From positions 1-32,740 of IMG/VR virus record IMGVR_UViG_3300010885_008217: a stretch of 32,740 nt of DNA. One strand, 5' to 3'. Numbering within the stretch: position 1 is the first letter of the stretch; each line of letters begins with the position of its first letter. The stretch comes from a virus. Positions 1 through 32,740 of this stretch are shown one piece after another. The translations under genes were made by a program, and so were the position numbers. Below the pieces are notes generated by a model. It made no database searches and had not been told where the DNA came from. It saw nothing but the letters and a program-made list of their open reading frames with translations.

Positions 1-414
1 GAAGATGCTCGCAAAGCAGGTACCAAGAACTTAGACAAGTTTCCTAAAAACATGTTATTTGCTCGTGCAATGAGCAATGGAGTTAAATGGTTTACTCCAG
101 ATATCTATGAAATGCCAGTTTACGTTCCTGAAGAAATGGCACAAGTTACTGAAGAAGATGTGCAAGCGGTTGAAGTGAAAGCAGCAACAACACCAACACC
201 TAACTTAGTAACCTTGAATGATGAGCAGTTCGCTGCCATGATGGTAAAAATAAAGGCTGGAGGATTTCTTAAAGATGGCGTTACCTTAGTACGTGATTGG
301 GCAATAGCTAATTGTCAATTTACACCTGATCAGATATTACAGTTTACTCCTGAAGGTAGCGGAACAGTTAAAGTATCTGATGCTAATTCATTCAACAACG
401 ATTTCGAATTATAA
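1..414 (+). CDS. RecT-like recombinase, C-terminal part (cut by window edge)
   Basis: The reading frame is open from base 1 and encodes 137 residues before the stop. It begins EDARKAGTKN, followed by a KFPKNMLFARAMSNGVKW segment. This matches the pattern seen in phage RecT-family single-strand annealing proteins, where an 'EDAk+AG' stretch precedes 'yP..mL.aRA'. The first ATG, at 52, lies within this conserved block, so it is not the true start. The N-terminal part is at 32400-32740, and joining the two would give a protein of about 242 residues. The C-terminal half is rich in acidic residues and T/P. It heads a module with a coiled-coil protein, an exonuclease and an SSB-like protein, as expected for phage homologous recombination. 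The family assignment is by motif resemblance, not by search. Confidence 0.65.
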   Translation, partial: EDARKAGTKNLDKFPKNMLFARAMSNGVKWFTPDIYEMPVYVPEEMAQVTEEDVQAVEVKAATTPTPNLVTLNDEQFAAMMVKIKAGGFLKDGVTLVRDWAIANCQFTPDQILQFTPEGSGTVKVSDANSFNNDFEL

Positions 415-425
415 ACCATTTAACC

Positions 426-1466
426 ATGAATCAATTAACAACAATCCAACAAGGCTGGCTAAAGCTTGCCGAAATCAGAATCGATTTATTTGAAAGGCTA
501 AAGCTTGATGAACTTGCCTGCCAAGCAGAACTAAAGGACTTCGAGAAATTGCCATTGGAACGCATGCAGGCTAATCTTCGCAACGTTAAACACTTCTTAT
601 CCGAAGCCAAGCGCAAGCGTTTAGACTTCACCAGGATGATTGATGACAAACTAAGTCAACCGAGTATGGAGTTTGAGAAGCGTATGGCTGCCATGATTGA
701 TGAAGCTAGTAAACTTGAACTAGCTGCAAGATTAGACATCGAGAGCAAGGCTATTGAATCGCAGTTATTGCAGAACGAGATAGCGCAATTTAAGGCTCAT
801 GTAATTAACGAATGGATAAGGATAGCACATGAGTATAGGTCCAACCTTCAGAAGATAATTGATTCAAGTTACATCAACTGCATCAAAGCAAAGAATCCAG
901 TTGAGCAAGTTCCTGCAATGGTATCTGATTTGAAAGTAATTTTGTCTAAGATTGCACTTGGTAATTTTCAGAAATTTGATACAAGGTTAATAACGGACCA
1001 ACAAGCATTGGAAATATTCCATAGTATTGATAAATATGATCCAATATTCGATTTACCATACTATCAAGGACAAGTTGATGTAATATTCAGGATGTATGCT
1101 CATGATCTTGCTAACGCTGAATCCTTAGCTAAACTTGAACAAGCACAAAAACTTCGTGTTGCAGCTGCCGAGCAGGAACTTGCTGCCGATATTGCGACGA
1201 ATACGCTAATTGCACAAGCAGAAACTTTGATCGTTGATACACCTAAAGTCAAGCGTGAAATAAAAATTGTAGTTGTAGAATCCGAAGCATGGGCAATGGC
1301 AGTGATGAGTAATTTTATGAAAGTATGGCAAGATGTGAACTATCGAGTTAAAGTCAAATCATGGGCGAAGTTATCCATTGGTCAAATGGCTGAGGCACTT
1401 GCTAAACATATTTCTGAAACTGGTGAAACATTTGCTAACTTGACAACCGAGGAAGTATGCAAGTAA
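426..1466 (+). CDS. Predicted coiled-coil protein of the recombination module, function unknown
   Basis: This 346-residue protein is rich in K, E, A and L. Long heptad-like stretches lie at about residues 15-140 and 225-265, which predicts an elongated helical protein. No catalytic motif was recognised. It starts 11 bases after the RecT-like gene and its last 10 bases overlap the exonuclease start, so it is very probably co-translated with them. Position alone suggests a role in recombination or replication, for example as an accessory to annealase and exonuclease. Alternatives are a DNA-end binding or SMC-like accessory protein. The last ~70 residues (from about EIKIVVVESEAW) look like a separate compact domain. 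The gene is certain; its function is not known. Confidence 0.8.
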   Translation: MNQLTTIQQGWLKLAEIRIDLFERLKLDELACQAELKDFEKLPLERMQANLRNVKHFLSEAKRKRLDFTRMIDDKLSQPSMEFEKRMAAMIDEASKLELAARLDIESKAIESQLLQNEIAQFKAHVINEWIRIAHEYRSNLQKIIDSSYINCIKAKNPVEQVPAMVSDLKVILSKIALGNFQKFDTRLITDQQALEIFHSIDKYDPIFDLPYYQGQVDVIFRMYAHDLANAESLAKLEQAQKLRVAAAEQELAADIATNTLIAQAETLIVDTPKVKREIKIVVVESEAWAMAVMSNFMKVWQDVNYRVKVKSWAKLSIGQMAEALAKHISETGETFANLTTEEVCK

Positions 1467-2026
1467 AAAACATTCAACTTTACAAAAATATTGACTTCGA
1501 ATCTTATCAATCTAAAGAAGGTCATTCATACAGTTCAATTAAGAACAGTGATGCAGAACCATTCAAGCAGACTTATAAGATGCAACTTGGTACTGAGGTA
1601 CATAACTACTTGTTAGAACCTAAGACTTACCAGCATGAACGTAGGGAGTTAATTGTACCTATTGCTCAGGCTGCTTACGATGTCATAGGGCAAGCCTTGC
1701 CGTTCCTTGATACTGAACTTAGTGTTACTGCTGACTTCGAACATGATGGCTTTACAATGGGTTATCGTGGTCGCGTTGACATGGTTCGCAGTGGTAAAGT
1801 TGTAGTGGATCTGAAAATATCAGAAATGCCATTAGCGAAGTCAATACCTTACTTCGGTTATGATAAGCAATTAACTGGGTACTGCTTGGCTACCATGTGC
1901 AACGTTGGAATAATTATCAGAGTGAATCCAAAAACAAGGCATACAGAAAGAGTAGTCATCAAGCAAGACATTACATGGTGGGAACAAAAAGTTTTAGAAT
2001 TAGGAATACCAAATGAATTTTATTAA
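1457..2026 (+). CDS. RecE/lambda-exonuclease-like PD-(D/E)XK nuclease
   Basis: The protein has 189 residues and the layout of phage RecE-type (DUF3799-like) exonucleases. An entry motif GTEVHNYLLEP lies at residues 45-55 and includes the family histidine H49. The catalytic core is GYRGRVD (102-108, metal-binding D108) followed by VVVDLK (115-120, D118 and K120). A helix YDKQLTGYCLA (135-145) supplies the conserved Q/Y positions. Such enzymes resect dsDNA ends to give 3' single strands for a RecT-type partner, and that partner gene is just upstream. At 189 residues it is shorter than lambda Exo (226) or the RecE core. It overlaps the coiled-coil gene by 10 bases. Nuclease class is well supported; exact polarity is inferred. 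Confidence 0.8.
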   Translation: MQVKNIQLYKNIDFESYQSKEGHSYSSIKNSDAEPFKQTYKMQLGTEVHNYLLEPKTYQHERRELIVPIAQAAYDVIGQALPFLDTELSVTADFEHDGFTMGYRGRVDMVRSGKVVVDLKISEMPLAKSIPYFGYDKQLTGYCLATMCNVGIIIRVNPKTRHTERVVIKQDITWWEQKVLELGIPNEFY

Positions 2027-2027
2027 T

Positions 2028-2180
2028 ATGAACAAAATAGAAGTAGTAATTAATCAAATAGAATCATTAATAAATGTTAAAATAAAACAAAAAACTATTT
2101 TAATAGCAGAAATTAATGAACTTGAAACTATGTTAAACATAGTAGAAAAAATTAAAAATGATAATTCTATACCTAATTAA
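2028..2180 (+). CDS. Small coiled-coil protein, paralogue of the gene at 5034
   Basis: A 50-residue protein begins one base after the exonuclease stop (TAA, T, ATG). It is highly charged with an I/L/K/E heptad pattern, consistent with a short coiled coil. It aligns without gaps over all 50 residues with the first 50 residues of the protein at 5034-5234. Both start MNKIE, both carry an LI-x-EIN motif at 25-30, and both end in IPN at 48-50. This paralogy supports the gene being real despite its size. No function is recognised. Confidence 0.7.
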   Translation: MNKIEVVINQIESLINVKIKQKTILIAEINELETMLNIVEKIKNDNSIPN

Positions 2181-2202
2181 TTAACAAACAAAAACAACAA
2201 TT

Positions 2203-2481
2203 ATGATTGTAATTGACATCTGCCTCAGCGACATTCCCGAGTGGAGTAGAAAGAAAGCCAACAATGGCAAAGTTTACGCGAAGTTTTGCATCGCAGAACG
2301 TAAGGAAAAAGACAAGTTCGACAACACACACACAGTGTACATGAACCCAACTAAAGAGCAACGCGAAGCTAAAGAAGCGAAGCACTACGTTGGCAATGGT
2401 AAGCAGTTAGTATTTAACGCTCAGGCACTAGTGCAACAAGATGCGCCGAGAACCAATGACATGGAATCACTGCCATTTTAA
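2203..2481 (+). CDS. SSB-like single-stranded DNA-binding protein
   Basis: The 92-residue protein opens with a beta-strand-rich segment (MIVIDICLSDIPEW) and continues with a K/R/N-rich OB-fold-like region. It ends DMESLPF, which resembles the C-terminal tip of bacterial SSB proteins (acidic residues followed by PF) that recruits recombination and replication partners. Similar short proteins of this style are found next to recombinases in Bacteroidota phages. Its position between the exonuclease and a helicase fits a role coating single strands for annealing. It is shorter than cellular SSB. Assignment relies on the C-terminal tip and context; an unrelated small nucleic-acid-binding protein is possible. 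Confidence 0.55.
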   Translation: MIVIDICLSDIPEWSRKKANNGKVYAKFCIAERKEKDKFDNTHTVYMNPTKEQREAKEAKHYVGNGKQLVFNAQALVQQDAPRTNDMESLPF

Positions 2482-2492
2482 TCTTAACCAAC

Positions 2493-2517
2493 AAGGCTGG
2501 GCAATGGGTCCAGCCTT
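2493..2517 (+). other. Perfect 8-bp hairpin between SSB-like and helicase genes
   Basis: AAGGCTGG (2493-2500) and CCAGCCTT (2510-2517) form a perfect stem with a 9-base loop. No T-run follows, so it is unlikely to be an intrinsic terminator. It sits 15 bases before the ATG of the next gene. It could be an RNA processing or mRNA-stabilising element, or a translational control structure. Confidence 0.5.
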
Positions 2518-2531
2518 AAATAAACAACAAC

Positions 2532-4694
2532 ATGAACTATAACGAATTTTTAGAAATCAAAAAAAAGACAATAATCCAAAGTGGATTTGAAGTTAATCAA
2601 GATCAACTTAATTACAATTTATTCCCATTTCAGAAGTTTATTGTTCAGCGTGCATTGAAGGCTGGCAAGTATGCAATATTTGCAGATTGCGGATTAGGAA
2701 AAACTTTAATGCAGTTAACATGGGCAGAGCAAGTTGTAAGAAAAACAAATAAGCCAGTATTAATACTTGCACCTTTGGCAGTTGTCGGACAAACTAAGCA
2801 GGAAGGTTTGAAGTTTGGAATAAATATGAGTAACATATTTGTTTACAATTACGAACAAATAAACAATTTAGACTGCTCAATTTATAGCGGTATTGTACTT
2901 GATGAATCTTCCATCTTAAAAAACTATGAAGGTGAAACAAAGAAGTTGATTATTGATAACTTTAAATTCACTCCTTACAAGTTAGCTTGTACTGCTACAC
3001 CTTCACCAAATGATCCGATGGAACTTGGTAATCATTCTGAGTTCTTAGACATTATGAGCAGAAATGAGATGCTTGCCATGTACTTTGTGCATGATGGCGG
3101 TGAAACTGCTAAATGGAGATTGAAAGGGCATGCAGTTAAGTTGTTTTATCAATTTATTGGAACTTGGGCAATAATGCTTAACAAGCCACAAGACATCGGA
3201 TTTGAAATGACTGGGTATTCTTTGCCTGAATTAAAGCTAATTGAGAAACAAATAATAACTGCCAATAGAGATAATGGGCAATTATTCAATGATGCTATAA
3301 TTTCAGCTACTAACTTCAATCAAGAATTAAGACTTACCAAATTAGAAAGACTTGAAGAAGTTGTAAACATTATTAAAAATAATCCAAGTGAAAACTACAT
3401 TATTTGGATAAAACAAAATGAAGAAGGCGAAGCATTAAAAAAGTTATTACCTGAAGCAGTAGAAGTTAAAGGTTCTGATTCAAACGAATGGAAAGAATCT
3501 AAACTACTTGGATTTGCAAATAATGAATTTAGAATATTAATTACAAAAACAAAGATTGCATCTTTTGGTATGAATTATCAGAATTGCAGAAATCAAATAT
3601 TTGCATCATTAGACTTTTCATTTGAAGGATTATATCAAGCCATAAGAAGATCATATCGTTTTGGACAAAAAGAGATAGTTAATATCTATTTAATTACAAC
3701 TGATACAATGGCAAACGTTAAACAAGCAATAGACAACAAACAAAAACAATTTGAGATTATGCAAGATGAAATGAGCAAAGCAATAAATGCTAACTTAAAC
3801 AATGAAATGATGAAAACAACATCATACAATATTGATGCAATTAACAATGAATTTTACAATATCCAGCGTGGTGATTGTGTAGAATTGATTAAAAATGTAC
3901 CTGATGAATCAGTAGGTTTTTCTATATTCTCTCCGCCATTTGCAGAACTTTATACTTATTCTAATCATATTGAGGATATGGGTAATAGTTCAGACTATAA
4001 TCAATTTTTAACGCAATTCTCATTTTTGATTAAAGAACTATTCAGAGTTGTTCAATCAGGTAGAAATGTTGCAGTACATTGCATGGACCTACCTATTCAG
4101 AAAGGAAAGCATGGTTTTATAGGATTGAGAGATTTCAGCGGATTGATTTTAAAAGCATTTGAAGAATCAGGATTTATATATCATTCAAGAGTTACCATTT
4201 GGAAAGATCCAGTAGTTGAAATGCAAAGGACCAAAGCACTCGGATTACTTCATAAGCAAGTAAAGAAGGATTCTACAATGAGCAGAGTAGGAATACCTGA
4301 TTATTTAATGATATTCAGAAAAGATGGTGAAAGAAGTAATCCAGTAACAAGCACTGATATACCAGTTGATTTATGGCAGAAATACGCATCACCAGTTTGG
4401 ATGGATATTAACTACGGGAATACTTTACAAGGATTTAGAAACGGAAGGGATGCAAACGATGAAAAGCATATTTGTCCTTTACAACTTGAAACAATAGAAA
4501 GAGCAATACATTTGTACACTAATGTAAATGATACAGTATTAACTCCGTTCATGGGTATTGGCTCAGAAGTTTTTCAAGCAGTTAAAATGAATCGCAAGGG
4601 AATAGGATTTGAACTTAAGCAATCTTATTATGACCTTGCTAAAAAGAATCTTCAATCATTAATGGAAACTAAAAAACAAACAACTTTATTCTAA
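2532..4694 (+). CDS. Fused superfamily 2 helicase and DNA methyltransferase
   Basis: Residues about 30-400 form an SNF2-like SF2 helicase. Walker A ADCGLGKT is at 51-58, motif II LDESS at 123-127, motif III TATPSP at 154-159, motif V near TKIASFGMNYQ at 340-350, and motif VI QAIRRSYRFGQ at 369-379. After a charged linker, residues about 440-715 form a beta-class amino-methyltransferase. Motif IV SPPF is at 467-470, a HICPLQ segment at 646-651, and the SAM-binding motif I FMGIGSE at 673-679. SPPF-type enzymes are N4-cytosine or N6-adenine methylases. All key helicase and methylase motifs are present, so both halves look active. No restriction endonuclease gene is adjacent. Likely roles are protecting phage DNA from host restriction with ATP-driven translocation, or replication-linked remodelling. 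The stop overlaps the next start (TAATG). Confidence 0.85.
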   Translation: MNYNEFLEIKKKTIIQSGFEVNQDQLNYNLFPFQKFIVQRALKAGKYAIFADCGLGKTLMQLTWAEQVVRKTNKPVLILAPLAVVGQTKQEGLKFGINMSNIFVYNYEQINNLDCSIYSGIVLDESSILKNYEGETKKLIIDNFKFTPYKLACTATPSPNDPMELGNHSEFLDIMSRNEMLAMYFVHDGGETAKWRLKGHAVKLFYQFIGTWAIMLNKPQDIGFEMTGYSLPELKLIEKQIITANRDNGQLFNDAIISATNFNQELRLTKLERLEEVVNIIKNNPSENYIIWIKQNEEGEALKKLLPEAVEVKGSDSNEWKESKLLGFANNEFRILITKTKIASFGMNYQNCRNQIFASLDFSFEGLYQAIRRSYRFGQKEIVNIYLITTDTMANVKQAIDNKQKQFEIMQDEMSKAINANLNNEMMKTTSYNIDAINNEFYNIQRGDCVELIKNVPDESVGFSIFSPPFAELYTYSNHIEDMGNSSDYNQFLTQFSFLIKELFRVVQSGRNVAVHCMDLPIQKGKHGFIGLRDFSGLILKAFEESGFIYHSRVTIWKDPVVEMQRTKALGLLHKQVKKDSTMSRVGIPDYLMIFRKDGERSNPVTSTDIPVDLWQKYASPVWMDINYGNTLQGFRNGRDANDEKHICPLQLETIERAIHLYTNVNDTVLTPFMGIGSEVFQAVKMNRKGIGFELKQSYYDLAKKNLQSLMETKKQTTLF

Positions 4695-5047
4695 TGAGAT
4701 CATCCATCGTACAAGCAATACAACATCTTAAGCAAGCAGAGGAGTTCATGAATGACTTTATCAGACAAGCACCCAGCACTCGTGGCGCAGTCATCTTCGA
4801 TGGTTATTCACGGAAAATCAAATGGATTCTTCGTGATATAATTACCTTTCCATACTTCACCGATGAAGTAAGGCTCGGCATCAAAACTGAGATTGAATCA
4901 GATGCCTTCGCGGTTGAAGCAATACACGATAAGATTCCACTATTGAATCCTGAACAAAGAGCAATGCTTGAAGAACTCGTTGAAGATATGTTAGCAGGTA
5001 AAACTATTGAAATAAAAATAAAAACAAAAAACGATGAACAAAATTGA
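4694..5047 (+). CDS. Conserved-looking phage protein, function unknown
   Basis: The protein has 117 residues, is predicted mostly helical, and has an acidic C-terminal half (IPLLNPEQRAMLEELVEDML at about 82-101) followed by a lysine-rich end. It starts on the A of the preceding stop codon (TAATG), so it is translationally coupled to the helicase-methylase. It overlaps the next gene by 14 bases. No enzyme motif or membrane segment was recognised. Because of the coupling it may act with the fusion protein, but this is inference only. Confidence 0.75.
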   Translation: MRSSIVQAIQHLKQAEEFMNDFIRQAPSTRGAVIFDGYSRKIKWILRDIITFPYFTDEVRLGIKTEIESDAFAVEAIHDKIPLLNPEQRAMLEELVEDMLAGKTIEIKIKTKNDEQN

Positions 5048-5234
5048 AAGAGCGATTTATGAAGTTAATCTCAAATTGAAAGATTTAGAGAGAATAAGGA
5101 CAAATTTGATAGGAGAAATTAATGCCTTTAAGGATTTTTTAGATACTCTTGAAGTCATAAAAGATAATAAAGATATTCCAAACGAAGAAAAACAGGTAAG
5201 TGAAACATTTTTAAATTCAGACAAAACAAAATAA
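5034..5234 (+). CDS. Small coiled-coil protein, paralogue of the gene at 2028
   Basis: A 66-residue charged helical protein whose first 50 residues align without gaps to the 50-residue protein at 2028-2180 (shared MNKIE start, LI-x-EIN at 25-30, IPN at 48-50). It carries an extra 16-residue tail ending DKTK. It overlaps the preceding gene by 14 bases and ends one base before the next ATG. The pair probably arose by duplication within this genome or an ancestor. Function unknown; a small oligomeric adaptor or inhibitor is possible. Confidence 0.7.
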   Translation: MNKIERAIYEVNLKLKDLERIRTNLIGEINAFKDFLDTLEVIKDNKDIPNEEKQVSETFLNSDKTK

Positions 5235-5235
5235 C

Positions 5236-5436
5236 ATGACACAACAAACAATGAGAGAAAAATTATTAGAATATTGTTACGAGAATCAAAAAGATTATGT
5301 CCATGTAACAAGCCAAAGAGAATTTGAATGTCTTATAGCATTAGTTGAGGATGGTGATATAACAACATTTGAAGAATTAGCCACCTATGGAATGGAAACA
5401 ACATTTTTAAAAGAACAAATAAATAAAAACAAATAA
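5236..5436 (+). CDS. Small accessory protein, first member of the 'M(A/T)Q-QT' array
   Basis: The protein has 66 residues, starts MTQQTMREKLLEY and is acidic. Its ATG is one base after the previous stop, inside a TAACATGACACAACAAACA cassette that recurs, slightly varied, at the starts of later genes in this array. No known domain was recognised. Its N-terminus, spacing and strand match its neighbours, so it is probably translated. Such short early proteins in phages often act on host targets, but nothing specific shows that here. Confidence 0.65.
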   Translation: MTQQTMREKLLEYCYENQKDYVHVTSQREFECLIALVEDGDITTFEELATYGMETTFLKEQINKNK

Positions 5437-5438
5437 CA

Positions 5439-5669
5439 ATGGCACAACAAACAATGGCACAAGAAAAAGCAGTAGAATTATTTAAAAAATACTATTGTTT
5501 AAGCAACAATTCAAAATCAAAATTAAAAGTAATAGAATATGAAACTGCTAAGCAATGTGCATTAATAGCAGTGGATGAGATACTATCAACTATTGTAAGT
5601 ACACCTACTGATTATGGCGAAAGTTGGACGTATTGGGAACAAGTAAAAGAAGAAATAAATAAATTATAA
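5439..5669 (+). CDS. Small accessory protein of the early array
   Basis: The protein has 76 residues, starts MAQQTMAQEKAVELF and ends YWEQVKEEINKL. The motif AKQCALIAVDEIL in the middle, together with the C-terminal W-E-Q-V-K-x-E-I pattern, is a style I recognise from small unannotated proteins in Bacteroidota phages. The start cassette is duplicated here: ACAATGGCACAA occurs twice, 15 bases apart, so translation could begin at 5439 or 5454. It is separated from its neighbours by 2 bases on each side. Function unknown. Confidence 0.65.
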   Translation: MAQQTMAQEKAVELFKKYYCLSNNSKSKLKVIEYETAKQCALIAVDEILSTIVSTPTDYGESWTYWEQVKEEINKL

Positions 5670-5671
5670 CA

Positions 5672-5890
5672 ATGGCACAAACATCAGTAGATTTTTTATG
5701 GAGATGGTGGATGGATAATCCATTTTCATCTTATGAAGAAGGTGTAGAAGCATATCGAAAAGCAAAAAAAATTCATCATCAAGAAATTATAGATTCAGTA
5801 ACATTTGGTCAAAATAATAGCTATATTTTCAAAAAAGACGACACAAAAGCAGCTAAAAAATATTACAAAGAAACATTCAAAAAAAAATAA
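5672..5890 (+). CDS. Small accessory protein of the early array
   Basis: The protein has 72 residues, starts MAQTSVDFLWRWW and ends YYKETFKKK. It has the same overall plan as the product of 6592-6825: a hydrophobic W/L-rich start, a central 'EA..KA+..H..EI' helix and a C-terminal YY-K-x-(T/S)-(F/Y) motif. This suggests the two are diverged paralogues. The start lies in the shared TAACAATGGCACAA cassette, 2 bases after the previous stop. No function is recognised. Confidence 0.65.
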   Translation: MAQTSVDFLWRWWMDNPFSSYEEGVEAYRKAKKIHHQEIIDSVTFGQNNSYIFKKDDTKAAKKYYKETFKKK

Positions 5891-5892
5891 CA

Positions 5893-6366
5893 ATGAATCT
5901 TAAAAATTTAGAAACAAGATTAGACGATGCGTTAAACAATGAAACTAAAGAATCATTAACTCGATGGTTAGGTGCTAAAAGAGATAATGAGCTTGAACAG
6001 TTAGCTAAAAAGCACATTGCAATTTTTTCTGATTGGCAAGGATCAGAAAGTCATGTTAGAAAATTAGCATTTAAAATTGGTTATCAAATAGCAAAAGAAA
6101 ATATAACAAAAGAAATAATTCCACAACAAAATTCAATTCAATGGTTAGTAGAAAACGCAGAGGATTTTTTTGGACATCTTTTATCACCATCTATTATTAA
6201 GGAAGCAGAGGAGATACATCAAAAAGAGATTCAAAATTTTGGAGAATGGTTGTTATCACATGAAATAGTCTTTCTCCATAATACTGAAGAAGGAAAAATA
6301 TACGATTATTATTGCACTCCATTAACTATGGTAGAATTACATAAAATTTATATAAAAAACAAATAA
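5893..6366 (+). CDS. Two-part accessory protein with an embedded array-type domain
   Basis: The protein has 157 residues. The first ~70 form a charged helical domain (from MNLKNLETRLDDALNN to about KIGYQIAKE). From about residue 77 the sequence QQNSIQWLVENAEDFFG, continuing to EAEEIHQKEI, resembles the start of the product of 6592-6825 (QQTAVEYLVDK to EAKEMEYNQI). It therefore looks like a fusion of a new N-terminal domain to an array-family domain. Its own ATG follows the common TAACA junction but lacks the GGCACAACAAAC coding part. Function unknown. Confidence 0.65.
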   Translation: MNLKNLETRLDDALNNETKESLTRWLGAKRDNELEQLAKKHIAIFSDWQGSESHVRKLAFKIGYQIAKENITKEIIPQQNSIQWLVENAEDFFGHLLSPSIIKEAEEIHQKEIQNFGEWLLSHEIVFLHNTEEGKIYDYYCTPLTMVELHKIYIKNK

Positions 6367-6367
6367 C

Positions 6368-6589
6368 ATGACACAAGAAACAGTAAAATTAGAAATTCCA
6401 GAACCAATTACTTTTGAGAACGTAGAATGGGTGTATCAGTTTGATGAAGATGAACCTAAGTTATTAGCAACTCCATTAGATGATACAAAAAAGTTAGTTA
6501 TTGAAATTAACAATACAAGTACATCAAACATTTGCTTTTACGATGGTAATGGTAAAACATTTAAAATATTTGCAAGAGAAAAACAATAA
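6368..6589 (+). CDS. Small acidic accessory protein of the early array
   Basis: The protein has 73 residues, starts MTQETVKLEIPEPITF and is predicted mostly beta. Acidic and aromatic residues dominate the first half, and a C-terminal strand FKIFAREKQ ends the protein. Its start lies in the TAACATGACACAAGAAACA variant of the shared cassette, one base after the previous stop. Unlike its neighbours, the rest does not resemble the helical QQTAVE-type family, so only the start appears shared. Function unknown. Confidence 0.6.
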   Translation: MTQETVKLEIPEPITFENVEWVYQFDEDEPKLLATPLDDTKKLVIEINNTSTSNICFYDGNGKTFKIFAREKQ

Positions 6590-6591
6590 CA

Positions 6592-6825
6592 ATGGCACAA
6601 CAAACGGCAGTAGAATATTTAGTTGATAAAGTATTTGGAAAAAATGGATTAGTACTTTATGCAGAAGTGATTGAAGAAGCAAAGGAAATGGAATACAATC
6701 AAATTGTAAACGCATATCTTCAAAAGCATGCCAAAGGTAATATAGTCAAATGCCTTAAAACATGGGACTTAGCTGATGAATATTACAATAAAACTTATAA
6801 GAATGACACCCAAACAACGCTATAA
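6592..6825 (+). CDS. Small QQTAVEYL-type accessory protein
   Basis: The protein has 77 residues and starts MAQQTAVEYLVDK. A central EVIEEAKEMEYNQIVNAY helix and a C-terminal YYNKTY motif follow. Short proteins with this plan (QQTAVEWL..., ...AKEMEK.QI..., ...YYN.T(F/Y)) are frequent in flavobacterial phages but have no known function. It is the clearest member of the array family and the best reference for the diverged copies at 5672 and 5893. It overlaps the following nuclease gene by 23 bases. Confidence 0.7.
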   Translation: MAQQTAVEYLVDKVFGKNGLVLYAEVIEEAKEMEYNQIVNAYLQKHAKGNIVKCLKTWDLADEYYNKTYKNDTQTTL

Positions 6826-7225
6826 CGCTGCCCATCTGCACTGGCAAGAACAAAAATATCCTGAAGCATTCAAATCAGGATTCACACATGATCCTCAGAT
6901 GCCAGTGGTAACTAAGGCAAACGGCTTAACGAACTATATCGTTAACTACCTTAACTGGATGGGACATCGTGCAACTCGCATAAATGTATCAGGTCGCAAA
7001 GTTAAGGATAAGTGGATAAGATCAACAACAAGGAAAGGAACTGCGGATATTTCAGCGACTATCAATGGCAAATCAGTAATGATTGAAATCAAGATTGGTA
7101 GGGACAAACCATCCCTAGATCAGTTAGCAGAACAAATCAAAGAGCGCAACGCTGGTGGAATCTATGAGTTTATAAGTTCAGTTGATGATTTTTTTTTGTT
7201 ATACGATAAAGTTCTATCTTTGTAG
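6803..7225 (+). CDS. VRR-NUC-type PD-(D/E)XK nuclease
   Basis: The protein has 140 residues counted from the ATG at 6803 (MTPKQRYNAAH); a longer frame from 6776 is open but less likely. The nuclease core is GTADI at 79-83 (metal-binding D82), MIEIKIG at 93-99 (E95, K97) and QLAEQ at 107-111. That is the G-x-x-D, E-x-K and Q pattern of VRR-NUC proteins, which include stand-alone phage Holliday-junction or structure-specific nucleases. It closes the early cluster and precedes the primase gene. A role in resolving recombination or replication intermediates is likely. Its coding end contains a promoter-like pair of boxes for the next gene. Confidence 0.75.
   Translation: MTPKQRYNAAHLHWQEQKYPEAFKSGFTHDPQMPVVTKANGLTNYIVNYLNWMGHRATRINVSGRKVKDKWIRSTTRKGTADISATINGKSVMIEIKIGRDKPSLDQLAEQIKERNAGGIYEFISSVDDFFLLYDKVLSL
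7195..7222 (+). promoter_or_regulatory. Candidate Bacteroidota-type promoter for primase
   Basis: TTTG at 7195-7198 and TATCTTTG at 7215-7222 match the TTTG and TANNTTTG boxes of Bacteroidota primary-sigma promoters. The 16-base spacer is slightly short compared with the usual 17-23. It overlaps the end of the nuclease gene and would start a transcript near 7226, about 105 bases before the primase ATG. Confidence 0.5.
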
Positions 7226-7269
7226 GAATTAAAATGTAATTGCAGTACATTTGAATTAAAATTATTTTT

Positions 7270-7320
7270 AACCTGATTGGGGGATGGTCTGCAATGCCTG
7301 AACCTAATCAGGTTTTTTTT
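7270..7320 (+). terminator. Intrinsic terminator or attenuator before primase gene
   Basis: A perfect 9-bp stem, AACCTGATT (7270-7278) with AATCAGGTT (7306-7314), closes a 27-base loop. An eight-T run (7313-7320) begins within the stem's last bases. The primase ATG follows 12 bases later. Because a promoter-like pair of boxes lies upstream, the hairpin would sit in the primase leader as well as ending the early operon, so it could be an attenuator. Confidence 0.6.
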
Positions 7321-7332
7321 ATCTTTATTTTT

Positions 7333-9582
7333 ATGATTAAAACAATTTACCAAGAGTATCAATCACTTGGTCTAAAGGTTATCCCTATCGAATGGGACAC
7401 AGTTAATAAATGCCCAGTATCGCATCGAGAGTGGCAATCTGATAACTTACCGATTTATGATTATCACAATGCTTTAATGGTGGCAACTGGTAACGATTGG
7501 GCAGCCTTAGACTTTGACATAAAGAATACTGATGATAAGGAAATATTTAATAAGTGGCTTGCTATTATCAAGAATCAAAAACCTGATATCTTAGACAAAG
7601 TATTTATTGAGCAAACAAGAAATAAAGGTTATCATGTATGGATTAAGTATAAATACTTAACAAAGAAATTATCATTAGCTGATTCCTTGCAAGGTGCTGA
7701 GGTAATAGCTTTATACGCAGAAGGTCCTTTGGTTTATACTTATCCAACTGCGCAATATGTTGAGTATCACAATTCTATGCAAGATGTCGAATACTTATCT
7801 ATATGTGAATATAATTACCTACTTGAAACATCACAATTTTTTAATGAGTACAAGCCTTCTTACGATCCAAATAAAAAAGCAGTTAGTTACCCAGTAGGAT
7901 TTGAAAAGAAACTGATTTCTTTTGATACCTTGATTAATGATGATACTTGGAATGAGATACTAAATCAAATAGGACTAGAAGTTATTCACGATTTCAGGTA
8001 TAATAAAAAAGATTTCTTTACTGCCTATCGAAGATCTAATTCATCATCTCAGCAAATATCTGCTAAGGTATATTTTAAAACAAAAAGGTTGATGTTATTC
8101 ACGGCATCACTACCACAATATCCAAACTGGCACAATAAACATAACTACGATGTATGGGCATTGCCTCCATCGTTTGTGCTATTTTACAAGAACGATAGGG
8201 ATTGGGAAACAACCATACAAGAAATTGATATGATAATTGATTCATCAGGCATTGACATTGAAGAAGAAACGAAACTTATATCAAATCAGGAATTTCCTTA
8301 TGATATATTCCCTGAAGCCATAAGATCATCATTGTTTCAAGTTGCAGAAGGTCGTAGCCTTGCGCCTCACTTCTTAGCTACATGCGGAATTTGGACCATA
8401 TCAAGCCTAGCTGGAACGATGTATAAGTCAGACTTCAATGGTGATGCACGAAACATATTATTTTGTTTAATGATTGCGCCTATCTCAGTAGGAAAAACAC
8501 CAGCTTACAAGTCTATGTGTGAAAAACCATTGTCAGATGTTATGAAACAATATGATATACAATATAGGGCTGATGTCAAGAAATGGGAACTTGAACTTCT
8601 TGAAGCAAAAAAGAAGAAAGAAGAATTTATAAAAAAGAAGCCAAGAAGATATATACCATTTGCAGTCGATGGTACTACGGAAGGCTACATCGCACTATCT
8701 ATGGACCAGCCTAACGGCTTAGGAGTTTACCATGATGAAGCAGAAACAATCCTAAATGCTGGTAGTTTCAAATCAAATAATGATTCAATTAGTTTCTTTA
8801 CCCAAGCATTCTCAGGTGGAAGGCTCACGCAAATTAGAGCGGATCGCGACAAAGAAAGAATTGTACCTAATTTAAACATTAACTTATTAATGGGAACACA
8901 GCCAAGCAGGCTCCTGAATGTATTTACTAAGGATGCACTTGCAAGCGGATTTACTTCTAGGTTCTTGATGGTAGAATCTGATTATATGAAACTAAATACC
9001 GAAGTTGATCCTTTTGCTAAAAATAAAGAAATGGATCAAGAATGGACAAAAATTGTCCAATACTTGTATAAATTAGGTTATTCTTTCAACACTGGTCAAG
9101 CGCAACAAGTTAATATTACAATGGATGAAGCAGCAAAAAACCTTTATCGTTATTATTATAAATTGAATCTCGAACAAGCCAACGAGAGAATACTTAATAA
9201 ATGCGAAAACTTACTTATCGGTACTGAAGCCAAAATGAGTGCTTATTTTCCGCGTTTATGCCAGTTGATAGCAATCCTTAACAATCCAATTAAACCCGAA
9301 ATTACCGAGCAGTACGTTCATTTAGCATGGCAACTGTACAAGTACTACGCAAATTCAACAATTCGAATAATAATGAAGATGCAAGGTGAAAGCGAAACGG
9401 GTTTAAAATCAGAAACGGAACTTCTTTACAACGCATTGCCATTAACTTTCTCAGTCAAGGAAGCTGAAGAAATCTGCATCAGGTTAAATTTAAAGAAGGA
9501 TAAGTTTAAAAATTCGTTAAGATTTAAAGATTTTAAGAGTTTATTCATCCGTGAAAAGCAAGGTTATTATGCAAAAGTATAA
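7333..9582 (+). CDS. Primase-polymerase / DUF3987 helicase fusion
   Basis: The protein has 749 residues counted from the ATG at 7333; an earlier in-frame ATG at 7294 lies inside the terminator hairpin and is unlikely. The N-terminal part (about 1-170) is an archaeo-eukaryotic-type prim-pol: ATGNDWAALDFDIK has catalytic D60 and D62, and GYHVW has H101. The C-terminal part (about 325-640) resembles DUF3987 phage helicase/ATPases, with Walker A-like APISVGKT at 382-389 and Walker B-like VYHDEAE at 465-471. It would prime and unwind DNA at the phage fork. A lysine-rich helix at about 415-440 links the ATPase motifs. The gene is followed directly by the repeat-rich candidate origin, as often found for replication initiators. 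Confidence 0.8.
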   Translation: MIKTIYQEYQSLGLKVIPIEWDTVNKCPVSHREWQSDNLPIYDYHNALMVATGNDWAALDFDIKNTDDKEIFNKWLAIIKNQKPDILDKVFIEQTRNKGYHVWIKYKYLTKKLSLADSLQGAEVIALYAEGPLVYTYPTAQYVEYHNSMQDVEYLSICEYNYLLETSQFFNEYKPSYDPNKKAVSYPVGFEKKLISFDTLINDDTWNEILNQIGLEVIHDFRYNKKDFFTAYRRSNSSSQQISAKVYFKTKRLMLFTASLPQYPNWHNKHNYDVWALPPSFVLFYKNDRDWETTIQEIDMIIDSSGIDIEEETKLISNQEFPYDIFPEAIRSSLFQVAEGRSLAPHFLATCGIWTISSLAGTMYKSDFNGDARNILFCLMIAPISVGKTPAYKSMCEKPLSDVMKQYDIQYRADVKKWELELLEAKKKKEEFIKKKPRRYIPFAVDGTTEGYIALSMDQPNGLGVYHDEAETILNAGSFKSNNDSISFFTQAFSGGRLTQIRADRDKERIVPNLNINLLMGTQPSRLLNVFTKDALASGFTSRFLMVESDYMKLNTEVDPFAKNKEMDQEWTKIVQYLYKLGYSFNTGQAQQVNITMDEAAKNLYRYYYKLNLEQANERILNKCENLLIGTEAKMSAYFPRLCQLIAILNNPIKPEITEQYVHLAWQLYKYYANSTIRIIMKMQGESETGLKSETELLYNALPLTFSVKEAEEICIRLNLKKDKFKNSLRFKDFKSLFIREKQGYYAKV

Positions 9583-9584
9583 TA

Positions 9585-9808
9585 GAAAAGTTCGCGAAAG
9601 TTCGCGAAAGTTCGTTTTTTTTCCTCTGAAAGGTGCGTCAATGCTGCAAAGGTTCGAAAGTGCGCACTTTACTAAGAGATATAATTTAAATATATATATA
9701 TATATAAATATATATACAGTAGAGAAAAACGAACTTTCGAACTTTTCCGCACTGGCATTGAGTTTCAGCTGATTTTACGCGAACTTTTCGAGAACTTTCG
9801 AACTTTTC
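9585..9808. repeat. Opposed 10-bp repeats flanking an AT tract; candidate origin or operator field
   Basis: On the plus strand three units of GAAA(A)GTTCGC lie end to end at 9585-9614. On the right the same unit is inverted: two copies at 9730-9747 (CGAACTTTCGAACTTTTC) and three at 9779-9808. Between them are GGTTCGAAAG (9651-9660), an overlapping perfect 14-base palindrome AAAGTGCGCACTTT (9657-9670) and an AT-only run of about 30 bases (9687-9716). The segment is non-coding: it begins after the primase stop and ends before the sigma-like gene. Iterons beside an AT-rich unwinding region next to a primase are typical of replication origins. An operator array controlling the sigma-like gene is the main alternative. 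Confidence 0.65.
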
Positions 9809-9828
9809 TCACTTGTAATATTAAATAG

Positions 9829-9836
9829 TACCTTTG
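9829..9836 (+). promoter_or_regulatory. TANNTTTG promoter box directly before sigma-like gene
   Basis: TACCTTTG (9829-9836) ends four bases before the ATG at 9841. A TTTT run at 9804-9807 could be a weak upstream box with a 21-base spacer. If the box works at the usual distance, the transcript would start at or next to the start codon, giving a leaderless or nearly leaderless mRNA. The repeat field overlaps the upstream box region, so a repeat-binding protein could control this promoter. Confidence 0.45.
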
Positions 9837-9840
9837 TTTT

Positions 9841-10302
9841 ATGACTGCAAGGCAAATAATCGAGCAACTTTACCGAAGTGAAGAACTTCGGGAATGCTTG
9901 TCTAAAATAAAGCCTCAGGATTTGCAAGATGATTTACTTCAACATTGCTTTTTAGAATTATTGAACAAGGATGAAACAATAATTGTTAATTTGCATTTAG
10001 AGGGCAGATTTATCGCATACGTGGCAAAGATGATGTACAACATGGTAAATTGGAAGAACAGTGAATTTAACCGTATTAAAATGCGTGAGGTGTTAACTAA
10101 TGACTTTAACCATCCTAGCGAAACAATAGAAGAAGAAAATTTGTTACCTTTGGGTAAGTTGCATTGGGTAAGTGAGAAGGTATTAACATTGTATGCTGAG
10201 CATGGTAGTTATCGAGCAGTTGGGGAAGTAACTGGAATACCTTACCCAACAGTATTTAGAATGGTTAAACAAGCTAAGATTAAAATAAAAAAAATGATAT
10301 GA
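9841..10302 (+). CDS. Sigma-70-like regulator, divergent
   Basis: The protein has 153 residues. Residues about 27-80 (DLQDDLLQHCFLELL to FIAYVAKMMYNMVNWKNS) resemble sigma region 2, where a 'DL.Q..fl.l' helix is followed by a 'f..yv..m..N' helix. Residues about 112-150 (VLTLYAEHGSYRAVGEVTGI, then PYPTVFRMVKQAKIKIKK) resemble the region 4 helix-turn-helix that contacts the -35 element. It is smaller than ECF sigma factors (about 170-200 residues), and the region 2 match is weak. It sits at the early/late boundary, directly upstream of the terminase genes, where a late-gene activator is expected. It may alternatively be a region 4-type DNA-binding activator without core-polymerase binding. Confidence 0.6.
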   Translation: MTARQIIEQLYRSEELRECLSKIKPQDLQDDLLQHCFLELLNKDETIIVNLHLEGRFIAYVAKMMYNMVNWKNSEFNRIKMREVLTNDFNHPSETIEEENLLPLGKLHWVSEKVLTLYAEHGSYRAVGEVTGIPYPTVFRMVKQAKIKIKKMI

Positions 10303-10403
10303 TTTTTGAAGAATCGACAAAATTAGAAAAGTTTTTATTATTGTTTTATGTCTTCATATCAGTTATATTTTTAAGCTACATTATTATTAAACTAATATTA
10401 TGA
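10299..10403 (+). CDS. 34-residue single-pass membrane micro-protein
   Basis: Starting at the ATG that overlaps the sigma-like gene's stop (ATGA), a 34-codon frame runs to a TGA that itself overlaps the next gene's ATG (ATGA). The product is MIFEESTKLEKF followed by a run of about 20 hydrophobic residues ending IIIKLIL, a single predicted membrane segment with a short charged N-terminus. Four-base overlaps on both sides are strong evidence that this otherwise empty 97-base gap is coding. Function unknown. Confidence 0.6.
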   Translation: MIFEESTKLEKFLLLFYVFISVIFLSYIIIKLIL

Positions 10404-10618
10404 CAAAATTTGATTACTTATTCGAAAGAGTACGGCTCGGAATTGATGTTCATCCATCTGAGATCGAGATGGATGAACTTGTGAGCATTGCTCAGAGCAT
10501 TTCACCTAATGGCGACTTCGTTTGGAAAGGATGCCAGTCTTGCGTTAATTACATTGTTAAGTTTGTAGATGAAAATAAAAACCGTTTAAACGATGCCAAC
10601 AAAAAAGGGAAGGGGTAA
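10400..10618 (+). CDS. Small conserved-looking protein upstream of terminase
   Basis: The protein has 72 residues and starts MTKFDYLFERVRLGIDVHPS. It contains GDFVWKGCQSCVNYIVKFV at about 38-56, including a C-x-x-C pair that might bind a metal. It ends with a lysine-rich tail. It is joined by ATGA to the micro-protein before it and overlaps the terminase small subunit by 26 bases. Similar short proteins precede terminase in Bacteroidota phages. A role in packaging is possible but unproven. Confidence 0.7.
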   Translation: MTKFDYLFERVRLGIDVHPSEIEMDELVSIAQSISPNGDFVWKGCQSCVNYIVKFVDENKNRLNDANKKGKG

Positions 10619-11015
10619 GTATATCGAAACTCCTGAAATTTTATGGGAAATGTTTGAAGCATATTGCAAGCAAACAAAAAGCAGACCTTTCATTGTTACT
10701 GACTGGGTAGGTGGGCAAGGTATGAAAGTTGATAGAAAGAAGGAAAGACCTTTGACAATGGAAGGCTTTAACTTGTTTTGCTACGATAAAATAAGTCAGA
10801 TTAAAGATTATTTTGCCAATACGGGAGGAAATTATAATGAATATTTACATATCTGCACGCGCATACGCGAAGCAATAAGGGAAGATCAGATTGGTGGCGG
10901 CATGGCAGGCATTTACAATCCGAGCATAACCCAGCGTTTAAATGGCTTAGTCGAGAAGGTTCAGAACGATGTTAAGGTTGAACAAGGTTTATTTCCTGAT
11001 GTAAAACATGATTGA
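10593..11015 (+). CDS. Terminase small subunit
   Basis: The protein has 140 residues. The N-terminal KYIETPEILWEMFEAY and the middle ERPLTMEGFNLFCYD, followed by the C-terminal GGMAGIYNPSITQRLNGLVE, give the layout of gp3-like DNA-packaging small terminase subunits in Bacteroidota phages. The C-terminal part would contact the large subunit and the N-terminal helical part would bind the packaging site. The large subunit follows at once (TGATG junction). The start at 10593 overlaps the preceding gene by 26 bases and gives the typical basic N-terminus (MPTKKGRGK). Confidence 0.8.
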   Translation: MPTKKGRGKYIETPEILWEMFEAYCKQTKSRPFIVTDWVGGQGMKVDRKKERPLTMEGFNLFCYDKISQIKDYFANTGGNYNEYLHICTRIREAIREDQIGGGMAGIYNPSITQRLNGLVEKVQNDVKVEQGLFPDVKHD

Positions 11016-12202
11016 TGTTTATTCGCACAACCGCAATAAACAAGATACTTAAACTTAAAAAGTTTACGCGTGGCGTACAAGGCGGAAGTTCGGCGGGGAA
11101 AACATACGCGATACTCCCAATCCTCATTGACATTGCTACCAAAACACCATTAAGCGAAATATCCGTTGTAGCTGAATCAATCCCACACTTGAAGCGTGGT
11201 GCCATGAAGGATTTCAAAAAGATCATGGTTGAAACTGGTAGGTTCTTTGATGATAGATGGAACGCTACCGATTTCAAGTACACTTTTGCTAATGGTTCTC
11301 AAATTGAGTTCTTTAGTGCTGATAACGATGCGAAGTTACGTGGTGCTAGACGTGATTGGTTGTACATGAACGAAGCCAATAACATGAACTTCCATTCTTA
11401 CACTGAGTTAGCATCTAGAACAAAGAAAGGTGTTTACTTAGACTGGAATCCTACTGATGCTTTTTGGTTTCACGATGAACTCATAAATGATGCCGATGTT
11501 GATTTCTTGATTATCAACTACATGGATAACGAGGCTTGTCCTGAATCGGCTTTGAACTTTATCAACAAAGCAAAGCAGAAAGCGGATGCTGGTAGTTCGT
11601 TTTGGTCCAACTGGTATCGTGTTTATGGACTTGGTGAGATTGGCTCGTTAGAAGGAACAGTATTTAACAACTGGACTCAATGCGATAATATACCAAAGGA
11701 TGCCGAGTTTATTAGTTATGGCTTAGATTGGGGTTTCACTAATGATCCTACTGCATTGATTGAAGTGTATCGGTATGAATCAAAGATTTATGTTAATGAG
11801 TTGTTGTATCAAACGCAACTAACAAACTCAGACATCGTAGCTAAGTTGAAAGCCTTCCAGGTGAATACTTCGCAGTGTATTGTTGCTGATAGCGCAGAAC
11901 CTAAGAGTATTCAAGACTTAACTAATGCTGGGTATTATGTCGAGCCGGCGCGTAAAGGACCAGATAGTATCAAGGCATCTATTGATAGGCTGCAACAGTA
12001 TGAAATTGTAGTAACTAAAAATAGCTTAAATTTGATTAAGGAATTGCGCCAGTACAAGTGGGCAAAGGACCGAGAAGGTAAAGCATTGAACGCTCCTGAA
12101 GATGTGATGAACCATGCGATTGATTGCTTGAGATATGTTGGATTGAATAAGTTATCGCAGTTTGAGAATTCAGGCGAGTATAGTTTTGCAGATGAATGGT
12201 AG
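11015..12202 (+). CDS. Terminase large subunit
   Basis: The protein has 395 residues counted from the ATG at 11015, which shares a base with the previous stop (TGATG). The ATPase half carries Walker A GGSSAGKT at 23-30 and a Walker B-like WLYMNEANN near residues 120-128. The nuclease half begins at ISYGLDWGFTNDP near 235, which includes the first catalytic aspartate, and a later DSAEP and a C-terminal VMNHAIDCLRY supply further acidic positions. This is a PBSX/Terminase_3-like packaging motor that cuts and translocates DNA into proheads. Length fits the family. A strong terminator follows 26 bases after the stop, separating it from the structural operon. Confidence 0.92.
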   Translation: MFIRTTAINKILKLKKFTRGVQGGSSAGKTYAILPILIDIATKTPLSEISVVAESIPHLKRGAMKDFKKIMVETGRFFDDRWNATDFKYTFANGSQIEFFSADNDAKLRGARRDWLYMNEANNMNFHSYTELASRTKKGVYLDWNPTDAFWFHDELINDADVDFLIINYMDNEACPESALNFINKAKQKADAGSSFWSNWYRVYGLGEIGSLEGTVFNNWTQCDNIPKDAEFISYGLDWGFTNDPTALIEVYRYESKIYVNELLYQTQLTNSDIVAKLKAFQVNTSQCIVADSAEPKSIQDLTNAGYYVEPARKGPDSIKASIDRLQQYEIVVTKNSLNLIKELRQYKWAKDREGKALNAPEDVMNHAIDCLRYVGLNKLSQFENSGEYSFADEW

Positions 12203-12227
12203 TTGTTGTTTATTGATTATATGGTTG

Positions 12228-12257
12228 CCCTGAAGTTTCTACTTCGGGGATTTTTTT
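12228..12257 (+). terminator. Intrinsic terminator after terminase
   Basis: CCCTGAAG (12228-12235) pairs with CTTCGGGG (12242-12249), one G-T pair included, around a 6-base loop. A then seven Ts follow (12250-12257). This is a standard rho-independent terminator at the end of the terL gene. Confidence 0.8.
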
Positions 12258-12266
12258 ATAATTGTA

Positions 12267-12295
12267 GAAACAAAAGTTAATTTCACGCTATAATA
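12267..12295 (+). promoter_or_regulatory. Candidate late promoter element, copy 1
   Basis: Right after the terL terminator, GAAACA (12267-12272), a 16-base spacer and TATAATA (12289-12295) lie just before the ATG at 12298. The same 29-base element, with 22 identical positions by eye, recurs after the other late-region terminator at 21790. It differs from the TANNTTTG box of the host and may be read by the phage sigma-like protein. The ATG is so close that the transcript could be leaderless (a second ATG follows at 12301). Confidence 0.5.
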
Positions 12296-12297
12296 GT

Positions 12298-12957
12298 ATG
12301 ATGACATTGCAACAATATCAACGAATAGCAGGCTTTTACAACCAAAGTGATGATGAAATCACTCAGGTTGCGCTAATCGTTTGCGATATGTTTAACCTAT
12401 CGCATGAAGAAGTTGACAACATGGCACCAGCCAAGTTCATCATGTATTCCAATAAGGTTACTATGCAATTCAAGAAGTTAGGTAAAAAGCCTTACTTTGG
12501 CAGGCTAAAACTTGAAACTGATGCAAGAAAGATAACATTAGGTCAGTTCATAGAGGTTCAGCACTTTCTTAAACAAGGAGAGATAGATGCCATGCACTTG
12601 GTAACTGCATCAATATGGCGCGATTCTAGACAACATCAAGTTAAAGCAGACTTACTACTGAAAAAAAATATTAGATTGATTCTTGCAGACTATACGACCT
12701 TTCTACAATCATTTGCAGAACTATTGCAAGGTTACAAAGGTTTATTTGAATCTGATGAAGTTGTTGAGGAAGATGGCAAGATGGAGAAACCTCATTCTTT
12801 CATTGAACAGTATGGCTGGATATACTCGGCTAAAGAAGTGGCGCAACATGAAGGCATCACCTTAGATAAAGCATTCGATTTACCTATCTTGCAAGCGTTT
12901 AACGCGTTAGCTTATTTGAAGTCTGAGCAAGCATACCAAAAATATATCAACAAATGA
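12298..12957 (+). CDS. Structural-operon protein, possibly a tail assembly factor
   Basis: The protein has 219 residues, mostly helical. Its last third (KEVAQHEGITLDKAFDLPIL to NALAYLKSEQAYQK) ends in a helix pattern I associate with tail-assembly-chaperone-like proteins of Bacteroidota phages, where a 'v...L.yLK.k..Y' end is common. It starts the late structural operon directly after a terminator and candidate promoter, and is joined by ATGA to the next gene. A tail-assembly chaperone normally sits just before the tape measure; here three tail genes intervene, so the assignment is tentative. No frameshifted extension was found. Confidence 0.55.
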   Translation: MMTLQQYQRIAGFYNQSDDEITQVALIVCDMFNLSHEEVDNMAPAKFIMYSNKVTMQFKKLGKKPYFGRLKLETDARKITLGQFIEVQHFLKQGEIDAMHLVTASIWRDSRQHQVKADLLLKKNIRLILADYTTFLQSFAELLQGYKGLFESDEVVEEDGKMEKPHSFIEQYGWIYSAKEVAQHEGITLDKAFDLPILQAFNALAYLKSEQAYQKYINK

Positions 12958-13580
12958 GGGCAGCACAACACGAAGCAGTTGATACTGGGTTTATCGATCT
13001 AAACACTTTGGATGCAAGTGATTACCAGCCTATTGACTTATCCGACATTAAAAACACGTTAGTCAACATTGCTGCTACTTATGTTGGCTTAATTCACGAG
13101 AACGCAACTAAAAAAGATGTTGTTTCTAGTGGTGGCATGATTGAGGACATACAAGCAACTGATATCACTACAACCAATACGGGTTATGCGATTGGTATCA
13201 CTGCTCCTGATTATGCAACCTATCAAGATGAAGGTGTTAATGGTTGGAAAGTTAATCGTGGTAGTAGGTTTAATTTTAAGACTAAAGGAACGCGAGAAGG
13301 AACACAGATGTACAACTCACTTAAAGCATGGGTACAAAGAGAAGGACTAAGCGCAAGAAATGTTAAGCAAGGAGTTACCAGGCGAGAACGCAGAGGTATG
13401 AAGATGCAGGATGCTGAAACTAAAACCATTCTTGCAGTTGCAGCAGGCATAAAACGAAGCGGATTGAGAGCTACAAACTTTTGGTCAGACTCAACTAAAG
13501 AAATAAACGCATACATTGAAACTGAAATCGGTATTGCGACAAAAATTGACATTATAAATAATTTATATCCTCAAAAATGA
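12954..13580 (+). CDS. Tail-completion-like protein (HK97 gp10 style)
   Basis: The protein has 208 residues. The central YATYQDEGVNGWK and the later LRATNFWSDS resemble gp10/neck-type proteins, where a 'yA.y...G' turn is followed by a basic helical segment and a 'G....nF' strand. A basic stretch, KQGVTRRERRGMK, lies between. ATGA overlaps join it to the genes on both sides. Head-tail joining or tail completion is the likely role, inferred from pattern and position. Confidence 0.5.
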   Translation: MRAAQHEAVDTGFIDLNTLDASDYQPIDLSDIKNTLVNIAATYVGLIHENATKKDVVSSGGMIEDIQATDITTTNTGYAIGITAPDYATYQDEGVNGWKVNRGSRFNFKTKGTREGTQMYNSLKAWVQREGLSARNVKQGVTRRERRGMKMQDAETKTILAVAAGIKRSGLRATNFWSDSTKEINAYIETEIGIATKIDIINNLYPQK

Positions 13581-14719
13581 CATTCGAATCAACACCACCA
13601 GTATATTCATCCGTAAACGATGCTCTAGTTTATGTGGCTTACGATGCTCACGCTGCTGATCCTGCAACTTATCCAAATTATAAATATGTTGCAGAAGTTT
13701 GGATAAACGGAGTGCAGAAGTTCACGGGTAAATACTTTCCTAATCCTACAACGAATCGTGGGATTATGGATTTCTCATCAGTTGTTCGGGAATACGTTGT
13801 TACTACTTTGCAGCCAACTGGCTCAGGTATCTTAGCGCAAGAACTAGGCGAGGGAAGTTGGTCCTTATCCGTAGTAATTAAGATTCGTGAGGAGTATTCA
13901 GGAACTGTTGGCGCGGTGGTGCTTACTGATTCTACACGGACTTTCTTCAATCACTATAATGGAAGAATCAATAATTTTACTTTGTTGGGTAGTTACCCAG
14001 CGAAGCCAACAACTGATAGACCTACTGAAATCAATCTGACTTTTGCCAGTGCGCAATATTACTTACCATACTTCAGTGAAACTACTGCATCGTTTAACGT
14101 TGTCATTACTGGCGGTACTTCAACGAGAACTAAAACGATTACACCGACTGCAGCCAATACTTTGCAGATTCTTAATATTTCGCCATTAGCCATCAATGTT
14201 GATTACGCTGGTAACTTTACATCATCAACCGAGAGATACACAGTTGCAGTTGGTGGTGTTACTTACACAGTAAATGTACTTTGTCAAGGTATGTATCGCA
14301 ATTACTATGCACACTTCCTGAATAAGTTTGGCGGCTATGAAACGATGATGTTTAACAAGGTATCAAAACGAACTTTCGAAATTGATAAGAAATCGTTTAA
14401 TCAGTTATCATATCGCGTTAGTGGATCGGGTGTTGTATCGGTTAAGTCAGGAAACACGATGTACCAACAAAAGACTGATTTCGCTGGTAGGTTTAAAGAA
14501 CGTTTACGTATGAATACTGATTGGCTAAGTGATAACGAATATCAATGGCTCGCACAATTAGTTACTTCGCCACAAGTATGGATTGAAGATGCAGGAACTT
14601 TATACCCAGTATCAATATCAGGTACAAACTATGAATTTAAAGAACACATTGTTGATGGGTTGATTAACTTGATGATTGATGTCGAATTTGGCGCAACCTA
14701 TAAAACTCAATTTCAATGA
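13577..14719 (+). CDS. Tail structural protein
   Basis: The protein has 380 residues, beta-rich and T/S/Y/V-rich, as expected for a virion component. The N-terminal part (VNDALVYVAYDAH, then YKYVAEVWINGVQ) resembles tail proteins seen upstream of large tail genes in Bacteroidota phages. It is linked by ATGA overlaps on both sides. At 14369-14382 the coding sequence carries one copy of the CGAACTTTCG repeat motif found in the candidate origin, probably by chance. It could be a distal tail or baseplate protein. Confidence 0.6.
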   Translation: MTFESTPPVYSSVNDALVYVAYDAHAADPATYPNYKYVAEVWINGVQKFTGKYFPNPTTNRGIMDFSSVVREYVVTTLQPTGSGILAQELGEGSWSLSVVIKIREEYSGTVGAVVLTDSTRTFFNHYNGRINNFTLLGSYPAKPTTDRPTEINLTFASAQYYLPYFSETTASFNVVITGGTSTRTKTITPTAANTLQILNISPLAINVDYAGNFTSSTERYTVAVGGVTYTVNVLCQGMYRNYYAHFLNKFGGYETMMFNKVSKRTFEIDKKSFNQLSYRVSGSGVVSVKSGNTMYQQKTDFAGRFKERLRMNTDWLSDNEYQWLAQLVTSPQVWIEDAGTLYPVSISGTNYEFKEHIVDGLINLMIDVEFGATYKTQFQ

Positions 14720-16740
14720 TAAAACTATTTGTTGAAAATCAAGAAGTTGATGTTAATGTTTCGTTTAGTACGTTGATAACATACGCTATTGATGACATTA
14801 AGGACTTCGGGGCAAAGAATACTAACTTTAGCAAAACGATTATCATACCAGGCACCAAGCGAAACAATGTATTGTTTGGAAATATCTTTAACATCAACTC
14901 GGCTAACGATTACAATAATGCATTTGATAATATAGGTGTTAACTTCAACGCTGCTCAGTCAGCAAGCGCGATAATCTTTGCAGATAATCTGCAGGTTTTC
15001 AAAGGTATCTTTCGCATCCTTGAAATTGTCATCGAAGATGGCTTTATCGAGTATGAGTGCGCAGTATTTGGTGAACTTGGTGGCTTTGTTGCTGCATTAG
15101 GCAATAAGAAAATTGAGGAACTTGATTTTAGTGCTTACAATATAGTTTGGAATTACACCAACATATCGGCATCATGGAACACGATAGCAGGATCAGGCGT
15201 TTACTTTCCGTTAATTGATTATGGGCAGTCAAGTACAAATAAGATTGATTTCGATTTCAAGACATTCAGACCAGCATTATACGTCAAGCAATACCTGACT
15301 AAGCTAGTGGAAGCATCAGGCTACACTTGGGACTTTCCTTTGTTAGCTACTGCGTTATTCGATAGGCTTGTAATTCCAAACAATGGACAACAAATAACTA
15401 AGTTATCCAATATCTTATTTGATGCTGATGCAACTGCTGCAACATACACGAGTATACAGTATGCAAGGTACACTGTCAGCACTCTAGGCTCATTTACTGC
15501 ATCAGTTAACAACGATGTGTTTACTTATACACCAGCTACTTCAATCGTTACTAATATTTATTGTGCCTATTCAGGCTTGATAAAGTCAACTACTTCAACA
15601 CCTACAACCGTAACTTTTTATCTGAAGCAGAACTCTACCATCTTGGCGCAGACAACTATTGCAGTTCCTACGACAAACATACCATTTGGAATTAATCTTA
15701 GTGTTGATAACATCACCTTCGCAACATCTGACAATCTAAAACTTGAAATATCTTCTAACGTAGTTCAGATTCAGCAGTTTGGCGGTGCGTTAACAGTATC
15801 ATCTTTAACACCTACACAAGTAGCGGTCAATTATGGTGATACTATTGTAATAAACGATACAATACCAAAAGGCATTCTACAAAAAGACTTTTTCAGTTCA
15901 ATTTGCAAAATGTTCAACTTGTATGTTTTTGAGGACTACAACGAAGAAAAGAAACTCAAAGTTGTTCCATTCATAGATTATTACGCTGATGCAACTGCGG
16001 TTGATTGGTCCTTAAAGGTTGATCGTGCCAAGCCTATGAAGATAAAGCCAATGTCTGAACTTAATTCACGATACTATCAGTACAAGTACAAGTCAGATAA
16101 TGACTATTACAATGACAACTATCGCAAGAAGTACAATGAGGAGTACGCAAGTTACATCTATGATAGTGAGTATGAATTTGCAAAGGAAACAACTTCGGTT
16201 GACATAATATTTGCTAGTTCGGTCCAGTATGGCAAGACTGGAACGGATAAATACTACCCAGCTATTTACAAACTATCTGACAATAACACTAAAGAAGATA
16301 GGATGGATTCTATTATTAGGATTCTTCAGGCTCAGAAGATATCAAGCGTAACATCGTGGAGCATATTAGTTAGCGGTAGTGTAATTGCATCGTTTAGTGA
16401 TTACGGTTACGCTGGACATTTAAACCATCCGACAAATCCAACATCTGACATCAACTTTGGTATTCCTAAAGAATTGTACTACAATGCAAGTGTTTACACA
16501 CAAGTAAACTTGTTCAATGTTTATTGGAGTTCATACCTGGCTGAAATTACTGATAAAGATTCAAGGCTCCTGACTTGTACAATGAAACTTGCTTACAAAG
16601 ATATCTACCAGTTGGACTTTAGTAAGTTGATTTGGATTGATGGAGTGTTGTATAGACTGAATAAAATAGTTGATTACAACGCAACCAATGAAGATACTTG
16701 TAGCGTAGAATTACTTAAAATAATTAATAGAATATACTAA
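14716..16740 (+). CDS. Large tail/baseplate protein
   Basis: The protein has 674 residues. The N-terminal segment FVENQEVDVNVSFSTLITYA, followed by NTNFSKTIIIPGTKRNN, is a recognisable opening of large tail proteins in Bacteroidota phages. A T/S-rich beta region follows, then a tyrosine-rich region (YYQYKYKSDNDYYNDNYRKK). The C-terminal strand-rich end is typical of baseplate hub-like proteins. The tape measure follows with a one-base TAATG overlap. Exact role (hub, distal tail or receptor-binding platform) is not resolved from sequence alone. Confidence 0.65.
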   Translation: MIKLFVENQEVDVNVSFSTLITYAIDDIKDFGAKNTNFSKTIIIPGTKRNNVLFGNIFNINSANDYNNAFDNIGVNFNAAQSASAIIFADNLQVFKGIFRILEIVIEDGFIEYECAVFGELGGFVAALGNKKIEELDFSAYNIVWNYTNISASWNTIAGSGVYFPLIDYGQSSTNKIDFDFKTFRPALYVKQYLTKLVEASGYTWDFPLLATALFDRLVIPNNGQQITKLSNILFDADATAATYTSIQYARYTVSTLGSFTASVNNDVFTYTPATSIVTNIYCAYSGLIKSTTSTPTTVTFYLKQNSTILAQTTIAVPTTNIPFGINLSVDNITFATSDNLKLEISSNVVQIQQFGGALTVSSLTPTQVAVNYGDTIVINDTIPKGILQKDFFSSICKMFNLYVFEDYNEEKKLKVVPFIDYYADATAVDWSLKVDRAKPMKIKPMSELNSRYYQYKYKSDNDYYNDNYRKKYNEEYASYIYDSEYEFAKETTSVDIIFASSVQYGKTGTDKYYPAIYKLSDNNTKEDRMDSIIRILQAQKISSVTSWSILVSGSVIASFSDYGYAGHLNHPTNPTSDINFGIPKELYYNASVYTQVNLFNVYWSSYLAEITDKDSRLLTCTMKLAYKDIYQLDFSKLIWIDGVLYRLNKIVDYNATNEDTCSVELLKIINRIY

Positions 16741-18380
16741 TGGCAGATGTAAACATAAAAGCCAGTATTACAGTTGATACTGGCAATACTGAAAGCAAAG
16801 TTCAAGGTGTTCAGACTGGGATGGAGAAAGCTGGCAAGACCATTCAAGATACGGGGAACAAAACTAAAGACACAACCAACAACTTCACCAAACTGAAAGA
16901 AGGTTTAGGCAATCTTCCAGGTCCCGTTGGTTCGGTTGTGAGTGCATTTGATGGCTTAAAAAAAGCATTTGTTGCAATCATTATGAATCCGGTTGGGTTG
17001 GTACTTGCTGGCATTGTTGCTACACTAGGATTGTTATACGCAGCATTTACGAATACTTTTGCAGGCGGGCAGAAGGTTGAGCAAATATTCGCTGGCATCA
17101 AGGCAACTGGGCAAAGTTTACTTGATAATTTAGATAAGATTGGTAGTGCTATTAAAAACGTATTCACGTTTAATTTTAGTGCTGCAAAGAAGGATTTGCA
17201 AGATATTGGTGATGCTGCGGTAAATGCCTATGGCAAGATGGCTGATTTGACTAAGACTGCTCAAGCACTTAAAAAAGAACAATTACAAAATGATTTAGAA
17301 GGTGCAGAACGTGCCAAGAAGTTAGCCATACTTCGTGAACAAGCAAGTGATGAAACAATCCCTGCTGCAAAGAGAAAAGCAGCATTATTGGAGTTAAGAA
17401 AGGATGCAGAGGAAAATGCAAAATCAGATATAAAACTTGCTAAAGATTATGCAGATAATCAAATAGCAATTTTAACACTTCAGAAGGATGGTGCTAAAAA
17501 GAACCAAGAAGAAATCAACAAGCTTAAGATTGAACAAATAAACGTTGAAACGGACAACGCAAACGAACTACGAAGGATTGCAAAGCAGATTACTTCGATT
17601 GAGAAGGAAGAACAACAAAAGCGAGCAGAAAACGCTAAAAAGTTAGCTGATGAACTAAAGCAGATTGAAGAAGGCAAAGAGAAGGCAAGGCAAGAAGGTT
17701 TTAAGTTTGATATGCTTGTTTTAGATCGTAGGGAAAAAATGGCAAAGCAAGCCATTGAAGATGCTAAGAAATTAGCTGAAGAAGAAGATGCAGAGTTAAA
17801 TAAGATGTTTGCACTTGAAGAACTTGATGCAAAGAGAAAACTTGATTTAAAGGATAAGAAAATAACTAAGGATAAAGAAGATGCTGCAAGTGTTGTTGCA
17901 TTAGAGAACGAGAAACGCAATGCTTTAAACTTAACTGGTCAAGCACTCAACGCAGTTGGTGAAATATTAGGCAAGCAAACGGCAGCAGGCAAAGCGTTAG
18001 GGACTGCAACTGCTTTGATTAATACTTTCTTAGGTATAACTGAGGTTTTAAGAAATAAAACCACATTACCTGAACCATTTGGATCAATTCAAAAAATTGC
18101 ATCAGTTACTGCATTAGCAGCAGCAGGCTTTTCGGCAGTTAAAGGAATTATGAGAACGCAAGTACCTGGCGGTGGTGGCGGAGGTGGCTCAGTTCCTGCA
18201 ATGACAACACCTTTGAATCCTGCTTTAAATATGCAAGGAACTCAACTTAATGCTGCAAGTATTGCAGGGATTGGTAACGCAGCAGCAGGCGGAATAAATA
18301 GAGCCTATGTGCTTGAGGCAGATATTAACAATAGTAACGAAAGACAATTCAGATTACAAAGAGCAGCAAGGCTCGGATAA
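16740..18380 (+). CDS. Tape measure-like protein
   Basis: The protein has 546 residues. An N-terminal TDTGN/KT-rich segment precedes a hydrophobic stretch at about 77-103 (AFVAIIMNPVGLVLAGIVAT). A long coiled coil, rich in K, E and A, spans about 165-400. A second hydrophobic region (ALGTATALINTFLGITEVL) and a seven-glycine linker follow before the end. This is the layout of tape measure proteins, which set tail length and are ejected with the DNA. At roughly 1.5 angstrom per residue the tail would be about 80 nm, short for a siphovirus. A minus-strand open frame of 146 codons inside the coiled coil is a codon-bias shadow. Confidence 0.75.
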   Translation: MADVNIKASITVDTGNTESKVQGVQTGMEKAGKTIQDTGNKTKDTTNNFTKLKEGLGNLPGPVGSVVSAFDGLKKAFVAIIMNPVGLVLAGIVATLGLLYAAFTNTFAGGQKVEQIFAGIKATGQSLLDNLDKIGSAIKNVFTFNFSAAKKDLQDIGDAAVNAYGKMADLTKTAQALKKEQLQNDLEGAERAKKLAILREQASDETIPAAKRKAALLELRKDAEENAKSDIKLAKDYADNQIAILTLQKDGAKKNQEEINKLKIEQINVETDNANELRRIAKQITSIEKEEQQKRAENAKKLADELKQIEEGKEKARQEGFKFDMLVLDRREKMAKQAIEDAKKLAEEEDAELNKMFALEELDAKRKLDLKDKKITKDKEDAASVVALENEKRNALNLTGQALNAVGEILGKQTAAGKALGTATALINTFLGITEVLRNKTTLPEPFGSIQKIASVTALAAAGFSAVKGIMRTQVPGGGGGGGSVPAMTTPLNPALNMQGTQLNAASIAGIGNAAAGGINRAYVLEADINNSNERQFRLQRAARLG

Positions 18381-18391
18381 AACAAAAATAT

Positions 18392-19420
18392 ATGAAGAAA
18401 TTACCAGTATTTGAGATGCTAATTGATGAAAATGATGATTCAGATTTGATGGTAGACTTTATCGCACTAGTGGACAAGCCAGCCATTCAAAAAGACTTTA
18501 TGAAGTTTGGTGAGGAGTTTATCAACCCAAGTAAAGGAGAACACAAAACTGAGTTCTTGCCTCGTTGTATTTCATACGTAATTAACGAAGGCAAAGAAAC
18601 TGAGCAAGCGGTTGCAATTTGTAACTCTTTATGGGATGAACATTTTGCTGAGGAATCGTACTCAGACTATCCTGACTCAGTTAAGAACAACGCTAAAGCA
18701 GCGTTGAAATACGCAGAGGAGAATGGATGGGGTTCTTGTGGCACTGAGGTGGGTAAACGCAGAGCTAACGATTTGTCTAAGGGTAATCCCATCAGTTTAG
18801 ATACGATAAAACGCATGTATTCCTATTTGTCAAGACATGCAGTTGATCTCGAATCTTCCAAAGGTTATGGGGATGGATGTGGTAAACTAATGTATGACGC
18901 ATGGGGTGGTAAGTCTGCACTTACTTGGGCAGAATCAAAGATTAACCAAATTGAACGCAAATCATTCGCAATTCAAAGCGAAGAACAACGTATTATCTCA
19001 GGTCCGTTAATGGTGGCAAATCAAAGAATAAAACGTTACGATGAAGAACGTGGGGAATACGAGGTATTCTTCAGTCCTGCTACCATCAAGAAGATTGCCA
19101 TCAAATTAGCTAAGAAAGGATTTCAAAACAATGTCAACTTGATGCACTCGGCAGATATGCAGTTGCAAGGAGTTACACTATTTGAGATATTCCAAAGCGA
19201 CAAAGAACGTGGTATTATGCCAATGAAAGGTTTTGAGGATTTGGCAGATGGTAGCTTATTCGGTTCAATGTATGTTGATAATGACCAAGCTTGGGACTTA
19301 ATAAAAGAAGGTAAAGTCAAAGGTTTTTCGGTTGAAGGTAACTTTGGCATGAAGGGCAAGGACAAGTACGATGAGCAGATGGAACAAATAATTTCAATTT
19401 TAAGTGAAACAAACGAGTAA
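18392..19420 (+). CDS. XkdF-like prohead protease with inserted domain
   Basis: The protein has 342 residues. The N-terminal LPVFEMLIDE to FIALVDKPAIQKDF (4-36) and the C-terminal RIISGPLMVANQRIKRYD (200-217) to GFSVEGNFG (311-319) match XkdF-like serine proteases. Candidate catalytic H252 is in NLMHSAD and S313 in KGFSVEG. Between them, residues about 48-190 form an extra domain with EHKTEFLPRCISYV (50-63), a CGTEVGKRRAN motif (116-126) and a CGKLMYDAWGG segment (163-173). That insertion carries several conserved cysteines (C59, C77, C116, C163). The enzyme should mature the prohead by cleaving scaffold or capsid. Scaffold and capsid genes follow, supporting the role. Confidence 0.75.
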   Translation: MKKLPVFEMLIDENDDSDLMVDFIALVDKPAIQKDFMKFGEEFINPSKGEHKTEFLPRCISYVINEGKETEQAVAICNSLWDEHFAEESYSDYPDSVKNNAKAALKYAEENGWGSCGTEVGKRRANDLSKGNPISLDTIKRMYSYLSRHAVDLESSKGYGDGCGKLMYDAWGGKSALTWAESKINQIERKSFAIQSEEQRIISGPLMVANQRIKRYDEERGEYEVFFSPATIKKIAIKLAKKGFQNNVNLMHSADMQLQGVTLFEIFQSDKERGIMPMKGFEDLADGSLFGSMYVDNDQAWDLIKEGKVKGFSVEGNFGMKGKDKYDEQMEQIISILSETNE

Positions 19421-19433
19421 AAACTACTATAAA
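19406..19433 (+). promoter_or_regulatory. Candidate late promoter element, imperfect copy 3
   Basis: GAAACA (19406-19411), a 16-base spacer ending CTAC, and TATAAA (19428-19433) match the spacing of the two elements that follow late-region terminators. It overlaps the protease stop codon and lies 15 bases before the scaffold ATG. It is the weakest copy, and no terminator precedes it. Confidence 0.3.
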
Positions 19434-19448
19434 CAATAAAGCAATAAT

Positions 19449-19979
19449 ATGTCAAGCAAAGAAGCAATCGAGAAAATTAAAAATATGTTATTCGGTGAAA
19501 TGCCAGTACAAGCACCAGCACCAGTACCAACACCAGTTGGATCAGGTCAAGTATTCGCTGATTATAAGTTGAAGGATGGTACTGTTGTATCTATTGATAA
19601 GGTTGAAATAGGTGGACAAGTTAACTTGAATGGCGAACCTGCACCAGATGGATATCATTTGCTAGAAGATGGAACTAAGATTGAAGTTCTTAGTGGTTTG
19701 ATAGTTGGAGTAGAGAAAGAACCTGCTGCAGTTGAGATGCCTGAAGAAATGAAGAAACTTCCAGTAATGTTTAGCGGACTTAATCAAGATTTCGTTGATT
19801 TGAAAAAAACCATTGATGCTCAAGCTAAGTTGATTTCAAGACAAAGCGAATCATTAAAGCAGATGTTTGCACTTGTTGAAACAATCGCAAACAATAGCAT
19901 CGAGCAACCGAAAGAGAAAGTGAAATCATTTGATGAAATGTCTGCACTAGAAAAGTTCAGAGCGCAAAGAAGTAACTAA
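19449..19979 (+). CDS. Scaffold-like protein
   Basis: The protein has 176 residues. It has a P/A-rich early segment (PVQAPAPVPTPVG at 19-31), a small beta domain (ADYKLKDGTVVSIDKVEIGG onward) and an acidic helical C-terminal half with a coiled-coil-like stretch (LNQDFVDLKKTIDAQAKLIS). It lies between protease and major capsid protein, the usual place for a scaffolding protein that organises prohead assembly and is removed on maturation. A capsid decoration role for the beta domain is an alternative. Confidence 0.6.
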   Translation: MSSKEAIEKIKNMLFGEMPVQAPAPVPTPVGSGQVFADYKLKDGTVVSIDKVEIGGQVNLNGEPAPDGYHLLEDGTKIEVLSGLIVGVEKEPAAVEMPEEMKKLPVMFSGLNQDFVDLKKTIDAQAKLISRQSESLKQMFALVETIANNSIEQPKEKVKSFDEMSALEKFRAQRSN

Positions 19980-19980
19980 T

Positions 19981-20157
19981 ATGTTAAAAATAAAAGAAGG
20001 TGTTGAGTTGTTTCCATTCGGGCATTCAAAGGATGCTGAACCACTAACATCAAAAAGCGAATTATCACAATCATCTTTGGAATTTTTGCAAGCAAAGTAT
20101 CCTGATGATGTTGAAGAAGTAAAAGAGGCTAAACAATTAAATAAAAATAAAAATTAA
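19981..20157 (+). CDS. Small protein between scaffold and capsid genes
   Basis: A 58-residue frame begins one base after the scaffold stop and ends three bases before the capsid ATG, filling an otherwise empty gap. The product opens MLKIKEGVELFPFGHSKDAE, contains ELSQSSLEFLQAKYPDDVEE and ends with a lysine-asparagine-rich tail. Tight fit on both sides and a normal amino-acid composition argue for a real gene. A structural or assembly role is inferred from position only. Confidence 0.6.
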   Translation: MLKIKEGVELFPFGHSKDAEPLTSKSELSQSSLEFLQAKYPDDVEEVKEAKQLNKNKN

Positions 20158-20160
20158 GTC

Positions 20161-21159
20161 ATGGCAATAAGTGCATCCATTGTAGATCTGAGAGGTAAGG
20201 CTTACGAGCCAGTCCTCACCGAGTTGTTGTTCGAGAACAACACCATTAACGATAATCTAGTTTCTTTCGAAACTGATGTTAAGAACGAAAGTATTTTTAC
20301 TGAGAACACGAATACTGTTGCTATGCAAGCATTTGCATCAGGCGCACCAAGTTCATCAGGTACTTTTACAATAACTGATACTGCGGTTACTCCAACCAAA
20401 GTAATGTATTACCAAGAGTTTGATCCTAACACTTTGAGACCTTCAAGGTTCAAGCGTTCAATGAGACCAGGTGCATGGGAAATCATGTCAACTGAGTTTG
20501 ATAGAACTGTTATGGCTGCTTATGGTAAAGAAATTTCTAGTGATTCTGAAATCAAGTTTTGGACTGGCGAAACAAGTGGTACTAAAACTGCAATAGCTGC
20601 TTTAACTCCAGGTTCTGGTCAAGGTTCAGTAGGTGCTGCAGAACAAACATGGGCTGCCGCTCAAACTGCTGGTCAGATTGATGGTGTTATTGCTAAAATG
20701 ATTTACAATAACGGTGCTTTAGGAACAAGAATTAAAGTTGCTGGAACTACTATTGATGCAACAAACATCGCTACTGAGTATGGAAAAGTTTACGCAGCTA
20801 TTCCTGCCGTAGTTCTTGCACAAGTTGAGAAGCCTTACATTTATGCTCCTTACGCTCACAAGCAGTTCATAAACATTTTTAATGTTAGTGCAACTTATCG
20901 TGATTTGTTCGCAGTTGATATTAAGGCTGACAAGTATTTCTACAACGGAGTTGAAATCAAGTTCGTTCCATTGTCTGCAAATGTTATCATAGCTGCTTTG
21001 CCTTCAAATTTAATTTGGGCAACTGATTTGCTAAGCGATATCAATCGTATGGAGATCAACAAGATTGCTAACAATCGTGAGGATATGTTTGTTAAGAACA
21101 TCTTTACTATTGCTGCACACGTTGCAAGACAATCTAACAACGTTCTTTACATCGGTTAA
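20161..21159 (+). CDS. Major capsid protein
   Basis: The protein has 332 residues, with an N-terminal MAISASIVDLRGKAYEPVLT and a long middle rich in A, T and G, as in abundant coat proteins. FDPNTLRPSRFKRSMRPGAW (about 87-106) and YIYAPYAHKQFINIFN follow the pattern of HK97-fold coat proteins in Bacteroidota phages. It sits after protease and scaffold genes, which agrees with the role. A perfect hairpin lies directly downstream, possibly stabilising this highly needed transcript. Confidence 0.75.
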   Translation: MAISASIVDLRGKAYEPVLTELLFENNTINDNLVSFETDVKNESIFTENTNTVAMQAFASGAPSSSGTFTITDTAVTPTKVMYYQEFDPNTLRPSRFKRSMRPGAWEIMSTEFDRTVMAAYGKEISSDSEIKFWTGETSGTKTAIAALTPGSGQGSVGAAEQTWAAAQTAGQIDGVIAKMIYNNGALGTRIKVAGTTIDATNIATEYGKVYAAIPAVVLAQVEKPYIYAPYAHKQFINIFNVSATYRDLFAVDIKADKYFYNGVEIKFVPLSANVIIAALPSNLIWATDLLSDINRMEINKIANNREDMFVKNIFTIAAHVARQSNNVLYIG

Positions 21160-21172
21160 TTGATTACTAACG

Positions 21173-21196
21173 AGAGCAGTTGAAATACACTGCTCT
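21173..21196 (+). other. Perfect 8-bp hairpin after the capsid gene
   Basis: AGAGCAGT (21173-21180) pairs with ACTGCTCT (21189-21196) around an 8-base loop. Only TAATTAAAA follows, with no T-run, so complete termination is unlikely. It may end a share of transcripts or protect the 3' end of capsid mRNA. The next ATG is 18 bases downstream. Confidence 0.55.
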
Positions 21197-21214
21197 TAAT
21201 TAAAATATACAAAT

Positions 21215-21727
21215 ATGCCGTGTGCATTAACTCAAGGATATAATTTAGATTGCCGGCTTAACTATGGCGGTGTAAAAGATATTTACCTTATCGAATTTGA
21301 AAATGTATCTTCAATAACACAATCCGCTGGTGTGGTTACTGCCATTACAAAGGTTGCGACAAAAGTTTTTAGAAAATATAATCTTATTGCTCACACTGCT
21401 GAAAACGATGAAGCACTAACTGCATCAAGGGAAATGGGAACTTTGTCTAATAAGCAGACAATTAAATTTCCTATAAACAAGATGACTGTTTCGGTACGTA
21501 ACGAGTTGTTTTTGCTTGCACAAAATAGACTCATGTTTGTTTTCACTGATGAGAATGGAATTAACTGGTTATATGGTGGTGATTATGGATTGACTCTTAC
21601 AACTGCATCTGCAAAGACTGGTAAGTTACTTGCTGATAGAAATGGTTATGAGTTGACTTTTGAAGGTGATGAAAAGAATCTTGCATACGAAGTCAATGCT
21701 GCAACTTTAGCGACATTGTTAACTTAA
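21215..21727 (+). CDS. Putative tail tube protein
   Basis: The protein has 170 residues and starts MPCALTQGYNLDCRLNYGGV. It is beta-rich, with alternating hydrophobic and threonine residues, as in tail-tube and other stacked-ring subunits. The start motif 'CALTqGY..dCR...GGvk' is one I recognise from structural proteins of Bacteroidota phages next to the capsid gene. Its own hairpin-preceded start and strong downstream terminator suggest it is expressed in quantity. It could alternatively be a capsid decoration protein. Confidence 0.5.
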   Translation: MPCALTQGYNLDCRLNYGGVKDIYLIEFENVSSITQSAGVVTAITKVATKVFRKYNLIAHTAENDEALTASREMGTLSNKQTIKFPINKMTVSVRNELFLLAQNRLMFVFTDENGINWLYGGDYGLTLTTASAKTGKLLADRNGYELTFEGDEKNLAYEVNAATLATLLT

Positions 21728-21754
21728 CTTCATGCTACCTTAGATTTATAGTAG

Positions 21755-21785
21755 TACCCGGTATATTGCCGGGTATTTTTTTTTT
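21755..21785 (+). terminator. Strong intrinsic terminator in the structural region
   Basis: TACCCGG (21755-21761) pairs with CCGGGTA (21769-21775) around a 7-base loop. Ten Ts follow (21776-21785). It separates the capsid/tube genes from the neck and portal genes. Confidence 0.85.
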
Positions 21786-21789
21786 AATT

Positions 21790-21818
21790 GAAACAAAATT
21801 AAGTTTTCTACTATAATA
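21790..21818 (+). promoter_or_regulatory. Candidate late promoter element, copy 2
   Basis: Four bases after a terminator, GAAACA (21790-21795), a 16-base spacer and TATAATA (21812-21818) precede the ATG at 21826. Copy 1 at 12267 has the same spacing, the same terminator-before, ATG-after context, and 22 of 29 identical bases by eye. The overlapping TTGAAA to TATAAT with an 18-base spacer would also suit a classical sigma-70 reading. Confidence 0.5.
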
Positions 21819-21825
21819 TAATAGA

Positions 21826-22206
21826 ATGCTACTTTACACAATAAATAGTCAATCGGATACCATTGTTACGCTAACGGAATCAACTACGTTAACGAATCCG
21901 TATTATTTATTTGTTTTCACAAATGTTAGCACCAAAGTTCAGTATAAAATAAACGTTAATTCAACATCTGATTCATCAACGTACAAGGATAGATTTAACG
22001 AATTTAGTTTTAACACGATTACACTTTTTGCAACTGCTCAGGCAGGGCAATTTTCATACGAGGTATATGAGCAGGCAAGTTCGGTTAATCTTAATCCGAG
22101 CGGTTTAAACATGGTTGAATGTGGCAAGATGCTACTACTACCAGCAACAAATTTAATAAAACAAGGATATGCGCCAACAGTTACGTATAAAGGCTACGGA
22201 GGTTAA
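21826..22206 (+). CDS. Small structural-region protein
   Basis: The protein has 126 residues, beta-rich and T/S/N-rich, with GQFSYEVYEQASSVNLNPSG near residues 74-93 and GKMLLLPATN after it. Similar short proteins occur among head and tail genes of Bacteroidota phages. It begins directly after a terminator and candidate promoter. It overlaps the portal gene by 38 bases. A virion or tail-related role is likely; no specific function is recognised. Confidence 0.6.
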   Translation: MLLYTINSQSDTIVTLTESTTLTNPYYLFVFTNVSTKVQYKINVNSTSDSSTYKDRFNEFSFNTITLFATAQAGQFSYEVYEQASSVNLNPSGLNMVECGKMLLLPATNLIKQGYAPTVTYKGYGG

Positions 22207-24172
22207 AGATATTGGGCAAGGTGATATCATGCAAGTTTCTTCACAAGAATTTGCAGATTCTCGCATTCCATTAATGGAAGAAAAGCGCGGCTACGATTAC
22301 ATACCATTTGGACCAACTAATAATTATCCTGATTATCTTTTATTCCTTTACAATAAGTCTGCAAAGCATAACGCTATCGTAAATGGTAAGTGTGTTTACA
22401 TTCTTGGTAATGGATTTACTTCTGAAGATGAACTTGGCAAAATATTTTTAAAGAAAGCAAACGAAAAGCAATCATGGGATGAGTTGATGAAGATGGCTTG
22501 CCTTGATATTGAGAACTTTGGCGGTTGCTATTTTCAAGTGATACCTAAGTTAATTGGTGGTTACAATTACTATCATATTGCTTATGATAAGATAAGGACC
22601 AACGAAAACAATACGCAATTTTACTACAAAAAGAAGTGGGAAAACAACTTAATCAAGCCTGAAAAGGTTTACCCAGCGTTCTCGGATGGCATCAGGGAAA
22701 CATCAATATTTTATTACAAAGAATATCGTTGCGGTAAATATCCTTACGCACTACCAACATGGGTGGCTGCTGCTAACTACATTGAATCTGATATCGAAGT
22801 AAGTAAGCATACGTTAACTAACGCTAAAACTGGATTCAGCGCATCAAAGTTTATAAATTTCTACAACGGAGAACCAACGGATGAACGCAAGAAGGCATCC
22901 ATCGTGGCAAGGCTCGAGAATGCTGCTACTGGCGCAGAAGGTAAGAAGTTGTTAATTGCATTTAACAACGATCCTGCAAAGAAGCCAACCATTGATGATC
23001 TTGGAACTTCGGATTTAACAAACGAGAATTTCAACCAGGTTGATAATCTTATCACCAATAACATCATAACTGGGCATCAGGTTACTAACGGGATGTTATT
23101 TGCCATTCAACAAGAAGGCAAGCTAGGTGGTGCAACTGAGTTGAAAACTGCTTACGAGATATTTAAAAACACTTACGTTAATTACAAGCAGAAAAACCTT
23201 GAGAATCTTGTAAGATACTTTAGTAAGATTGCTGGTATTGATGCTGAGTACAAAATTAAAGATGTTGTCCCAGTAGGAATTGAACTCAATCCTTTAGACT
23301 TTAAAGAACTTCTTCCTCGTGCTTGGGTGCTTGAAAAGTTGGGCATTGATGCTGCTAAGTATGAACCACAAGCACAAGAACTGCAAGCAGTTACAAATAA
23401 TGATGCACTTGCTAACATATCAGGCAGGCAGCAACAAAACTTGATGCGAATAGTAAGGTTATTTTCACAAGGTAAATTAACTAAGAATCAAGCTACAATA
23501 CAACTGCAAGCATACGGATTTACTCAGGACCAAATTAATATGTACTTGGGAGTTGATGAACAATTTAGCGCAGATGATGACGATGAGTATTTGGCATCAC
23601 TATTTGCTGAGTGCGGTTATGATAAAGATGAATTTGAAATCATAAGTTCTAAGCCATACGATGGCTCTGATGATGAAGAATTTGTGGTACATGAATCTTT
23701 TGCAGATTTTACGGATCGCGAATTGCAAATTATGGAGTTGTTAAAGAAACAACCTGATCTTGATAATAAGCAGATTGGAGAGGGTTTAAATATTGAAACA
23801 TACATTGTAGCAGACATCATTGAGAAGTTAACTAGAAGGGGTGTAATTGAGTCAGTTGACAATATACGCAAGGTTACTGAGCGACTACCTAAAACGCAGT
23901 TGCCTGAAATCAAAGTTGTTTATACTTACGAGAAGCGCGCTATTGCTGATGGTCCTATAATATTACCAACATCACGCAAGTTTTGTGTTAGGTTAGTTGC
24001 ATTAAGTGAAGGTGGCAAAGTATGGAGCATTAAAAACATTCAAGATATTTCTCAACGTGTTGGCTATTCAGTATTTAAGCGTTGCGGTGGTTTTTGGAAC
24101 AATAACGGAGTGATAGAATATCAATGCAGACATGAATGGCGCAAGCATGTTGTAATAAAAAAAACTAAATAA
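22169..24172 (+). CDS. Portal-like protein with C-terminal HTH and Cys/His domains
   Basis: The protein has 667 residues. The N-terminal RGYDYIPFGPTNNYPDYLLF (40-59) and SAKHNAIVNGKCVYILGNGF, together with the downstream helical, hub-like region, match Bacteroidota phage portal proteins. After about residue 500 it carries a winged-helix-like segment (DRELQIMELLKKQPDLDNKQ, then ETYIVADIIEKLTRRGVIES). At the end lies a domain with SRKFCVRLVAL and QCRHEW, a Cys/His pattern also seen at the end of phage structural and Mu F-like proteins. The start at 22169 overlaps the previous gene by 38 bases; ATG 22229 is the alternative. The portal forms the DNA gate of the head. The two extra domains are unusual. 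Confidence 0.65.
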   Translation: MRQQLRIKATEVKDIGQGDIMQVSSQEFADSRIPLMEEKRGYDYIPFGPTNNYPDYLLFLYNKSAKHNAIVNGKCVYILGNGFTSEDELGKIFLKKANEKQSWDELMKMACLDIENFGGCYFQVIPKLIGGYNYYHIAYDKIRTNENNTQFYYKKKWENNLIKPEKVYPAFSDGIRETSIFYYKEYRCGKYPYALPTWVAAANYIESDIEVSKHTLTNAKTGFSASKFINFYNGEPTDERKKASIVARLENAATGAEGKKLLIAFNNDPAKKPTIDDLGTSDLTNENFNQVDNLITNNIITGHQVTNGMLFAIQQEGKLGGATELKTAYEIFKNTYVNYKQKNLENLVRYFSKIAGIDAEYKIKDVVPVGIELNPLDFKELLPRAWVLEKLGIDAAKYEPQAQELQAVTNNDALANISGRQQQNLMRIVRLFSQGKLTKNQATIQLQAYGFTQDQINMYLGVDEQFSADDDDEYLASLFAECGYDKDEFEIISSKPYDGSDDEEFVVHESFADFTDRELQIMELLKKQPDLDNKQIGEGLNIETYIVADIIEKLTRRGVIESVDNIRKVTERLPKTQLPEIKVVYTYEKRAIADGPIILPTSRKFCVRLVALSEGGKVWSIKNIQDISQRVGYSVFKRCGGFWNNNGVIEYQCRHEWRKHVVIKKTK

Positions 24173-24771
24173 TGGCAACAGTAACATACATACTTCTTCC
24201 ATCAGTTATTAAAGAGCGCATGTCTTTGCATGATAACGTTGATGATAAACTGATTTATCCTGAGATCAAAGCAGTTCAGGACCTTTACATCATGCCATTG
24301 CTAGGATCAACTTTGTTTAACAAGATACTTAATGATATTGCAGCTGGTACACTTGCAGGCAATTACAAAACGTTAGTTGATGATTACCTGGTGATGGCAG
24401 TTTGTAACTATGTAATGAGTGAACTTCCTGAAGGACTTAATTATCAATATTGGAATAAAGGTGTTTCTCAGAAAACAGTTGATAACGCAACGCAGCCAAG
24501 CATGAGTGATATGTATTCGATAGTTGCTAAGTACAAGAATCGTGCAGAGCATTATTCTAAGCGTGCAAGAATGTATCTTATTCAGAATGGTAATGCGATG
24601 TTCCCTGAATACTATTATTTTGTAGCTGGTGTTGATACTGTTTATCCTGATAGGACTTCGTTTACATCGCCAATTTATTTAGGTAATGAAGTTGAGAAGC
24701 CTCGTGATGATTATTCTTTAAACAATGCACCACCAGCAGGATATAATAGTAATGATCCGTTTTATATATGA
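24172..24771 (+). CDS. Head-completion/connector protein
   Basis: The protein has 199 residues. MATVTYILLPSVIKERMSLH, then LIYPEIKAVQDLYIMPLLGS, is a recognisable opening of Bacteroidota phage head-completion proteins (DUF6712-like by memory). It is mostly helical with a tyrosine-rich C-terminus. It starts one base inside the portal stop (TAATG). Its position after the portal gene fits an adaptor that binds the portal ring. Confidence 0.65.
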   Translation: MATVTYILLPSVIKERMSLHDNVDDKLIYPEIKAVQDLYIMPLLGSTLFNKILNDIAAGTLAGNYKTLVDDYLVMAVCNYVMSELPEGLNYQYWNKGVSQKTVDNATQPSMSDMYSIVAKYKNRAEHYSKRARMYLIQNGNAMFPEYYYFVAGVDTVYPDRTSFTSPIYLGNEVEKPRDDYSLNNAPPAGYNSNDPFYI

Positions 24772-24887
24772 GTAAGAAAATTAATAAAAAGAATCTCGAT
24801 AAGTTAAAAATATATTTCGCAAAAATTGACACTAAAACAAATCATAGCAAGATTAGAGGAGCTAGCACTAAGCCATCGACAAGTTAA
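24768..24887 (+). CDS. Possible 39-residue basic protein overlapping the next gene
   Basis: An ATG overlapping the previous stop (ATGA) opens a 39-codon frame, MSKKINKKNLDKLKIYFAKI onward, that ends inside the following gene. The product is lysine-rich. It may be a real micro-protein, or the ATG may lead to the duplicated neck protein by a +1 shift near 24820, because that gene has no ATG of its own. Chance is also possible. Confidence 0.35.
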   Translation: MSKKINKKNLDKLKIYFAKIDTKTNHSKIRGASTKPSTS

Positions 24888-25824
24888 TCACTTCTTCGTT
24901 GGTGGTGCTGATGAGTTCTTGGATGATAGTGATGTCATCTACCCTGCTATATTTGCAGAACTCAAAGAAGAAAACACGATTTCGTTAACGAATCGCGTTA
25001 CAAATTATAATTTTACTTTTTATTTTTTAGACTTACTTGACATTTCAGATAACGCATTGCAGAATCAATGGGAAGTTTCTTCAGATGTTTCATCCATTGC
25101 ACAAGATTATCTTGCCTTACTTTACGATACAACTTACACGGATTGGGAAGTAGGCAATAGTTACAACTTTGAAATCAAAAAATACCAACTTCAGGACCTT
25201 TGCGCTGGTATAAAAGTTGATGTAACTATCGGCAGTAAATTCGATGCAAATAGATGCCAAGTCCCTACTGATTACACGTTTACTGATTATGTAAATAGTA
25301 CATTAACGTTAAAGCAAGTCATCACTAGGTTGCAAGCACTTGCAGAATCTCATGCGCAACTTAATCACTATTTCTTAGGTGATTTTGATGAGTTCTTAGA
25401 TAACGAAGATGTAATTTATCCAGCATGCTTTGCAGAGATCAACCGAAACGGAAATATTGCCTTAACTGATAGACTAGCAAAGTATCAATTTACTTTTTAC
25501 TTTTTTGATTTGCTTGATATTGCTAACAATAGTTTGCAGAATGAATGGGAAGTTAAATCAGATATGTCAAGTGTTGCGCAGGACTTTGTCGCAATGTTGA
25601 ACTACAATGGCTTTGCATGGGTGCTAAATACTGAGTATGCAATGCAGATTAGTGATTACCAACTACAAGACCTTACGGCTGGTGTTTCAGTAACTGTTGA
25701 AATCGGGTTGAGGTTCGATGCGAATAAATGTCAAGTACCAGTATCAGATGGTAACTTCTTGCTTTGGGATGATGGACAGTATTTCTTAATTAACAACACC
25801 GACAAATTAATTTATGCCGAATAA
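24826..25824 (+). CDS. Neck/tail-completion protein made of two tandem copies of one domain
   Basis: The protein has 332 residues if translation starts at TTG 24826; no in-frame ATG exists before the first conserved residues. Residues about 2-152 and 161-311 are repeats. Each begins TLKQ(I/V)I(A/T)RL, then (H/Q)-x-(V/L)NH(F/Y)F-(V/L)G, DEFLD, DVIYPA, FTFYF-x-DLLDI, LQN-x-WEV, YQLQDL, and ends FDAN(R/K)CQVP. The repeat is the style of a single-domain head-tail joining protein in Bacteroidota phages, so this is an internal duplication. Ring assembly from a two-domain subunit would halve the number of chains. It overlaps the fibre gene by 11 bases. Confidence 0.65.
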   Translation: MTLKQIIARLEELALSHRQVNHFFVGGADEFLDDSDVIYPAIFAELKEENTISLTNRVTNYNFTFYFLDLLDISDNALQNQWEVSSDVSSIAQDYLALLYDTTYTDWEVGNSYNFEIKKYQLQDLCAGIKVDVTIGSKFDANRCQVPTDYTFTDYVNSTLTLKQVITRLQALAESHAQLNHYFLGDFDEFLDNEDVIYPACFAEINRNGNIALTDRLAKYQFTFYFFDLLDIANNSLQNEWEVKSDMSSVAQDFVAMLNYNGFAWVLNTEYAMQISDYQLQDLTAGVSVTVEIGLRFDANKCQVPVSDGNFLLWDDGQYFLINNTDKLIYAE

Positions 25825-27907
25825 GAAAATAAACCAGTTAGATGTCAAGGTCGCAGTATCAACTGATTTGATGCTTGTTGGTGATCCAACTTCAGGTACT
25901 TCCTTTAAGTCAACTTTAGCGACATTGCCATTAGTACCAACATCAAGGACAATAACTATCAATGGAGTAAGTCAAGACCTTTCCGCAAATAGAACTTACA
26001 CAATAGATGCTTTACCATCTCAAACGGGTAATAGTGGTAAGTACCTTACTACAAATGGAACAGTAGCGAGTTGGGGAGTGATTAACCTTAGTGGATATGT
26101 ACCTTATACGGGTGCAACGGGTGCAGTGAATTTAGGTGCTTTTGATTTAACTGTTAACACACTTACAATAGGAAAAGGAAATAGTGCATTAAGTAATAAT
26201 ACTGCATTAGGTTATCAAGCATTATTTCACGTTACTACGGGTAATTTTAATACTGCGGGTGGTTATCAATCACTTCACAATATTACTACGGGGCAATATA
26301 ACACTGCTTTAGGACAATCAAGTATGTTTACTGCAACAAGTGCTGCACAAAATGTTGCAATCGGTTTAAATGCTTTGCTTTACACTACAAGTGGTGGTTC
26401 AAATGTAGTGATGGGAGTTGATGGATTGCAGCATAACACTACGGGAGCATCAAACGTGGCTCTTGGTTATAATGCAGGAAGTCATATAACTGGTGGTTCA
26501 ACTCCTAACACAACAAGCGGAACATCTATCTACATTGGTAGAGATACAAGGGCTGCTGCTGATGGGCAAAGCAATCAGATAGTGATAGGACATGGTGCTA
26601 CGGGTAATGGTAGCAATACTGCTACAATAGGCAATAGTTCAATAACTGCTAATTACTTTACGGGCAGTATTAATGGTGGTTCATTTGTCAAAAGTGGTGG
26701 TACATCATCTCAGTTTCTTAAAGCAGATGGAAGTGTGGATTCTACAACCTATGCAACAAGTAATATCTATACTGCTGATGGTACATTAACAAGTGCAAGG
26801 ACATTAACAAGTGGTGGATTTCCTTTAACTTTTACGGGTAGCAATATGGCTGCAACTGCAATTGCAAGAGGATTGAATTTAACGCATACATTAGTTGCTG
26901 CTGCAAATAGTGATGTCTTAGTTGGATTAGATATTAACCCAACATTCACAAATGGTGCGTTTACGGGAGTAAATAATTATGGATTAAGGGTTATTAATAG
27001 TCAAGCATTTTTTGGTGGATTGGGTGGAATAGCGATGTTCATAGAAAGTAACTCTGCAATAAGAGGAAATGCAACAAGTGGTGGTACTATTTATTTTGAT
27101 GCTTCAAGAGATACAACTGGAACTTTGAACTTTAGAGGAACTACATTAGTTTTTCCAGGTGGTAGCATGACAACAAGTGATTTTAATATTACTTCAATAT
27201 CAAGTCTTTTTGCAAGTCAATCACTTATTCTAAGAAATGCAGGAGTATCAAGTTTTAGATTAAACAACACTACATCAGCAACAACATGGTATTTTGAAAG
27301 TTACAGAAACGCACCATCGGGTTCATTAGAAATAACTAATAGTTTAACTAATGCAGGGTTGACTATGTTTAGCACAAGAAATGTAGGCATAAACACAAAT
27401 ACTGATGCAGGTTTTAAACTTGATGTCAATGGAACTGCGAGGGTGAGTGGAGCATTAAAATTATTTAGTGGGGTTACTAGTCCAACTTTAAACTACCCAT
27501 TAAATGCTTATGCCTCAAGTGGAGGTATAGCATCTTTTGAATATGCTACAAATGGATTTTTGCAATTTGTTAGAGCAGGTGTAAGTGCAGGTATTATAAG
27601 ATTAAGCAATGCTGAAACTTATGATATAACCTTTAATGCTGGAGCTTTTGGTTCAACTTTAGGAATAGCAATAAGACCTGCAAACATTGGTGGAGTTAAA
27701 ATAGGAGGAGACAACACAACTATAGTACACGAAAATAGTGCTATTTTGAATGTAGAATCCACTACCAAAGGATTTCTTCCTCCAAGAATGACAAACGCAC
27801 AAAGAACTGCAATAAGTTCTCCTGCGGTTGGACTGATTGTTTATTGTACTGATGCAGTTGAGGGACTATACATATATAAATCTATGGGATGGACATTCGT
27901 AATATAA
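25814..27907 (+). CDS. Tail fibre/adhesin with YadA-head-like repeats
   Basis: The protein has 697 residues. The N-terminal NKKINQLDVKVAVSTDLMLV resembles virion-attachment ends of fibres. Residues about 129-228 hold five to six 16-17-residue repeats of the type (N/T)TALGYQAL...TTG, resembling trimeric-adhesin (Hep/Hag, YadA head) units that form beta-rolls. A long G/S/T/N-rich region follows. The C-terminal STTKGFLPPRMTNAQRTAI and LIVYCTDAVEGLYIYK form a module frequent at the ends of Bacteroidota phage fibres, probably a trimerisation or host-binding tip. It probably recognises the host surface. It overlaps the preceding gene by 11 bases. Confidence 0.75.
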   Translation: MPNKKINQLDVKVAVSTDLMLVGDPTSGTSFKSTLATLPLVPTSRTITINGVSQDLSANRTYTIDALPSQTGNSGKYLTTNGTVASWGVINLSGYVPYTGATGAVNLGAFDLTVNTLTIGKGNSALSNNTALGYQALFHVTTGNFNTAGGYQSLHNITTGQYNTALGQSSMFTATSAAQNVAIGLNALLYTTSGGSNVVMGVDGLQHNTTGASNVALGYNAGSHITGGSTPNTTSGTSIYIGRDTRAAADGQSNQIVIGHGATGNGSNTATIGNSSITANYFTGSINGGSFVKSGGTSSQFLKADGSVDSTTYATSNIYTADGTLTSARTLTSGGFPLTFTGSNMAATAIARGLNLTHTLVAAANSDVLVGLDINPTFTNGAFTGVNNYGLRVINSQAFFGGLGGIAMFIESNSAIRGNATSGGTIYFDASRDTTGTLNFRGTTLVFPGGSMTTSDFNITSISSLFASQSLILRNAGVSSFRLNNTTSATTWYFESYRNAPSGSLEITNSLTNAGLTMFSTRNVGINTNTDAGFKLDVNGTARVSGALKLFSGVTSPTLNYPLNAYASSGGIASFEYATNGFLQFVRAGVSAGIIRLSNAETYDITFNAGAFGSTLGIAIRPANIGGVKIGGDNTTIVHENSAILNVESTTKGFLPPRMTNAQRTAISSPAVGLIVYCTDAVEGLYIYKSMGWTFVI
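26198..26497 (+). repeat. Protein-level repeats in the tail fibre gene
   Basis: About six imperfect units of 48-51 bases encode (N)-x-A-x-G-(Y/Q/L/V) followed by a (T/S)-(T/S)-G turn. Recurrent ACTACGGG strings mark several turns. The diverged copies would allow recombination to change fibre length. Confidence 0.5.
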
Positions 27908-27917
27908 AACAATTAAT

Positions 27918-28199
27918 ATGAAACAAATACAACCAGTTCAAATTTGGACAAACGGAATTTTAAAGACTGCTGAATTTTTGCAAGTAACGGGCATCAATGA
28001 CAACTACGAATCATCTGCTACAAACTATTGGGCATTGTTTACTAAGGTTGATGAATCAGCAGGTAAGCAAATAGCTCAAGGAAATTTAACAATTAATGGG
28101 GCTGACTACATAGAGTGGGGAGATGTCCCCGCCATGAGTGTAAATGCTTGGATTTACGATTGGACTGCGGAACAAATAAATGTTGTAATTTTACCTTAA
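27918..28199 (+). CDS. Small protein following the tail fibre
   Basis: The protein has 93 residues, starts MKQIQPVQIWTNGILKTAEF and contains WALFTKVDESAGKQIAQGN (about 38-56), with strand-rich aromatic segments. Proteins of this style often follow fibre genes in Bacteroidota phages and may be fibre or tail tip components. Function not shown. Confidence 0.65.
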   Translation: MKQIQPVQIWTNGILKTAEFLQVTGINDNYESSATNYWALFTKVDESAGKQIAQGNLTINGADYIEWGDVPAMSVNAWIYDWTAEQINVVILP

Positions 28200-28210
28200 A
28201 ATATAATTTT

Positions 28211-28351
28211 ATGACTTTAACTGAACTCAAAGCACAAGCGTATGACATTCTTGCTCAAATTGAATTTCTACAAAAGAAGTTGCAAGAAACTAATCAAGCA
28301 ATAGGAGAAAAAATAAAAGAAGAATCTAAAACACAAGATGTAGATGGATAA
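28211..28351 (+). CDS. Small coiled-coil protein at the start of the lysis cluster
   Basis: The 46-residue product from ATG 28211 begins MTLTELKAQAYDILAQIEFL and continues as a K/E/Q-rich helix. It overlaps the next gene by 8 bases. A longer frame upstream belongs to the wrong reading of the preceding gene. Function unknown; a small coiled-coil partner for the lysis or tail proteins is possible. Confidence 0.6.
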   Translation: MTLTELKAQAYDILAQIEFLQKKLQETNQAIGEKIKEESKTQDVDG

Positions 28352-28559
28352 CATACAATTCATACTTGATAGGCTTGAAGCCATTGACAAGAAGTTTGAT
28401 GATAAACTTGATGCTATCCTAATCCAAACAACAAGAACAAATGGTCGTGTAAGCAGTCTTGAAGATTGGCGAAAGCACATCTACAAGGTTGTATGGTCTA
28501 TCATTGGAGTTGTTGCTACTATTATCGGATTCTATATAGAAAAACAAATAAACAAATAA
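28344..28559 (+). CDS. XhlA-like coiled-coil/membrane protein
   Basis: The protein has 71 residues. An N-terminal coiled coil (NIQFILDRLEAIDKKFDDKL) is followed by a basic stretch and one C-terminal membrane segment (VVWSIIGVVATIIGFYI, about 49-65) ending KQINK. This matches haemolysin XhlA-type phage proteins that work with a holin. It lies between a small coiled-coil gene and the holin candidate. Role inferred from layout. Confidence 0.55.
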   Translation: MDNIQFILDRLEAIDKKFDDKLDAILIQTTRTNGRVSSLEDWRKHIYKVVWSIIGVVATIIGFYIEKQINK

Positions 28560-28560
28560 T

Positions 28561-28794
28561 ATGAATTTATCAGCGTTATTTAAATTGAATCTAAGGGATG
28601 CGTTAAATGGTTTCCTAATAGCTTTTCTTACTGCATTTCTATCAGCAGTTGTTAGTGGTTTAAATTCTGGAGTATTTCCTGCATTAGCAGACTTTAAAGC
28701 ATTTGCAATGATAGGTATTACGGCAGGAGTTTCTTACATTACTAAGAACTTATTCACAAACAATGTTGGACAATTACTTAAAAAGGATGCGTAA
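28561..28794 (+). CDS. Candidate holin
   Basis: The protein has 77 residues with two hydrophobic segments, at about 15-35 (ALNGFLIAFLTAFLSAVVSG) and 45-63 (FKAFAMIGITAGVSYITKN), and a charged tail ending LLKKDA. Size, two membrane spans, and position before a spanin-like gene and an endolysin suit a holin, which permeabilises the inner membrane to time lysis. Other small membrane proteins in this cluster could be the holin instead. It overlaps the next gene by 8 bases. Confidence 0.55.
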   Translation: MNLSALFKLNLRDALNGFLIAFLTAFLSAVVSGLNSGVFPALADFKAFAMIGITAGVSYITKNLFTNNVGQLLKKDA

Positions 28795-29227
28795 GTTATT
28801 ACTCATAATTGTTTTGTTCGGCTGCAATCCGGTCAAGCAAGTATTAAATGATAAATCTAAACTTGACAAGGTAGCAGAAGAAGTTATAAGACAAGGTTAT
28901 TGTGCAAACGATACTTTGGTAATTGTAAAAAGTGATACCATTGTAAAAGTTGATTCTTTGATAGAAATCAGTAGTGATACTACCATTATCAATGATACTG
29001 CATACATAACCTTGTTTAATAATAGAAACTTTTATAAAACTATTACAATTCACGATACTTTGCGTAGTGTAATAGTTGATAATGCTCGTGTGAATCAATT
29101 ACAAGCCGATATAAGCAAGATAACTAAAGAGTCAGAAGAACATAAGCAGAACGCAACACATCGTTTATATTGGTTTATAATTGCTTGTGCAATCATTTTA
29201 TTTTTAATCTTATATAAAATTAGATAA
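28787..29227 (+). CDS. Lipoprotein with C-terminal membrane anchor, candidate unimolecular spanin
   Basis: Counted from ATG 28787 the protein has 146 residues. It starts MRKLLLIIVLFGCNPVKQ: a short signal with lipobox LFGC, Cys13 being the predicted lipidation site. A long periplasmic region follows, strand-rich in the middle (SDTTIINDTAYITLFNN) with a coiled-coil end (VNQLQADISKITKESEEHKQ). A C-terminal membrane segment (RLYWFIIACAIILFLILYK) closes it. A lipidated N-terminus and an inner-membrane C-terminus are the plan of unimolecular spanins such as T1 gp11, which fuse inner and outer membranes in Gram-negative lysis. It sits between the candidate holin and the endolysin. An upstream start at 28763 would hide the signal peptide. 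Confidence 0.6.
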   Translation: MRKLLLIIVLFGCNPVKQVLNDKSKLDKVAEEVIRQGYCANDTLVIVKSDTIVKVDSLIEISSDTTIINDTAYITLFNNRNFYKTITIHDTLRSVIVDNARVNQLQADISKITKESEEHKQNATHRLYWFIIACAIILFLILYKIR

Positions 29228-29532
29228 TGAAAAAATTAAGAGAATTAGGAATTATTCCTGCAATCGGATTTTTACTTGCAACACTTGGGCAGATTGGTTT
29301 TTGGAGATGGAAAGTAGATTTGATTTTAAATGGTTACAAATATTTACCATTTGCAGTTGCACCATTGTTTGCATTCTTAGGTGCTTGGTTAATGGTTGGT
29401 AAGGTTTCATTTAGTTATTGGAAAGAATCAGACAACAACGGAAATTCTGCTTACAATGTGTTTTTAGCAGTTGGATTATTATTGTTGATACTTAGCTTAG
29501 GTGTTGCGTTTGAGGCAGTTAGTGAAGCATGA
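29227..29532 (+). CDS. Three-span membrane protein of the lysis cluster
   Basis: The protein has 101 residues with hydrophobic segments at about 8-26, 39-58 and 75-98 separated by charged loops. It starts at the last base of the previous stop (TAATG) and is joined by ATGA to the next gene. It may assist or replace the holin. Function unknown. Confidence 0.6.
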   Translation: MKKLRELGIIPAIGFLLATLGQIGFWRWKVDLILNGYKYLPFAVAPLFAFLGAWLMVGKVSFSYWKESDNNGNSAYNVFLAVGLLLLILSLGVAFEAVSEA

Positions 29533-29870
29533 TTTTAACGCTATACATATTAGTTAACATAGTGTTGGCGAAAATAGATGCGTACAAGATTAAGCATAAC
29601 AAACGGATTAGGCATGGGATAAATGCTTTAATTTATTGCGTATTGATTGCACCAACATTCTTTATTAGTTGGCATTACCCTATTGCTATGTTGGCACTAA
29701 GAAGAATTGTGTTTGATACTTCGTTGAACTTGTTTAGAGGTTTACCATTTGATTATATTAGTTCAACAACCACAAGCATTATAGATAGAATAAGTTATGA
29801 GTTCCAAAAGCAATACGGATATTTTGCTTATTATACGATTTTTGTTATCATTATAATATTGTGCTTATGA
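29529..29870 (+). CDS. Membrane protein of the lysis cluster
   Basis: The protein has 113 residues. Hydrophobic segments are at 1-14, about 30-56 (perhaps two passes) and 97-113 (YYTIFVIIIILCL at the very end). A basic stretch (YKIKHNKRIRHG) follows the first. ATGA overlaps connect it to the genes on both sides, including the endolysin. Function unknown. Confidence 0.6.
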   Translation: MILTLYILVNIVLAKIDAYKIKHNKRIRHGINALIYCVLIAPTFFISWHYPIAMLALRRIVFDTSLNLFRGLPFDYISSTTTSIIDRISYEFQKQYGYFAYYTIFVIIIILCL

Positions 29871-30340
29871 AAGACCATGTTACCTTAGATCGCATTAAAT
29901 TAATTCATCCAAAATTGCGTGAGGAAGTGATGGAGATTTACGATGAGATATGCGAAGCATTAAAAGGTCGGGCAATATGTAGATTCACTTACACACTAAG
30001 AACTTTTGCCGAGCAAGATTTATTGTTCAAGAAAGTACCAAAGGTAACTAATGCAAAGGGTGGCATGTCTTATCACAACTACGGATTAGCAATAGACATT
30101 GTTTTAATTATTGGTGGAGTGGCTGCATCGTGGGATATTAAAAAAGACTTTGATGGTGATGGCAAAGCTGACTGGATGGAAGTAGTAGCAATATTTAAGT
30201 CATTCGGTTGGGAGTGGGGCGGTGATTGGAAGTTCTACGATGCTCCTCACTTTCAAAAGTCATTAGGGTATAGTGTTAAACAGTTGCTAGCATTGCACCA
30301 AAGTGGTAATGTAGATAAACATGGCTATGTAAAGATATAA
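29867..30340 (+). CDS. Endolysin, M15-type L-alanyl-D-glutamate peptidase
   Basis: The protein has 157 residues counted from ATG 29867, which overlaps the previous stop (ATGA). Zinc-binding motif 1 is SYHNYGLAIDI (S-x-H-x-x-G-x-A-x-D) and motif 2 is APHFQ, with GWEWGGDWKFYD before it. This is the layout of VanY/M15 phage endolysins that cut the peptide cross-links of peptidoglycan. An acidic DFDGDGKADW insert resembles a metal-binding loop. Its stop is followed directly by an A-run and the shared hairpin with the converging operon. Confidence 0.88.
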   Translation: MKDHVTLDRIKLIHPKLREEVMEIYDEICEALKGRAICRFTYTLRTFAEQDLLFKKVPKVTNAKGGMSYHNYGLAIDIVLIIGGVAASWDIKKDFDGDGKADWMEVVAIFKSFGWEWGGDWKFYDAPHFQKSLGYSVKQLLALHQSGNVDKHGYVKI

Positions 30341-30368
30341 AAAAAGCCAGTAGTTATTTACTACTGGC
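30339..30368 (-). terminator. Terminator between converging operons
   Basis: GCCAGTAG (30346-30353) pairs perfectly with CTACTGGC (30361-30368) around a 7-base loop. Seven As at 30339-30345 become a U-run when read leftward. It terminates the minus-strand operon and also contains the HTH gene's stop codon in its loop. There is no T-run on the plus side, but the stem could still slow rightward transcription. Confidence 0.75.
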
Positions 30369-30563
30369 GAATAGGAACAAATAAAGATCATCAATCCCAA
30401 ATGTATCTGCAATCTTTTTAATAGTTTCTAACGATGGCTCGGCTCTACCTGACTCATAGGATTGTACCATACCTTTCGTTATGCCTAGCATCTGAGCAAA
30501 ACACTGCTGCGTTAAGTTTTTTTGGTGCCTTACCATTATAAGGTTTACCCGTAATTTGTTCAA
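30354..30563 (-). CDS. Cro/CI-type helix-turn-helix regulator
   Basis: The protein has 69 residues. The sequence NLTQQCFAQMLGITKGMVQS, then YESGRAEPSLETIKKIADTF, is a classic HTH_3 domain with the Q-x-x-x-A-x-x-x-G-I-(T/S)-x-x-x-(V/I) core. No dimerisation or cleavage domain follows, so it is Cro-like. The phage shows no integrase, so a lysogeny repressor is not required; it may time early transcription. It overlaps the preceding gene by 110 bases in another frame. The transcript ends in the terminator that overlaps this gene's last codons. Confidence 0.8.
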   Translation of the reverse strand: MNKLRVNLIMVRHQKNLTQQCFAQMLGITKGMVQSYESGRAEPSLETIKKIADTFGIDDLYLFLFASSK

Positions 30564-30762
30564 CGATAAAGTTTTTAATTTGTAATATTTCTAGGTTCTT
30601 TCTTAAGTATTGAGTAATAATTTCAAGTTCATCTTCAAGATAAAATATAGATTCATTCTGATGAATAACTAAACGCAGATTATACTTATTGCCCATCTTC
30701 CAACAACAAAAGAAATACGTACCATTTTGTATGGTGGTAACCATTATTTTGTAACGTTTCAT
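30454..30762 (-). CDS. Small protein overlapping the HTH gene
   Basis: The protein has 102 residues and starts MKRYKIMVTTIQNGTYFFCC. A strand-rich N-terminal half is followed by a helical acidic segment (YLEDELEIITQYLRKNLEIL). It begins with an ATGA overlap on the preceding gene. Its last ~35 residues are read over the HTH coding region, and there the HTH frame is the conserved one. This tail may be genuine overlap, or the frame may be joined to the HTH by slippage at an A-run. Function unknown. Confidence 0.55.
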   Translation of the reverse strand: MKRYKIMVTTIQNGTYFFCCWKMGNKYNLRLVIHQNESIFYLEDELEIITQYLRKNLEILQIKNFIVEQITGKPYNGKAPKKLNAAVFCSDARHNERYGTIL

Positions 30763-30962
30763 ATAACTTTAGATTTATCGCAGTTGTGAATTGTATTTGG
30801 ATTCGGAAGGTAATGGCAAACTGGGTAAAGTTTATTAAACTGAACTTGGTTTATCCATCTGCCATCGTGAAAGTAAAACATTTCACCATTAGAAAACTTG
30901 GCGCGAATTAACTTGCGTTCTTGATTCTTGATAATGTATTCGTTAATTGATGAAGTATTCAT
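30759..30962 (-). CDS. Small protein of the leftward operon
   Basis: The protein has 67 residues, with a basic middle (NQERKLIRAKFSNGEMFYF), a W/Y-rich region and a C-terminal part with two cysteines and two histidines (CHYLPNP, HNC). It overlaps the preceding micro-gene by 20 bases and shares an ATGA junction with the next gene. Function unknown. Confidence 0.55.
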   Translation of the reverse strand: MNTSSINEYIIKNQERKLIRAKFSNGEMFYFHDGRWINQVQFNKLYPVCHYLPNPNTIHNCDKSKVI

Positions 30963-31044
30963 ATAAAAATGTTATAAGTTTATAAATTGCATACCAAAAA
31001 AAGAAACCGATAATCATTACTGCTAGATATGTTCTAATCTTCAT
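30943..31044 (-). CDS. 33-residue membrane micro-protein
   Basis: Counted from ATG 31044, the product begins MKIRTYLAVMIIGFFFWYAI and ends with an aromatic, mildly charged tail (YEYFIN). One membrane segment is predicted. Its ATG lies 11 bases inside the preceding zinc-knuckle gene, and its end overlaps the next gene by 20 bases. The chained overlaps and hydrophobic composition support a real gene. Function unknown. Confidence 0.5.
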   Translation of the reverse strand: MKIRTYLAVMIIGFFFWYAIYKLITFLYEYFIN

Positions 31045-31348
31045 AATCGTATGATTTAGGGATGACTGCACCTGATCCTTTACATTGCCAACACCATGTA
31101 TCAGGTGTTTGACCTTCACCAGTACCATTGCAAGAATTACACATGTTGTCGGGTTCTTCTTCAGGAAGAATGATGGACTTCAAGAATCCGTTATCATCCC
31201 ATCTATCGAGCATCTCGCGGACCTCGTTTACGCATTCGTAGTGATAGATCATGCCATCAATAACTTGACCTATAATTCGGTGGCGGTCATTCTTTAGAAG
31301 GTCCATCCATTTGTCTTTTTTCAGTTTACTGCTTTGCAAATTGGGCAT
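31034..31348 (-). CDS. Zinc-knuckle protein with DnaJ-like Cys repeats
   Basis: Counted from ATG 31348 the protein has 104 residues; an upstream TTG start is possible. The C-terminal part holds CNSCNGTGEG (70-79) and CWQCKGSGAV (86-95), two C-x-x-C-x-G-x-G units that bind zinc as in DnaJ. No J domain is present. The N-terminal part is helical and acidic. Such a small protein may chaperone or bind nucleic acid. It precedes the micro-protein gene with an 11-base overlap. Confidence 0.65.
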   Translation of the reverse strand: MPNLQSSKLKKDKWMDLLKNDRHRIIGQVIDGMIYHYECVNEVREMLDRWDDNGFLKSIILPEEEPDNMCNSCNGTGEGQTPDTWCWQCKGSGAVIPKSYDYED

Positions 31349-31414
31349 AGTTGTTTGTTTTTGATTTTGATTGTTATTGTGAAATAATGCCGACAAGCGC
31401 GACAAAGAATTGAT

Positions 31415-31759
31415 TTAAATGTATATTTCATTGAGAACTATTTTAATTGGATTTTCGTGTTTTAAAGATAATTGATTCTTTATAACTTGAATCCCGTGCA
31501 TAACTGTTGTATGATCCGTAATTGCTGGACTTAGGTATTCAGCAATTTCATCTAGGCTCATTTCAGTATGTTTACGTAACATGTAGCATAAAATATACCT
31601 AGCTTGAACCTTTGTCTTATTGCGATTCTTAATGCGCAGTTCTTCGATGTTAGTAGCATAGTAAGAACATACTTCATCACTAATTGATGTTATTGAAACA
31701 ATTCGTTTTAGATCCTTAATCTTAGTTCTAAGACCAGGCACTACGTAAGGGCTAATCAT
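31415..31759 (-). CDS. DnaA domain IV-like protein
   Basis: Counted from ATG 31759 the protein has 114 residues; a TTG 27 bases upstream is open but less likely. Residues about 49-100 (KVQARYILCYMLRKHTEMSL to EIAEYLSPAITDHTTVMHGI) match the DNA-binding domain IV of DnaA, including the signature DHTTVMHG at 82-89 that contacts the DnaA box. The AAA+ part of DnaA is absent. It could titrate DnaA boxes, recruit host replication proteins or act as a transcription regulator. Its ATG overlaps the stop of a membrane micro-gene. Confidence 0.75.
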   Translation of the reverse strand: MISPYVVPGLRTKIKDLKRIVSITSISDEVCSYYATNIEELRIKNRNKTKVQARYILCYMLRKHTEMSLDEIAEYLSPAITDHTTVMHGIQVIKNQLSLKHENPIKIVLNEIYI

Positions 31760-31850
31760 TACTAAAAAAGGTTTTTCTGATGGCAAAGCCTATGCAGTAA
31801 ACTGCAATCGTTAAAACTGAGATAATGATAAATTCAAAAATTGAGATCAT
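31752..31850 (-). CDS. 32-residue membrane micro-protein before the DnaA-like gene
   Basis: From ATG 31850 the product is MISIFEFIIISVLTIAVYCI followed by a short basic tail (GFAIRKTFFSND). One membrane span is predicted. Its stop lies 8 bases past the DnaA-like gene's ATG, a translational-coupling arrangement like others in this operon. Function unknown; the overlap and composition are the support. Confidence 0.5.
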   Translation of the reverse strand: MISIFEFIIISVLTIAVYCIGFAIRKTFFSND

Positions 31851-31908
31851 GTTGGATAAATTTAAGGTTTAAAAATGGGCAGTTTTAAGGATCTGCCAAC
31901 CGAGTGAG

Positions 31909-32097
31909 TTATTTAATTTTTGTATCTAATTTAAAACAAAAGTAAGAATCTATTACTTTTCTATCATCTATGGTACATTCTACTATGACTGCTTTTGTTC
32001 CATTTTTGTATGTATCAGGTGTAATATTTTGAACAGTAAACTTACGACCTTGTTTTCTAAAAGTATCTCCGATTTTTAATTCTGATGCTAATTTCAT
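31909..32097 (-). CDS. Small beta-barrel-like protein, first gene of the leftward operon
   Basis: The protein has 62 residues and starts MKLASELKIGDTFRKQGRKF. It continues in alternating strands (TVQNITPDTYKNG, VIVECTIDDRKVIDSYF), the look of an SH3-like small barrel. It lies just downstream of a minus-strand TANNTTTG box. A short stem with a U-run lies after it (31878-31897, weak). Function unknown; possibly RNA-binding. Confidence 0.6.
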   Translation of the reverse strand: MKLASELKIGDTFRKQGRKFTVQNITPDTYKNGTKAVIVECTIDDRKVIDSYFCFKLDTKIK

Positions 32098-32127
32098 TTT
32101 TTGCGTTTTTTAGTTGTTATTAAAAAC

Positions 32128-32135
32128 CAAAGATA
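32128..32135 (-). promoter_or_regulatory. Leftward early promoter box
   Basis: CAAAGATA on the plus strand reads TATCTTTG on the minus strand, a perfect TANNTTTG box, ending 31 bases before the ATG of the first leftward gene. No clear TTTG lies at the right distance upstream. Confidence 0.5.
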
Positions 32136-32204
32136 AACTAAAAAACAATATGTTTATTAATTTTACAAAATATTTTTTATTTTTTTTATTATAATATTTT
32201 ATTC

Positions 32205-32212
32205 TATATTTG
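32205..32212 (+). promoter_or_regulatory. Rightward early promoter box
   Basis: TATATTTG is a TANNTTTG match 21 bases before the ATG at 32234. The upstream region is almost pure A/T, with no clear TTTG box. With the minus-strand box at 32128 it defines a divergent early control region of about 135 bases between 32098 and 32233. Confidence 0.5.
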
Positions 32213-32233
32213 CATTTCAACAAAACTAATTAA

Positions 32234-32398
32234 ATGGAAAGACTTAAACCAGGCAGAAAGCCGATGCAAACAAAAGACAAGGTCAAGATGGTTGGTGCGT
32301 ACCTCAAAGACAATGAAAAGAAAGCAATCAATGCAACCTATGGATCATTGACCAATGCAGTAAGAAAAGTAATTTTATCACAAATCAAAATCAATTAA
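32234..32398 (+). CDS. Ribbon-helix-helix-like small regulator
   Basis: The protein has 54 residues and opens MERLKPGRKPMQTKDKVKMV. It continues with VGAYLKDNEKKAINATYGSL and then TNAVRKVIL. A basic arm, one strand and a helical pair with the 'yGSlt.AvR' turn fit a ribbon-helix-helix fold. It is the first gene of the rightward early operon and could regulate the divergent promoters beside it. It ends one base before the RecT-like ATG. It is not listed as a long open frame because of its size, but spacing and composition support it. Confidence 0.6.
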   Translation: MERLKPGRKPMQTKDKVKMVGAYLKDNEKKAINATYGSLTNAVRKVILSQIKIN

Positions 32399-32399
32399 A

Positions 32400-32740
32400 A
32401 TGGACATCACAACAACAGAAATCATGACTATTGCAAAGTCATTTGCAGATTCAGGAATGTTCCCTGATTGCAAATCAATGGCACAAGCAGCAGTTAAAAT
32501 TCAAGCAGGTAGAGAGTTCGGCATTCAACCATTTGCTGCAATGTCAGGCATTCACATTATCCAAGGTAAGCCTACAATCGGGGCAGGACTTATGGCAGCA
32601 AGGGTAAAAGGATTTGGCAAATACGATTATAAGGTAATTGAGCATAATGACAAAGTTTGTTCAATAGAATACTTACAAGGTAAGGAATCAATCGGGGTAA
32701 GCACGTTTACCATCGAGGATGCTCGCAAAGCTGGGACGAA
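32400..32740 (+). CDS. RecT-like recombinase, N-terminal part (cut by window edge)
   Basis: The frame gives 113 residues plus two bases to the window end. It starts MDITTTEIMTIAKSFADSGM. The segment AAVKIQAGREFGIQPFAAMS, then IHIIQGKPTIGAGLMAARVK, is typical of phage RecT-like annealases (the 'G.d+f.am..I.vI.GKp.l.a' block). It ends in EDARKAGT (106-113), the same peptide with which the window begins. The DNA differs at four codon third positions over that stretch, all silent. So this is the same gene or an allele of it. Confidence 0.7.
   Translation, partial: MDITTTEIMTIAKSFADSGMFPDCKSMAQAAVKIQAGREFGIQPFAAMSGIHIIQGKPTIGAGLMAARVKGFGKYDYKVIEHNDKVCSIEYLQGKESIGVSTFTIEDARKAGT

Follow-up and report, generated by a model that had tools for sequence, protein, structure and literature searches.

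The window analysed here, a 32,740-nt stretch of uncultivated viral DNA, carries directly downstream of a primase-helicase gene a mirrored array of iterons that, with a probability of roughly 0.87, functions as the replication origin of the phage, at which the upstream-encoded primase-helicase would bind each iteron with its C-terminal winged helix and the mirror layout would set up opposed hexamers and forks running both ways. This reading is drawn from comparative sequence analysis. Specifically, the mirrored array follows the primase-helicase throughout its family and across different downstream genes, in support of the origin proposed by the initial annotation, and the winged helix appears to grip the repeats because the repeat letters and the key residues of the domain covary among about 70 related phages.

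The array segment lies between the stop codon of the primase-helicase (9580-9582) and the ATG at 9841 of a sigma-like gene, where it had been placed initially. It holds three rightward copies of GAA(A)AGTTCG to the left of an A/T-only tract and five leftward copies to its right, in agreement with the numbers first reported, with a mismatch in one right copy. The left outer iterons are direct copies with a 10-bp period on the plus strand (9585-9594, 9596-9604, and 9606-9614), followed by the left spacer element CTGAAAGGTGCGTCAATG (9626-9643, plus strand), which is mirrored in part by the right spacer, and by a left inner group of degenerate copies (9648-9670). Within this group, AAAGGTTCG (9648-9656) is a degenerate direct iteron copy and GAAAGTGCG (9656-9664) is part of the palindrome AAAGTGCGCACTTT, present at 9657-9670 as originally described, in which a degenerate iteron faces its own inverted copy; two relatives (L001 and L003) have a clear reversed copy at the position of the group. 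The A/T-only tract, the proposed unwinding element, had been noted as a run of about 30 bases; the run is there, and it measures 38 bp (9679-9716). On the minus strand, to the right of the tract, lie two inner iterons (9730-9738 and 9738-9747), the right spacer element in the CATTGAGTTTCAG region (9756-9768), which is the mirror counterpart of the left one, and three outer iterons (9780-9789, 9791-9799 with one mismatch, and 9799-9808). Accordingly, BLAST aligns positions 9584-9809 with their reverse complement (226 bp, 70% identity, E 7e-18). Within about 220 bp there are seven exact copies of the 8-mer AAAGTTCG, and there is only one more in the window, which is the single stray copy already pointed out, at 14369-14376 within a coding gene; GAAAGTTCG with at most one mismatch is found 16 times in the window vs 5.8 times (sd 2.7) in shuffles.

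The proposed initiator is encoded at 7294-9582 on the plus strand and counts 762 aa from the ATG at 7294, with a start at 7333 suggested by the relatives. It matches Pfam DUF3987 (E 7e-34), which is the sole Pfam match in the 36 family members scanned, none of them showing a DUF927 or D5_N/Primase_Cterm type; PDB sequence searches returned nothing meaningful, whether the query was the protein or a profile of 36 members. The AlphaFold2 model built from the 36 members (mean pLDDT 81) has a winged helix at its end, and Foldseek matches its N-terminus to the prim-pol of pRN1 ORF904 (E 2e-5) and its middle part to MCM2-7 helicases (E 1e-4), the latter a structural likeness only, with modest TM-scores. 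As modelled, the protein is a pRN1-type prim-pol followed by an MCM-like DUF3987 helicase and a winged helix. The codons of this last domain (residues 705-762; 9406-9579, plus strand) are predicted to encode a helix-strand-helix-helix-strand-strand fold and include those of K739 and N740 in the recognition helix (9508-9513, plus strand), which are the proposed specificity residues on the grounds of residue-base covariation.

The comparison is based on IMG/VR contigs because a collection of phages gave only one weak relative; among genome contigs, a Sphingobacteriales MAG contributed a single fragment. About 80 primase-helicase relatives, some of them on near-duplicate contigs, came from two scans of the viral contigs (IMG/VR, metagenomic). 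An array, defined as a single 8-mer occurring four or more times in the 1.2 kb 3' of the primase-helicase gene, was present in 56 of the 63 distinct relatives with enough downstream sequence vs 7 of 1604 background windows from the same loci, and at most three exact copies were found in 7 of the 63 loci. Where the primase is trailed by an inserted gene, as in L006, the array follows that gene; the 240-aa gene that separates the two in L005, L006, and L008 is PAPS-reductase-like by eye. The gene downstream of the array varies among lineages, a homologue of the sigma-like protein being found in only 10 of 20 relatives, and the array, even past inserted genes, keeps company with the primase; therefore, it travels with the primase-helicase. 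Moreover, the symmetry is kept. The arrays of the relatives are likewise centred on an AT tract, to the left of which 115 copies point rightward and 32 leftward, the minority being largely one reversed copy at a fixed place, and to the right of which the figures are 7 and 130. The fullest pattern, clearest in L025, reads triplet, reversed copy, 42 bp, pair, AT tract, and then the mirror (pair, 42 bp, reversed copy, triplet). Hence the same symmetric array does recur beside the primase of relatives, with its mirrored order kept family-wide, and a search for loss of symmetry and spacing, put forward initially as evidence against an origin, did not refute one.

The letters of the repeat, conversely, change. 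Iteron words differ by lineage (AAAGTTC, ATTCTCA, ATTCGCA, ATTTGCA, GGTGTAAA, and others, more than ten in all), and in contrasts in which the iteron changes 56 of 620 fixed differences fall in the HTH (residues 722-743), where 18 are expected, as against 25 of 759, with 22 expected, in contrasts in which it stays constant. Of the 749 residues, only three show a fixed difference between phages with ATTCTCA and those with ATTCGCA, and each of the three (F731L, N740D, and I742M) lies in the HTH. Residue 740 is the sole column of the 749 that fully predicts the base before the CA of the repeat (Asn with T and Asp with G, in 30 of 30 rows), and the base preceding that one is predicted by four columns, among them residue 739. 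On chemical grounds, Asn to adenine and Asp to cytosine on the opposite strand would fit these T and G preferences. Ten contigs, several of them near copies of known ones, were fetched after the rule had been seen: all nine from clade B obey it, and the tenth, of the DV type, has TTTGCAC/TTTACAC words, as its type does. When the tree is built from the protein body only, the base before CA changes eight times along it, and all four well-supported independent pairs agree with the rule, a number of pairs so small that the sign test gives p 0.125. Since an AU test did not reject a single clade for the ATTCGCA rows (p 0.087), the switches to this word are not counted as proven multiple events; KN at residues 739-740 accompanies AAAGTTC in two distant clades. 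No column of two neighbouring proteins tested predicts an iteron base, and nothing at residues 735-740 corresponds to the change of the outermost base in the window itself, where G replaces A. Lastly, L043 resembles L041 in the protein body and L080 in both the final 150 nt of the gene and the array, indicating that HTH and array were exchanged as one cassette.

At such an origin, the primase-helicase bound through its winged helix to each iteron would exploit the mirror layout (outer triplet, spacer of about 40 bp, inner pair, AT tract, and mirror) to assemble two MCM-like hexamers face to face, which would then melt the AT tract and allow forks to be primed both ways. A bolder version is tentative and somewhat doubtful: a pair of MCM-like DUF3987 hexamers could be loaded onto duplex DNA by the two mirror half-arrays in a head-to-head arrangement, as a phage counterpart of the MCM double hexamer, and origin and HTH could evolve like lock and key within one exchangeable cassette, which would keep co-infecting relatives from firing one another's origins. 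As for strand composition, which had been suggested as a check, the cumulative GC skew of the window does not turn at the array; across loci, GC skew at four-fold sites rises from left to right of the array in 22 of 32, a weak signal confounded by gene class.

The array borders a promoter as well. The element TACCTTTG (9829-9836, plus strand), just before the downstream gene (9841-10302, weakly sigma region-4-like), matches the Bacteroidota promoter -7 element TAnnTTTG, which is found within 80 nt right of 24 of 31 arrays, where about 0.05 are expected per 80 nt, and thereby abuts the right arm. A regulator, possibly the initiator itself, might thus bind the repeats mainly to control this promoter and the sigma-like gene, a reading that the initial annotation rated equal to an origin. 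As the sole function it is weakened and quite improbable: the downstream gene depends on the lineage, the sigma-like one being found in only 10 of 20 relatives, while array and primase stay paired; an operator would not need sites mirrored about an AT tract at such a distance to the left of the promoter; and the covarying protein is a replication enzyme. Nevertheless, the presence of the promoter just right of the array makes a side effect on transcription plausible, and an influence of the array on it is possible as, at most, a secondary one.

Still less probable is a stem-loop origin of the kind proposed for pRN1, in which a hairpin would be extruded from the inverted arms and recognised by its structure instead of by the letters of the repeats. 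The array strand does fold far better than shuffles (z -7.7), and pRN1 has the same domain order with its stem-loop origin 3' of the gene (PMC4234260); however, inverted iterons yield a hairpin anyway, the fold of L018 is weaker and interrupted (z -3.5), and recognition of a structure does not predict that repeat letters covary with recognition-helix residues. The least probable of these alternatives is that another protein binds the array, be it the stand-alone DnaA domain IV protein (31415-31786, minus strand; no AAA+ part), which has a strong Bac_DnaA_C match (E 1e-16), the HTH repressor (30354-30563, minus strand), or a packaging protein at a pac site, given the small-terminase-type gene 0.8 kb right of the array, since the DnaA protein, found in 14 of 20 array-bearing relatives, was not found in the other 6, and residue 740 of the primase predicts the iteron base where the two neighbouring genes have no such column. 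DnaA boxes were considered and rejected, as they are fewer than chance in the window and none lies in the array; the DnaA domain IV protein might act on the host oriC.

In one clade of relatives, the perfect E. coli IHF consensus WATCAANNNNTTR occupies one or both spacers in opposed orientation (L006, L027, L033, L035, L037, L041, L043, L044, L053, L066, L075, L076, L080, and L081), amounting to 29 perfect sites in arrays, or 3.9 per kb vs 0.21 per kb elsewhere. The position of the right spacer element of the window (9756-9768) corresponds to such a site in that clade, in which the origin complex may include a bending protein of the host; the spacers of the window itself contain no IHF site within one mismatch. 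Elsewhere, positions 1-26 and 32715-32740 both encode the peptide EDARKAGT, part of a RecT-like gene, and differ from each other at about four of 26 bases, which suggests that the window is a circular genome opened within this gene and assembled from strain variants. Positions 2532-4694 (plus strand) encode a single protein with an SNF2-type helicase and an N6/N4 DNA methyltransferase.

These results provide a DUF3987 helicase with a candidate origin and bring natural variation as evidence for an earlier prediction (PMC5862659). The more than ten repeat words with their matching recognition helices, including single-residue switches, are a natural series, with which a handful of point changes could test the DNA-recognition code of a self-loading helicase. 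Double-hexamer loading could be studied on the mirror layout as a compact model, and Bacteroidota, for which few tools exist, would gain a portable replicon in the HTH-plus-array cassette.

Among known systems, the P1 and lambda origins cited initially as models are not the best match: in that type a separate initiator occupies direct iterons and the host helicase is loaded, whereas here the arrays are opposed and the initiator candidate is itself a helicase. Geminiviruses share conserved repeat positions whose letters diverge with the cognate Rep (PMC12548392); however, they are ssDNA plant viruses with an unrelated rolling-circle initiator. pRN1 ORF904 joins a prim-pol, an SF3 helicase, and a C-terminal winged helix, and its stem-loop origin 3' of the gene has no iterons (PMC4234260). 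The prim-pol fold (with the best Foldseek matches), a helicase, the winged helix, and an origin 3' of the gene are thus shared, whereas the SF3 helicase and the iteron-free origin differ from the arrangement described here, in which iterons covary with the HTH although hairpin potential exists. The union of a prim-pol, DUF3987, and a C-terminal WH on a single chain is shared with prim-pol proteins of PrimQH type, some with DUF3987, whose WH domain Kazlauskas and colleagues predicted might recognise origins; DUF3987 helicases were also predicted to serve MGEs as replication helicases with an origin-binding winged helix, and the passages on them give no origin (PMC5862659).

Closer are the alpha/ori-crr system of P4 and the Rep-ori modules of SaPIs and PICIs. 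P4 alpha is a primase-helicase whose C-terminal winged helix binds iterons (PMC4234260), and crr lies just 3' of its gene (X51522), like the array 3' of the primase-helicase. The annotated P4 ori1 (triplet, reversed copy, 43 bp, pair) is close to the half-arrays of L025 and L037 (42 bp), and this pattern, with about 43 bp, also recurs in L053, the reversed copy being degenerate in the window. P4 differs in its TOPRIM (DnaG-type) primase, where here the N-terminus matches the pRN1 prim-pol by fold, in having ori1 as a single unmirrored half-array, in the orientation of the iterons with respect to the closest AT-rich stretch, in the distance of about 4.7 kb between crr and ori1, and in its GGTGAACAG repeat. 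A DnaA box, TTATCCACA, stands just left of crr in P4 (L086, 4280-4289), and none is near the array of the window. In the pri-rep-ori of SaPIs and PICIs, two iteron sets flank an AT-rich region, and rep plus ori sustains a plasmid (PMC7581432, PMC6092414); the C-terminal domain of SaPI Rep acts on iterons directly downstream of its gene (PMC7581432). The array directly downstream of the initiator-helicase gene and the two sets around an AT-rich region are found here too, and recognition of the iterons by a C-terminal DNA-binding domain of the helicase is indicated here by covariation. Conversely, SaPIs and PICIs are satellites with DUF927 or D5_N/Primase_Cterm helicases, whereas the present ones are uncultivated phages of Bacteroidota type with DUF3987 fused to a prim-pol, and the passages on these modules in PMC7581432 and PMC6092414 do not describe a strict mirror order or residue-base covariation. 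Because only DUF3987 matches in the 36 members, the phage module is not assigned to the SaPI/PICI type; its mode of action appears to resemble that of the self-loading Rep/ori modules found in P4, SaPIs, and PICIs, except that the initiator is a DUF3987 protein and the array is doubled in mirror image.
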